Origin: a virus
Length of the DNA: 41,280 nucleotides
Reading direction: 5' to 3' (one strand)
IMG/VR virus record: IMGVR_UViG_3300010885_047950
Span: 1 to 41,280 of that record
Part shown: piece after piece, positions 1-41,280 of the stretch
Layout: each line of letters starts with the position of its first letter
Numbering within the stretch: position 1 is the stretch's first letter
Translations under genes and position numbers: made by a program
The notes under the pieces: generated by a model
Database searches by the model: none
Seen by the model: only the letters and a program-made list of their open reading frames with translations
Told to the model about the DNA's origin: nothing

Positions 1-2
1 CA

Positions 3-716
3 AAGTTGCTTACTGAAAAGGTATGGGGTGATTTAACCCCACTTGACCCGGATCTATGGAGAAAATTCGGATCTGCTCCCTACTATATAAGCAATTCTAA
101 TAAAAATCTCGTTAAACTTCAAACGAAGTATGGTGCTTGCGGTATGAAGGATATATTTGGTGATAGATTTGAAAATGGCTATCGTATGATAAATTTTATA
201 TCTAGTCAAGTATACCAGCTTAACAAAGAGTGGGTTGACACTAAAGCAATTTTGGAATTAAAATCACTCACATTCTCTTCTCCATTCTCTTCTCTAGAAG
301 ATTTAGAGGAAAATGTTGTGGTTAAAAATGTTAAAGAAGAGGCTCAGAAATTTTACCTGGATAAAACAAAGAACTTTGATGATAGAGTTACAGTATTTGC
401 TGTTCATGGTGAGGAAGAGACTTATATATATGAACCCAACAATATCAATTTAAGAACTATATTCAAGATTTATTATGAGGATGCTTATGAATTAGATAGA
501 CATAGCATAATTAATACAAATCAGATAGTTGATAGTTGGGTATATGATTTGTCAAAAAACAGATGTAAGATAGACTGGGTGAATCCATTTCATCCAAAAT
601 TGATTAAAACTGATAGAATCTATCAACCCTCAGAAGAGGCAATTAATAGATTGAGAAGATACTACATGGAGAAACTCTTTTTAGAGGGTATAGCTTCATT
701 TGAATTTGACTGGTAA
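3..716 (+). CDS. Hypothetical phage protein (5'-truncated by window edge)
   Basis: The reading frame is open to the left edge of the window, so the first in-frame TTG (position 6) is probably not the real start and the N-terminus is missing. About 236 residues are visible. They are mixed alpha/beta and rich in Tyr, Asn and charged residues, with no signal peptide, membrane segment or recognisable catalytic motif. The gene ends in TAA shortly before a strong bidirectional terminator at 731-757, so it is the last gene of a rightward unit. I do not recognise the family. Codon use matches neighbouring phage genes. Confidence 0.7.
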   Translation, partial: KLLTEKVWGDLTPLDPDLWRKFGSAPYYISNSNKNLVKLQTKYGACGMKDIFGDRFENGYRMINFISSQVYQLNKEWVDTKAILELKSLTFSSPFSSLEDLEENVVVKNVKEEAQKFYLDKTKNFDDRVTVFAVHGEEETYIYEPNNINLRTIFKIYYEDAYELDRHSIINTNQIVDSWVYDLSKNRCKIDWVNPFHPKLIKTDRIYQPSEEAINRLRRYYMEKLFLEGIASFEFDW

Positions 717-730
717 TAAAAAAGAATAAA

Positions 731-757
731 AAAGACTCAATTAATTGAGTCTTTTTT
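731..757. terminator. Bidirectional intrinsic terminator
   Basis: A perfect 24-bp palindrome (AAAGACTCAATT and its complement, 731-754) is followed by a T run on the + strand and flanked by an A run on the left. It lies between the rightward gene ending at 716 and the leftward HNH gene, whose stop codon is inside the right arm, so it can terminate both. Confidence 0.85.
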
Positions 758-1325
758 TAATATTACTTAATCTCACTGGTAAAACGACTTTCATCCAATC
801 ATCATAGGTTATGTCAGCTTTTAATTGATTGCATGCGTTACAACATACTGCTAAGTTATTTTTGTCTAATTTTGCACCTCCTTTTGATATTGGTTGCTTA
901 TGGTCGCATGTCGCGCCATCTGATTTATTGAATGAGTGGGGTTTTATAAACTTTGATTTTTCTACCTTATTTGAGAAGGTGTCGTATATTATAAGTGGTC
1001 CACTATTACAATATTCACATTTCAATACACCTTTATCCTTTAATTCGTCTTTTAGAAAATTTATATTATTTAATAACTGTATAAGGTCGCCTTTTCTGTT
1101 TCTAAATGCTCTTAGTAGTTGTTTCTTTAATCCGGCTGTATATAATCCAGGTGCTATTTCGGTTTCATCCTCACTTAGTTTATTTCTCAGCATTAAACCA
1201 GCTGAGAGCGATTTATTTGTTTTTGGATGATCCAACATATTATCAACCTCTTTTGTGTATCCTGATTGAGATGCTTTTGTCAATCGTAATTCCTCATTTA
1301 GGAATTCTAAAAAATTTTTTATCAT
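741..1325 (-). CDS. HNH homing-type endonuclease with possible N-terminal capsid-targeting tag
   Basis: 194 aa. The C-terminal half is a classical zinc-bound HNH/McrA-type nuclease: C103-x2-C106, then D141-H142 in a CDHKQPISKGG context, N157, and the C162-x2-C165-N pair. This fold cuts DNA with one metal at the His; freestanding phage copies usually act as homing endonucleases. The first ten residues (MIKNFLEFLNE) resemble the N-terminal tag seen on other proteins in this window, so virion packaging is conceivable. The ATG at 1325 is preceded by the TTAATATATA-type motif ending 2 nt upstream. The stop lies in the terminator at 731-757. The nuclease call is firm; the homing role is inferred. 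Confidence 0.88.
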   Translation of the reverse strand: MIKNFLEFLNEELRLTKASQSGYTKEVDNMLDHPKTNKSLSAGLMLRNKLSEDETEIAPGLYTAGLKKQLLRAFRNRKGDLIQLLNNINFLKDELKDKGVLKCEYCNSGPLIIYDTFSNKVEKSKFIKPHSFNKSDGATCDHKQPISKGGAKLDKNNLAVCCNACNQLKADITYDDWMKVVLPVRLSNIKKRLN

Positions 1326-1327
1326 GT

Positions 1328-1339
1328 TATATATATTAA
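1328..1339 (-). promoter_or_regulatory. TTAATATATA-type upstream motif (candidate late promoter)
   Basis: On the minus strand the sequence TTAATATATATA ends 2 nt before the ATG of the HNH gene. The same motif occurs at similar distance before at least ten other genes here. Transcription from a normal -10 position would give a leaderless mRNA. Confidence 0.5.
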
Positions 1340-1349
1340 AAATAAATTG

Positions 1350-1357
1350 TATATTTG
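1350..1357 (+). promoter_or_regulatory. Bacteroidetes-type -7 box (TATATTTG)
   Basis: TATATTTG matches the TAnnTTTG box of Bacteroidetes housekeeping promoters. Only 4 nt separate it from the ATG at 1362, so the transcript would begin at or next to the start codon. The -33 TTG element is weak here. Confidence 0.6.
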
Positions 1358-1361
1358 TTTA

Positions 1362-1592
1362 ATGGAAGATTTAAAATTACGCCCGTATAATAGATTAAAA
1401 GCAGTCATTAAAGATGATGATATCTCTTTAAGTGATAAGGCTCAAGATAATTTAGATGCGATTTTAGGCATAGAAAAAAAAGTTGAAAATTCTTTTTTAA
1501 CCAAGATTAGAAATTTCTTTAAGATGATTGATTCTAAGATTTTTACAAAACCCGATAGAATGTGGAATACAACTTATCATAAAAGAAAATAA
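1362..1592 (+). CDS. Small hypothetical protein
   Basis: 76 aa, basic at the C-terminus. The start is placed at ATG 1362 rather than the in-frame TTG at 1347, because the TTG lies inside the candidate TATATTTG promoter box. The sequence looks helical, with a central LxKIRNFFKMI amphipathic stretch, and has no known motif. It is divergent from the HNH gene, with which it shares a 36-bp intergenic region carrying one promoter-like motif in each direction. Small proteins behind host-type promoters in phages are often early host-takeover factors, but nothing in the sequence shows this. Confidence 0.65.
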   Translation: MEDLKLRPYNRLKAVIKDDDISLSDKAQDNLDAILGIEKKVENSFLTKIRNFFKMIDSKIFTKPDRMWNTTYHKRK

Positions 1593-1652
1593 ACTTTTTC
1601 GAAATCGATCATATAAGTATTATGAATTAGATTAATTAGTTTTAATATACTG

Positions 1653-1719
1653 AACCTCCGTAGTGATGTCTTACTTGTGTTTCCCTTTCACAAATGGATG
1701 TTACTTTGGGGGTTTTTTT
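1653..1719 (+). ncRNA. Long imperfect hairpin with T tract (terminator, attenuator or structured leader)
   Basis: Three stacked helices are visible: AACCTCC (1653-1659) with GGGGGTT (1708-1714), AGTGA with TTACT, and an apical TTGTG/CACAA stem with a 9-nt pyrimidine loop. They are separated by near-symmetric internal loops and followed by a run of seven T. In addition, CTGAAC just before the element can pair with GTTCAG just after the T run, giving an alternative fold. It sits between the gene ending at 1592 and the GTG start at 1743, in a 150-base gap with no other gene. Confidence 0.5.
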
Positions 1720-1742
1720 AGTTCAGAAAATTCAAGATACCT

Positions 1743-2072
1743 GTGAAAGATAAAAATACTTTTGTGAGTCATAATGATACACATCATTACTCCTTAGACA
1801 AAGAGTTTGAGGTTTTGATACAAGATGCCCAAGATATTGAGGTTTATGGATGGGTTATTGAAGAATGTAGAACAACATCTTCTAATCTCTGGGAGAGAAG
1901 TTGTAATCATAGGTTATATACCTCTAAAGAGGTAGCTATGGAAGCCTCGCTGCAAATGAGTAATTTCCGAAATAATTCTAAATTGGGAAAATGGGAGTAT
2001 AGAGTTATACCATTATACGCATTCGATACTGCAACATATAGGAATTACCTAATAGAAAAAATTACTAATTAA
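1743..2072 (+). CDS. Hypothetical phage protein
   Basis: 109 aa if translation begins at GTG 1743. The frame opens after a TAG at 1719-1721 and no ATG precedes conserved-looking sequence, so GTG is the best start. The protein is soluble and mixed alpha/beta, with aromatic-rich ends, Cys residues in EECRTT and ERSCNHR, and a conserved-looking YTSKEVAMEASL helix. I recognise no family. It follows the structured element at 1653-1719, which may control its expression by premature termination or leader folding. Confidence 0.6.
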   Translation: MKDKNTFVSHNDTHHYSLDKEFEVLIQDAQDIEVYGWVIEECRTTSSNLWERSCNHRLYTSKEVAMEASLQMSNFRNNSKLGKWEYRVIPLYAFDTATYRNYLIEKITN

Positions 2073-2111
2073 AAGAAAAATCATATATTTATAACCGATT
2101 AAAGAAAATAT

Positions 2112-2744
2112 ATGCAAGAGGAAAAGATAATTGGCTTAGTGAATCATATTTTATTAAGCTATGCTTTTAGATATGTTGATGAATATATAACACATTATAA
2201 TGAGCAGTTTACAATCGATAGATTTAAAAAAGCAGTGCCTAAAACTGCCGTGGAGTATATTGAGTTTTTTAACCATAATAACGATTTCTCAAAAAATAAA
2301 ATAGGACTCTTAATATATCTAACGTGTATTTCTTATTCTGATAAGAATAAAGAAGCCTTACTTGATTACCTATCAAATGATGAATTTTATTTCTATCCAA
2401 CTGATTTTGGTATAGTTAATAGAGGTATTGAAAAGCTATTGGAATCCAAGGATGATAGACTTGTTCTAACGTGTAATTATAATAGTAAAATAAATTGCGA
2501 TAGGTTTAATCACAATAAATATTACTTAGGAGAAGAGGATATTACCACTTGTGCAACAAAATCAATTGAATTTATATCAAACCATCGAGTATCGAACTTT
2601 GTACTAAGAGGAATGGATGTTTTATCTTACTGGGCAAAGAACAGTCTTACATATAGATGTTATTTTGGTTCTACTGATATAGAAGGGCTTATAAAGATTT
2701 TGAAAGTAGAATCAAGTGTATTAGGTGTTGGTATGGGGTGGTAA
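2112..2744 (+). CDS. Hypothetical phage protein
   Basis: 210 aa, starting at ATG 2112 behind an A-rich leader. A TATATTTA sequence about 20 nt upstream differs by one base from the host-type TAnnTTTG box. The protein is mostly helical in its first half (FKKAVPKTAVEYIEFF, NKEALLDYL) and has scattered Cys/His residues that do not form a clear zinc site. The C-terminus ends in a small Gly/Val/Trp tail. No family recognised. It is followed by a separate host-type promoter for the peptidase gene, so it is probably monocistronic. Confidence 0.65.
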   Translation: MQEEKIIGLVNHILLSYAFRYVDEYITHYNEQFTIDRFKKAVPKTAVEYIEFFNHNNDFSKNKIGLLIYLTCISYSDKNKEALLDYLSNDEFYFYPTDFGIVNRGIEKLLESKDDRLVLTCNYNSKINCDRFNHNKYYLGEEDITTCATKSIEFISNHRVSNFVLRGMDVLSYWAKNSLTYRCYFGSTDIEGLIKILKVESSVLGVGMGW

Positions 2745-2751
2745 TAACTGA

Positions 2752-2783
2752 TTTGGAAAGTTCAATAAAATGTCTTATATTTG
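2752..2783 (+). promoter_or_regulatory. Complete Bacteroidetes-type promoter
   Basis: TTTG at 2752-2755, a 20-nt spacer and TATATTTG at 2776-2783 match the TTTG-N19/20-TAnnTTTG consensus closely. The first gene downstream is the zinc peptidase-like protein at 2824, giving a leader of roughly 35 nt. Confidence 0.8.
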
Positions 2784-2823
2784 TATAAATCTATACATAA
2801 AATATAGTTAAAAAATTTAACAA

Positions 2824-4020
2824 ATGAATATTGTAAATACATTTCTGAAACTTACTAATAGAACGTATCCATACGGATATGAGGAAGAACTATTGGGATT
2901 TTTACCAGATGGCTATAAAACTGATGAAGATGGTAATCATTACTATGAAGTCGGTACTGGTAGCAAGACTATATTTGCTTGTCACTTAGATACAGCCTGT
3001 AAGAAGTCTGAAAAGGTTAAGCACGTATTTGATGGTAAATTTGTTAGAACAAACAAGCAAACAATATTAGGTGCTGATGATAAAGCTGGTATGAGTGTCA
3101 TTTTATATATGATACATAAAAATGTACCTGGATTATACTATTTCTTTATAGGTGAGGAAGTTGGTTGTATTGGTTCATCTGCTGCTTCAAAGAGAGTTGA
3201 TTTCTTTTCTAAATATAATCGTATTATATCTTTTGATAGACGTGGTACTACTTCAATTATTACACATCAATCATCAAAAAGAACTTGTTCTGATAATTTT
3301 GCTGAGGCACTATCTAAGGAGTATGCTAAATCTAATTTACCCTTGGAAAAAGATGATGGTGGTGTTTATACTGACTCTGCTGAGTTTAAGACAATTATTT
3401 CTGAGTGTACTAATATTTCGGTTGGTTATTATAAAGAACATACAACTGAAGAGCACCAAGATATTAGATTCTTGGAAGACCTAGCAGAAGCATCTGTTCG
3501 TGTTGATTGGGAGTCATTGCCTGTTTCAAGAGATCCTTCAAAGACAGAGTGGAAAAGTAGTGACTATTACTATTACGGTGGTGATAGAAATTATACCCCA
3601 AAAAGAAACTCTAAGGGAAACTGGAGAGCAAGAAATAATTGGGTATGGAGTGCAGAAAATGATGATTATGTATTTTCTACTAAGTCAGTTGAAAAGAAAT
3701 TTAATGATGACGACTTCTATGGTAATCTTTATGACACAAAAAAGAAAGGTAGAGAGTTCTATAATGACTTAGAAAATCAATTAACAGTTGATGACCTGCT
3801 GGGTGTTGCTGAAGTAAAAGATGGTGCTTTCCTAAAGGACTCTAGCCAGACTGACTACTATAAAGGAGTTAGAAAGATGTTTTTGGATGATACAATTTCT
3901 AATGATGAATTAGAGATAATTAAGTTACAGTGTTTAAATATGGCTGACAAAGCCGATAGTGATTTCTATAAATATATGAAACTATCAAATTCAGAAGATT
4001 ACTATTCTGAGATTACTTAG
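2824..4020 (+). CDS. M20/M28/M42-type zinc peptidase-like protein (paralogue A)
   Basis: 398 aa. The N-terminal 235 residues carry the ligand set of co-catalytic zinc aminopeptidases/deacylases: H54-x-D56 (FACHLDTA), D85 (GADDKAG), the E111-E112 pair (FFIGEEVGC), D138 and H206. The C-terminal 160 residues are a separate charged, Tyr/Asp-rich region unlike standard peptidases. A homologue lies at 36477-37664 with the same catalytic core but a different tail. Such enzymes hydrolyse peptide or acyl-amino-acid bonds; the phage substrate is unknown. Expression is probably early, from the promoter at 2752-2783. The 3' end overlaps the convergent endonuclease gene by 8 nt with no terminator between them. 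Confidence 0.8.
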   Translation: MNIVNTFLKLTNRTYPYGYEEELLGFLPDGYKTDEDGNHYYEVGTGSKTIFACHLDTACKKSEKVKHVFDGKFVRTNKQTILGADDKAGMSVILYMIHKNVPGLYYFFIGEEVGCIGSSAASKRVDFFSKYNRIISFDRRGTTSIITHQSSKRTCSDNFAEALSKEYAKSNLPLEKDDGGVYTDSAEFKTIISECTNISVGYYKEHTTEEHQDIRFLEDLAEASVRVDWESLPVSRDPSKTEWKSSDYYYYGGDRNYTPKRNSKGNWRARNNWVWSAENDDYVFSTKSVEKKFNDDDFYGNLYDTKKKGREFYNDLENQLTVDDLLGVAEVKDGAFLKDSSQTDYYKGVRKMFLDDTISNDELEIIKLQCLNMADKADSDFYKYMKLSNSEDYYSEIT

Positions 4021-5272
4021 TCTTAAATCTATCGATTATATCGGTAGTTGATATAACTTCATCGGGAGCGTTCTTAATTTTAGAACTCTCAACATTATGT
4101 GATATCTTATACCTTCTACCAATTATGTCTTCTATTTTACAAACGGTTAGCATACCATTATACCAATATTCGATAATTATCAAATCCCCTTTTTTATAAA
4201 AATTGCTCATTTCAATTATGAATGAGTAATTTTCTTTTGTATGTCTATTTATCTGTCCTCGACTTCTATTAGAAGTTGTCATGTGTTGTGTGTAATCATC
4301 AATTAGTCCTAAGTATAATAGCTTATGATATATTGTGTTTTGTTCTCGTATAAATGTTGTATAATCATTGTAGCTCATGCAGACTTTTTTAATTTTTTCT
4401 ATACTAAGTATATTACTAAATATATCAGACTTTATTATTTCTATATTAGAAATATCTTTCGATTCTATATTCATATGCAGAGCTTCATTTATGATACTTA
4501 AATTAAGTATAAGCTTAGACGATATGTTATTAACATATGTGTCGAAGCTCTTATTTTTCATGCCGGTCTCATTAATGGTTATTAGAGTTATTCCCTTTCT
4601 CTCACATAGATGTCTTTTAAAGTCAGAACCATTATTGTGGTAGTACTTACCATCATATTCAAATCCCAATTTTTCATCCTCAAATAATATGTCAATTTCA
4701 TATGGTGATATAGCCTTTCGATTATTATAAGATATTTTCTTACCAGTTATCTTTTCTAAGATGCTTTTAAGTATTAGTTGAGGTGTGCTATAAGATATAT
4801 TTAACATATGCTTGGTGACATCATCTATCTTTCTATTCATATATAACCAGGCATATAGGTTTGGATCCGAAATCTTCAATTCCTGTTTAGTTACATATTT
4901 TAGACATTCTTTCTCTATAAAGTCCTTCGTATATTTCTTACTCCTCTTTAGTCCAAGTCTTTGGATCATTGTCTGTATCGAATTAACTGTTCTGTTCATC
5001 TTACTTGATAGTTCGTTATTACTCAATATGTCAAAATTTTCAGATAGGTAGTCGATATCTTGTTTAGTCCACAAATCATCACCCCATTTGGCATTTATTC
5101 TACTAGTATTAATTGACTTGATGTAACTAACATCTTTTTTTAATTCTAGTCTAATTGCCTTTGCATCTACTGCTTTTTTTGTCTTATTTAATAATATAGC
5201 AATATCATCATTAGATTTTATTGGATAATTATCTTTTAGAAATTTAATTTCATCTTCCGTCCAATTTAACAT
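4013..5272 (-). CDS. Homing endonuclease: two SANT/Myb-like HTH repeats plus PD-(D/E)XK (EDxHD/Vsr-like) nuclease
   Basis: 419 aa. Residues 1-45 and about 65-115 are two Trp-containing SANT/Myb-like helix-turn-helix repeats (WTEDEIKFLKDNYP, WTKQDIDYLSENFD), which would bind DNA. Around residues 165-245 is a Vsr-like nuclease core: SPYEIDILFEDEKLGFEYDG, then YYHNNGSDFKRHL and ITLITINE, the arrangement of the EDxHD homing endonucleases such as I-Bth0305I. A C-terminal tail (about 350-419) contains a KKGDLIIIEYWYNG segment resembling the tail of the protein at 38807-39379. It converges on the peptidase gene with an 8-nt overlap. The nuclease class is well supported; target site unknown. Confidence 0.82.
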   Translation of the reverse strand: MLNWTEDEIKFLKDNYPIKSNDDIAILLNKTKKAVDAKAIRLELKKDVSYIKSINTSRINAKWGDDLWTKQDIDYLSENFDILSNNELSSKMNRTVNSIQTMIQRLGLKRSKKYTKDFIEKECLKYVTKQELKISDPNLYAWLYMNRKIDDVTKHMLNISYSTPQLILKSILEKITGKKISYNNRKAISPYEIDILFEDEKLGFEYDGKYYHNNGSDFKRHLCERKGITLITINETGMKNKSFDTYVNNISSKLILNLSIINEALHMNIESKDISNIEIIKSDIFSNILSIEKIKKVCMSYNDYTTFIREQNTIYHKLLYLGLIDDYTQHMTTSNRSRGQINRHTKENYSFIIEMSNFYKKGDLIIIEYWYNGMLTVCKIEDIIGRRYKISHNVESSKIKNAPDEVISTTDIIDRFKTK

Positions 5273-5275
5273 TTA

Positions 5276-5306
5276 TTGTTTATTAGTTTTTATTTTCGTA
5301 TATTTG
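5276..5306 (+). promoter_or_regulatory. Bacteroidetes-type promoter
   Basis: TTG at 5276-5278, a 20-nt spacer and TATATTTG at 5299-5306 lie upstream of the ATG at 5329, giving a leader of about 15 nt. A reversed TTAATATATA copy (5317-5326) lies in the leader and could serve the divergent endonuclease gene. Confidence 0.7.
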
Positions 5307-5328
5307 TACACAATAGTATATATTAATT

Positions 5329-6327
5329 ATGAAAAATGTTTTTAGAGTAGGTAACCTGGTTGTTGATATATCGTTTAAGGACTTTTTATATATGAACTCT
5401 TGTAGAATATCTGATATGATACTTGGGTTTGAAACTTTGACAGATATAAATTATATTGGTGTGACCGATAAAATAGATACAGTTTCATATCTACCCTCCA
5501 GTAAATTAAGTGCGGTTGTTGCTAGTGGTATTGATCCTTATGCTGACGGAATAGGCAGAACCTATATAAAAATAGGTAGACTCGTTTCAAAAATTTTCCC
5601 AAAAGATGTAATTAAATCCTATATAAATCACAGCGATGTAGAGGCTTTTGTTAACTCATACAAGTCATTTTTTGATGAGAGTAATAAAAAAATGGTTGTT
5701 GTTAGTGGTGCAGATGTTGTAAAATATTACTATGCTGGAACATACTGCTATCCAGATACTGGTACCTTATGGAAATCCTGTATGAGACATCGTGGTTGTA
5801 AAAGCTTTTTAGAGTTGTATGAAAAAAACCCTGATAAAGTTAAAATGGTTATATTATTTACGGATCAGGATGGACAACAAAAAGTTAGAGGCAGAGCATT
5901 GTTATGGGAGGCAGAAGATATGTCTGGTAACAAGGTTAGAATAATGGATAGAATCTACACCATATTTGACTCTGACGTTTTTGTTTTCAAAAAATGGGGT
6001 AGAGAAAATGGTTATATATCAAAATTTTATCAGAATGCCAAAACACCTAGTATATTTGAGGTTGATGGGAAGGAGATGATTTTAAATCTGACGGTAAAGT
6101 TAGATATTCATTCATTTAGTTTTTACCCATATCTCGATAGCTTTCAGTTTTTCAATATGAGTGAGGGTGTGTTGTATAATAATACCTATTCATATTATGA
6201 ATTTCATTTAGTACAGTCCGATGGTCGATTATGTAAATTTGAGGATGATGAAGAGCCAGAAGAGCCAGAAGAGGACTGGGATGATGTGGGTCCATGGTTT
6301 GATGATGATGGTCCGGGTTTGATTTAA
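5329..6327 (+). CDS. Conserved-looking phage protein with acidic C-terminal tail
   Basis: 332 aa. The central part contains a block reminiscent of hypothetical proteins in many large phages: a TGTLWKSCMRHRGC motif, then LYEKNPDKVKMVIL, VRGRALLWEAED and DRIYTIFDSD. I know no function for this block. The last 30 residues are almost entirely Asp/Glu/Pro/Trp/Gly (EEPEEPEEDWDD), a tail typical of DNA mimicry or of binding a basic partner. It is expressed from a clear host-type promoter (5276-5306) and ends in a strong bidirectional terminator, so it is a single-gene unit. Function unassigned. Confidence 0.7.
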   Translation: MKNVFRVGNLVVDISFKDFLYMNSCRISDMILGFETLTDINYIGVTDKIDTVSYLPSSKLSAVVASGIDPYADGIGRTYIKIGRLVSKIFPKDVIKSYINHSDVEAFVNSYKSFFDESNKKMVVVSGADVVKYYYAGTYCYPDTGTLWKSCMRHRGCKSFLELYEKNPDKVKMVILFTDQDGQQKVRGRALLWEAEDMSGNKVRIMDRIYTIFDSDVFVFKKWGRENGYISKFYQNAKTPSIFEVDGKEMILNLTVKLDIHSFSFYPYLDSFQFFNMSEGVLYNNTYSYYEFHLVQSDGRLCKFEDDEEPEEPEEDWDDVGPWFDDDGPGLI

Positions 6328-6355
6328 AAAAGGGGGTTGAAAACCCCCCTTTTTT
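6326..6355. terminator. Bidirectional intrinsic terminator
   Basis: A GGGGGTT/AACCCCC stem with a short GAA-type loop is flanked by an A run on the left and a T run on the right. It separates the convergent gene ending at 6327 and the phoH gene ending at 6357. Confidence 0.88.
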
Positions 6356-6356
6356 G

Positions 6357-7112
6357 TTATTTATCATTTTCTATTCGATATTTATCATATCTGTTTGTAA
6401 GCTCAATTAAGAATTTGTTCCTAACAATATCCTCGTTTCTAAACTCAAACATAAATAGCTCTTCCATACCATCTGTCATATTTATAAAATCAACATAGCC
6501 AGAATCTTTACGCTTAACATCATATTGAGAAGTATCACCCATCATAATTCCCTTCGCATTCTTACCCAATCTTGTTGACCATAACATCAATTGTGACATT
6601 GATGAGTTCTGACACTCATCTAGCATAATAATACAATTGTCATAAGTTGAACCTCTCATGTAACCCAGTGGCTCAAATTTAATCTCCTCTGTGCTGAATA
6701 GGAAGTCGATTGTCATCTTATCAAGTATCTTACAGAAGTTTGTGTAATAAGATTGCTTGTATGGATCAATCTTCTCTTCAATTGTACCCGGAAGTAGACC
6801 AAGTGTCATGCCACTTTCAATGTTTGGCTTTGTTATTATTATTTGTTCAACTTTCTTATCCGCTAATAAAGATAGCGCAGTGTAACAACTTGTAAATGTC
6901 TTCGATGTCCCAGCTGGCCCGTGAACAACAGTTAGTGTGTTATTTCTTATTCCTTTGAATAAGTCTCGTTGTCTATCTGTTAGAACAACATGTGATGCGT
7001 CATTTTGAAATTGCTCTCTACCTAACGAACTTCTCTTCATTATCTTAGTTTTTCTATACTCTTCAAGACCGTTTTCGATCTCTTTTTTTGCAGCGTACTT
7101 TGATTTACTCAT
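6357..7112 (-). CDS. phoH: PhoH-like ATPase
   Basis: 251 aa, close to the size of the PhoH ATPase domain. Walker A is GPAGTSKT (65-72), Walker B is IIMLDE (161-166) and GDTSQYD (192-198) is the conserved PhoH motif III. KPNIESGMTLGLLPGT (95-110) matches the RP...G..LG.LPG block of the family. PhoH proteins are P-loop NTPases related to superfamily 1 helicases and are common in phages; RNA or DNA remodelling is the usual suggestion. The gene is divergent from the tail-protein operon, and a TTAATATATA motif lies 15 nt upstream. Identification is firm; physiological role is not. Confidence 0.92.
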   Translation of the reverse strand: MSKSKYAAKKEIENGLEEYRKTKIMKRSSLGREQFQNDASHVVLTDRQRDLFKGIRNNTLTVVHGPAGTSKTFTSCYTALSLLADKKVEQIIITKPNIESGMTLGLLPGTIEEKIDPYKQSYYTNFCKILDKMTIDFLFSTEEIKFEPLGYMRGSTYDNCIIMLDECQNSSMSQLMLWSTRLGKNAKGIMMGDTSQYDVKRKDSGYVDFINMTDGMEELFMFEFRNEDIVRNKFLIELTNRYDKYRIENDK

Positions 7113-7127
7113 TGGCGTTTTTATTTT

Positions 7128-7137
7128 TATATATTAA
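7128..7137 (-). promoter_or_regulatory. TTAATATATA motif (candidate late promoter for phoH)
   Basis: An exact TTAATATATA on the minus strand, 15 nt before the phoH ATG. The spacing allows a short normal leader. Confidence 0.45.
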
Positions 7138-7192
7138 AAAAATATATCTATGAATGGATAAATAAAAAATGAATATATAGTATATCCTTATG

Positions 7193-7202
7193 TTAATATA
7201 TA
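7193..7202 (+). promoter_or_regulatory. TTAATATATA motif (candidate late promoter)
   Basis: An exact TTAATATATA followed by AAATAAAAG, 20 nt before ATG 7223. It is the natural promoter position for the two-gene unit of the small protein and the 1707-aa virion protein. It also argues against the upstream ATG at 7190, which would precede the motif. Confidence 0.5.
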
Positions 7203-7222
7203 AAATAAAAGAGAATAGAGTT

Positions 7223-7450
7223 ATGTCAAATAAAAAGGAAATTAAGGAAAAGCTAATATATGATTTGATTTTCTCAGATATCGTTGAGTATGAAATAAAT
7301 GTTGGTGATTATATCACCGAATTATATAAGTATGATAGATTTATTGATGAGATAAAGTCTGTTCTTTTGAAGTCAAAGGTTAGTATAATTAAGGAAAAAG
7401 TCAGTGTTGAGGCAAATTCAGTTTCATGGAAAATAAAAGTAAAAAAATAA
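7223..7450 (+). CDS. Small hypothetical protein upstream of giant virion protein
   Basis: 75 aa from ATG 7223 (MSNKKEIKEK). An in-frame ATG at 7190 is less likely because the TTAATATATA motif lies after it. The protein is Lys-rich, with helical N-terminal and beta-rich C-terminal halves (SKVSIIKEKVSVEANSVSWK). It ends one base before the next ATG at 7452, so the two genes are almost certainly co-transcribed and translationally coupled. This suggests a structural or chaperone role for the large protein, but no family was recognised. Confidence 0.65.
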   Translation: MSNKKEIKEKLIYDLIFSDIVEYEINVGDYITELYKYDRFIDEIKSVLLKSKVSIIKEKVSVEANSVSWKIKVKK

Positions 7451-7451
7451 T

Positions 7452-10400
7452 ATGTGGACTAAAAATATTGATAATGGTGTCTGGTATAAAAAAGTTGATG
7501 CCTTAGAAAAAGATAAGTATGATTCTTTAAAACAAGCAATTGAAGCAACAAGATTATATTCCATATATCTTAGTGGTTCAACCTATGTTCCAATAAATAG
7601 TCTAACCAATATTTATGATATCATAAATGGTAATAGAGAAAACTACAATTGGTATATTGGGTTGAGCGGATCAAACTACTCTGTATCTGATACTCCACTT
7701 AGTGGAAAATCAATTGATAGTACTACCAAAGATGAGTATTATGATAAATATGCCTATGATTATGGCTTAACACTAAAGAATAAATTTACTCCACTTAAAC
7801 TAATAAATGATGTTATAAACAATTACCTGGAAGTTGATGTAGCAACCACCGTAGAGTTGGTTGGATTAGGTTCATATAATCCAGGATTGGTTATTGATGG
7901 TGTTTTATTAAAGGAGGGTCATCGAGTTTTAGTTAAGAACCAACTAACTTATGTTGATTTGTCAAATAGTGTAAATCCTGATAACTATTTTAATACTAAT
8001 TACACAGTTGTTGTTGATAATTCAACATCAAAAAGATATTCATTCTACAATAGTGATAATGGCATTTATATCTATAAGAATAAGACATTGATTAGATCAG
8101 AGGAACTTAAAGACTATAATGATTCATATAGATATAGTGTCAGTGTCAAGATGGGTGATACAAATACTTTAACTCAGTACCATCTTAATAGACTTAAAAA
8201 TGGCTACTATCCACTATATATCAACGGTGATGCGATGGAGTTTGTTACAAAAACTAACTGGGTTCTTAGGAATCGTGTAGATTATAATAATATTTTTGAT
8301 ATAAACTATTATGATATAGTTAAGCATCATGAGCAAACTTATTTTGATACCATTTCAGGAAATACCTATAGTATTCCTGAAAGAATGATATCGATTGGTG
8401 AGTTTGGTATTATATCAGTATTCCAAAATAATCAACTTAATATTATTGATAACAAATATAAAGTTAATCTAAGATCTATCGCTGAGACTAATATGTATTA
8501 TTGGATATGTGGTGATGGTGGTACACTATTGCGTGTATCAAAATTAGATTTTACAATAGTTAAGATTAGTATTAATAATGATTATGTGAGTTTAATGTCT
8601 ATTGATTTTTATGATGATTTACGTGGTATTGTTGTTGGTAAATCAAATTCTATCTACTTCACCGAAGATGGTGGTTATACCTGGACGGATATATCACAGA
8701 GAGATTTTGACTCATTATCATTCAATGCTGTTATATTCAATGACTTTAATAAAGCATATGTTGCTGGTGATTATGGTACATTCATAGAAATGGAGTTTAT
8801 ACATAATCAGTGGATTTTCTATAAAAGGAATATAATAAAGTATTTAGATATAAATGAACCAACTGAGGAATATTTATTAGTTGATGATATTAACGATATG
8901 AAGTATGCAAAATTTGATACTTCAACATGGGATCCGACTGGTTTAACATTATCCAGTGATAAAGAGGTTATAGTAATGGTTACCAATGGTAATAATGTTG
9001 TTCTATACAATATGAATAAGTTCATTACTGATGTAGATAATAAGTTTGATTTTATTTATCTACAGGTAGACAACGGGTCTAATGACATAAGCAGTGTTGC
9101 TACAATAAATAGCAGTAGCTCTATCTATATAGCAGCGGATAAGGTTTACTCTATTGATATAAGTAGTTATAATATTATATCTGCGACATCTAATAGTTTA
9201 TCTGCTATATCGTCAATGACTATGTCATATGATATTTATGCCAATAAACTTTTTAATTATGATGATATGGATTTATACTTATGTGGTAATAACTCATCTA
9301 TTAATTATAGCACATATGGCTCAACATATTCGATAAGTGTTAATCTTCCTTCTAAATATAGCTCTAAGCTATTATTTTTGGATTATGAAATGGGTAGTAA
9401 ATTAAACTTTTTTGATGATACTCAGAATTATAGATTACCTAATTCAGTAACTTTTAGTGTTCCTGAGCAAGGATTATTAGAAATTCGTGGGGATGCTAAT
9501 TGGCTAACCTATTATAAAGATGCTGAAAAGACATATGAGTATTATACATCAATTGATGATAGTAATAAAGTTGAGTTCTCAACTACGTTTACATACGCAC
9601 CGAATACATACTTTACTTTTACGGCATCTGATATAAATACAAGCTTAATTGCTATGAAGTTTTTAGCACCTAATATTGATAGTGATACTGAGTCTAGATA
9701 TTATGCTGGATCAACACCAATACAGATAAGTTCATATAGTGGAGATGTTTTTCTACATAAATACCTAATAATATTCAAAAGAGATGCTAACTACACATGT
9801 GATAAAGGTGATGTGTTATACATGGAGTGTGACATATTGAAAACAACATTTGTTGTAAACAAAGTATGGAATTATGGATTCTATAGATATATATACTGTT
9901 ACATAGATTTTGATATGAATGTTGTTAATGACATTCTTAATTATAGTGGTGATATATCTATTATAAATCTAAATAAGTTCGCTGCACTAACATCTGATGG
10001 TGATCATGGTGTTCTAACTGATATATCAAATGAACTATACAACTATGATGATATGGGTAATAACGTAAGTGATTATATTACATATTCAACTTTAGCTGCT
10101 GGTAATGGTGGCGGATACCTTTTAAATAACTTTAATCTACATCCGATAAGTATTGGATATAAATTAGAGCAACTTGGTGCTACAAATTCATTTGTTATGT
10201 CCACCAAGTATAATAATAAGACGGCTTACTATAATATGGCTACTGAGGTTAATACACTTACAAGTGTATTACATGGTGTGGCGAACTTTAATTCTATGAG
10301 TTATACTGAGCCATTCTTAAAGTTTGGCTACAGCCCAACATATAATATATTAGACTACCTAAGTAATGTGTATTCGGATATGAGTTCAACTGCATCATCC

Positions 10401-12575
10401 GTATTCTTACCAAATAAAGTATTTCATGCAATGCCTTTATATAGTAATCTGCCGGTTAATACATTTCTTACTGCAACAAATTCAGTTTATATAGATACCT
10501 CAATAGATACGAATAAAATAGTATTTGGCTCATCATTTGAGTTTGAATGGAATTCAATATGGATAAATACTCTTATTGATGTTACACTACATTCTGGAAA
10601 TGATTCATATACAACAGAGAGATTATTGGTTATGAAAAAGTATTATGATTCGGTGAATAACCTATATATTATTGAGTTTCATAGAAAATTAATATTCTCA
10701 AATATATTAGTTGATCATATTGATATACATAGTAGAAATACACTAGAACAGATAAGTGATGATTTACAGATGTTAAATAACATGCAAAGATCTTATAAGA
10801 CAAAGTCATTCACAACTGGTAGCATTACTAATTTAGAAAATGATATTTATAGAATAAATACTGATTCATATTGTAAGATACTTCTATCTGATAAGGATAT
10901 CAAGGAGAACTTAAGTGCTATACTTTATATAGATGATAAAGATGAGACGGCATTAAATATATTAAGATTAGAAGAAGAAGTTACTATTCCAATAGAATCA
11001 ACCAGCTATCATGTTGATGGTCAGGGATATCTTGAGGTAACTTGTACACAACCTCATAACTTAAATATAGGTGATTTTGTTATTATAACAATTGACGGTG
11101 ATGCAGCTTTAAATGGTTATCAAGTTGTTAGTGATGTATTAGGAACATACTCATTCATTACTGATAGACGCTATGGTAACAGAAACTCATATACAGGTAC
11201 TATTAAGTATATTAAAAGAGATCCATTCTTAAATTATCAACCTGTTGATATAATGGAAGTTGGTGTTGATAAGCAGGTTAAAAGATCCGTAGAGATATTA
11301 CCTGATAATATAACTTTTGAGTCATCAAAATATAATTTAGTTAATGTTGATTTTAGTAGATTTAGATATGAATTAACCGATGGTATATCTATCTATGATA
11401 TCTATACTAAATACCCATGGGTGTTGGAAGGTGTTATATCACAGGCAGTAATAGGTGAGGATAGTAATGGATTAGTTTGGTATAAGGGTGAATGGACTAA
11501 TGGTAGATGGTTTGGTGGTACGTGGATGTCTGGAAACTGGGTGAGTGGGGATTGGTACGATGGTATCTGGAATTCATATCAAGTTAATTATAACCTACTT
11601 AGCGCTAAGGTTAGTAAGAGCATAGATAATCCTAAATACTCCAAATGGTATAATGGTAGATGGTTTGCAGGTACTTGGAATAATGGTACTTGGTATAATG
11701 GTAGACGATATGATGGTGTATGGAATAGCGGTGAGTGGTATAATGGTATATGGAATAATGGGACATGGAATAACGGGAAATTTATGGGTGGTATTTGGGT
11801 TCTTGGAGATTGGAATGGTGGTATATTTAATTGTAACAACAAGCCTTCATACTGGCTAGATGGTAAGTGGTATGGTGGGGATTTCGAGAATGGTATGTGG
11901 TATAATGGTCAATTCTTACAAAAGAATGGTAGTATATCAAGGTTTGGAACTAAAGCATTTAACACTAGAACTGCTATATGGCAAGCAGGTAACTTTTCCA
12001 ATGGTGAGTTTCACTCATACTTAAATAAAGATATCTATGGTAATACTATATCATCCGAATTTAATAAGTATTCTATATGGAATACCGGAGTTTGGAGTGG
12101 TGGTGATTGGTATGGTGGTGTAGCGTATGCAATAAACTTTAATAGTGGTAACTGGTACGGTGGTGTAGTTGATGAGATACAAATATTAGGACTTTCATTT
12201 TCAAATGACTCCTGTAAATTTATATTAAACGGATTATTTAAATTTAATATAGGTGATGATATTTGGATAGTTAATGATAGTAATCCAACTCCGTATGCCT
12301 CAATAGGAACAAATGATATACCTGGCACATATAAGGTTTTATTTATGGAGGAAGTAGGTGAAAAGACTTATCTAACTATAAACCAAGACCTAACTAGCCT
12401 CTATGGTAATCTTAGTGTTGATAATATCGAAACTGGACTTAGATTAACTGCTATATTCAGAAATGCTAATTGGAAACAAGGAGTTTGGGTCAATGGTATA
12501 TTTGAGAGTGGCTACTTTGAAGGCGGTATTTGGTATGGTGGTAGGTTCTCCACTGGGGCAAGCTGGGGGAGATGA
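7452..12575 (+). CDS. Giant virion (tail/baseplate or fibre) protein with Ycf48-like propeller and Trp-Gly five-residue repeats
   Basis: 1707 aa, the largest gene in the window. Residues about 310-445 resemble the Ycf48/BNR beta-propeller, with blades such as CGDGGTLLRVS, YFTEDGGYTW and VAGDYGTFIEM. A long middle region is rich in Tyr, Asn, Ser and Asp, as in phage fibre proteins. From about residue 1342 the chain is dominated by five-residue units of the form G-x-W-x-x (NGRWFAGTWNNGTWYNG), in blocks near 1342-1374, 1398-1460, 1468-1488, 1542-1575 and 1671-1707. A five-residue period with an aromatic core position suggests a pentapeptide-like beta-helix spike. The likely role is adsorption apparatus or baseplate periphery. 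Virion location is inferred from composition and coupling to the gene at 7223. Confidence 0.75.
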   Translation: MWTKNIDNGVWYKKVDALEKDKYDSLKQAIEATRLYSIYLSGSTYVPINSLTNIYDIINGNRENYNWYIGLSGSNYSVSDTPLSGKSIDSTTKDEYYDKYAYDYGLTLKNKFTPLKLINDVINNYLEVDVATTVELVGLGSYNPGLVIDGVLLKEGHRVLVKNQLTYVDLSNSVNPDNYFNTNYTVVVDNSTSKRYSFYNSDNGIYIYKNKTLIRSEELKDYNDSYRYSVSVKMGDTNTLTQYHLNRLKNGYYPLYINGDAMEFVTKTNWVLRNRVDYNNIFDINYYDIVKHHEQTYFDTISGNTYSIPERMISIGEFGIISVFQNNQLNIIDNKYKVNLRSIAETNMYYWICGDGGTLLRVSKLDFTIVKISINNDYVSLMSIDFYDDLRGIVVGKSNSIYFTEDGGYTWTDISQRDFDSLSFNAVIFNDFNKAYVAGDYGTFIEMEFIHNQWIFYKRNIIKYLDINEPTEEYLLVDDINDMKYAKFDTSTWDPTGLTLSSDKEVIVMVTNGNNVVLYNMNKFITDVDNKFDFIYLQVDNGSNDISSVATINSSSSIYIAADKVYSIDISSYNIISATSNSLSAISSMTMSYDIYANKLFNYDDMDLYLCGNNSSINYSTYGSTYSISVNLPSKYSSKLLFLDYEMGSKLNFFDDTQNYRLPNSVTFSVPEQGLLEIRGDANWLTYYKDAEKTYEYYTSIDDSNKVEFSTTFTYAPNTYFTFTASDINTSLIAMKFLAPNIDSDTESRYYAGSTPIQISSYSGDVFLHKYLIIFKRDANYTCDKGDVLYMECDILKTTFVVNKVWNYGFYRYIYCYIDFDMNVVNDILNYSGDISIINLNKFAALTSDGDHGVLTDISNELYNYDDMGNNVSDYITYSTLAAGNGGGYLLNNFNLHPISIGYKLEQLGATNSFVMSTKYNNKTAYYNMATEVNTLTSVLHGVANFNSMSYTEPFLKFGYSPTYNILDYLSNVYSDMSSTASSVFLPNKVFHAMPLYSNLPVNTFLTATNSVYIDTSIDTNKIVFGSSFEFEWNSIWINTLIDVTLHSGNDSYTTERLLVMKKYYDSVNNLYIIEFHRKLIFSNILVDHIDIHSRNTLEQISDDLQMLNNMQRSYKTKSFTTGSITNLENDIYRINTDSYCKILLSDKDIKENLSAILYIDDKDETALNILRLEEEVTIPIESTSYHVDGQGYLEVTCTQPHNLNIGDFVIITIDGDAALNGYQVVSDVLGTYSFITDRRYGNRNSYTGTIKYIKRDPFLNYQPVDIMEVGVDKQVKRSVEILPDNITFESSKYNLVNVDFSRFRYELTDGISIYDIYTKYPWVLEGVISQAVIGEDSNGLVWYKGEWTNGRWFGGTWMSGNWVSGDWYDGIWNSYQVNYNLLSAKVSKSIDNPKYSKWYNGRWFAGTWNNGTWYNGRRYDGVWNSGEWYNGIWNNGTWNNGKFMGGIWVLGDWNGGIFNCNNKPSYWLDGKWYGGDFENGMWYNGQFLQKNGSISRFGTKAFNTRTAIWQAGNFSNGEFHSYLNKDIYGNTISSEFNKYSIWNTGVWSGGDWYGGVAYAINFNSGNWYGGVVDEIQILGLSFSNDSCKFILNGLFKFNIGDDIWIVNDSNPTPYASIGTNDIPGTYKVLFMEEVGEKTYLTINQDLTSLYGNLSVDNIETGLRLTAIFRNANWKQGVWVNGIFESGYFEGGIWYGGRFSTGASWGR
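11478..12573 (+). repeat. Trp-Gly pentapeptide repeat blocks (15-nt period)
   Basis: At DNA level the blocks are degenerate 15-nt units around TGG-TAT-AAT-GGT. The densest block is 11647-11832, with about twelve consecutive G-x-W-x-x units; further blocks run to the end of the gene. Non-repeat insertions of 15-100 residues separate the blocks. Confidence 0.8.
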
Positions 12576-12579
12576 TAAT

Positions 12580-12589
12580 TTAATATATA
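12580..12589 (+). promoter_or_regulatory. TTAATATATA motif before homing endonuclease
   Basis: An exact match ending 4 nt before the ATG at 12594, the same tight spacing seen before four other endonuclease genes in this window. Confidence 0.5.
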
Positions 12590-12593
12590 CAAT

Positions 12594-13656
12594 ATGATAT
12601 TAAATAATCAAATAGATATAGTGTTGAATGGGTCCAATATTTCTAAATATAAAGAGAAGTATGGTAATGATATTAAAGTAAATACTAAAATAACAGTTGA
12701 TATCTCAGATATACCTGACTATTCGAGTGTGATAATTGATTGTAAATGCGAGATATGTGGTGTTGAATCTAGAATTTCAAGGGCTAATTATACCACAAAT
12801 ATTAAAAATGGTGGGTACTATGGGTGTAGAAAATGTAGTAGATTAAAGTCAAAAAAGACATGCTTTAGTATATATGGTGTAGAAAATGCTTTTCAATCAG
12901 AGGAAGTTAAGAATAAGATAAAGTCAAAAAATCTAGAAAAATATGGTGTTGAAAATACTTTTCAATCAGAGGAAATTAAGAATAAGATAAAGTCAAAGAA
13001 TCTAGAGAAATATGGGGGTGGTGTGTATTCACAAACTGATGATTTTATCAATAAGTTTATAAGAACCAATTTAGAAAGGTATGGTGTTAAATATCCGATG
13101 CAGTTGGATATTAACAAAGAGAAGTCTATAAATACTACTTTAAAAAAGTATGGAGTTCCTTACTACTCACAGACTGATGAGTGTAAAGAAAGAATAATAA
13201 CTACTAATTTGAAAAAATATGGTGTTTCTAATTATGCTAAGTTAGATGAGTGTAAGGATAAAATGAGGAATACTAATTTGGAAAGATATGGGTTTCCTTA
13301 TGCTATACAATCTAATCTATTTCTAAATAAGGCATTAAAATGTAAGATTAAACAATATAATGATGATTTATATTATCAGGGATCTTACGAAAGGGATTTT
13401 TTGGAAATATGTGATAAATTAAATTTATTACAGCTAGTTAAAAGGGGGTCCTAGTATAAAATATGGGGATTGTGTTTATTTCTCTGACTTTATATTTGAT
13501 AATAAACTAATAATTGAAATTAAATCCAGATACACTTATGATTTACATTTGGATAAAAATTTACTAAAAATGAAATCTTGTGTAGATAATGGTTATGATT
13601 TCTTGTTTATAATTGATAAGGATTATATAGAATTTCTAAATTTTGTATTATATTAG
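12594..13656 (+). pseudogene. Homing endonuclease with YGV repeats, frameshifted in a G5 run
   Basis: The first frame gives 286 aa: an N-terminal unique part, a zinc ribbon (C52-x2-C55, C78-x2-C81), then about seven repeats of some 23 residues, each beginning with (K/R)YGV and followed by a QSEEVKNKIK-like helix. It stops at TAG 13452-13454 just after GGGGG at 13444-13448. Removing one G restores a continuous frame to 13656 (GPSIKYGDCVYFSDF, then LIIEIKSRYTYD, LKMKSCVDNGYDFLFI), which supplies the missing PD-(D/E)XK nuclease half with its E-x-K. The gene is therefore broken, or carries a homopolymer error, or uses a frameshift. It lies immediately 3' of the giant virion gene. Confidence 0.82.
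12873..13010 (+). repeat. Tandem duplication of a 69-bp YGV repeat unit
   Basis: Units 12873-12941 and 12942-13010 are nearly identical at nucleotide level (a handful of substitutions), whereas the later protein repeats are diverged. This points to recent internal expansion by slippage or unequal exchange. Confidence 0.8.
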
Positions 13657-14133
13657 CCGGTTTATCAGCATGTCTCTGTACTCGATAGTTGGTATATCAT
13701 CAACAAGAGATTTCTTTATTTCCTTAAAGTTGGGTTTATGTTTCCAGTATCCTATGATCTTGATATCATCTGTCCAGAATTGTATCTGTTCTGTTTCAAC
13801 ATCTCGTTCAGCTAAACACATCTCATAATTTATATCAGGATTTGATATATAATGATGAAAGTTTCGATAAGCTCTTGGTGATTCTATAAACTGTATTACT
13901 AACGCTTGATCCCATATGTTAAACTCAACGAATATTGCCAATATTGGTCTTGATATAGTCTTATCTTTTATATGTTGAAACAAAAACCAATCTCCGAATT
14001 TTAAATTTGGATTTTTTGACATACTTGTTGACTTTATAGAATTAGCATAAAAGCCATCCTTCATCAATGATTCATCAATGGTTGAGTATTGTCTAAACCA
14101 ATTTACTGCCTCGTTATACTTATTGAATACCAT
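13648..14133 (-). CDS. Hypothetical phage protein
   Basis: 161 aa, a soluble mixed alpha/beta protein with several Trp and His residues (NWFRQYST, KFGDWFLFQHIKDK, RNFHHYI). No family recognised. The ATG at 14133 is preceded by a TAATTTTG box (14138-14145) 4 nt upstream, so it may have its own leaderless transcript; it could equally be the third gene of the gp55-DUF4326 operon, whose preceding stop is only 9 nt away. The 3' end overlaps the last codons of the restored endonuclease frame by 9 nt. Confidence 0.65.
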   Translation of the reverse strand: MVFNKYNEAVNWFRQYSTIDESLMKDGFYANSIKSTSMSKNPNLKFGDWFLFQHIKDKTISRPILAIFVEFNIWDQALVIQFIESPRAYRNFHHYISNPDINYEMCLAERDVETEQIQFWTDDIKIIGYWKHKPNFKEIKKSLVDDIPTIEYRDMLINRLI

Positions 14134-14137
14134 TTTA

Positions 14138-14145
14138 CAAAATTA
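14138..14145 (-). promoter_or_regulatory. TAnnTTTG-type box
   Basis: TAATTTTG on the minus strand, 4 nt before the ATG at 14133. A TTG lies 22 nt further upstream (14168-14170). It overlaps the end of the preceding gene. Confidence 0.4.
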
Positions 14146-14448
14146 AAGAATACTTTTAATATTACCACAATATATCTTAACTAATTCTGATAAAATATCA
14201 CCGTGACAAGATTTTGGTTTACACCAACATCCTAGAGTCTTTCCCTTTAACTCATGTAAGTCATTTAGTAGGTGTTTACCATCACCCTTTGTTATCCACT
14301 CTTGGTAGTTACTTATTGCCTCTTTTCTTGATGCTACTTTATACTTAGCGAGAGTGCTATCTTTATGTGAGAATGGATTGCCCCACTTGGTGGTTCTATC
14401 TATTAAGATATCATATTCATCTTTCCTACAATGAACTATTTTACACAT
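14143..14448 (-). CDS. DUF4326 domain protein
   Basis: 101 aa, covering a complete DUF4326 domain: an N-terminal strand leading to RTTKWGNPFSHKD (18-30), a helix with REAISNYQEWI, and the C-terminal signature LKGKTLGCWCKPKSCHGDIL (68-87) with its Cys/His cluster. DUF4326 proteins are widespread in phages and some bacteria; no biochemical function is established as far as I know, and the CWC-x4-CHG cluster suggests a metal site. The gene lies 2 nt after the gp55-like sigma gene and is probably translationally coupled to it. Confidence 0.88.
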   Translation of the reverse strand: MCKIVHCRKDEYDILIDRTTKWGNPFSHKDSTLAKYKVASRKEAISNYQEWITKGDGKHLLNDLHELKGKTLGCWCKPKSCHGDILSELVKIYCGNIKSIL

Positions 14449-14450
14449 AA

Positions 14451-14816
14451 TTAAAGTGAATGTAATCCCTGTCCATCGTTTGATGAATCAATACTGATTA
14501 CTCTGATTAGATTTTCGTTATCGCCTTTCTTTTTGTAGATTTCATTGAATCCTTTGGCGAGTCCTCTTTTAAATACTTCGGTGAAGTATGCGAATGGGTT
14601 GTCTGATTTTTCCTCATTAAAATTGTACCAGTTTGCGAACATATCAAGTAGTCCACTTTGATAACAGTCTTGTCGGTCATCATTGTTCCAGTATCTCATC
14701 TTTTTAATGGTTCTTTTTGCTAGTATCTCTAGCATTAACTTAGATTTGTTGGTTAGTTTACCTTGAGCCTTTGATATAATTATCTCAGCATATAAATCTT
14801 TATTGTGTAAGTACAT
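14451..14816 (-). CDS. 55: T4 gp55-like late-transcription sigma factor
   Basis: 121 aa. The region DRQDCYQSGLLDMFANWYNF followed by DNPFAYFTEVFKRGLAKG and EIYKKKGDN is the gp55/sigma region 2 signature (compare T4 gp55 [30 protein letters not shown]). The N-terminal part (DLYAEIIISKAQGKL) also aligns with gp55. T4 gp55 is 185 aa; this protein is shorter and lacks the hydrophobic C-terminal sliding-clamp-binding tail, ending in GQGLHSL. It would direct host RNA polymerase to phage late promoters, possibly the TTAATATATA motif found repeatedly here. It is first in a three-gene leftward operon. Confidence 0.82.
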   Translation of the reverse strand: MYLHNKDLYAEIIISKAQGKLTNKSKLMLEILAKRTIKKMRYWNNDDRQDCYQSGLLDMFANWYNFNEEKSDNPFAYFTEVFKRGLAKGFNEIYKKKGDNENLIRVISIDSSNDGQGLHSL

Positions 14817-14891
14817 CAGTTCATATTATTTTTATTTGATTAATAAGTATATTAAATATTAAATAGTTTGTTTTCTATAAACGTCTTATCA

Positions 14892-14928
14892 ATAAAAAAA
14901 AGAGAGATTAGTTTATAATCTCTCTTTT
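14892..14928 (-). terminator. Intrinsic terminator for the 14946-16229 gene
   Basis: Stem AAAAGAGAGATTA / TAATCTCTCTTTT with a 5-nt loop. On the minus strand it ends in a T run, 18 nt after the stop of the leftward gene. Confidence 0.85.
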
Positions 14929-14945
14929 CTATAATAGTTATGTAA

Positions 14946-16229
14946 TTATGCTCTACTTCTCTCTTTATATTGAGTTTGTTTTACAACTTGTAGATCATTT
15001 TCAAGAGTTTCTTTTCTCTTCTCTAAATTAGTTAGAGCAGTTGTAAGAACATTTGATTCTCCAATATATTGGATAGATGTTTTTACTTTACTGATGTTAA
15101 ATTTAACATCTTCTAATTTAAGAGTAATTTCTCTTTCTTTATCTTCTAATTTTCTCTTAACGATTAACTCTTTACCTAATTTATTTTCATAGAAATAAGT
15201 TAAGTCATAGTTTAATTCGTTTCTTACTTCATTAACCAATTCGATTGGAGATTCATAAGAGAAGAATGAGTTACCATATCTTTCATCACATCTATAAACA
15301 TAATTATTGTTTTTGTAGTTGAAAGCGAATACTTCAAGATGCGGGTTAACTAAGTTAGATACTCTTTTAACAACATCCATTTCAACAAACTTATCTAAGT
15401 TGTTAGCAGTTTCTAATATAATAGGATAAAAGTTTTTATTTACTATTGGGATAATTGGAGAGCTAAATAAGCTTTCTAATGTTGATTCTTTATTTAATTC
15501 ATCTTCATTGATGAAAATTACACCTTTCTTAGGAACTGATAAACCAATTGTTAAGTTTTCAGAAACTCTAAAGTTTACTCTATCATCCGATATTTCAGAA
15601 TACTTCATTGCAGTTTCTAATGTTCTTAAAACTCTTAGTTTTTGATCATCAGTGATGTGAGTTTCTAAAAGAGTTTTTTCGATATTATTCTCAGATAATA
15701 AGAACCATGATTCTTTAATTAGACAAAGATAACCATTCTCAACTTGCTCAACAAGCGAGAAGATTGATTCGCCTTTACCACCAGATAATAGGTTAGCCTT
15801 TTGCTCTGGAGATTTTGTCAAATTATGAACAAATAATTTAATTTCAGGTACCCAGTCATAAACTGCAAGCTCATTAAGAACTTTTGATAGTCTATCTTGA
15901 TCACTTTCTAAGTTAATAGTTTGTAGAAGTACATTGATAGGTTGTCTGTATAATTCACCTTGATTCTTACCATTTAAAACATTATATAAATGCTTTAATT
16001 CGTAAACAAGTTGATACTCCTTCATATCGATGTTTAGAGACTCTAAAAATCCCTTAACTTCTTTATCAAACGTGAAAGGTTTAAGTCTTTCGTTTAGAGA
16101 AGTGATAATTTGTTTTTCTGAAACTTCATTGCATAAGCTGATGTAGGAATCAACGATCATAGAAACATCTTCCTGATCAACGCCTATTTTTTTTCTGAAA
16201 TTAAATAGTTCTAATTTAATATTCTTCAT
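14946..16229 (-). CDS. Probable abundant virion or late protein, coiled-coil C-terminus
   Basis: 427 aa, no recognised family. Residues 350-425 are a heptad-rich, highly charged coiled coil (LEDKEREITLKLEDVKF, LTNLEKRKETLENDL). The N-terminal 100 residues are helical and the middle is beta-rich. Codon choice (frequent TCT, CTT, GTT, GAA, AAC, ATC) resembles the capsid and prohead genes more than neighbouring accessory genes, suggesting high expression. It has its own strong terminator and a long A/T leader containing TATAATATATAG on its coding strand, so it is a single-gene unit. A structural or internal virion role is inferred from codon use and context only. Confidence 0.65.
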   Translation of the reverse strand: MKNIKLELFNFRKKIGVDQEDVSMIVDSYISLCNEVSEKQIITSLNERLKPFTFDKEVKGFLESLNIDMKEYQLVYELKHLYNVLNGKNQGELYRQPINVLLQTINLESDQDRLSKVLNELAVYDWVPEIKLFVHNLTKSPEQKANLLSGGKGESIFSLVEQVENGYLCLIKESWFLLSENNIEKTLLETHITDDQKLRVLRTLETAMKYSEISDDRVNFRVSENLTIGLSVPKKGVIFINEDELNKESTLESLFSSPIIPIVNKNFYPIILETANNLDKFVEMDVVKRVSNLVNPHLEVFAFNYKNNNYVYRCDERYGNSFFSYESPIELVNEVRNELNYDLTYFYENKLGKELIVKRKLEDKEREITLKLEDVKFNISKVKTSIQYIGESNVLTTALTNLEKRKETLENDLQVVKQTQYKERSRA

Positions 16230-16301
16230 AGTAAATATTTTTTTTTATTTTATCTTTATACTATATATTATAAATGAAAAGTCACTTTTTTCTTATTTCT
16301 A

Positions 16302-17054
16302 TTACTTAATTGGCTTATCATTATTATCCGATATATTGTTAGGTCCACCAGCACCTCTAGATATGATTAAATTGTTATACCACCTTGTTCTCTTAGGGTT
16401 TACAAAATTCCCATCACTATCATTTAACTGTCTAAATGCTGGGTAATATGTATGTACCTCAAATGAGCAGGTTAGTTTAATAGAATTGTCGGATGCCATA
16501 TTTGACTCTCTTGACATTTCTATTTGATTAGTATCTGGTAGTATCAGCATTGCATCTATGTTCATATAGTTGTGCTCAAAATACATGTATCTGTATAACC
16601 AAAGTGTATTTATTATAGACTGACTACACTTAAAGGAGTCAATCTCACTATTTAGCAAAACTACTAAATCATACTTAACTGATATAGGAACGGCTCTTAT
16701 CTTAGTTAGCATTTTCTTTACCTCTGCTTCATCCTCAACAACCATTCTTAGCCAGACATTTGGGTTTGACATTTCATCACTTTTTATATCGAATCCTGTC
16801 ATGGTTAAATGACCTCTTGGTATAACATCAGTGTTTAGCTCAACATATCTATTGTTTGATACAACATCATCCGTAAATGAATCTAATAAGAATCTTTCAT
16901 TTCCGGTCATTGAGTAATAGAAGGGTACATTTACATCAATTGTACCTGATGTAAATTTGTTTTTCCACTTTACCTCACCTTCGAGTGTATCTAATACACA
17001 TACAGTTAAATCCCTGAAAAAACAATCCTCAAAATTAGATCTTTCACCTATCAT
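16302..17054 (-). CDS. Probable virion structural protein (unassigned)
   Basis: 250 aa, beta-rich and soluble, with segments such as TVCVLDTLEGEVKW, VPFYYSMTGNERFLLDS, YMYFEHNYMNIDAMLILPD and SIKLTCSFEVHTYYPAF. The overall impression is of a T4-like neck or tail-associated structural protein, but I cannot name the counterpart. Its ATG overlaps the TGA of the upstream homing endonuclease gene (ATGA, 17051-17054), so its translation is coupled to that gene. The Asn/Asp/Gly-rich C-terminus looks disordered. Confidence 0.55.
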   Translation of the reverse strand: MIGERSNFEDCFFRDLTVCVLDTLEGEVKWKNKFTSGTIDVNVPFYYSMTGNERFLLDSFTDDVVSNNRYVELNTDVIPRGHLTMTGFDIKSDEMSNPNVWLRMVVEDEAEVKKMLTKIRAVPISVKYDLVVLLNSEIDSFKCSQSIINTLWLYRYMYFEHNYMNIDAMLILPDTNQIEMSRESNMASDNSIKLTCSFEVHTYYPAFRQLNDSDGNFVNPKRTRWYNNLIISRGAGGPNNISDNNDKPIK

Positions 17055-17968
17055 AGTTTATAATTATTTTTAATTGAATCTTTGTAATCCGATTCCCATA
17101 TTGATATTATCTTATATCCGATTTTTTCTATTTCCATTTGTCGAGTAATTGTTCTATTATATAGTTCTCCAAACGTTAGCCCATTTACTCTATTAATATC
17201 ATTCTTATTATATACTTTTGGATTTCCATGCCAGAAATCACCATAAAATTCATATACCAATTTATTATTAATATCAACACCATCCACAAAAAATTTACCT
17301 ATTTTGAACTGTCTGTAATCCTTTGGTATATTATAAGTATCTAACCAGATATTTTCTATCTTACCTCCATTTCGATTACAATTTCTACAACCTTGTCCTC
17401 TCAAATGTGCATTAGGAGACATTTGAAAAACACCATGTTTTTCACATATAATAGAAACTTTTTTATTATAATTAAAATCGCAGATTAATGAATAATCATA
17501 TCTGTTATTATGTAATAAATTAGCTTTATATATGAATTCTTCATTTGTTAATTTACCTTTTCCAATTGAATTACATTTTGGACATCCGCCAGTCTTTGAT
17601 TCTAGATGTTTCATAGGAGATTGTTGAAATTCTATATTGTGTTTATTACATTTAATTATAACTTTATTCCTCATCTTAACATAATCCACTTTAGAATAAT
17701 CATACAAGTCACCGAACTTATTTTGGAATTCTGATATTATATCAGATATTTTATTTTTTCTTCTAGATGATCTCTTTATCAAACCACAATCTGGGCACCC
17801 ACTTTTATAATGGGAATTGGGTACTTGTAAAAACTCACCATGTCGTGGACAAAGTATCAATACTTTTGTTATATCGTTAATATAGCAAACTAAGGAATAA
17901 TCATATTTATTATTATGTATAATATTTGCTTTTTCCACAAATTGTTGTAATGTAAGTTTCTTACTCAT
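17051..17968 (-). CDS. Homing endonuclease with three zinc-ribbon repeats and EDxHD-type nuclease
   Basis: 305 aa. Three repeats near residues 8-60, 76-134 and 145-197 share the plan HNNKYDYS - strand - CPRHGEF - H - GCPDC, a zinc-ribbon-like DNA-binding module found repeated in phage endonucleases. The C-terminal 90 residues carry the nuclease: FKIGKFFVDGVDINNKLVYE, FYGDFWHGNP and IEKIGYKIISIWESDYK, the Vsr/EDxHD pattern (D, E, WH, E). The TTAATATATA motif lies 4 nt before the ATG at 17968. The stop overlaps the start of a structural gene (ATGA), so the endonuclease is embedded in a virion-gene transcript. Family call is confident; target unknown. Confidence 0.83.
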   Translation of the reverse strand: MSKKLTLQQFVEKANIIHNNKYDYSLVCYINDITKVLILCPRHGEFLQVPNSHYKSGCPDCGLIKRSSRRKNKISDIISEFQNKFGDLYDYSKVDYVKMRNKVIIKCNKHNIEFQQSPMKHLESKTGGCPKCNSIGKGKLTNEEFIYKANLLHNNRYDYSLICDFNYNKKVSIICEKHGVFQMSPNAHLRGQGCRNCNRNGGKIENIWLDTYNIPKDYRQFKIGKFFVDGVDINNKLVYEFYGDFWHGNPKVYNKNDINRVNGLTFGELYNRTITRQMEIEKIGYKIISIWESDYKDSIKNNYKL

Positions 17969-17972
17969 TTAA

Positions 17973-17983
17973 TTATATATTAA
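17973..17983 (-). promoter_or_regulatory. TTAATATATA motif before homing endonuclease
   Basis: TTAATATATAA on the minus strand, ending 4 nt before the ATG at 17968. It lies only about 20 bp from the divergent copy at 18002-18011. Confidence 0.5.
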
Positions 17984-18001
17984 AATTAATACTTTCCTTT
18001 T

Positions 18002-18011
18002 TTAATATATA
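18002..18011 (+). promoter_or_regulatory. TTAATATATA motif (candidate late promoter)
   Basis: An exact match preceded by a T run and ending 5 nt before the ATG at 18017. Confidence 0.5.
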
Positions 18012-18016
18012 AATTA

Positions 18017-18706
18017 ATGAGATATCTAAAAACTTTTGAGTCAAGTGAGCCAACGATAAGAGAAAAGGTCGAGAGACTCGTTGAGATATACAACTACCTC
18101 TGGGATAATCATATTGAAGATCCTGAAAACTTGACAGGTAAGCTATCAGTTATATTTATGGCATATGCTAAGCCACTACCTCATTCTACCTTTGGAAACC
18201 CGTATGAGTTTATGATAGATAAACTTATTACGAACCTGGAGACTAAAAGCTATAGAAGAGAAGAGAAAATAGGTAGCATAAACGAATTGTATAACAAAAT
18301 GAAAGATATCCCAAAGTTTGATAGAACTGGACGAGATATATATTCAATGATGCTACCGCTTATTGAGGCTGAGGTAGATGGTGGTAAACTATTTACAAAT
18401 AATTATAATATAGCATACTGTTATACATATGATTTCCGGTATAGTAAATACATAGCAAACTATCTTTTGAAGTTAAGAATTGATGAAGAGTATTATGATA
18501 TATCACCTGATCAAGCTCATCGGCTAAGTAATAAAGATAGAGCACAGTATGAAACCATGTTTTATAAGTATAAACTATTCATAACGGAGCTTATCAAAGA
18601 TATTGACCCAGCTAAATATGGATTTAATTATAGATTGTCTAACTATAGCCCTGATTTATATAAGATTGAAATCTATTTCACCTCAACCAAACAAACCATT
18701 TTATAA
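18017..18706 (+). CDS. Hypothetical protein with N-terminal tag (MRYLKTFE)
   Basis: 229 aa, largely helical, rich in Tyr, Asp and Lys. No catalytic family recognised. The first nine residues, MRYLKTFES, resemble the starts of the proteins at 20142-21011 (MRYIQLFEN), 741-1325 (MIKNFLEFLNE) and 21014-21748 (MILNWNSFLIME), although the rest of each protein is unrelated. T4 uses such short N-terminal sequences to target proteins into the prohead before cleavage after Glu. An injected internal head protein is therefore a reasonable but unproven reading. The clamp-loader gene follows 27 nt downstream on the same strand. Confidence 0.65.
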   Translation: MRYLKTFESSEPTIREKVERLVEIYNYLWDNHIEDPENLTGKLSVIFMAYAKPLPHSTFGNPYEFMIDKLITNLETKSYRREEKIGSINELYNKMKDIPKFDRTGRDIYSMMLPLIEAEVDGGKLFTNNYNIAYCYTYDFRYSKYIANYLLKLRIDEEYYDISPDQAHRLSNKDRAQYETMFYKYKLFITELIKDIDPAKYGFNYRLSNYSPDLYKIEIYFTSTKQTIL

Positions 18707-18733
18707 TTCGTAATATAATAACAAAGTTATATT

Positions 18734-19717
18734 ATGAAAGAGTTGCTACTATCCGAGAAGTGGCGTCCCAAAAAGATTGAGGATGCTATCATTCTACCAA
18801 GAATACAGAAGATATTTGAAAAGGGAATTACACAAAACATTATACTATTCGGATCATTCGGTACTGGAAAAACCACACTATCTAGAATATTAGTAGGTAA
18901 GTATCTTAAAAACAAGCCATTTATGGAGCTGAATGGATCTTTTTTTACATCAATTGACATTCTTCGCACAAAGGTTGATGATTTCTGCTCAAGAGTTTAC
19001 ATGGGATTGGACCTAAACGACGATAATATAAAGTCTGATGATATGAAATATGTTTTGATTGATGAGTGTGATAGGTTATCTATTCAATTTCAAGATGGAT
19101 TAAAAGCATATATTGAAGAGTACTCTGCAAAGAATGTGCGCTTTATATTTATAACTAACCATATAAGCAAAGTATCACCAGGTGTTCTGTCAAGACTGAC
19201 CCCAGTAAATTTTGATTGTATAAATACCGATGAAGAAAAGTTTTTAAAACAATCTCTTTATAAGAGAGTTATGAAGGTTATTGCCCCTGCGGAGGAAATA
19301 ACTATTGATAAGGAAACACTTGTTAAAATAATAAACAGAACATTTCCTGATTTTCGTTCATTTATGAATGAACTGCAAGTTTTTAAGGAGACTGGCGAAA
19401 GTTCAGTTGGTTTGAGTACGGTAAATATAAAATTGAGAAATGAGTTATACTCTATCATCTATGATAAATCATTAGATTATGAGTATATTTATCACTTCCT
19501 GATGGATAAATTTGGTGGTGATAAAATAGATGAGATGATAAATCTATTTGGTAAATCATTTATTCAATGGTCATTTAGTGAGAAACGAGAGAATATAGAT
19601 AAGCTTTTTCAAGTTAGTTATATAATACCCGAGCATATAAGACTTTTAGAAACTAGCACAGATCCAATCATTGTGGGTATGTCATTGATTGGTAAACTGA
19701 GAGAGATATTTGATTAA
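18734..19717 (+). CDS. 44: DNA polymerase clamp-loader large subunit (T4 gp44-like, AAA+)
   Basis: 327 aa, close to T4 gp44 (319 aa). The start EKWRPKKIEDAI matches the conserved clamp-loader N-terminus. Walker A is GSFGTGKT (40-47), Walker B VLIDECD (107-113), sensor 1 FITNH (139-143) and the SRC-type motif VLSRL (151-155). The protein would form the ATPase core that opens the sliding clamp and loads it on primer-template DNA; in T4 it works with gp62 and gp45, neither of which is in this window. The clamp is also the late-transcription coactivator in T4, a functional link with the gp55-like gene. Confidence 0.9.
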   Translation: MKELLLSEKWRPKKIEDAIILPRIQKIFEKGITQNIILFGSFGTGKTTLSRILVGKYLKNKPFMELNGSFFTSIDILRTKVDDFCSRVYMGLDLNDDNIKSDDMKYVLIDECDRLSIQFQDGLKAYIEEYSAKNVRFIFITNHISKVSPGVLSRLTPVNFDCINTDEEKFLKQSLYKRVMKVIAPAEEITIDKETLVKIINRTFPDFRSFMNELQVFKETGESSVGLSTVNIKLRNELYSIIYDKSLDYEYIYHFLMDKFGGDKIDEMINLFGKSFIQWSFSEKRENIDKLFQVSYIIPEHIRLLETSTDPIIVGMSLIGKLREIFD

Positions 19718-19749
19718 TATGTGTATATTATTTTTTTATATATACTGTT

Positions 19750-20145
19750 ATGAATTCATTCGACTTTAGAGATTTCTACATTAAATATCCGGGTCATCCA
19801 AACTATGTTAGTACTGACTTAGTTGAGGATGATATTATTTCTGTCATAATACAGAAATATGAGATGATATTATTTACAAATAAGGGTGAAGTACTTGGTG
19901 ACCCAGATTTCGGTGCGGATTTAGAAAAACTTTTATTTGATACTAAGGTTTCTGGGTCACACGTTGAATCTGTTATTATACAAGAGATAGCAACTTATAT
20001 ACCTGAGTTAGTTAATATGAACTACTCACTACAAGTTGTATTCTCTCAAGATCCATATAACTATCAAGATATGATGTATATTTATTTCAAATTAGCTGAC
20101 TATGAAGTATATGCTGAAATAGGAAATAAATATCCAGGCTACTAG
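19750..20145 (+). CDS. 25: Baseplate wedge protein, T4 gp25/GPW-like
   Basis: 131 aa, like T4 gp25 (132 aa). The core signature is NKGEVLGDPDFGADLEKLLF (44-63), followed by VESVIIQEIATYIPEL and a beta strand pair, as in the gp25-like 'lysozyme' family that connects sheath initiation to the baseplate wedge. This shows a contractile tail. A TTTATATATA sequence lies about 10 nt upstream of the ATG. The stop overlaps the stop of the convergent gene through a shared CTAG. Confidence 0.88.
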   Translation: MNSFDFRDFYIKYPGHPNYVSTDLVEDDIISVIIQKYEMILFTNKGEVLGDPDFGADLEKLLFDTKVSGSHVESVIIQEIATYIPELVNMNYSLQVVFSQDPYNYQDMMYIYFKLADYEVYAEIGNKYPGY

Positions 20146-21011
20146 TTAATTTTTTGAAGTATCTCATCAAATGCAAACTGCACCTTATTATTAAGCCCAT
20201 GTGGAAGCTTTTCTGAACACTTATATCCCTTCAAATCTTTGATGTTATCAAAATAGATCCTTAAAAGATGCAAATCATTCCATCTAAAAAAATCGATTTT
20301 TCTTTCTTTACCTGTTAACTCTTTACTGGCATATCCTATATCAAAAAATATTGAATTATCTATCTCTTTCTTATCAATTATATTGAAGAATCTAACATCA
20401 TGTTCCCTCAAAGTTTTATAAGTATCTTCTCTTCTAATACATTGTGAAGTGTGTGTTAAATGAATCGCACCTTCATAAGATAATATCTCATATACTAAGT
20501 ATATATTATCTTCATATAAGATATCCCAATCTTTGTGATGTGTTATTAGGTTACCTAATTCTCCATTTATAACTTTAATAAAGTCTTCAGCGGACTCAAT
20601 TTTATTAGAAATGGTTATTTTATCTACATTTGATATGTCAATATTATTTGTAACAACATAATCTGCAATTATGTTAATATCTAATTTAGCTGTTATATTA
20701 TTCTCTTTTCTAATACGATTTATATAGATTATATTTTTTGCCATCTCTATATCATGTATAAGCCTTGATAAGCTCTTATACTCATCAATTGATGTTCTTA
20801 GTTTAATACTACCGATATTATCAGCGACCCATTGAATACTTCTCTCGTCAAAGTTGGACTCTATATAAAACTCAGTTAGCTTACCAATATAGCCTGATAA
20901 TACCTGCTCTCTTATTCTTGTAATAAAATCAACTTGTTCTGGTGTTAGCTCATGTTTCTTGATAAGAAACTCAGACTTTTTAAAGTTCTCAAATAGTTGT
21001 ATATATCTCAT
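20142..21011 (-). CDS. Hypothetical protein with N-terminal tag (MRYIQLFENF)
   Basis: 289 aa. The tag-like start MRYIQLFENFKKSE resembles that of the protein at 18017. The remainder is helical up to about residue 165, then mixed, with a WDILYEDNIYLVYEILSYEGA - HLTHTSQCIRR - RFFNIIDKK segment reminiscent of phage proteins bearing a 'TKWC' block of unknown function. It starts 2 nt after the gene at 21014-21748 on the same strand, so the two form an operon. Function unknown; virion packaging possible if the tag is real. Confidence 0.62.
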   Translation of the reverse strand: MRYIQLFENFKKSEFLIKKHELTPEQVDFITRIREQVLSGYIGKLTEFYIESNFDERSIQWVADNIGSIKLRTSIDEYKSLSRLIHDIEMAKNIIYINRIRKENNITAKLDINIIADYVVTNNIDISNVDKITISNKIESAEDFIKVINGELGNLITHHKDWDILYEDNIYLVYEILSYEGAIHLTHTSQCIRREDTYKTLREHDVRFFNIIDKKEIDNSIFFDIGYASKELTGKERKIDFFRWNDLHLLRIYFDNIKDLKGYKCSEKLPHGLNNKVQFAFDEILQKIN

Positions 21012-21013
21012 AA

Positions 21014-21748
21014 TTAAATAAAAGGATTATCAATTGGACCGTTATCATCAAATAATTCAAGCTTTACGCTGTCATCATAAGAAAATGCTTTAGATGCAGA
21101 AGTTTTATTGAAAATAATATTTCCATTTTCATCAGATACACGTATATCTCCACCTGGACCTGTATACCTATTAAGTATTCCTGATACCTCTACCCCTCTA
21201 TAATAGAGATGACATTTTATCTCATGGTTTAATATCCTTCTCTTAAATTCCTTTTTAACTCTTATTAACTCAGGATCTCTTAGTCTCTCACGCTTTTCTG
21301 TGTTTCTTTCCCTATCAAGCTTCTTTTTCATACCCTCTGTTTCTAAGTATTTGGCATTAGGTACTCTTAATATTATCTCGTAGTATTGGTTTTCTGAATC
21401 ATATTTTCCTATACACCACTCTTCATTATTACTTACGGGTATATTTGTCTTACAATGGATTTCATCATCTTTCTTTGATATAAAATTCCAATGATCAGAA
21501 GCTCTATAACTAGCACCTGGTTTATAATCATATGATGTTTTATCAGTTGAATAGAAAGAATTTGATAATGGTGATTTCATTATAATATGCCATTTCTTTA
21601 ACTCCTCTATTATTTCTTCTGGTAAGTCATATTTATATAACTCATCCACTTCTACTTTTTTAGTAACTAGTCTATCTTTGTTTCTTTCAAACCAATCTCT
21701 ATTTTTTTTACCCTCCATTATGAGGAAGCTATTCCAATTTAATATCAT
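21014..21748 (-). CDS. Hypothetical protein with N-terminal tag ending in IME|G
   Basis: 244 aa. The start MILNWNSFLIMEGKK contains I-M-E-G, an exact fit to the T4 prohead protease cleavage pattern (L/I)-x-E|(A/G/S). The middle has phage-typical blocks YRASDHWNFISK and EEWCIGKYD, followed by a very basic helical stretch (about 130-175: KKKLDRERNTEKRERL), suitable for nucleic-acid binding. It is the first gene of a leftward pair; TTTTATATATAG lies about 8 nt upstream of the ATG. No known family. An internal, DNA-associated head protein is a plausible inference. Confidence 0.62.
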   Translation of the reverse strand: MILNWNSFLIMEGKKNRDWFERNKDRLVTKKVEVDELYKYDLPEEIIEELKKWHIIMKSPLSNSFYSTDKTSYDYKPGASYRASDHWNFISKKDDEIHCKTNIPVSNNEEWCIGKYDSENQYYEIILRVPNAKYLETEGMKKKLDRERNTEKRERLRDPELIRVKKEFKRRILNHEIKCHLYYRGVEVSGILNRYTGPGGDIRVSDENGNIIFNKTSASKAFSYDDSVKLELFDDNGPIDNPFI

Positions 21749-21806
21749 ATCACTATATATAAAACTTTTCAGATTAGAAATCTTATAATACTAAGAATAT
21801 AATAAT

Positions 21807-22106
21807 ATGAAAAAAGTTTTACTACAACACTGGGAAGAGTCTGAACGAGGTTGGGGTGTTAGACCTGATGGTGCATCATTGCATCTTAATGAAATATCAC
21901 ATAAGATTTATGTTGATAGCATTTACAAGAATAGAAGTGGTGATGCACCACACGAGTATGATAGAACAGTTGGTAATCCAATAACAATTGAGGTTAGCGA
22001 CGGGTTATATGAACTATTGTCTGAGAATGGTAACTATCGACTAACACAGTATCAATTAAATAACTTACTTAAAGTAGAAGACTTAATAATTAAAACATAT
22101 GCTTAA
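21807..22106 (+). CDS. Small hypothetical protein
   Basis: 99 aa, beta-rich N-terminal two-thirds (VLLQHWEESERGWGVRPDG, HKIYVDSIYKNRSGD, ITIEVSDGLYELL) and a helical end. No family recognised. The next gene begins inside its last codons (8-nt overlap), so translation is coupled to the membrane protein downstream. Confidence 0.65.
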   Translation: MKKVLLQHWEESERGWGVRPDGASLHLNEISHKIYVDSIYKNRSGDAPHEYDRTVGNPITIEVSDGLYELLSENGNYRLTQYQLNNLLKVEDLIIKTYA

Positions 22107-22443
22107 CTTTCTAGCATCTATACTATTTATTTGGATGGAAATATATCACATAAGAAATAAAAATATTCTATATAGAAAGGTTGACTCTAGTAGTCTAAAT
22201 GATATTGATATGAATATTGATAAGGCTATAATATTTTATATAGTTAGTATTCTATATCCATTTTGGATGGTATCTGGATTTATAAATCACAGAGGCTACC
22301 TATTCGGAACTCTAATATTACTGTCGGTTGGTAAGATATGTCTTCACTACTTTTCATCTAACCGTGATTACTATATAAAGTATTGTATTATAGCATCATA
22401 TGTTCGTCTAGCTACTTTATTTGGTATACTTCTAACCTTTTGA
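22099..22443 (+). CDS. Small integral membrane protein
   Basis: 114 aa with an N-terminal hydrophobic stretch (LNFLASILFIWM) and three clear membrane segments near residues 44-63, 68-86 and 94-113, separated by short basic loops. There is no cleavable signal peptide. It could be an inner-membrane protein acting in lysis timing or superinfection exclusion, or simply an early host-membrane protein; nothing in the sequence decides between these. It overlaps the preceding gene by 8 nt and the convergent gp4 gene by 12 nt. Confidence 0.65.
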   Translation: MLNFLASILFIWMEIYHIRNKNILYRKVDSSSLNDIDMNIDKAIIFYIVSILYPFWMVSGFINHRGYLFGTLILLSVGKICLHYFSSNRDYYIKYCIIASYVRLATLFGILLTF

Positions 22444-22941
22444 TAGATTTTTTTCTGTTACTATAATAAAGTCAAATCCTTTTCTTTCACAGTATTCTAT
22501 CATATACTTCCATTTAGAAAGGTTTTTGTTCCACATCTTTAATGCGTATTCGAAATTCTTTAGCTGTTTTGCGGTTGGGTTAGATTGTAATTTTGGCTCA
22601 ACCGTCTCGGTTGATGGCTTTACCTCCGCAATAACTCTTGATACACTACCATCATTTCGTCGTAGTTCATAATAAAAGTCTGGGTAATAATTATGTTGAG
22701 TTGTCTCAACATAATTTTTAGTATTATTATACTCTGTCTTTTCATATGGTATCTTCATCCACTCAGATGCCCACTGGGTTATATTATCATTTCTATCCAA
22801 CCATATCATCATTTTATGTTCCAATCCTGATCTATAGAATACTCCTCCATATGTATTAGCCTTTATTAGTTTTTCTTTATTCTTTGGAACAAATAAACCT
22901 TGTTTATACTTACTGGGTTGTCCAGGTACACTATTTAACAT
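22432..22941 (-). CDS. 4: Head completion protein, T4 gp4-like (PD-(D/E)XK fold)
   Basis: 169 aa, close to T4 gp4 (about 150 aa). It matches the pattern FYRSGLEHKMMIWLDRND - WASEWMKIPY - YYPDFYYEL - VIAEVKPS, with E41, E60, D88 and E106-x-K108 forming a PD-(D/E)XK-like nuclease site. In T4, gp4 (gp50/65) completes packaged heads before tail joining and is needed for DNA-end processing. The gene is divergent from the gene at 22985 across a palindromic promoter-like element. Identification is good from the conserved blocks. Confidence 0.85.
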   Translation of the reverse strand: MLNSVPGQPSKYKQGLFVPKNKEKLIKANTYGGVFYRSGLEHKMMIWLDRNDNITQWASEWMKIPYEKTEYNNTKNYVETTQHNYYPDFYYELRRNDGSVSRVIAEVKPSTETVEPKLQSNPTAKQLKNFEYALKMWNKNLSKWKYMIEYCERKGFDFIIVTEKNLSKG

Positions 22942-22953
22942 AAATAAATTAAA

Positions 22954-22973
22954 TTTTTAATATATATTAAAAA
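22954..22973. promoter_or_regulatory. Palindromic TTAATATATATTAA element between divergent genes
   Basis: A perfect 20-bp palindrome (T5-AATATATATT-A5) presents the TTAATATATA motif to both strands. It lies 12 nt from each of the divergent starts at 22941 and 22985, and would act as a symmetric bidirectional late promoter. Confidence 0.5.
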
Positions 22974-22984
22974 TAATAATTACC

Positions 22985-23674
22985 ATGGGAGAACTACTGG
23001 AAAGAATAAAACTATCAAACTTAGTGCATGGCGATGGTATCGCTGATAACTTTAAGAATAACTCAATGTTTTTCTATGAGGCTTATTCTAAATCTGATGA
23101 TAATATATTAAACATACCAAAGGGTAAAATGCAATTAGGCGGCTTTTACTTTCTACACTATTTAGATGATTCAAATTGGATGCAATATTCTCCGATATTT
23201 ACGGTTGATGTGAAGAAGTTCTCAAATATGATTATATTAAGTGCTGTTAATTTCAACTTCATTCCACTGGAAATACGTGCAAGTATTTTTGATAAGTATA
23301 TAACTGATAAAGACTTTGAGAAAGATAACTTATTATCTGTAAACTATGAAGGCGTATATAGAGAGTTGCTAAAATATGGATTTGAGTATGCTATTGTTGA
23401 ATATAACCTAGCACAAATTAAGTATGTTCATAAGATTGCCATGAGTCAAATTCCAAGATTTTTATATTCACAACATCCTATTAATAAATATGACCCAAAG
23501 AAACTTTATGAAATATGGTTAGCTAAGATAGGTGATAAAGAAGAACGACATAAAGAAATGTCAAATTCATTGATAAGCGACTTCTTTACTGCATCCGATG
23601 ACATCTTGGAAAACTATACCCAGCTTAAAAATCACATGAAACGATTACAAAAGAGTGTGGAAAAATATGGTTAA
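22985..23674 (+). CDS. Probable virion-associated protein
   Basis: 229 aa. The block GGFYFLHYLDDSNWMQYSP - VNFNFIPLEIRASIFDKYI resembles a conserved layout in T4-like phages, where a proteins-of-unknown-function family shows 'Y.F.Y...l.yYd..P' followed by 'NlnyiP...R'. The C-terminal third is helical (EERHKEMSNSLISDFF, LKNHMKRLQKSVEKYG). It shares the palindromic promoter-like element with the head completion gene and lies just upstream of the portal locus, which suggests a role in head or tail assembly. No precise counterpart named. Confidence 0.6.
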   Translation: MGELLERIKLSNLVHGDGIADNFKNNSMFFYEAYSKSDDNILNIPKGKMQLGGFYFLHYLDDSNWMQYSPIFTVDVKKFSNMIILSAVNFNFIPLEIRASIFDKYITDKDFEKDNLLSVNYEGVYRELLKYGFEYAIVEYNLAQIKYVHKIAMSQIPRFLYSQHPINKYDPKKLYEIWLAKIGDKEERHKEMSNSLISDFFTASDDILENYTQLKNHMKRLQKSVEKYG

Positions 23675-23712
23675 ATGTAGAAAGGGACTTGTGTATATAA
23701 TATATATAACTT

Positions 23713-23856
23713 ATGAAAGCAAAAGAAGTAATGGAAAAATATCGAATAACGAGAAAGACTCTTTATAACTGGGTTAAGAAGGGTGTTATTGATGTTGAAA
23801 AGACACCTTCTGGTAGATATATCTACAAGGAGAAGAAAGAAAAAATAATTAATTAA
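23713..23856 (+). CDS. 47-aa MerR/excisionase-like HTH protein
   Basis: A short gene starting at ATG 23713 and ending in TAA, one base before the next gene. The product begins MKAKEVMEKYRITRKTLYNW and continues VKKGVIDVEKTPSGRYIY, a helix-turn-helix of the MerR/HTH_17 type with the usual winged 'TPSGR.Y' ending. The same module forms the N-terminus of IS607-family serine recombinases and of small excisionases, but no recombinase domain follows. A TATATATAA sequence precedes the ATG. It is probably co-transcribed with the GIY-YIG gene, so it could regulate or assist that endonuclease. Confidence 0.75.
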   Translation: MKAKEVMEKYRITRKTLYNWVKKGVIDVEKTPSGRYIYKEKKEKIIN

Positions 23857-23857
23857 T

Positions 23858-24592
23858 ATGGCATATGTATATAAACATATCAGATTAGATAAAAATGAGG
23901 TATTCTATATTGGCATTGGCTTAAAAGATACAAATAATTTTAAAAGAGCTTATGAAAAGAGTGGAAGAAATGACTTTTGGAAAAAAGTAATAAAATTAAC
24001 AAAATATAAAGTAGAGATAATACATGAAAACCTTTCTTGGGATGAAGCATGTCGAAAAGAAATAGAATATATTAAACTTCATGGGAGAAGAAATTGTTCA
24101 ACCGGGACATTAGTAAATCTTACAGATGGGGGTGAAGGAAGTAATGGCTATATAGTAAGTGATGAAGTTAAGTTAAGATTGCAAAAAATAAATAATTGTA
24201 AAAAAGTTTTACAATTTGATATGAATATGAATTTAGTAAATTCATATTTGTCATTGAAAGAAACTTCTAGAATAACCAAGTTCTCATTGGGTAATTTAAG
24301 TAAGGCATGTAATGGTGTATTAAATTATGCTTATGGATTTATATGGAGGTTTGAGTCTTCTAAATATATAGAAAATACAAGCAAAAAATCAATAAAACAA
24401 AAAAGGCGAGTTGCACAAATGGATAGTGAAGGTAATGTAATAAAAATATATGATTCTGTATCGCAAGCATCTACAGAATGTAATATACCAAGAACTTCCA
24501 TATCTAATTGTTGTTTTGCCAACTTAAATGAATTAAAATATTCCGCTTATGATTCTAAGTGGAAATTCATTGATAAAATTAATTACATATAA
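23858..24592 (+). CDS. GIY-YIG homing endonuclease with NUMOD DNA-binding repeats
   Basis: 244 aa. The GIY-YIG domain spans residues 1-95: a variant YVYKHI first strand (3-8), FYIGIG (16-21), the basic AYEKSGRNDFW helix, the Glu in EIEYIKLHG and the NLTDGGEGSNG ending. Two NUMOD1-like repeats follow (about 118-166 and 186-238), each with a VLQFDMNMNLV-type strand pair and a helix, typical of DNA-binding tails of freestanding phage homing endonucleases. It starts one base after the small HTH gene and ends 2 nt before the portal gene, so it is inserted tightly next to an essential head gene. Confidence 0.88.
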   Translation: MAYVYKHIRLDKNEVFYIGIGLKDTNNFKRAYEKSGRNDFWKKVIKLTKYKVEIIHENLSWDEACRKEIEYIKLHGRRNCSTGTLVNLTDGGEGSNGYIVSDEVKLRLQKINNCKKVLQFDMNMNLVNSYLSLKETSRITKFSLGNLSKACNGVLNYAYGFIWRFESSKYIENTSKKSIKQKRRVAQMDSEGNVIKIYDSVSQASTECNIPRTSISNCCFANLNELKYSAYDSKWKFIDKINYI

Positions 24593-24594
24593 AA

Positions 24595-26346
24595 ATGAGT
24601 TCATATAATCCGAGCAATCAACAATCACAGATGAGTTTATCATCAACGGTAGAAAATAAAGGGCTATTTAGCCGAATGTTAAGGAATCTTAGTTCATGGG
24701 GTATGAAATATGATGACATGATTATGAGAAATACAATAGGTGTTGGTATTAATGAGGATCCATATTCACTTAAGGGTAACTCAATGTATGATTTTTTTAG
24801 TCAAAGAGCAGTAGCTCAGGTTCTAAATAAGAAGTCTATTCCATACTTAGATAGGGCTTACTCTGATAAGAGAAGAATACTAAGAGAGTATTCTATTAAA
24901 GATGAGATACGTGACTTCATATCAACTGTTGCAGATGAGAGTATAATCTATAATGATGACAGAGACTTTTGCTTTTTGAAGCCATTGTCTAATGACTATT
25001 CAAAGGATGTTACTGATAAGTATCAAGAATATTTTGAGAAGATTTATCATAAGTTTGGTTTCTCTGATGGTATCTCTGCGTGGAATATGATGAAGGATTT
25101 CTTAATTGATGGTTATGTTGCACTTGAAATTGTTTGGGATGATAAGAAGAAGGATATTATACACTTCAACAGACTAAGACCCGAGACATTAGTACCAGCA
25201 TATGAGCCAACAATTGGTAATTTATGGATTCAATATCCAGAGGATCCACAATTGAGAAGAATATTTCTTGACTCCCAACTTGTATTTGTTTCATATTCAA
25301 CACAAAATGATTATTCTGAGACATCATATATTGAGGGTCTTATTAAGCCTTATAATCAATTAAAGATTATCGAGCAAACAAGAATAATGTTTAACATTAT
25401 TAATGCCACTGTCTATCAAAAGTTCACTATTCCTATTAAGGGTTTGCCTAGACAACGTGCCGAAGAACAAATAGGTCAGTTAATAGCCGATTATTCTGAA
25501 GAGGTAGAATGGGATGACTCATTGGGTACATTAACTATAAATGGTACTAAGCACTTGCCGTATAATAAGCAGATATGGTTCCCAGAGGGAGACGCTGGTA
25601 CTCCAAATATGGAATTAGTATCACCAGAAGGACATAATCTTAATGAGAGTGATATGTTGACATGGTTCTATAATGTACTGAAGAGGGCATCAAAGATACC
25701 ATTTTCACGATTTGAGAAAGAGAACGGTGGTGGTAATGTATTTGCTGATGCGTCAGAAATGACTAGAGATGAAGTTAAGTTCTATAATTTTATAAATAGA
25801 ATTAGATCTATTTTTAAAGAGCTTATTGTTAAGCCACTGAAGTTACAAATGTGTATTGAGTTTCCTGAATTAAAAGATGATGAAATATTTCTAAACCAAG
25901 TTGATATCAATTTTAACTCAAATCAAATTTTTGAAGAGTGGAAAAAACTAGCCAATATGGAGAAAAGATCTGGTATTCTATCATCACTACTTGGAATACA
26001 GGGTGCTGATGGTCAACCATACTTTCATATTGAGTATCTTATTGATAAAGTAATGAAGTTAACCCCCGAGGAAAAAGAGGAAAACAGAGCCTATTGGATA
26101 AAATCTAAAGGCGCTGGGAGTGCTACTGGTGCTGGTGGGGAAGCCGGTGAAATGGGTGGTGAGATGGGCGGTGAAATGGGTGAAATGGGTGCGCAGACCG
26201 GTGGTGAAATGGGTGCTCAAGGACCTGCACCTGCACAAGGCGCTCAAGGACCTGCACCTGCACAAGGCGCTCAAGGACCTGCACAAGGCGGAGGTGGGGA
26301 AACGCCACCCGCAGCCGATGGAGGAAACTCTGAGTTTGAGTTTTAA
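24595..26346 (+). CDS. 20: Portal vertex protein (T4 gp20-like)
   Basis: 583 aa (T4 gp20 is 524 aa). Recognisable gp20 blocks include the N-terminal RRILREYSIKDEIRDFISTV and DESIIYND, WNMMKDFLIDGYVALEIVWD, NRLRPETLVPAYEP, the stem/crown region, and WFYNVLKRASKIPFSRFEKE. It forms the dodecameric vertex through which DNA is packaged. The last 80 residues are an unusual Gly/Glu/Met then Ala/Gln/Gly/Pro low-complexity tail, encoded by locally GC-rich tandem repeats and absent from T4. It is the first of the head cassette portal - protease/scaffold - capsid. A bidirectional terminator follows. Confidence 0.88.
   Translation: MSSYNPSNQQSQMSLSSTVENKGLFSRMLRNLSSWGMKYDDMIMRNTIGVGINEDPYSLKGNSMYDFFSQRAVAQVLNKKSIPYLDRAYSDKRRILREYSIKDEIRDFISTVADESIIYNDDRDFCFLKPLSNDYSKDVTDKYQEYFEKIYHKFGFSDGISAWNMMKDFLIDGYVALEIVWDDKKKDIIHFNRLRPETLVPAYEPTIGNLWIQYPEDPQLRRIFLDSQLVFVSYSTQNDYSETSYIEGLIKPYNQLKIIEQTRIMFNIINATVYQKFTIPIKGLPRQRAEEQIGQLIADYSEEVEWDDSLGTLTINGTKHLPYNKQIWFPEGDAGTPNMELVSPEGHNLNESDMLTWFYNVLKRASKIPFSRFEKENGGGNVFADASEMTRDEVKFYNFINRIRSIFKELIVKPLKLQMCIEFPELKDDEIFLNQVDINFNSNQIFEEWKKLANMEKRSGILSSLLGIQGADGQPYFHIEYLIDKVMKLTPEEKEENRAYWIKSKGAGSATGAGGEAGEMGGEMGGEMGEMGAQTGGEMGAQGPAPAQGAQGPAPAQGAQGPAQGGGGETPPAADGGNSEFEF
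26215..26289 (+). repeat. 27-bp tandem repeat in the portal C-terminal tail
   Basis: Two identical 27-bp units (26215-26241, 26242-26268) encoding AQGPAPAQG, followed by a shortened 21-bp unit (26269-26289). The block is much more GC-rich than its surroundings. Confidence 0.85.
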
Positions 26347-26350
26347 TAAA

Positions 26351-26382
26351 AAAAAGACTGTATTTTTATACAGTCTTTTTTC
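26351..26382. terminator. Bidirectional intrinsic terminator after the portal gene
   Basis: AAAAAGACTGTAT / ATACAGTCTTTTT stem with a T4 loop and A/T runs on both sides. It lies within the 3' end of the convergent gene at 26366, so both genes end here. Confidence 0.87.
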
Positions 26383-26773
26383 TTTTATCTAATAGCTCCC
26401 TTGATTTAGATGGATTATCTACTCCGAATCTATCTAATGTAGTTTTTTGTATGCGCTTTTTTATCTCTTTGCTTTGTATTGGATATTCAACTCCGTGATT
26501 TAATTTAAGTGTCTTTTTTCGTTTTGATTCTGAGCACTTTCTACATTTATACTCACCCCATTTATTTCCATATTTGATGTAGTTTTTAAACATAACATCT
26601 TTAGTAGCACCACATCCGTCACACTCACATTTTATCATTTGATGACTACCTGATGAAAGTAATTCAATTGGTATAAGTAAATTATCACCTACTTCTATAT
26701 CATATCCTAAATTAACATAATAAGAGTGGTTATTTAAATTAATTTTTATCGATATTTCTCTGGTTAGTATCAT
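26366..26773 (-). CDS. Truncated YGV-repeat homing endonuclease relative (no nuclease domain)
   Basis: 135 aa. It resembles the N-terminal part of the endonuclease at 12594: a beta-rich leader, a zinc ribbon (CECDGCG ... YKCRKCSE), then two repeats (NHGVEYPIQSKEIKKRIQ, RFGVDNPSKSRELLDKR). It ends abruptly inside the terminator stem, where the homologue continues for five more repeats plus a nuclease. It is thus either a degenerate remnant or a minimal DNA-binding protein. It sits directly between the portal gene and the prohead gene on the opposite strand, a typical position for a decaying homing gene. Confidence 0.75.
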   Translation of the reverse strand: MILTREISIKINLNNHSYYVNLGYDIEVGDNLLIPIELLSSGSHQMIKCECDGCGATKDVMFKNYIKYGNKWGEYKCRKCSESKRKKTLKLNHGVEYPIQSKEIKKRIQKTTLDRFGVDNPSKSRELLDKRKKTV

Positions 26774-26971
26774 ATTTTTTATATGTTATAAGAAAATAAA
26801 GTTTCCTATTTTTTTCTAAAAAAACGAGGTATTTCTTTATCCATCACATTTTAGACGTATCCTAAATTACACAAGGGTTTCATCTCATCCATAAAAAACC
26901 CACCTTTGAAAAAAAGTAGAAAAAACAGGTATTTTTTTCCTTATATATAATATACAAAATAAATCTAATAA
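26774..26971. other. Intergenic regulatory region upstream of the prohead gene
   Basis: About 200 bases with no gene. It contains two similar direct copies of an (A)n-C-x-GGTATTT sequence (about 26825 and 26930), a possible GGGTTT/AAACCC hairpin (26875-26880 with 26896-26901), and TATATATAATATACA about 18 nt before the ATG at 26972, which is the best candidate for the late promoter of the prohead/capsid unit. Confidence 0.45.
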
Positions 26972-29152
26972 ATGAAACCAGTATTAATTGTTGAAAACAA
27001 TACAAGTCCACTTTCGATGAATGAGAGTTCATTAGGTGGAAAAAAGGATTACATATTAGGTGGTATATTCACTGAGTTTGGTGTTAAAAACCGTAACGAA
27101 AGAATCTATACTGCTGATAAATTTGTTCCTTGTTTAGATGAGCTTAATGAAAGAATCAATACTATGGGTGTAGTATATGGAGAATTTGACCACCCAGATG
27201 TTTTTGATACTTCATTATCAAGAGCTTCCCATCTTATTCAAAAGGCTTTCTTTGTAAAAGAAAGTAATAGGGTTGATGGTCAAATTAAATTATTAAATAC
27301 TTATTGGGGTAAGGAAGCTAAATCACTAGTTGATGATGGTTGTCCTGTTTTCGTTTCATCTAGAGCTGCTGGTATAACCGAAGCTAATGGTACAGTTACA
27401 TTGAAAAAGTTATTCACTTATGATATTGTTGCTGATCCTGGTTTTGCTTCTGCTAGAATGTCTTCTATAAATGAATCGTTGAACTACTCTACTAATACCA
27501 ACTTTAGGATATATGAAATGTCCGACGAGTCAAAAATTAATGATCTATTTAAAATGAACAAAAACGACTTTGTTACCAAGGATCAATTAACTGACTATTC
27601 AAAGTATATAATCAACGAGATTGCATCTACTAAGAAAGAAGTTAAAACTGCTCTTAAAACAGGTAACTTAAACCCGCAAAAACTAGAACAACTTCTAGAG
27701 TATTATGAAGAGTTAAATAGCACAAATGAACAAGTTGTTAAATACTTAGACTATTTAGCAGAGAAAGTTCAGATTGTTGTTAATGAAAACAAATCTTTAA
27801 AATCTACTACTGAGAAGTTAGTTAGTCACAATGACTACTTAGCTGAAAATTTAGAAAAAGCTATTAACTATTCTGAATATTTAGCTGAAAACTTGGATAA
27901 GAATATTAACTATTCTGAATATTTAGCTGAAAACTTGGATAAGAACATTTCTTACTCTGAGTATGTTGCTGAAAATCTTGATAAGAATATTGCTTATTCT
28001 GAATACTTAGCTGAAAACTTAGATAAAAACATTGCTTATTCTGAGTACATCGCCGAAAACTTAGATAAAAACATTGCTTATTCTGAGTACATCGCTGAAA
28101 ATCTTGATAAGAGTATTTCTTACGGTGAATACTTAGCTGAAAACTTAGATAACACAATTGCTTACTCTGAGTACTTAGCTGAACACGTTGAAGGAAATAT
28201 CGCTTATTCAGAATATATCGCTGAACATCTTGATGATAACATCGCTTATTCAGAATATATCGCTGAAAACTTAGATAAAACAGTTTCATACGCTGGTATG
28301 ATTTCTGAAAAATTAAATGGTGGTAAACTATTTGAAAATAAAAACGCTGCTATCCCAACTCTAGAAGATGCTGGATTTGAATTACTTCCAGAATTTGAAG
28401 AAGAATTCGATGAAGAAGAATTTGAAGAGGGAAGCGAATTCGGTGAAGAAGAAGGTGAATTAACACATGATGAGTTTTCTGAAGAAGGAACACATGAGTT
28501 CGATGATGAAATCACTAGCACCGAAGAATTCGACGAAACTGGACATGAATATGAAGAGTGCCCAACTTGTGATGATGAAACATCTCACGAAGATGAGTTA
28601 GGACATGAATTCGGACACGAAGAGTTCGTTGGAGAATCAGACACAGAATTGTCAAAACAAATTAATAAATTAATAGAAGAAGCTAAAAAACGTAAAGTTT
28701 CTGAGTCTAACGACTTGCACTTCTTAAAGTTCTTAAATAAATCTCAAGTAGATGGTTATTATAACCTATCTAATGAAGATCAAGAGCAAGTAAAACTTTA
28801 TATAAACGAAAAAAGTTATTTCACTAGTTCAGATGTTTTAAGACTTGTTACGGAAGCACTGTCAGTTACACATGAGTCTGCTGAAGACAAATTAATCAGA
28901 TTGATGCCTGAAAACATTAAGCCAATCTGGAACCAAATCAATGAGAGTTCTAAAAAATCTATCTTGTCTCAAGCTAGATTATACCCAGACTTGAACACAG
29001 AATCAAAAGTTGAACATTTTTGGTTAACTAGAAATCTCAAGAAAAATGAGTCAGTAAATAAGAAACTGGTTTCTCACGTAAGTTTAATCCAAGAAGATAA
29101 ACTTTCTGATAAAGAAGTTGGTGCAATTATGGAAAGATTCAAAAATCTTTAA
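26972..29152 (+). CDS. Prohead maturation protease fused to scaffold-like coiled coil (gp21/gp22-like)
   Basis: 726 aa. Residues 1-170 match the T4 gp21-type serine protease: LGGIFTEFGVKNRNERIY, GEFDHP with H74, SHLIQKAFF, then CPVFVSSRAAG with S129/S130 and YDIVADPGF. Residues 289-442 are eleven 14-residue units of the form YLAENLDKNIAYSE, an ideal two-heptad coiled-coil repeat. Next is an extremely acidic segment (about 455-560) and a helical C-terminus (560-726). Protease and scaffold are separate genes in T4; here one polypeptide appears to supply both, as expected for an assembly core that digests itself. It lies directly before the major capsid gene. Confidence 0.83.
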   Translation: MKPVLIVENNTSPLSMNESSLGGKKDYILGGIFTEFGVKNRNERIYTADKFVPCLDELNERINTMGVVYGEFDHPDVFDTSLSRASHLIQKAFFVKESNRVDGQIKLLNTYWGKEAKSLVDDGCPVFVSSRAAGITEANGTVTLKKLFTYDIVADPGFASARMSSINESLNYSTNTNFRIYEMSDESKINDLFKMNKNDFVTKDQLTDYSKYIINEIASTKKEVKTALKTGNLNPQKLEQLLEYYEELNSTNEQVVKYLDYLAEKVQIVVNENKSLKSTTEKLVSHNDYLAENLEKAINYSEYLAENLDKNINYSEYLAENLDKNISYSEYVAENLDKNIAYSEYLAENLDKNIAYSEYIAENLDKNIAYSEYIAENLDKSISYGEYLAENLDNTIAYSEYLAEHVEGNIAYSEYIAEHLDDNIAYSEYIAENLDKTVSYAGMISEKLNGGKLFENKNAAIPTLEDAGFELLPEFEEEFDEEEFEEGSEFGEEEGELTHDEFSEEGTHEFDDEITSTEEFDETGHEYEECPTCDDETSHEDELGHEFGHEEFVGESDTELSKQINKLIEEAKKRKVSESNDLHFLKFLNKSQVDGYYNLSNEDQEQVKLYINEKSYFTSSDVLRLVTEALSVTHESAEDKLIRLMPENIKPIWNQINESSKKSILSQARLYPDLNTESKVEHFWLTRNLKKNESVNKKLVSHVSLIQEDKLSDKEVGAIMERFKNL
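27836..28297 (+). repeat. Eleven tandem 42-bp repeats in the prohead gene
   Basis: Eleven in-frame 42-nt units, each encoding Y(L/I/V)AENLDKNIxYSE or a close variant. Central units are most similar; the last four diverge (EHVEGN, EHLDDN, DKTVSYAG). This is coding repeat DNA, not a CRISPR array, as there are no spacers. Confidence 0.92.
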
Positions 29153-29220
29153 TCTGAATAGAAATATTTAGACGAAAAAAACATCTAAGAAAACTTAGAA
29201 AAAAAATTAAAAAAAAAATT

Positions 29221-30912
29221 ATGTCAAACATTAGAATAGACAAACAAAAAGCTTACAAAAAATGGGCTCCTGTCTTAGAAAACATGGGTGTAATTAGCGA
29301 CGACAGAATGGAATGGATGTCTGAATATGCTGAGTTTCACTCAATCAATGAAAATGCTTACCTTAATGCTGGTATCGCTGGTATGGGTCAAGTTTTAGCT
29401 CCTCAAGCTTCTACCTTAGCTGGTTCTACCTTAGGTACTAACTACTCAGGTAACGGTGGTCAAGTTGGTTCTGGAGATTTAGGTCAAAACCTATTACCAG
29501 TAGCTATGAAAATCGCTGCACAAACAATTGGTCTTGACTTGGTAGCTGTAAAGCCAACCCCAGGTCCAAAAATCGATTTATTATACATCGATTTCCAATA
29601 CGACGATGTTTCTACTGATACTGGTAGACCTCAAGTATTTAAATTCACCACAGATAACTCAGGTAACAATGCGGCTATCGCACTTGGTCTTACCTCAGCT
29701 CTTGCTGCAGGTACTTACCAAACAACTGGTGGTTTACAAGGTGGTAGATTATGGCTTGGTATCACAGCTTCCTCAACATTCTACACTACAGATCCAACTG
29801 GTTCTACTAAGTTTCAATTCTTAGAGTTCCTAGGGTTCTCTCGTATTGATGGATCCCCAATGTTCAGAGCTTACAGACAAGCTAATGCAGTTGGTCAAAC
29901 AAGCCTTTTTGGAGGTGCGCCTTATGCGTTCCAACAAGAACTTAACACATTCTTACCAACTAGCGCAATGACTGCTCAAATCACCAATATTGGTTCCGTT
30001 GCGGTTACTGGTACTCCAACAATCGAACTAGTTTCTGCACTTGAAGATCATATCCCTGGATTTGTAACTAATTTTGCAAACTCTGGTTCTGCTGGTTCTG
30101 GATCTTATCCAATGAGCCGTCTAGAAGATGACAACAGTTATGCTGGTGTTATTGGACCAAAAGTTTCTTCTAAATCTGTTGCCGTTGGTACTATTGAGGT
30201 ATCTTCTGCTCTTAGAAGAACTGAAATTGAAGATATCAAAGCTAACACTGGTATGGATATCGTTCAAAAAATGGAATCTATACTTGTTAACGAATTGTCA
30301 CAAACAATTTCTAAACAAATTATATCTAAAATCTTTGAATTAGGTGCTTTAAACCAAGCTAGTGCTCCTAAAAGAGGTGGTTCTTCAATCTTTGATTTGA
30401 ACACTAACTATGCTTACACCAGTGCAGGTGCTCCAGGTGGTGAGACAACTCACGCTGTTCAAAGAAAGCTTATCACTAAGTTAGCACATGCTTCTAACTT
30501 TATCGCTACAGAAGGTCGTGTTGGACCAGCTCAATTTGCAGTTACCAACGGAGGTCTTGCAGCAGCTTTCATGGATATAGCTGGTTACACAATTAACCCA
30601 GTTAAATCTAAAATCAATGGTTCTGGACAATTATATCCAGTAGGACAAATCGGAGATATCACTATCTACGTTGACCCTTACATGAAATATAACGATAACA
30701 GAATCGTATTGGGTAGAAAGAACAATCCTGATCAACCAGGTGTAATATTTGTTCCTTATTTAATGGCTCAATCAATTAGCCTATTATCTGAAGCAACATT
30801 TGCACCAAGATTACTTCTACGTTCTCGTTACGCGGTAACCGAAGTAGGTTGGTATCCACAAAAACAGTATATGCAACTTACCGTTACAGATGCTGCTGGA
30901 TTACTTAACTAA
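29221..30912 (+). CDS. 23: Major capsid protein (T4 gp23-like, HK97 fold)
   Basis: 563 aa (T4 gp23 is 521 aa). The N-terminal 45 residues look like the cleaved head-targeting region (WAPVLENMGV, then SINENAYLNAG), followed by NLLPVAMKIAAQTIGLDLVA, the equivalent of gp23 IPNLIAFDICGVQPM. Later blocks ALRRTEIEDIKANTGMD, EGRVGPAQFAVT, IGDITIYVDPYM and LLLRSRYAVTEVGW fit gp23. Codon use is strongly biased (GGT, GCT, TCT, AAC, CAA), as for very abundant proteins. The leader is almost pure A, with no Shine-Dalgarno sequence. A strong terminator follows at 30932-30958. Confidence 0.9.
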   Translation: MSNIRIDKQKAYKKWAPVLENMGVISDDRMEWMSEYAEFHSINENAYLNAGIAGMGQVLAPQASTLAGSTLGTNYSGNGGQVGSGDLGQNLLPVAMKIAAQTIGLDLVAVKPTPGPKIDLLYIDFQYDDVSTDTGRPQVFKFTTDNSGNNAAIALGLTSALAAGTYQTTGGLQGGRLWLGITASSTFYTTDPTGSTKFQFLEFLGFSRIDGSPMFRAYRQANAVGQTSLFGGAPYAFQQELNTFLPTSAMTAQITNIGSVAVTGTPTIELVSALEDHIPGFVTNFANSGSAGSGSYPMSRLEDDNSYAGVIGPKVSSKSVAVGTIEVSSALRRTEIEDIKANTGMDIVQKMESILVNELSQTISKQIISKIFELGALNQASAPKRGGSSIFDLNTNYAYTSAGAPGGETTHAVQRKLITKLAHASNFIATEGRVGPAQFAVTNGGLAAAFMDIAGYTINPVKSKINGSGQLYPVGQIGDITIYVDPYMKYNDNRIVLGRKNNPDQPGVIFVPYLMAQSISLLSEATFAPRLLLRSRYAVTEVGWYPQKQYMQLTVTDAAGLLN

Positions 30913-30931
30913 TCTTAAACAGATAAAACTA

Positions 30932-30958
30932 AACCCTCTCAAATTGAGAGGGTTTTTT
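30932..30958 (+). terminator. Intrinsic terminator after the major capsid gene
   Basis: AACCCTCTC / GAGAGGGTT stem, 5-nt loop and a T run, 20 nt after the capsid stop codon. Confidence 0.92.
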
Positions 30959-30992
30959 ATTGCCTAAATAAGTAACGAGGAGCAGACGTTTC

Positions 30993-31008
30993 TTTAATAT
31001 ATATTAAA
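30993..31008 (+). promoter_or_regulatory. Palindromic TTAATATATATTAA element overlapping the endonuclease start
   Basis: The palindrome TTTAATATATATTAAA runs directly into the ATG at 31008, with no spacer. A promoter here could only give a leaderless or internally starting transcript, so the motif may instead act in translation. Confidence 0.45.
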
Positions 31009-32870
31009 TGATAATAGAAAGATTTGAGAAAATAGAGAAAATATTGAATGGCTCATCTACTAGACTAAGAGAGTCATTTTTTATAAAAAATTATATTGAG
31101 TTGTATAATGAAATTAGTTCAGTAGAGCTTGATATTACATTTAAGGAGAAATTATGGTATTGGGTAAATGGTATATCAACTCAATATACATGTAAATGTG
31201 GAAATACTACCACATTTAACAAGAATTGGTTAGATGGTTATAGGAAGTATTGTTCTACAAAGTGTTCACAGCTGGATATATCAACTAATGAAAAAAGGAA
31301 AATTACTAATCTAGAGCGATATGGGGTTGATAATGTTGCTAAGTCTGATACAGTAAAAAGTAAAAAAGCTAATACTAATATTGAAAAGTATGGCTGTATT
31401 TCATCATTTCAGAATGAAAAAGTAAGGGAAAAATGGAGAAATAATCTAATAGATAAATATAATGTTGAACACATATTTCAACTGGATTCTGTTAAGGAGA
31501 GTATTAGAGATAAAAGGAGTAAACGAACAAGTACTAAAAAAATCAATAGTGAAATAAAAAAACCGCATCATACAAAGAGTGATGATTTTAAATTAAATAC
31601 AAAAAAGGCTAATAATATAAAATATGGTGTTGACTGGTATATACAAAGTGATGAATTTAAGGAAAAGAGTAAGAGTAATTCTTTGAAAAAGTATGGAGTT
31701 GATCATTATTCAAAGACAGAGGAATTTAAGGAAAAGTTAAAATCAACAAGTTTAGAAAGATATGGTGTTGATAATTACTCAAAAACTGATGAGTGTAAGG
31801 AGAAGATAATCAAGATAAATTTAATAAAATATGGGGTTGATAACATATCCAAAAATGAAGAGTTTAGATATATGAACTTTGATAATTCAAAAAGTGAATT
31901 TTATATTAAATATATTGGAAACTCAATAAGTCAATATAGATGTGATATGGGAAAGGATCATTTTTTTGAAATAGATATAGACAATTATATAAAAAGAAAA
32001 GATAGTATAATTTGTACTATTTGTAATCCAATTGGTGATCATGTATCTATAGCAGAAAGTAAATTATATGACTATATAAAATCAATATATGCTGGTGAGA
32101 TAATATGTGGGTATATGAATGAGTTTGAGATTGATATTTATCTACCCGAATTAAAATTGGGATTTGAATTCAACGGATTATACTGGCATTCTGATTTGTA
32201 TAAGAAGAAGGATTATCATATAAATAAAACAAATCATTTTAAGAATAAGGATATTCGTATTATTCATATATGGGAGGATGATTGGTTGTATAAGCAAGAA
32301 ATTATTAAAAGTCAGATAAGTAGTTTATTTAGTATTAATAAAAAAATATTTGCTCGTAAATGTTTTGTTAGTTCAGTTAGTGTCGAAGATGCTAGGAAAT
32401 TCTTGGATGATAATCATATTCAGGGATTTGTGAATAGCTCAGTGAAGATAGGGTTATATCAAGATAATAAATTGGTCAGTATTATGACGTTTGATAAATT
32501 TGAAGGCAGAAAAAGGATGATGAATAATGAATGGAATCTAAATAGGTTTTGTACTCTATTAAATACTACTGTTATTGGTGGGGCTTCTAAACTATTAAGT
32601 TACTTTATTGATACTAATAAAGTAACTCGTATTATTAGCTATGCTGATATTGATTGGTCAATTGGTAATATGTATTATAAATTAGGCTTCAATAACACAT
32701 TTGAAAGTGGTCCAGATTATAAATATGTAATTAATGGTAGAAGGGTGCATAAGTCTGGTTATAAGAAATCAAGATTAAATACTGAGCTTACCGAATCAAT
32801 GGAAATGAAAAGGAGAAATATTTACAGAATATACGACTGTGGAAAAATTAAGTTTGAAAAGTTATTTTAA
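31008..32870 (+). CDS. Large homing endonuclease: zinc ribbon, YGV repeats, EDxHD nuclease and GNAT-like C-terminal domain
   Basis: 620 aa. Residues about 62-90 form a zinc ribbon (YTCKCGN ... YCSTKCSQ). Residues about 100-290 hold at least seven (K/R)YGVDN-type repeats. The nuclease domain (about 348-440) shows AESKLYDYI, FEIDIYLPELKLGFEFNGLY, WHSD and IRIIHIWEDDW, the Vsr/EDxHD pattern. About 443-600 is a further domain: ARKCFVSSVSVEDARKFLDD, IGLYQDNKLVSIMTF, LNRFCTLLNTTVIGGASKLL, IISYADIDWSIGNMYYKLGF, resembling a GNAT acetyltransferase fold. It lies between the capsid terminator and another terminator, as an independent insertion next to gene 23. Confidence 0.82.
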   Translation: MIIERFEKIEKILNGSSTRLRESFFIKNYIELYNEISSVELDITFKEKLWYWVNGISTQYTCKCGNTTTFNKNWLDGYRKYCSTKCSQLDISTNEKRKITNLERYGVDNVAKSDTVKSKKANTNIEKYGCISSFQNEKVREKWRNNLIDKYNVEHIFQLDSVKESIRDKRSKRTSTKKINSEIKKPHHTKSDDFKLNTKKANNIKYGVDWYIQSDEFKEKSKSNSLKKYGVDHYSKTEEFKEKLKSTSLERYGVDNYSKTDECKEKIIKINLIKYGVDNISKNEEFRYMNFDNSKSEFYIKYIGNSISQYRCDMGKDHFFEIDIDNYIKRKDSIICTICNPIGDHVSIAESKLYDYIKSIYAGEIICGYMNEFEIDIYLPELKLGFEFNGLYWHSDLYKKKDYHINKTNHFKNKDIRIIHIWEDDWLYKQEIIKSQISSLFSINKKIFARKCFVSSVSVEDARKFLDDNHIQGFVNSSVKIGLYQDNKLVSIMTFDKFEGRKRMMNNEWNLNRFCTLLNTTVIGGASKLLSYFIDTNKVTRIISYADIDWSIGNMYYKLGFNNTFESGPDYKYVINGRRVHKSGYKKSRLNTELTESMEMKRRNIYRIYDCGKIKFEKLF

Positions 32871-32893
32871 TTTATAAATATCAAAAAAAACAT

Positions 32894-32931
32894 AAAAAAA
32901 GTCACCTTATAATTTTAAGGTGACTTTTTTT
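32894..32931. terminator. Bidirectional intrinsic terminator
   Basis: GTCACCTTA / TAAGGTGAC stem extended by A7/T7 runs, with a 6-nt loop, between the convergent genes ending at 32870 and 32945. Confidence 0.9.
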
Positions 32932-32944
32932 GTTAGGTAAATTT

Positions 32945-33133
32945 CTATTTTATCAAATCCTTTACGATTGCATACTGTTTATCACTTAGAATTTTAAATG
33001 ATTTAGTGTCAACTTCAACCTTCTCTAAGAATTTATTAGTTTTAAGCTGTTTTTTTAATGATAATACAAAGGTATTATCACCATCATAAGAACGTATTTT
33101 CTTATTTAATTCTATTTTTTCATTTATTTCCAT
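32945..33133 (-). CDS. Small hypothetical protein
   Basis: 62 aa, Lys-rich (MEINEKIELNKKIRSYDG), with a helical C-terminus (LSDKQYAIVKDLIK). No family recognised. It follows the thymidylate synthase gene on the same strand with a 35-nt gap and ends just before the terminator, so it is probably the last gene of that transcript. Confidence 0.6.
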   Translation of the reverse strand: MEINEKIELNKKIRSYDGDNTFVLSLKKQLKTNKFLEKVEVDTKSFKILSDKQYAIVKDLIK

Positions 33134-33168
33134 TTTGCTAATATAATGATATTTTTTAAATTAAAAAA

Positions 33169-34170
33169 TTAAATAGCCAACTCTAAAGGAGATACTATTT
33201 TCCTAATATCTTCAGTCCCGGTTATCTCAAAGTCATCTATCGTGAATTCATAGAAGTTTTTATTTGACTTTAGTGATATTGATGGTTGTTTATATAAGGA
33301 TTCTCTATCGGCTAACTCCTGAGCCGCATTTCTATGCCTATCATAGATATGTAAGTTCTGTACAAAGTGTGCAAATACTCCTACCTTATATCCTAAGTGA
33401 GATGCAAACATCATCATTAAGGCAACATATTGAATCTTATTTATATACCCTGCCATTATGTAATCATTAGATCTCTGAAATAGCGACATATCTAAATACA
33501 TATCTTCACCAACTTTTCTTACTGACCAAATTGCTTCATAAGCACATGGATACAATCCTTTTGTTTCGGATAAGTCTGACTCCTGATATAATGAGATAAT
33601 GTGTCTTCTTGAAAATGGATCATTTTTAAGTGAATTAAGTACATTATCAACTAGATTATATTTCTTTACGGTGTATCCATATCTATGACCTATAGTTCCA
33701 TCACCAATATCCCATTCATCCCACCAATTAACTCCTAAATCGTGTGCATCTGATAGTAAGTTTGATTGCTTCTGATATATCCATAATATCTCCTTGATGC
33801 CAGTCTTTATTGCAGTATTTCTAAGTGTTGGAATTGGAAACTCCCCTTTTGATATATCGTACTTTTCAAACACTTGGGTTATGAATCTTGTGTACGCTGG
33901 TGTACCATCCTTATACCTAGGACGTGGATTCTCATCTAATGACCAGTTACATTCTACTTCTGTATTTAGTTCTCTAAGATTCCTTATGTAATAATGATCA
34001 GCTTTACTTAGTATCTTTTCAACCGTATCTTTATATCTTGGTATATCATATGAATCACATACGTCATGATAATGCTCATCTGGTAGTTCACCTACTCCAA
34101 AATCAAATACATCAAACTTCTTGTGTTCTGAGGCTAGTTTTATTCTTTCTTCTAGTGATAATTCTTTCAT
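33169..34170 (-). CDS. thyA: Thymidylate synthase (ThyA type, divergent)
   Basis: 333 aa. ThyA blocks in order: DGTIGHRYGY (157-166), DPFSRRHIIS (184-193) with the phosphate-binding Arg residues, the catalytic Cys209 in LYPCAYE, QRSNDYIMAGYIN (232-244) with Asn244, and LHIYDRH (273-279). The His that normally follows the Cys (PCH) is replaced by Ala, and the N-terminal 90 residues are longer than in E. coli ThyA. The enzyme makes dTMP, or in some phages a modified pyrimidine such as 5-hydroxymethyl-dUMP, using methylenetetrahydrofolate. The motif TTTTATATAAATC lies 3 nt before the start. The substitution beside the Cys leaves substrate identity open. Confidence 0.82.
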   Translation of the reverse strand: MKELSLEERIKLASEHKKFDVFDFGVGELPDEHYHDVCDSYDIPRYKDTVEKILSKADHYYIRNLRELNTEVECNWSLDENPRPRYKDGTPAYTRFITQVFEKYDISKGEFPIPTLRNTAIKTGIKEILWIYQKQSNLLSDAHDLGVNWWDEWDIGDGTIGHRYGYTVKKYNLVDNVLNSLKNDPFSRRHIISLYQESDLSETKGLYPCAYEAIWSVRKVGEDMYLDMSLFQRSNDYIMAGYINKIQYVALMMMFASHLGYKVGVFAHFVQNLHIYDRHRNAAQELADRESLYKQPSISLKSNKNFYEFTIDDFEITGTEDIRKIVSPLELAI

Positions 34171-34202
34171 ATGATTTATATAAAATAAAAATTATTAGTT
34201 TT

Positions 34203-34973
34203 TTATTTTTTCCACTTTGTATCATACCAAAATGTCCTCCCATTTGAGTCTTTAATTGACTCACCTTTTTGATAAAATACCCAGTCACTAAAGCTTTGTG
34301 AGTCAGTATCAAATGGGTTTTTCCAGTCTCTCAATTGCCCACCATTTAGTGAGTATGATTTTAGTGGCACATCTCTACATAAGTCTAAAATCTTTGGATG
34401 ATTTTGTATAATATCTCTCGCTGATTGAAATGGATTAACATCTAGGTAATAGAGTATTGTGCTTCTAATATAGTTGCCGATTCCGTTGAAATATTTCTGA
34501 TTTAATAGTGTTTCGTAGATAGGATGGTTGAAGTCTTTCTTGTCTAAGTTTTGAAGTATATTAGACTTGAATTTATCAAACTCTTTAATAGGATCAGGTC
34601 CTCTCTTTATACCACCAAACATTTCACCAATTTTATACTTTGGACCCATATATCCACCATACAGTAATAAGGAGTGCCCGGTATCATCATCCATACGCAA
34701 TCTAACAAATTTAGTCTTATTCCATTCATTTGTATGAACATACTTCCAATTTCCACTCATACCCATAAAAACATATATTGGAGTTATTATAGCTTCTTTT
34801 AGATATACAATCAATTCCTTACCGTTTGATTCGGAGCTAACTTCAAATATTGAATCAATTTGCTGATTTGGTATATTACCCTTCTCTACATTGAATAATT
34901 TATTGAATTTCTTTGACTCACTGTTCTGGTTAATGTATTCAGACATTATTCGGACTTCTACTATCTCAGGCAT
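34203..34973 (-). CDS. Fpg/Nei-type DNA glycosylase with zinc-less finger
   Basis: 256 aa. It begins MPEIVEV, giving the catalytic Pro2-Glu3, and has the conserved Lys52 (GKEL), MGMSGNW (70-76), RGPDP (124-128) and the helix-two-turn-helix block NQKYFNGIGNYIRSTILYYL (158-177). The C-terminal finger (about 232-256: VFYQKGESI ... NGRTFWYD) keeps the Arg loop but has no Cys, as in NEIL1-type zinc-less fingers. The enzyme would remove oxidised bases by glycosylase/AP-lyase action. The start codon directly abuts the T run of the upstream terminator, so expression depends on readthrough or on a leaderless transcript. Confidence 0.85.
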   Translation of the reverse strand: MPEIVEVRIMSEYINQNSESKKFNKLFNVEKGNIPNQQIDSIFEVSSESNGKELIVYLKEAIITPIYVFMGMSGNWKYVHTNEWNKTKFVRLRMDDDTGHSLLLYGGYMGPKYKIGEMFGGIKRGPDPIKEFDKFKSNILQNLDKKDFNHPIYETLLNQKYFNGIGNYIRSTILYYLDVNPFQSARDIIQNHPKILDLCRDVPLKSYSLNGGQLRDWKNPFDTDSQSFSDWVFYQKGESIKDSNGRTFWYDTKWKK

Positions 34974-35014
34974 AAAAAAAGTTTTATAACACTTATATGT
35001 TATAAAACTTTTTT
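34974..35014 (-). terminator. Intrinsic terminator abutting the DNA glycosylase start codon
   Basis: GTTTTATAAC / GTTATAAAAC stem, 8-nt loop and T runs on both strands. It follows the leftward gene ending at 35017, and its minus-strand T7 run joins the next ATG directly. Confidence 0.85.
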
Positions 35015-35016
35015 GT

Positions 35017-35319
35017 TTAGAACTCTAATAGAGTGTCTAGGTTATATTCTCTTAGTGTGTACTTTCTGACAACTGCCTCAACCGCAGTATGTTTTATTTT
35101 AGTTATCTTAACTACTTTATAGACAAGGTAACCTCCTTTTGTAACATAACCAGGTAATCTACCCGGAGAACTTGTCTTAAAAACTCTATCACCATTATTT
35201 ATGAAGTTTCTTAGCGTAGATACCTCTTTAAAATCAATCTTTACCTTCTGATCCTCATCACTATTTAGTGTAGTATAAGGCATTGTTGATTCTAGCCAGT
35301 ATAAATTTGCGTCTTTCAT
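35017..35319 (-). CDS. Small hypothetical protein
   Basis: 100 aa, beta-rich after a short helical start, with a segment NNGDRVFKTSSPGRLPGYV and VYKVVKITKIKHTAVEAVVR that looks like a small SH3-like barrel. No family recognised. It overlaps the upstream gene by 4 nt and is the last gene of the leftward operon 36288-35017. Confidence 0.62.
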   Translation of the reverse strand: MKDANLYWLESTMPYTTLNSDEDQKVKIDFKEVSTLRNFINNGDRVFKTSSPGRLPGYVTKGGYLVYKVVKITKIKHTAVEAVVRKYTLREYNLDTLLEF

Positions 35320-35789
35320 ATTAATTTGTCTAATTTCTTATCTCTTATTAAAGACTTTAAATTTCTATCTTCAATAGATATACTATGATTCTTGAACAAT
35401 ATTTTTGTATTAAACGTATCTTTTACTACACACTCAATACATAATTCTACTACAACTGTGCCCAGTGCCGATGAGCCATTTAAAAACCTAATATCCAGTG
35501 GTGAATCTATATATTTTATATAGTGTTGCTTACACTTGAGTTTATCAATTTCTTCATCATCATATGAGTCCCTGAAATCATCAATGCTTACAAACTTTGT
35601 TACATACTCTCGTAATAGAGCGTTATTAACTTCTGAGTAGTTTGGAATTGAGGACTTATAATGCTCATTAGATGGTATCCTCAACTTTGGAATTGTGGAT
35701 ACCGGCTTAGTACGTGTCACTCGTTGCTTATTAAGCAGCAAATCAAAAATTGGGCGAAATCCTTTAATAACTGTTTGTATAAATTTCAT
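35316..35789 (-). CDS. Hypothetical protein
   Basis: 157 aa, with a hydrophobic N-terminal helix (FIQTVIKGFRPIFDLLL) followed by basic residues, then a soluble mixed region with KCKQH, LCIECVV and a charged C-terminus. The N-terminus could be a membrane anchor or an amphipathic helix. No family recognised. It overlaps both neighbours (26 nt with the 2H phosphoesterase gene, 4 nt with the next), so the three are translationally coupled. Confidence 0.62.
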   Translation of the reverse strand: MKFIQTVIKGFRPIFDLLLNKQRVTRTKPVSTIPKLRIPSNEHYKSSIPNYSEVNNALLREYVTKFVSIDDFRDSYDDEEIDKLKCKQHYIKYIDSPLDIRFLNGSSALGTVVVELCIECVVKDTFNTKILFKNHSISIEDRNLKSLIRDKKLDKLI

Positions 35790-36288
35790 ATTCGTTTAAT
35801 TCTTTTCTTGGTTCATTACCTAATAATTCAAATCTTTTGCAACAATCTAAGATATACTGAGAGTGATAAGCAAACTTTGGGTTAGTTAGCCCAATTGTTA
35901 AGTGTAAAGGAAGGAATGGATCCCTACTCAAACCTAATGCTGTTCTTATATCCTGTGCTTCTGGACACCAAACTCTTAACCACCAGTGACTACCATTTGA
36001 CTTTGGTAAATTCTCATAGTAAAATGTGATTTCTTTTTTATTAAAATAGTTACTTGCTTCCATAAACAAACCCCTATTCATTTTATCGTTTATGATAGTT
36101 ATGTGTGTTCCTCTTAATGGTGGATTTAACTTTAGATTAAATCTTGTCTTTAAGAACCAGGCATAGTAATTCGATGTATCACAATTTGTTCTAATCATTG
36201 CGGTACATTTCCATGTAGATTGCTCCAAGTGTTTCTTGGAGACATCTGCTGGGGTGAAGTCTAATATGCCTTTTACTTTAAATAACAT
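35764..36288 (-). CDS. 2H (LigT-like) phosphoesterase
   Basis: 174 aa from ATG 36288; the in-frame TTG at 36303 is rejected because it lies in the promoter box. Two HxT motifs, H62-I-T64 (LRGTHITI) and H129-L-T131 (LPLHLTIG), are 66 residues apart, each in a beta-strand setting, the hallmark of the 2H phosphoesterase superfamily. The segment IRTALGLSRDPFLPLHLTIG matches the family's C-terminal half well. Known phage members include RNA-end 2',3'-cyclic phosphodiesterases and Acb1 (T4 57B), which destroys CBASS cyclic nucleotides. The host-type promoter immediately upstream fits an early role. The superfamily is well supported; the substrate is not known. Confidence 0.78.
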   Translation of the reverse strand: MLFKVKGILDFTPADVSKKHLEQSTWKCTAMIRTNCDTSNYYAWFLKTRFNLKLNPPLRGTHITIINDKMNRGLFMEASNYFNKKEITFYYENLPKSNGSHWWLRVWCPEAQDIRTALGLSRDPFLPLHLTIGLTNPKFAYHSQYILDCCKRFELLGNEPRKELNEYEIYTNSY

Positions 36289-36293
36289 AGCGC

Positions 36294-36323
36294 AAATATA
36301 CAAATTAATTAGGTAAATTCAAA
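36294..36323 (-). promoter_or_regulatory. Bacteroidetes-type promoter, leaderless position
   Basis: On the minus strand: TTTG (36323-36320), an 18-nt spacer, then TATATTTG (36301-36294), and only 4 nt to the ATG at 36288. Confidence 0.75.
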
Positions 36324-36341
36324 AAATTTATATATAACAAT

Positions 36342-36491
36342 ATGTTAACAAAACTAGAATTAAGTCAGATTAAAGAGAAATTCATCGTGGATTATGCAAA
36401 GAAAAAAGGCTGGAACCCAAATAATTTGAGCCCCAGCCAATTGATTGAAATTATTAATGATAGTAACTATCTTAACTTACATACCGGCTAA
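36342..36491 (+). CDS. 49-aa hypothetical protein
   Basis: A short gene, ATG 36342 to TAA 36491, preceded by TTTATATATAACAAT. The product contains VDYAKKKGWNPNNLSPSQL followed by IEIINDSNYL, a compact two-helix layout with a GWNPNNLSxxQL turn that I have the impression of seeing in other phage hypothetical proteins. It overlaps the 3' end of the convergent peptidase gene by 15 nt. Coding is supported by the clean frame, the promoter-like leader and a conserved-looking motif; function unknown. Confidence 0.6.
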   Translation: MLTKLELSQIKEKFIVDYAKKKGWNPNNLSPSQLIEIINDSNYLNLHTG

Positions 36492-37664
36492 ACAGGTTGG
36501 TATGCTATCCAGTGTATATCTAAGGTGAGCAACTGGAATAACATCAAAGTTATTCACAAAAGCCATTAGGTCACTTCTATTACCCACATATTCATTTATG
36601 GTTTCACCTTTTTCTAAGCACCAACAAGAGGTGCCGTCCCAAGTTATCTTTTCTATAACTCTACCTTGCTTATTTAAAGCTTCGGTTATTAACCTCTTTT
36701 CGGTTTCTATCCACTCTTTAGATATATAAGCCTTTGTTCTAATACTATCTCTTATAACAAAAGAGTAGTTTTCATCACTGAAATGAAGTCCTAAGTCTCC
36801 CTTTTCTCTTACTGGTTCATCTTCTAAATCATCCCAGTCCCAGCAGTCCCAACCACCTCCGTGGAATGGGCTCCATGCGGTTGCCGGGTCTCTCTCAACA
36901 GGTAATGATTCCCAGTCTACCTTAACAACAGCATTACACAATTGGTATAGATATTCTATATCTTGTGCTTCCTTATGTGTGTGTTCGTTATAATAACCAA
37001 CTGATATATTTGTACACTCTGGAATAAAAGTCATGAATTGTGCGGAGTCAGTCAATACTCCAGTATCATCTGGGCGCATATTCAATCCACTCTTATTTAA
37101 CTCTTTGCATAAAGAGAGAGCAAATTCATCAGAACAACAGTTGCCATAGAATTGATCTGTAATAACTGATGTAGTTCCTCGCCTATCAAAGGAAACTACC
37201 TTCTTGATATTTTTTAATTCATCAATGTGATATATTTCCTTTTCCATATCTGATGCTAAATCAGATGAACCAACACAACCTACTTCTTCACCGATGAAGA
37301 AATAATATAATCCAGGAACTTTCTTCTCAATCATAAATAAAGCAACAACTACACCAGCTTTATCATCTGCGCCTAATATAGTTGTACCATCACTCATAAT
37401 ATATCTACCATTAGCTTTAAGAACATAGCCAGCAGATAAATCACAAGGTTTGTCGTGAAAAGTGTGTCTAACGGGTCCAAATTCTTTATTTGCTGTATCA
37501 AGATGACAAGCAAACATTGTGGAATAGTTATCACCTACTGATAGGTAATAATTGCCGTATTTATCTTGCTTATATCCTTCAGGTAGCATATTTTCTAAGT
37601 ATGCCTCAGTACCGTATGGATATGTGTACTTTGTAAGTTGTAAAAACTTTCTTTTAATTCGCAT
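36477..37664 (-). CDS. M20/M28/M42-type zinc peptidase-like protein (paralogue B)
   Basis: 395 aa, homologous to the protein at 2824-4020. It keeps all ligands: H54-x-D56, D100 (GADDKAG), E126-E127 (FFIGEEVGC), D160 and H228. Shared blocks include TYPYG at the N-terminus, VPGLYYFFIGEEVGCVGSS and VDWESLPVERDP. It has an extra 15-20 residues before the GADDKAG motif and a different C-terminal domain (260-395) with a Trp/Gly/Asp-rich linker (FHGGGWDCWDWDD). Expressed from a textbook host-type promoter. Probably a metal-dependent aminopeptidase or amidohydrolase; substrate unknown. Confidence 0.8.
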   Translation of the reverse strand: MRIKRKFLQLTKYTYPYGTEAYLENMLPEGYKQDKYGNYYLSVGDNYSTMFACHLDTANKEFGPVRHTFHDKPCDLSAGYVLKANGRYIMSDGTTILGADDKAGVVVALFMIEKKVPGLYYFFIGEEVGCVGSSDLASDMEKEIYHIDELKNIKKVVSFDRRGTTSVITDQFYGNCCSDEFALSLCKELNKSGLNMRPDDTGVLTDSAQFMTFIPECTNISVGYYNEHTHKEAQDIEYLYQLCNAVVKVDWESLPVERDPATAWSPFHGGGWDCWDWDDLEDEPVREKGDLGLHFSDENYSFVIRDSIRTKAYISKEWIETEKRLITEALNKQGRVIEKITWDGTSCWCLEKGETINEYVGNRSDLMAFVNNFDVIPVAHLRYTLDSIPTCLAGM

Positions 37665-37687
37665 TTAATATTTTTTACTTATTTATA

Positions 37688-37719
37688 CAAATATACAACT
37701 ATTAATCCACATTAACAAA
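37688..37719 (-). promoter_or_regulatory. Complete Bacteroidetes-type promoter
   Basis: On the minus strand: TTTG (37719-37716), a 20-nt spacer and TATATTTG (37695-37688), with the ATG of paralogue B 23 nt downstream. This is the same architecture as the promoter of paralogue A. Confidence 0.82.
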
Positions 37720-37764
37720 AACAAACGAAATATAATGTGATATAACTAAAAAATAACATTTATA

Positions 37765-38493
37765 ATGAGGGTTTCATATATTATTAGCTATCGACACACA
37801 CCAGAAAGAATCTTAAATCTAAGAAGAGTCTTAGATTGGCTAAGAGGATTTAATAATATAGATGTAATTGTGGTTGAACAAGATACACATTCAAAGATAT
37901 CTCATTTAAGTTTAAATGCTAAACATATATTTATCAAGTCAGATAATGCGGTTTATAATAAGTCTTGGGCTTTTAATGTTGCTTTAAAGAGACAGAATAA
38001 TCATGTTGTTGTATTTGCTGATTCTGATATTGTAATGGATCCAAACGAACTTATTGCATCAATTAGTGAATTGAATAATTATGATGTTGTTTCTCCAAGT
38101 AAATCAGTTATCAACTTGTCACCTGCTGATATAAACTATCCAATAGATGCACTTAAAACACTTAACCGAGCAACTCAAGATACAAATATCTGTGGTGGTA
38201 TTGTGATATTCAAACCAGATGCAATATTTAAAATTGGTGGATGGTCAGAAGCATTTGAAATAATTGGTAATTCTGTTAAGTTTCAAGATTTTAAATTAAA
38301 ATTAATGGGTATTAACTACACTGAGTTAGATTACAGATGTTACCACTATGCCCATCAGAAATTAGATTTTAGTGAGAATCAAAAAAACAGAGATGCCTCT
38401 GTTTTAGAACAATTAACGGGTTTAGATGTGAATAAGTTACAATTCCATATTAGTTCTACTGTTGGTAAAATTGGCGCATTGAATAAATATTAA
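37765..38493 (+). CDS. Family 2-like glycosyltransferase (GT-A fold)
   Basis: 242 aa. The N-terminus VSYIISYRHTPERILNLRRV and VIVVEQD form the nucleotide-sugar-binding strands; NKSWAFNVALK precedes the metal-binding D86-S-D88 in VVFADSDIVMD; NICGGIVIFKPDAIFKIGGW and EAFEIIGNSVKFQDFKLKL correspond to the GG..(F/W)...F...G.EDxD-type acceptor region. It would transfer a sugar from an NDP-sugar, perhaps to phage DNA bases, virion proteins or host surface glycans; the target cannot be told. Divergent from peptidase paralogue B. Its stop overlaps the convergent gene's stop through a shared TTAA. Confidence 0.82.
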   Translation: MRVSYIISYRHTPERILNLRRVLDWLRGFNNIDVIVVEQDTHSKISHLSLNAKHIFIKSDNAVYNKSWAFNVALKRQNNHVVVFADSDIVMDPNELIASISELNNYDVVSPSKSVINLSPADINYPIDALKTLNRATQDTNICGGIVIFKPDAIFKIGGWSEAFEIIGNSVKFQDFKLKLMGINYTELDYRCYHYAHQKLDFSENQKNRDASVLEQLTGLDVNKLQFHISSTVGKIGALNKY

Positions 38494-38774
38494 TTTATTA
38501 ATGCGTTAATTCTTTCATTTCTTAAATAAGATTTATAATCCATTTCTTCTGTGATAAAGTATTCACTCATCTCTACTTCGGTAAAGAAGTAGTCTATCTG
38601 AGGCTTCTGTCTATCATCTATAACACAGTATCCATGTCCGGTTTTACCTTTTACATTTGGATGAAAATTATATTCCAGATTGCCGCGACCGCATATTCTA
38701 TAATGTCCATTGATTTTCAATGTCTCATATTCCTTAATGCAAACACAGTTACTACCCATGTCAAATTCGTCCAT
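38490..38774 (-). CDS. Small hypothetical protein
   Basis: 94 aa from ATG 38774 (MDEFDMGSNC). An upstream in-frame ATG at 38819 is rejected because the TATATTTG box lies after it. The protein has Cys residues (SNCVCIKEY, YRICGRGN), a beta-rich core and a helical acidic end. No family recognised. Confidence 0.62.
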   Translation of the reverse strand: MDEFDMGSNCVCIKEYETLKINGHYRICGRGNLEYNFHPNVKGKTGHGYCVIDDRQKPQIDYFFTEVEMSEYFITEEMDYKSYLRNERINALIN

Positions 38775-38791
38775 AAAATTTATTTGAAGTG

Positions 38792-38819
38792 CAAATATAC
38801 GAATTTTTAACTTATACAA
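38792..38819 (-). promoter_or_regulatory. Bacteroidetes-type promoter
   Basis: On the minus strand: TTG (38819-38817), a 17-nt spacer and TATATTTG (38799-38792), 17 nt before the ATG at 38774. It overlaps the end of the gene at 38807. Confidence 0.65.
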
Positions 38820-39379
38820 GTTCTTAATTTACCGTATCTCATAAGAAGCTTATACATCTTATCATACTCAGTATCTATATCAGCTATTTGTTTCCCCACC
38901 CATTTCTCATTATTTAGGTACTCAACTATCATTCCTTTTCTAAGTTCTGATTTATTAGACAGAAGCTTATATCTTCTTTGTTCTATGAATGAAAAAGATA
39001 ATCCATTATATACATATGTTGTATCACTTTCATTTAACTCATAGATAACTGGCTTTACTAATTTCTCGGACCCATCATATGATATTTTCTTTGGAAGACT
39101 CTCATTCTTATATTTAACTATAAGAGAGTCTTGATATAACTCATCAAGAAGATAAATGGCATCCTTTCGTAAAGCATTATTCTCATCATTACTTATTCCT
39201 ATGAATGAGTTACCATGTATACCGTTTCGATATCCAGTGATAGGTATAACTGTGTAGTCTTTTGAGTATAGTATTGAGCATGCCTTATCACATGAGACTT
39301 TATTTTCCTTTATGGAATTTGACTTTTTCTCAGGTGAGATTATTAAATATGATATATTACGATCTTCTAAATTAAACAT
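38807..39379 (-). CDS. Hypothetical protein
   Basis: 190 aa from ATG 39379 (MFNLEDRNIS). This start is preferred over the upstream ATG 39418 because an exact TTAATATATA motif ends 5 nt before it. Beta-rich, with VIPITGYRNG, a helix (NALRKDAIYLLDELYQ) and a C-terminal segment RKGMIVEYLNNEKWVGKQIADI that resembles the tail of the endonuclease at 4013-5272 (KKGDLIIIEYWYNG ... IEDI). No enzymatic family recognised. Confidence 0.62.
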   Translation of the reverse strand: MFNLEDRNISYLIISPEKKSNSIKENKVSCDKACSILYSKDYTVIPITGYRNGIHGNSFIGISNDENNALRKDAIYLLDELYQDSLIVKYKNESLPKKISYDGSEKLVKPVIYELNESDTTYVYNGLSFSFIEQRRYKLLSNKSELRKGMIVEYLNNEKWVGKQIADIDTEYDKMYKLLMRYGKLRTCIS

Positions 39380-39384
39380 CGAAG

Positions 39385-39394
39385 TATATATTAA
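39385..39394 (-). promoter_or_regulatory. TTAATATATA motif (decides start of 38807-39379)
   Basis: An exact match on the minus strand, 5 nt before the ATG at 39379. Confidence 0.5.
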
Positions 39395-39448
39395 AAAACT
39401 AAATGTCGAATTCCTCATTTAACTTAGAAAATAGGGAAGACTGCATAA

Positions 39449-39458
39449 TTAATATATA
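39449..39458 (+). promoter_or_regulatory. TTAATATATA motif before HNH endonuclease
   Basis: An exact match ending 5 nt before the ATG at 39464, the same spacing as before several other endonuclease genes. Confidence 0.5.
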
Positions 39459-39463
39459 GTATT

Positions 39464-40147
39464 ATGAGAAAAGAATGTTCTAGATGTAGTGATATTAAAG
39501 AATTAGAGTACTTTCATATAGCTATTCGAGGTAAATTAGGAAGATGTTCAATTTGTAAAGAATGTCGGAAAATCGATGGGTTAAACAACCGTTTGAAAAA
39601 CAAGGATAGTATAAAGGAATATAAAAAAACATATTATGAGAAAAATAAAAAAGAAATCTCCGATAAGAAAAAGGATAAAAAGGCATGGAAGCTTTATTAT
39701 CTAAATAATAAGGAAAAAGTAAGTGTTGCAAATAAGAAATATAGAACTCTAAATAAAGATATTATAAATGAAAAAAGTAATTATTATAGAAAGTGTAGAA
39801 GAAATGATGATATATTATATAGAATAATTACTAGTATTAGGAGTTCAATTGGATGTAGTTTAAGATATAATGGTTATTCGAAAAAGTCGAAATCTTATGA
39901 GATTCTAGGTTGTACCTATGAGGAATTTAGTGAGTATTTAGAATCCAAATTTGAGGAGTGGATGTGTTGGGATAATTATGGTAAATATAATGGTGAATTA
40001 AACTATGGGTGGGATATGGATCATATTAAGCCAATATCCTCTGCTAATTCGGAGGAAGAAATTTTAAAATTAAATCACTTTACTAATTTCCAGCCACTTT
40101 GTAGTAAAGTAAATAGAGATATTAAAAAAAATAAAATTCTTCCTTAA
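39464..40147 (+). CDS. HNH homing endonuclease
   Basis: 227 aa. An N-terminal zinc site (C5-x2-C8, C28-x2-C31-x2-C34) is followed by a very basic helical middle rich in Lys/Asn/Tyr. The HNH core is at the C-terminus: WDMDHIKPISSA with D186-H187, H205, N208 in NFQPLC, and N217-R. The layout (zinc finger, basic linker, HNH) is common among freestanding phage homing endonucleases. Its last 26 nt overlap the convergent polymerase-like gene, so the two may form a linked accessory module at this end of the window. Confidence 0.85.
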   Translation: MRKECSRCSDIKELEYFHIAIRGKLGRCSICKECRKIDGLNNRLKNKDSIKEYKKTYYEKNKKEISDKKKDKKAWKLYYLNNKEKVSVANKKYRTLNKDIINEKSNYYRKCRRNDDILYRIITSIRSSIGCSLRYNGYSKKSKSYEILGCTYEEFSEYLESKFEEWMCWDNYGKYNGELNYGWDMDHIKPISSANSEEEILKLNHFTNFQPLCSKVNRDIKKNKILP

Positions 40148-41280
40148 TTTTTTTGTCAAAAATTACCTCAATAATTTCCCTATATTGAATAGGGACTATT
40201 ATACTATCATGTATTGTAATTACTTTTATCTCTGGATATAAATCCATTATAGTTTTAACTACTTGTTTGAAAATAAAGTTAGATTCTGACCTTTGTAGGT
40301 AATGTGATAAAGATCGGTAGTCACCCATTTCTATTTTATAGAGTCTAATAAAGTTATAAATAGTTGGAAATAACTTTAAAAAATTATCACTATCCTTATT
40401 TTTATAATTTTTTCCAAAAAATACCTTATATACCATTTCCTTAGCTAGCTTCTTTTCACTGTAGATAGGAAATCTATCCATTATATATTTATAAAAATTA
40501 CCATTTAGTGTCAGTGTTTTAAATAAATCAAATTCTTTTCTATCTACAATATGAATGTCATTTTCATATATTAACTTACATAGAAATAAAGGCTGAGAAT
40601 TTGATATGTCTTTCTCAAAGGTTTCTTTACCATCTATTAAAAGACAATTCTTTCTGATGAATGACTTAAGTATTGTAAAATTTGTATGTAATCTACCATA
40701 GTCACAAAAGTGATAAAAGATATGACTATCATTTATACATTCAACACTATATTTATTTTTATTGTAGATATCATTATCTTGACTCGTATTATCTAAATAA
40801 AATATAGATTTGGAAATATCAATATCAACATGAAATAAGTCATTTATTAGCTTCTTTCTAATATTTGTGTCTATATTATTTGTTTGATTATTATCAATAT
40901 TACATATAGCTGCTCTATACTTCTTTAATAAAACTCTATCTGCATTCTTATAACGATTGATATTACCATTTATTATATGTTTGTTTATAGAGTAAACCCG
41001 TGCATTCTTGCCTTTCTGGTGATTTCGAACAAGGCTTATTATGTCATTATCAACTAAATATGATATATAGTAATTATACTTATCACCATACTTTTCTTTA
41101 AGAATTATCGATGATAAGTTGAAATTATTATCTTTCTTGAAGTAATATTTTAAGAGTAGATTATGTATTATATCTATAATATATGCTGTTTTAATTCTAG
41201 CATTTTTATATTGTATATATGTTTCTGTTGAGATAGGCTCCAATGCTTCTGGTAGAAACTGTAAGCTATACTTTTTCTTC
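40122..41280 (-). CDS. Compact winged-helix plus family-A polymerase-like (PolA/ssRNAP palm) protein, 5'-truncated
   Basis: The frame is open to the right edge, so the N-terminus is missing; at least 385 residues are visible. Numbering from the TTG at 41243: about 40-92 resembles a winged helix (SSIILKEKYGDKYNYYISYL ... ARVYSINK). YGRLHTNFT (182-190) looks like the PolA 'TGRL' motif. KDISNSQPLFL (211-221) fits motif A with D212 as the metal ligand. KKLAKEMVYKVFFGK (264-278) fits motif B (K...NFG / K...YG). VITIHDSIIVP (341-351) fits motif C (HDE in DNA polymerases, HDS in T7-type RNA polymerases). No exonuclease domain is visible and the fingers would be minimal. It could be a DNA or RNA polymerase or primase-like replication protein. 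Confidence 0.65.
   Translation of the reverse strand, partial: KKKYSLQFLPEALEPISTETYIQYKNARIKTAYIIDIIHNLLLKYYFKKDNNFNLSSIILKEKYGDKYNYYISYLVDNDIISLVRNHQKGKNARVYSINKHIINGNINRYKNADRVLLKKYRAAICNIDNNQTNNIDTNIRKKLINDLFHVDIDISKSIFYLDNTSQDNDIYNKNKYSVECINDSHIFYHFCDYGRLHTNFTILKSFIRKNCLLIDGKETFEKDISNSQPLFLCKLIYENDIHIVDRKEFDLFKTLTLNGNFYKYIMDRFPIYSEKKLAKEMVYKVFFGKNYKNKDSDNFLKLFPTIYNFIRLYKIEMGDYRSLSHYLQRSESNFIFKQVVKTIMDLYPEIKVITIHDSIIVPIQYREIIEVIFDKKIKEEFYFF

Follow-up and report, generated by a model that had tools for sequence, protein, structure and literature searches.

The window analysed here is the whole 41,280-nucleotide stretch of a viral record (IMG/VR IMGVR_UViG_3300010885_047950). It covers a T4-like structural and replication region, in which the portal, the major head protein, PhoH and the clamp loader were matched. 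Close to its end, an ORF on the minus strand (40122-41279), confirmed as a genuine gene, encodes a putative compact polymerase with an N-terminal winged helix. There are 385 visible codons, the 5' end being truncated by the window end at 41280. Full-length homologues mostly have 404-411 aa (the range being 387 to 424), which means that the window copy lacks about 20 N-terminal residues; this stretch is poorly conserved and variable across the family. The small size given in the initial annotation is in keeping with these lengths, and the polymerase motifs that it quoted (GRLHT, KDISNSQP, KEMVYKVFFGK and IHDS) are all present and conserved across 100 family members. In the residue numbering used here, D224 and D358 correspond to D212 and D346 of that annotation. 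IMGVR_UViG_3300010157_000191 encodes a protein identical to the compact polymerase of the window.

An HNH/endonuclease-VII-like gene (39464-40147, plus strand; phrog_1035, E 5.5e-10) lies between the polymerase gene and cluster 1, a conserved downstream neighbour of about 190 aa and unassigned function (38807-39418, minus strand). The HNH and polymerase ORFs overlap tail to tail, as originally described, by 26 bp. The gap between the polymerase gene and cluster 1 is 704 bp in the window and in an identical IMG/VR contig, L018, but no more than 207 bp in 72 of 77 loci. This marks the HNH gene as a local, lineage-specific insertion, and it was rejected as a functional partner of the polymerase. 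At four loci (L027, L044, L081 and L085) the same gap is 1150 bp and holds an unrelated 320-aa glycosyltransferase-like ORF, indicating that the spot downstream of the polymerase takes insertions repeatedly. Inspected by eye, the HNH gene is one of the window's homing-/endonuclease-like genes, which are found amid structural and replication genes at 4013-5272, 12594-13454, 17051-17968, 23858-24592, 26366-26773, 31008-32870 and 39464-40147. The window also encodes a paralogous peptidase-like pair (2824-4020, plus strand, and 36477-37664, minus strand) with the common motifs LYYFFIGEEVGC.GSS and LGADDKAG.

Residues 128-385 of the compact polymerase (40125-40898, minus strand) are predicted to form a family-A polymerase palm and fingers (model pLDDT 87, with structural matches). 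The AlphaFold2 model, built with 13 family sequences, has a pLDDT of 87.2 and a pTM of 0.77. When residues 128-384 were compared by VIA-align, the matches included many family-A chains, among them Pol theta (Z 14.6, rmsd 3.0, 241 residues aligned), T7 DNA polymerase (Z 14.3) and Bst (Z 14.1), as well as yeast mitochondrial RNA polymerase (Z 13.7, 240 residues); the rmsd to the Pol theta, T7 and Bst DNA polymerases was 3.0-3.3. With the Z values tied, a DNA polymerase cannot be told from an RNA polymerase by fold alone. Foldseek against the PDB alone gave no E value below 0.001. In BFVD, the top match was a marine phage protein of 403 aa with 48% identity, named putative DNA polymerase I; weaker matches included Aeromonas phage and Rheinheimera phage Barba31A proteins of 434-450 aa. 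The fold assignment is based on the VIA-align Z values and on these BFVD hits, similar phage proteins that are themselves uncharacterised. Neither an exonuclease nor a recognised thumb is present in the model, in which the polymerase match spans only residues 128-384. The palm of family-A or single-subunit RNA polymerase type first proposed from the sequence is thus borne out by the structural matches, a palm fold being present in the predicted structure, and the protein is almost certainly a family-A-type palm enzyme with a winged helix.

The motifs, all read from the minus strand, fall in this region. The GRLHT block (residues 195-199, 40683-40697) corresponds to the GR block that precedes motif A in family-A enzymes. 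Motif A, DISNSQP (residues 224-230, 40590-40610), includes the catalytic D224, Q229 at the steric gate and the invariant P230. Motif B, the O helix, has the form [RK]x3Kx3[YF]x3F (residues 276-289, 40413-40454; K276, K280, Y284 and F288), and motif C, HDS (residues 357-359, 40203-40211), contains the catalytic D358. Conservation was assessed in 100 members from distinct loci, 85 of phage or huge-phage type and the other 15 encoded on a plasmid or in bacterial chromosomes. Nine residues (R196, R209, D224, P230, Y263, K280, P305, E332 and D358) are invariant in all 100; H357, Q229 and S359 are each found in 99, and 97 have R or K at position 276. Conservation across members from distinct loci argues that the motifs are not due to chance. 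An hhalign comparison with Pol I pairs the catalytic residues D224 and D358 with the Asp residues of motifs A and C, Q229 with the Glu of the steric gate (E710), K280 with the Lys of the O helix, and Y284 and F288 with F762 and Y766. R196 takes the place of Pol I R668. The bulky gate residue and the aromatic at the F762 position appear to resemble those of DNA polymerases.

Searches of Pfam, PHROGs, NCBIfam, PADLOC and the PDB by phmmer and hmmsearch, alignments included, gave no match for the family, and the DNA_pol_A model (PF00476) did not match the compact polymerase directly. Profile-profile comparison by hhalign was more informative, with unrelated neighbour families used as controls (scores 14-26). 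The palm matched divPolA2, a divergent phage polymerase, with a score of 100.1 (probability 97.7, E 1.3e-12). Against a 37-sequence Pol I profile the score was 47.8, with an E value of 7.7e-5 for a single comparison and a probability of only 62; this match reached significance only at 100 and 37 sequences and was non-significant with small alignments. A five-sequence alignment of T7-like RNA polymerases scored 26.4, which is control level. On these profiles, the palm is nearest to divPolA2 and next to Pol I.

The HDS of motif C had been read as a hint of a T7-type RNA polymerase. That hint is not supported by the profile comparison, and the selectivity positions also differ: where T7 RNA polymerase has Gly542, Met635 and Tyr639, the phage proteins have Gln, Tyr or Phe, and Phe. 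T7-type RNA polymerase was rejected as the closest kin and retained as a functional rival. The T7-type and mitochondrial single-subunit enzymes share the palm fold and HDS with the compact polymerase, but are of about 880 aa, compared with about 400 here. The family-A enzymes (Pol I, T7 DNA polymerase and Pol theta) share the palm and fingers, the motif A Asp, the O helix [RK]x3Kx3[YF] and the HD of motif C. The compact polymerase departs from them in having no 3'-5' or 5'-3' exonuclease, recognised thumb or PF00476 match, in the Gln that replaces the steric-gate Glu, in HDS in place of HDE, and in the added winged helix.

divPolA2 was described as a PolA-type palm without an exonuclease or canonical thumb, encoded beside PolB in barbaviruses and in ICP1 and its relatives; its N-terminal globular domain has no detectable similarity, and it was considered that the enzyme might serve as an RNA polymerase or as a DNA polymerase in repair (Yutin et al., 2024; PMC11348598). 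This related divergent polymerase, although already published, was missing from the initial annotation. In the full-text literature searched, it is named only in that paper and its preprint. Our comparison set comprised the representative AUR84708 and five relatives. The compact polymerase is like divPolA2 in being a stand-alone PolA-type palm protein (divPolA2 is of about 430 aa) with an N-terminal globular domain and no exonuclease or canonical thumb, encoded in addition to a regular DNA polymerase (here PolB in 15 of 16 records and PolA in the remaining one). The palm profile alignment begins at the GRLHT block. The N-terminal domains, compared as sequence profiles only, gave a score of 18.8, against 10-13.5 for controls. 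As the palms match and the N-termini do not match significantly, the compact polymerase is best described as a winged-helix variant related to divPolA2, and we judge that it is not a wholly new kind. The two differ in gene neighbourhood, which is variable for divPolA2 and fixed for the compact polymerase in huge phages; in motif A DIxNSQP and motif C HDS, which vary in divPolA2 and are near-uniform here; and in the occurrence of the compact polymerase in Bacteroidota integrative elements as well. An IMG/VR scan with a divPolA2 protein found no relatives.

divPolA1, from Flavobacterium phage immuto and relatives, is again a divergent PolA found alongside a regular DNA polymerase, but it is nearer to Pol I itself: a mixed profile of divPolA1 with the second PolA-like genes of LR756511 and L288, which it resembles, matched Pol I with an E value of 5e-33. 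It also carries an inactivated 3'-5' exonuclease remnant, where the compact polymerase has its winged-helix N-terminus. The accessible part of a 2026 survey of bacterial DNA polymerases (PMC12926913) defines groups PolA1-3 and PolA1-like, and does not describe a winged-helix polymerase group.

The winged-helix domain of the window copy comprises residues 1-127 (40899-41279, minus strand). Modelled alone with AlphaFold, it has a pLDDT of 92.4 and a pTM of 0.86, and its structural neighbours are winged helices; the winged-helix fold noticed in the initial annotation is therefore well supported in the predicted model. The top neighbours are the RepA initiator domains of pSK41-type plasmids, 4pql and 4pt7 (Z 7.4, over 90 residues, and 7.2), followed by Orc1/Cdc6 (Z 6.8-6.4) and, only slightly lower, MarR- and Fur-like proteins. 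RepA itself has no polymerase domain. Because its Z value is tied with those of ORC/Cdc6 and other winged helices, kinship with replication initiators is only suggested by the model.

At least 131 IMG/VR loci encode the compact polymerase (pattern and tblastn scans). In an annotated phage collection it was found in six records, all of them huge phages of 595-735 kb. Al-Shayeb et al. (PMC7162821) assigned all of their genomes of more than 634 kb to the Mahaphage clade, with predicted Bacteroidetes infection. The gene is single copy in all 16 related huge-phage records, the 595-735 kb genomes included. Gene order is also conserved: of 85 loci, 77 have cluster 1 directly downstream of the polymerase gene and 73 have cluster 2, of about 440 aa, on its upstream side. 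Cluster 2, for example L019 6591-7904, is strongly conserved (61-68% identity across lineages) and had no match in Pfam, PHROGs or the PDB; it looked ligase-like by eye, a reading that no tool backed. In the main huge-phage lineage, the polymerase gene is surrounded by genes of unknown function and a glycosyltransferase gene, outside the replication cluster.

PolB was matched in 15 of the 16 related huge-phage records, which agrees with the earlier view of an extra polymerase beside a family-B replicase. In the exception, LR756511, no PolB was found, and a PolA-like gene overlaps the compact polymerase gene; no such partner gene was found in the remaining 15. With PolB or PolA always alongside, the compact polymerase adds to the replicase and does not replace it, and it was rejected as the phage replicative polymerase. 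The order of compact polymerase followed directly by a second PolA was seen in LR756511.1 at about 394000-396366 (L102 9572-12018) and in L288 1522-6532, where a DnaB-type helicase gene comes next. This second PolA is of 428-433 aa, with a PF00476 match and no recognised exonuclease domain. T4 gp61-like primase matches were found in 7 of 12 related records, which suggests that the replisome may obtain its primers without an additional enzyme and weakens the idea that the compact polymerase is needed as the only primase. As a separate observation, the family-B polymerase is apparently split across two genes in LR745206.1 (130634-131950 and 233919-234311) and also in G002, G003, G004, G009 and LR756504. 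An N-terminal-part match (profile positions about 18-177) is separate there from a C-terminal-part match (about 127-452), the halves being roughly 90-280 kb apart.

In a profile search of 395 genomes of the phylum Bacteroidota, 14 encode distant relatives, which are about 430-690 aa long. The winged-helix domain is common to element and phage proteins (hhalign E 5e-14). A related tyrosine recombinase is present at 7 of the 14 fetched bacterial loci, and further neighbours include small, excisionase-like HTH genes (HTH_17 among them) and AAA_24, DUF3871 and type I or III restriction genes. Two IMG/VR records apparently from isolate genomes, L278 and L279, have the same layout with Pfam-confirmed integrases. 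No recognisable replication protein was found among ten other genes of these elements. One Hymenobacter plasmid carries a homologue together with an ordinary replication initiation protein. At L135 1480-3540, the compact polymerase of an element has an in-frame C-terminal GIY-YIG and NUMOD1 homing-endonuclease domain. A tree sets the main huge-phage clade (44 rows, 100/100) apart from the element sequences, with other phage lineages placed at different points; with caution over long branches, this suggests at least two transfers of the gene between elements and phages.

Tentatively, we favour an auxiliary DNA polymerase that acts in the initiation or priming of replication, a role to which we give somewhat less than an even chance. 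The winged helix would bring a non-proofreading family-A-type polymerase to particular sites, possibly origins, on phage or element DNA, where it would most probably begin, or help to begin, genome replication; using dNTPs, it would make or extend the first stretch of DNA, and the phage PolB holoenzyme would then take over. In the small Bacteroidota integrative elements, it stands out as the candidate replication protein. This proposal is supported by the palm and fingers, the invariant catalytic residues and the Pol I profile match, in which motifs A, B and C all line up. A DNA polymerase is further suggested by the steric gate, occupied by a bulky Gln and not by the Gly of T7 RNA polymerase, and by the aromatic residue that aligns with Pol I F762. 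The likeness of the winged helix to replication initiators, tied as its Z values are, and its presence in the element proteins are consistent with initiation, as are the helicase and PolA genes that follow in L288, the PolA overlap in LR756511, the grouping of integrase, HTH_17 and polymerase in the elements, and PolB in nearly all huge-phage records. Against it stand the gp61-like primase matches, the position of the gene outside the replication cluster in the main huge-phage lineage, a winged-helix Z of 7.4 that is within the range of common arrangements, and the Hymenobacter homologue that coexists with an ordinary initiation protein.

The same architecture could belong to a small single-subunit RNA or primer-RNA polymerase, whose winged helix reads a promoter or origin while the palm makes transcripts or origin primers. 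The tied match to mitochondrial RNA polymerase and the HDS of motif C agree with this, and Yutin et al. (PMC11348598) weigh the same role for divPolA2; the control-level T7-like profile score, the residues at all three selectivity positions and the lack of a recognised T7-type promoter-binding N-terminal domain make it an unlikely reading, if a serious one. A repair, gap-filling or translesion DNA polymerase with no special origin role, its winged helix binding damaged or branched DNA, would explain an enzyme without exonuclease or full thumb that is accessory to PolB or PolA, and was likewise proposed for divPolA2 (PMC11348598). Such a role is hard to motivate in integrative elements that are small and otherwise gene-poor, or to reconcile with a fixed single copy in very conserved gene order, and we think it rather improbable. 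The tandem overlapping genes of LR756511 and L288 raise the further idea of a two-part polymerase formed with the adjacent PolA-like protein, or else of recruitment to a non-replicative purpose such as counter-defence. That the compact enzyme keeps all of its catalytic residues, and that the other 15 records lack the partner, leave this with little to commend it.

If the compact polymerase does act in initiation, it may represent a new kind of replication starter, although we regard this as doubtful: origin recognition and a family-A active site would be combined in one small protein, the sole replication protein of Bacteroidota elements, which the largest phages captured as a core gene. The family is absent from the searched Pfam, PHROG, NCBIfam and PADLOC libraries and yet is single copy in every tested huge-phage record, up to 735 kb. 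It extends the enigma of divPolA2 with a recognisable DNA-binding domain. Retention of an extra polymerase, despite PolB, a clamp loader and, mostly, a primase-like gene, would imply a step in huge-phage replication beyond the known replisome, and the small Bacteroidota integrative elements may offer a bench-sized system in which to find it.
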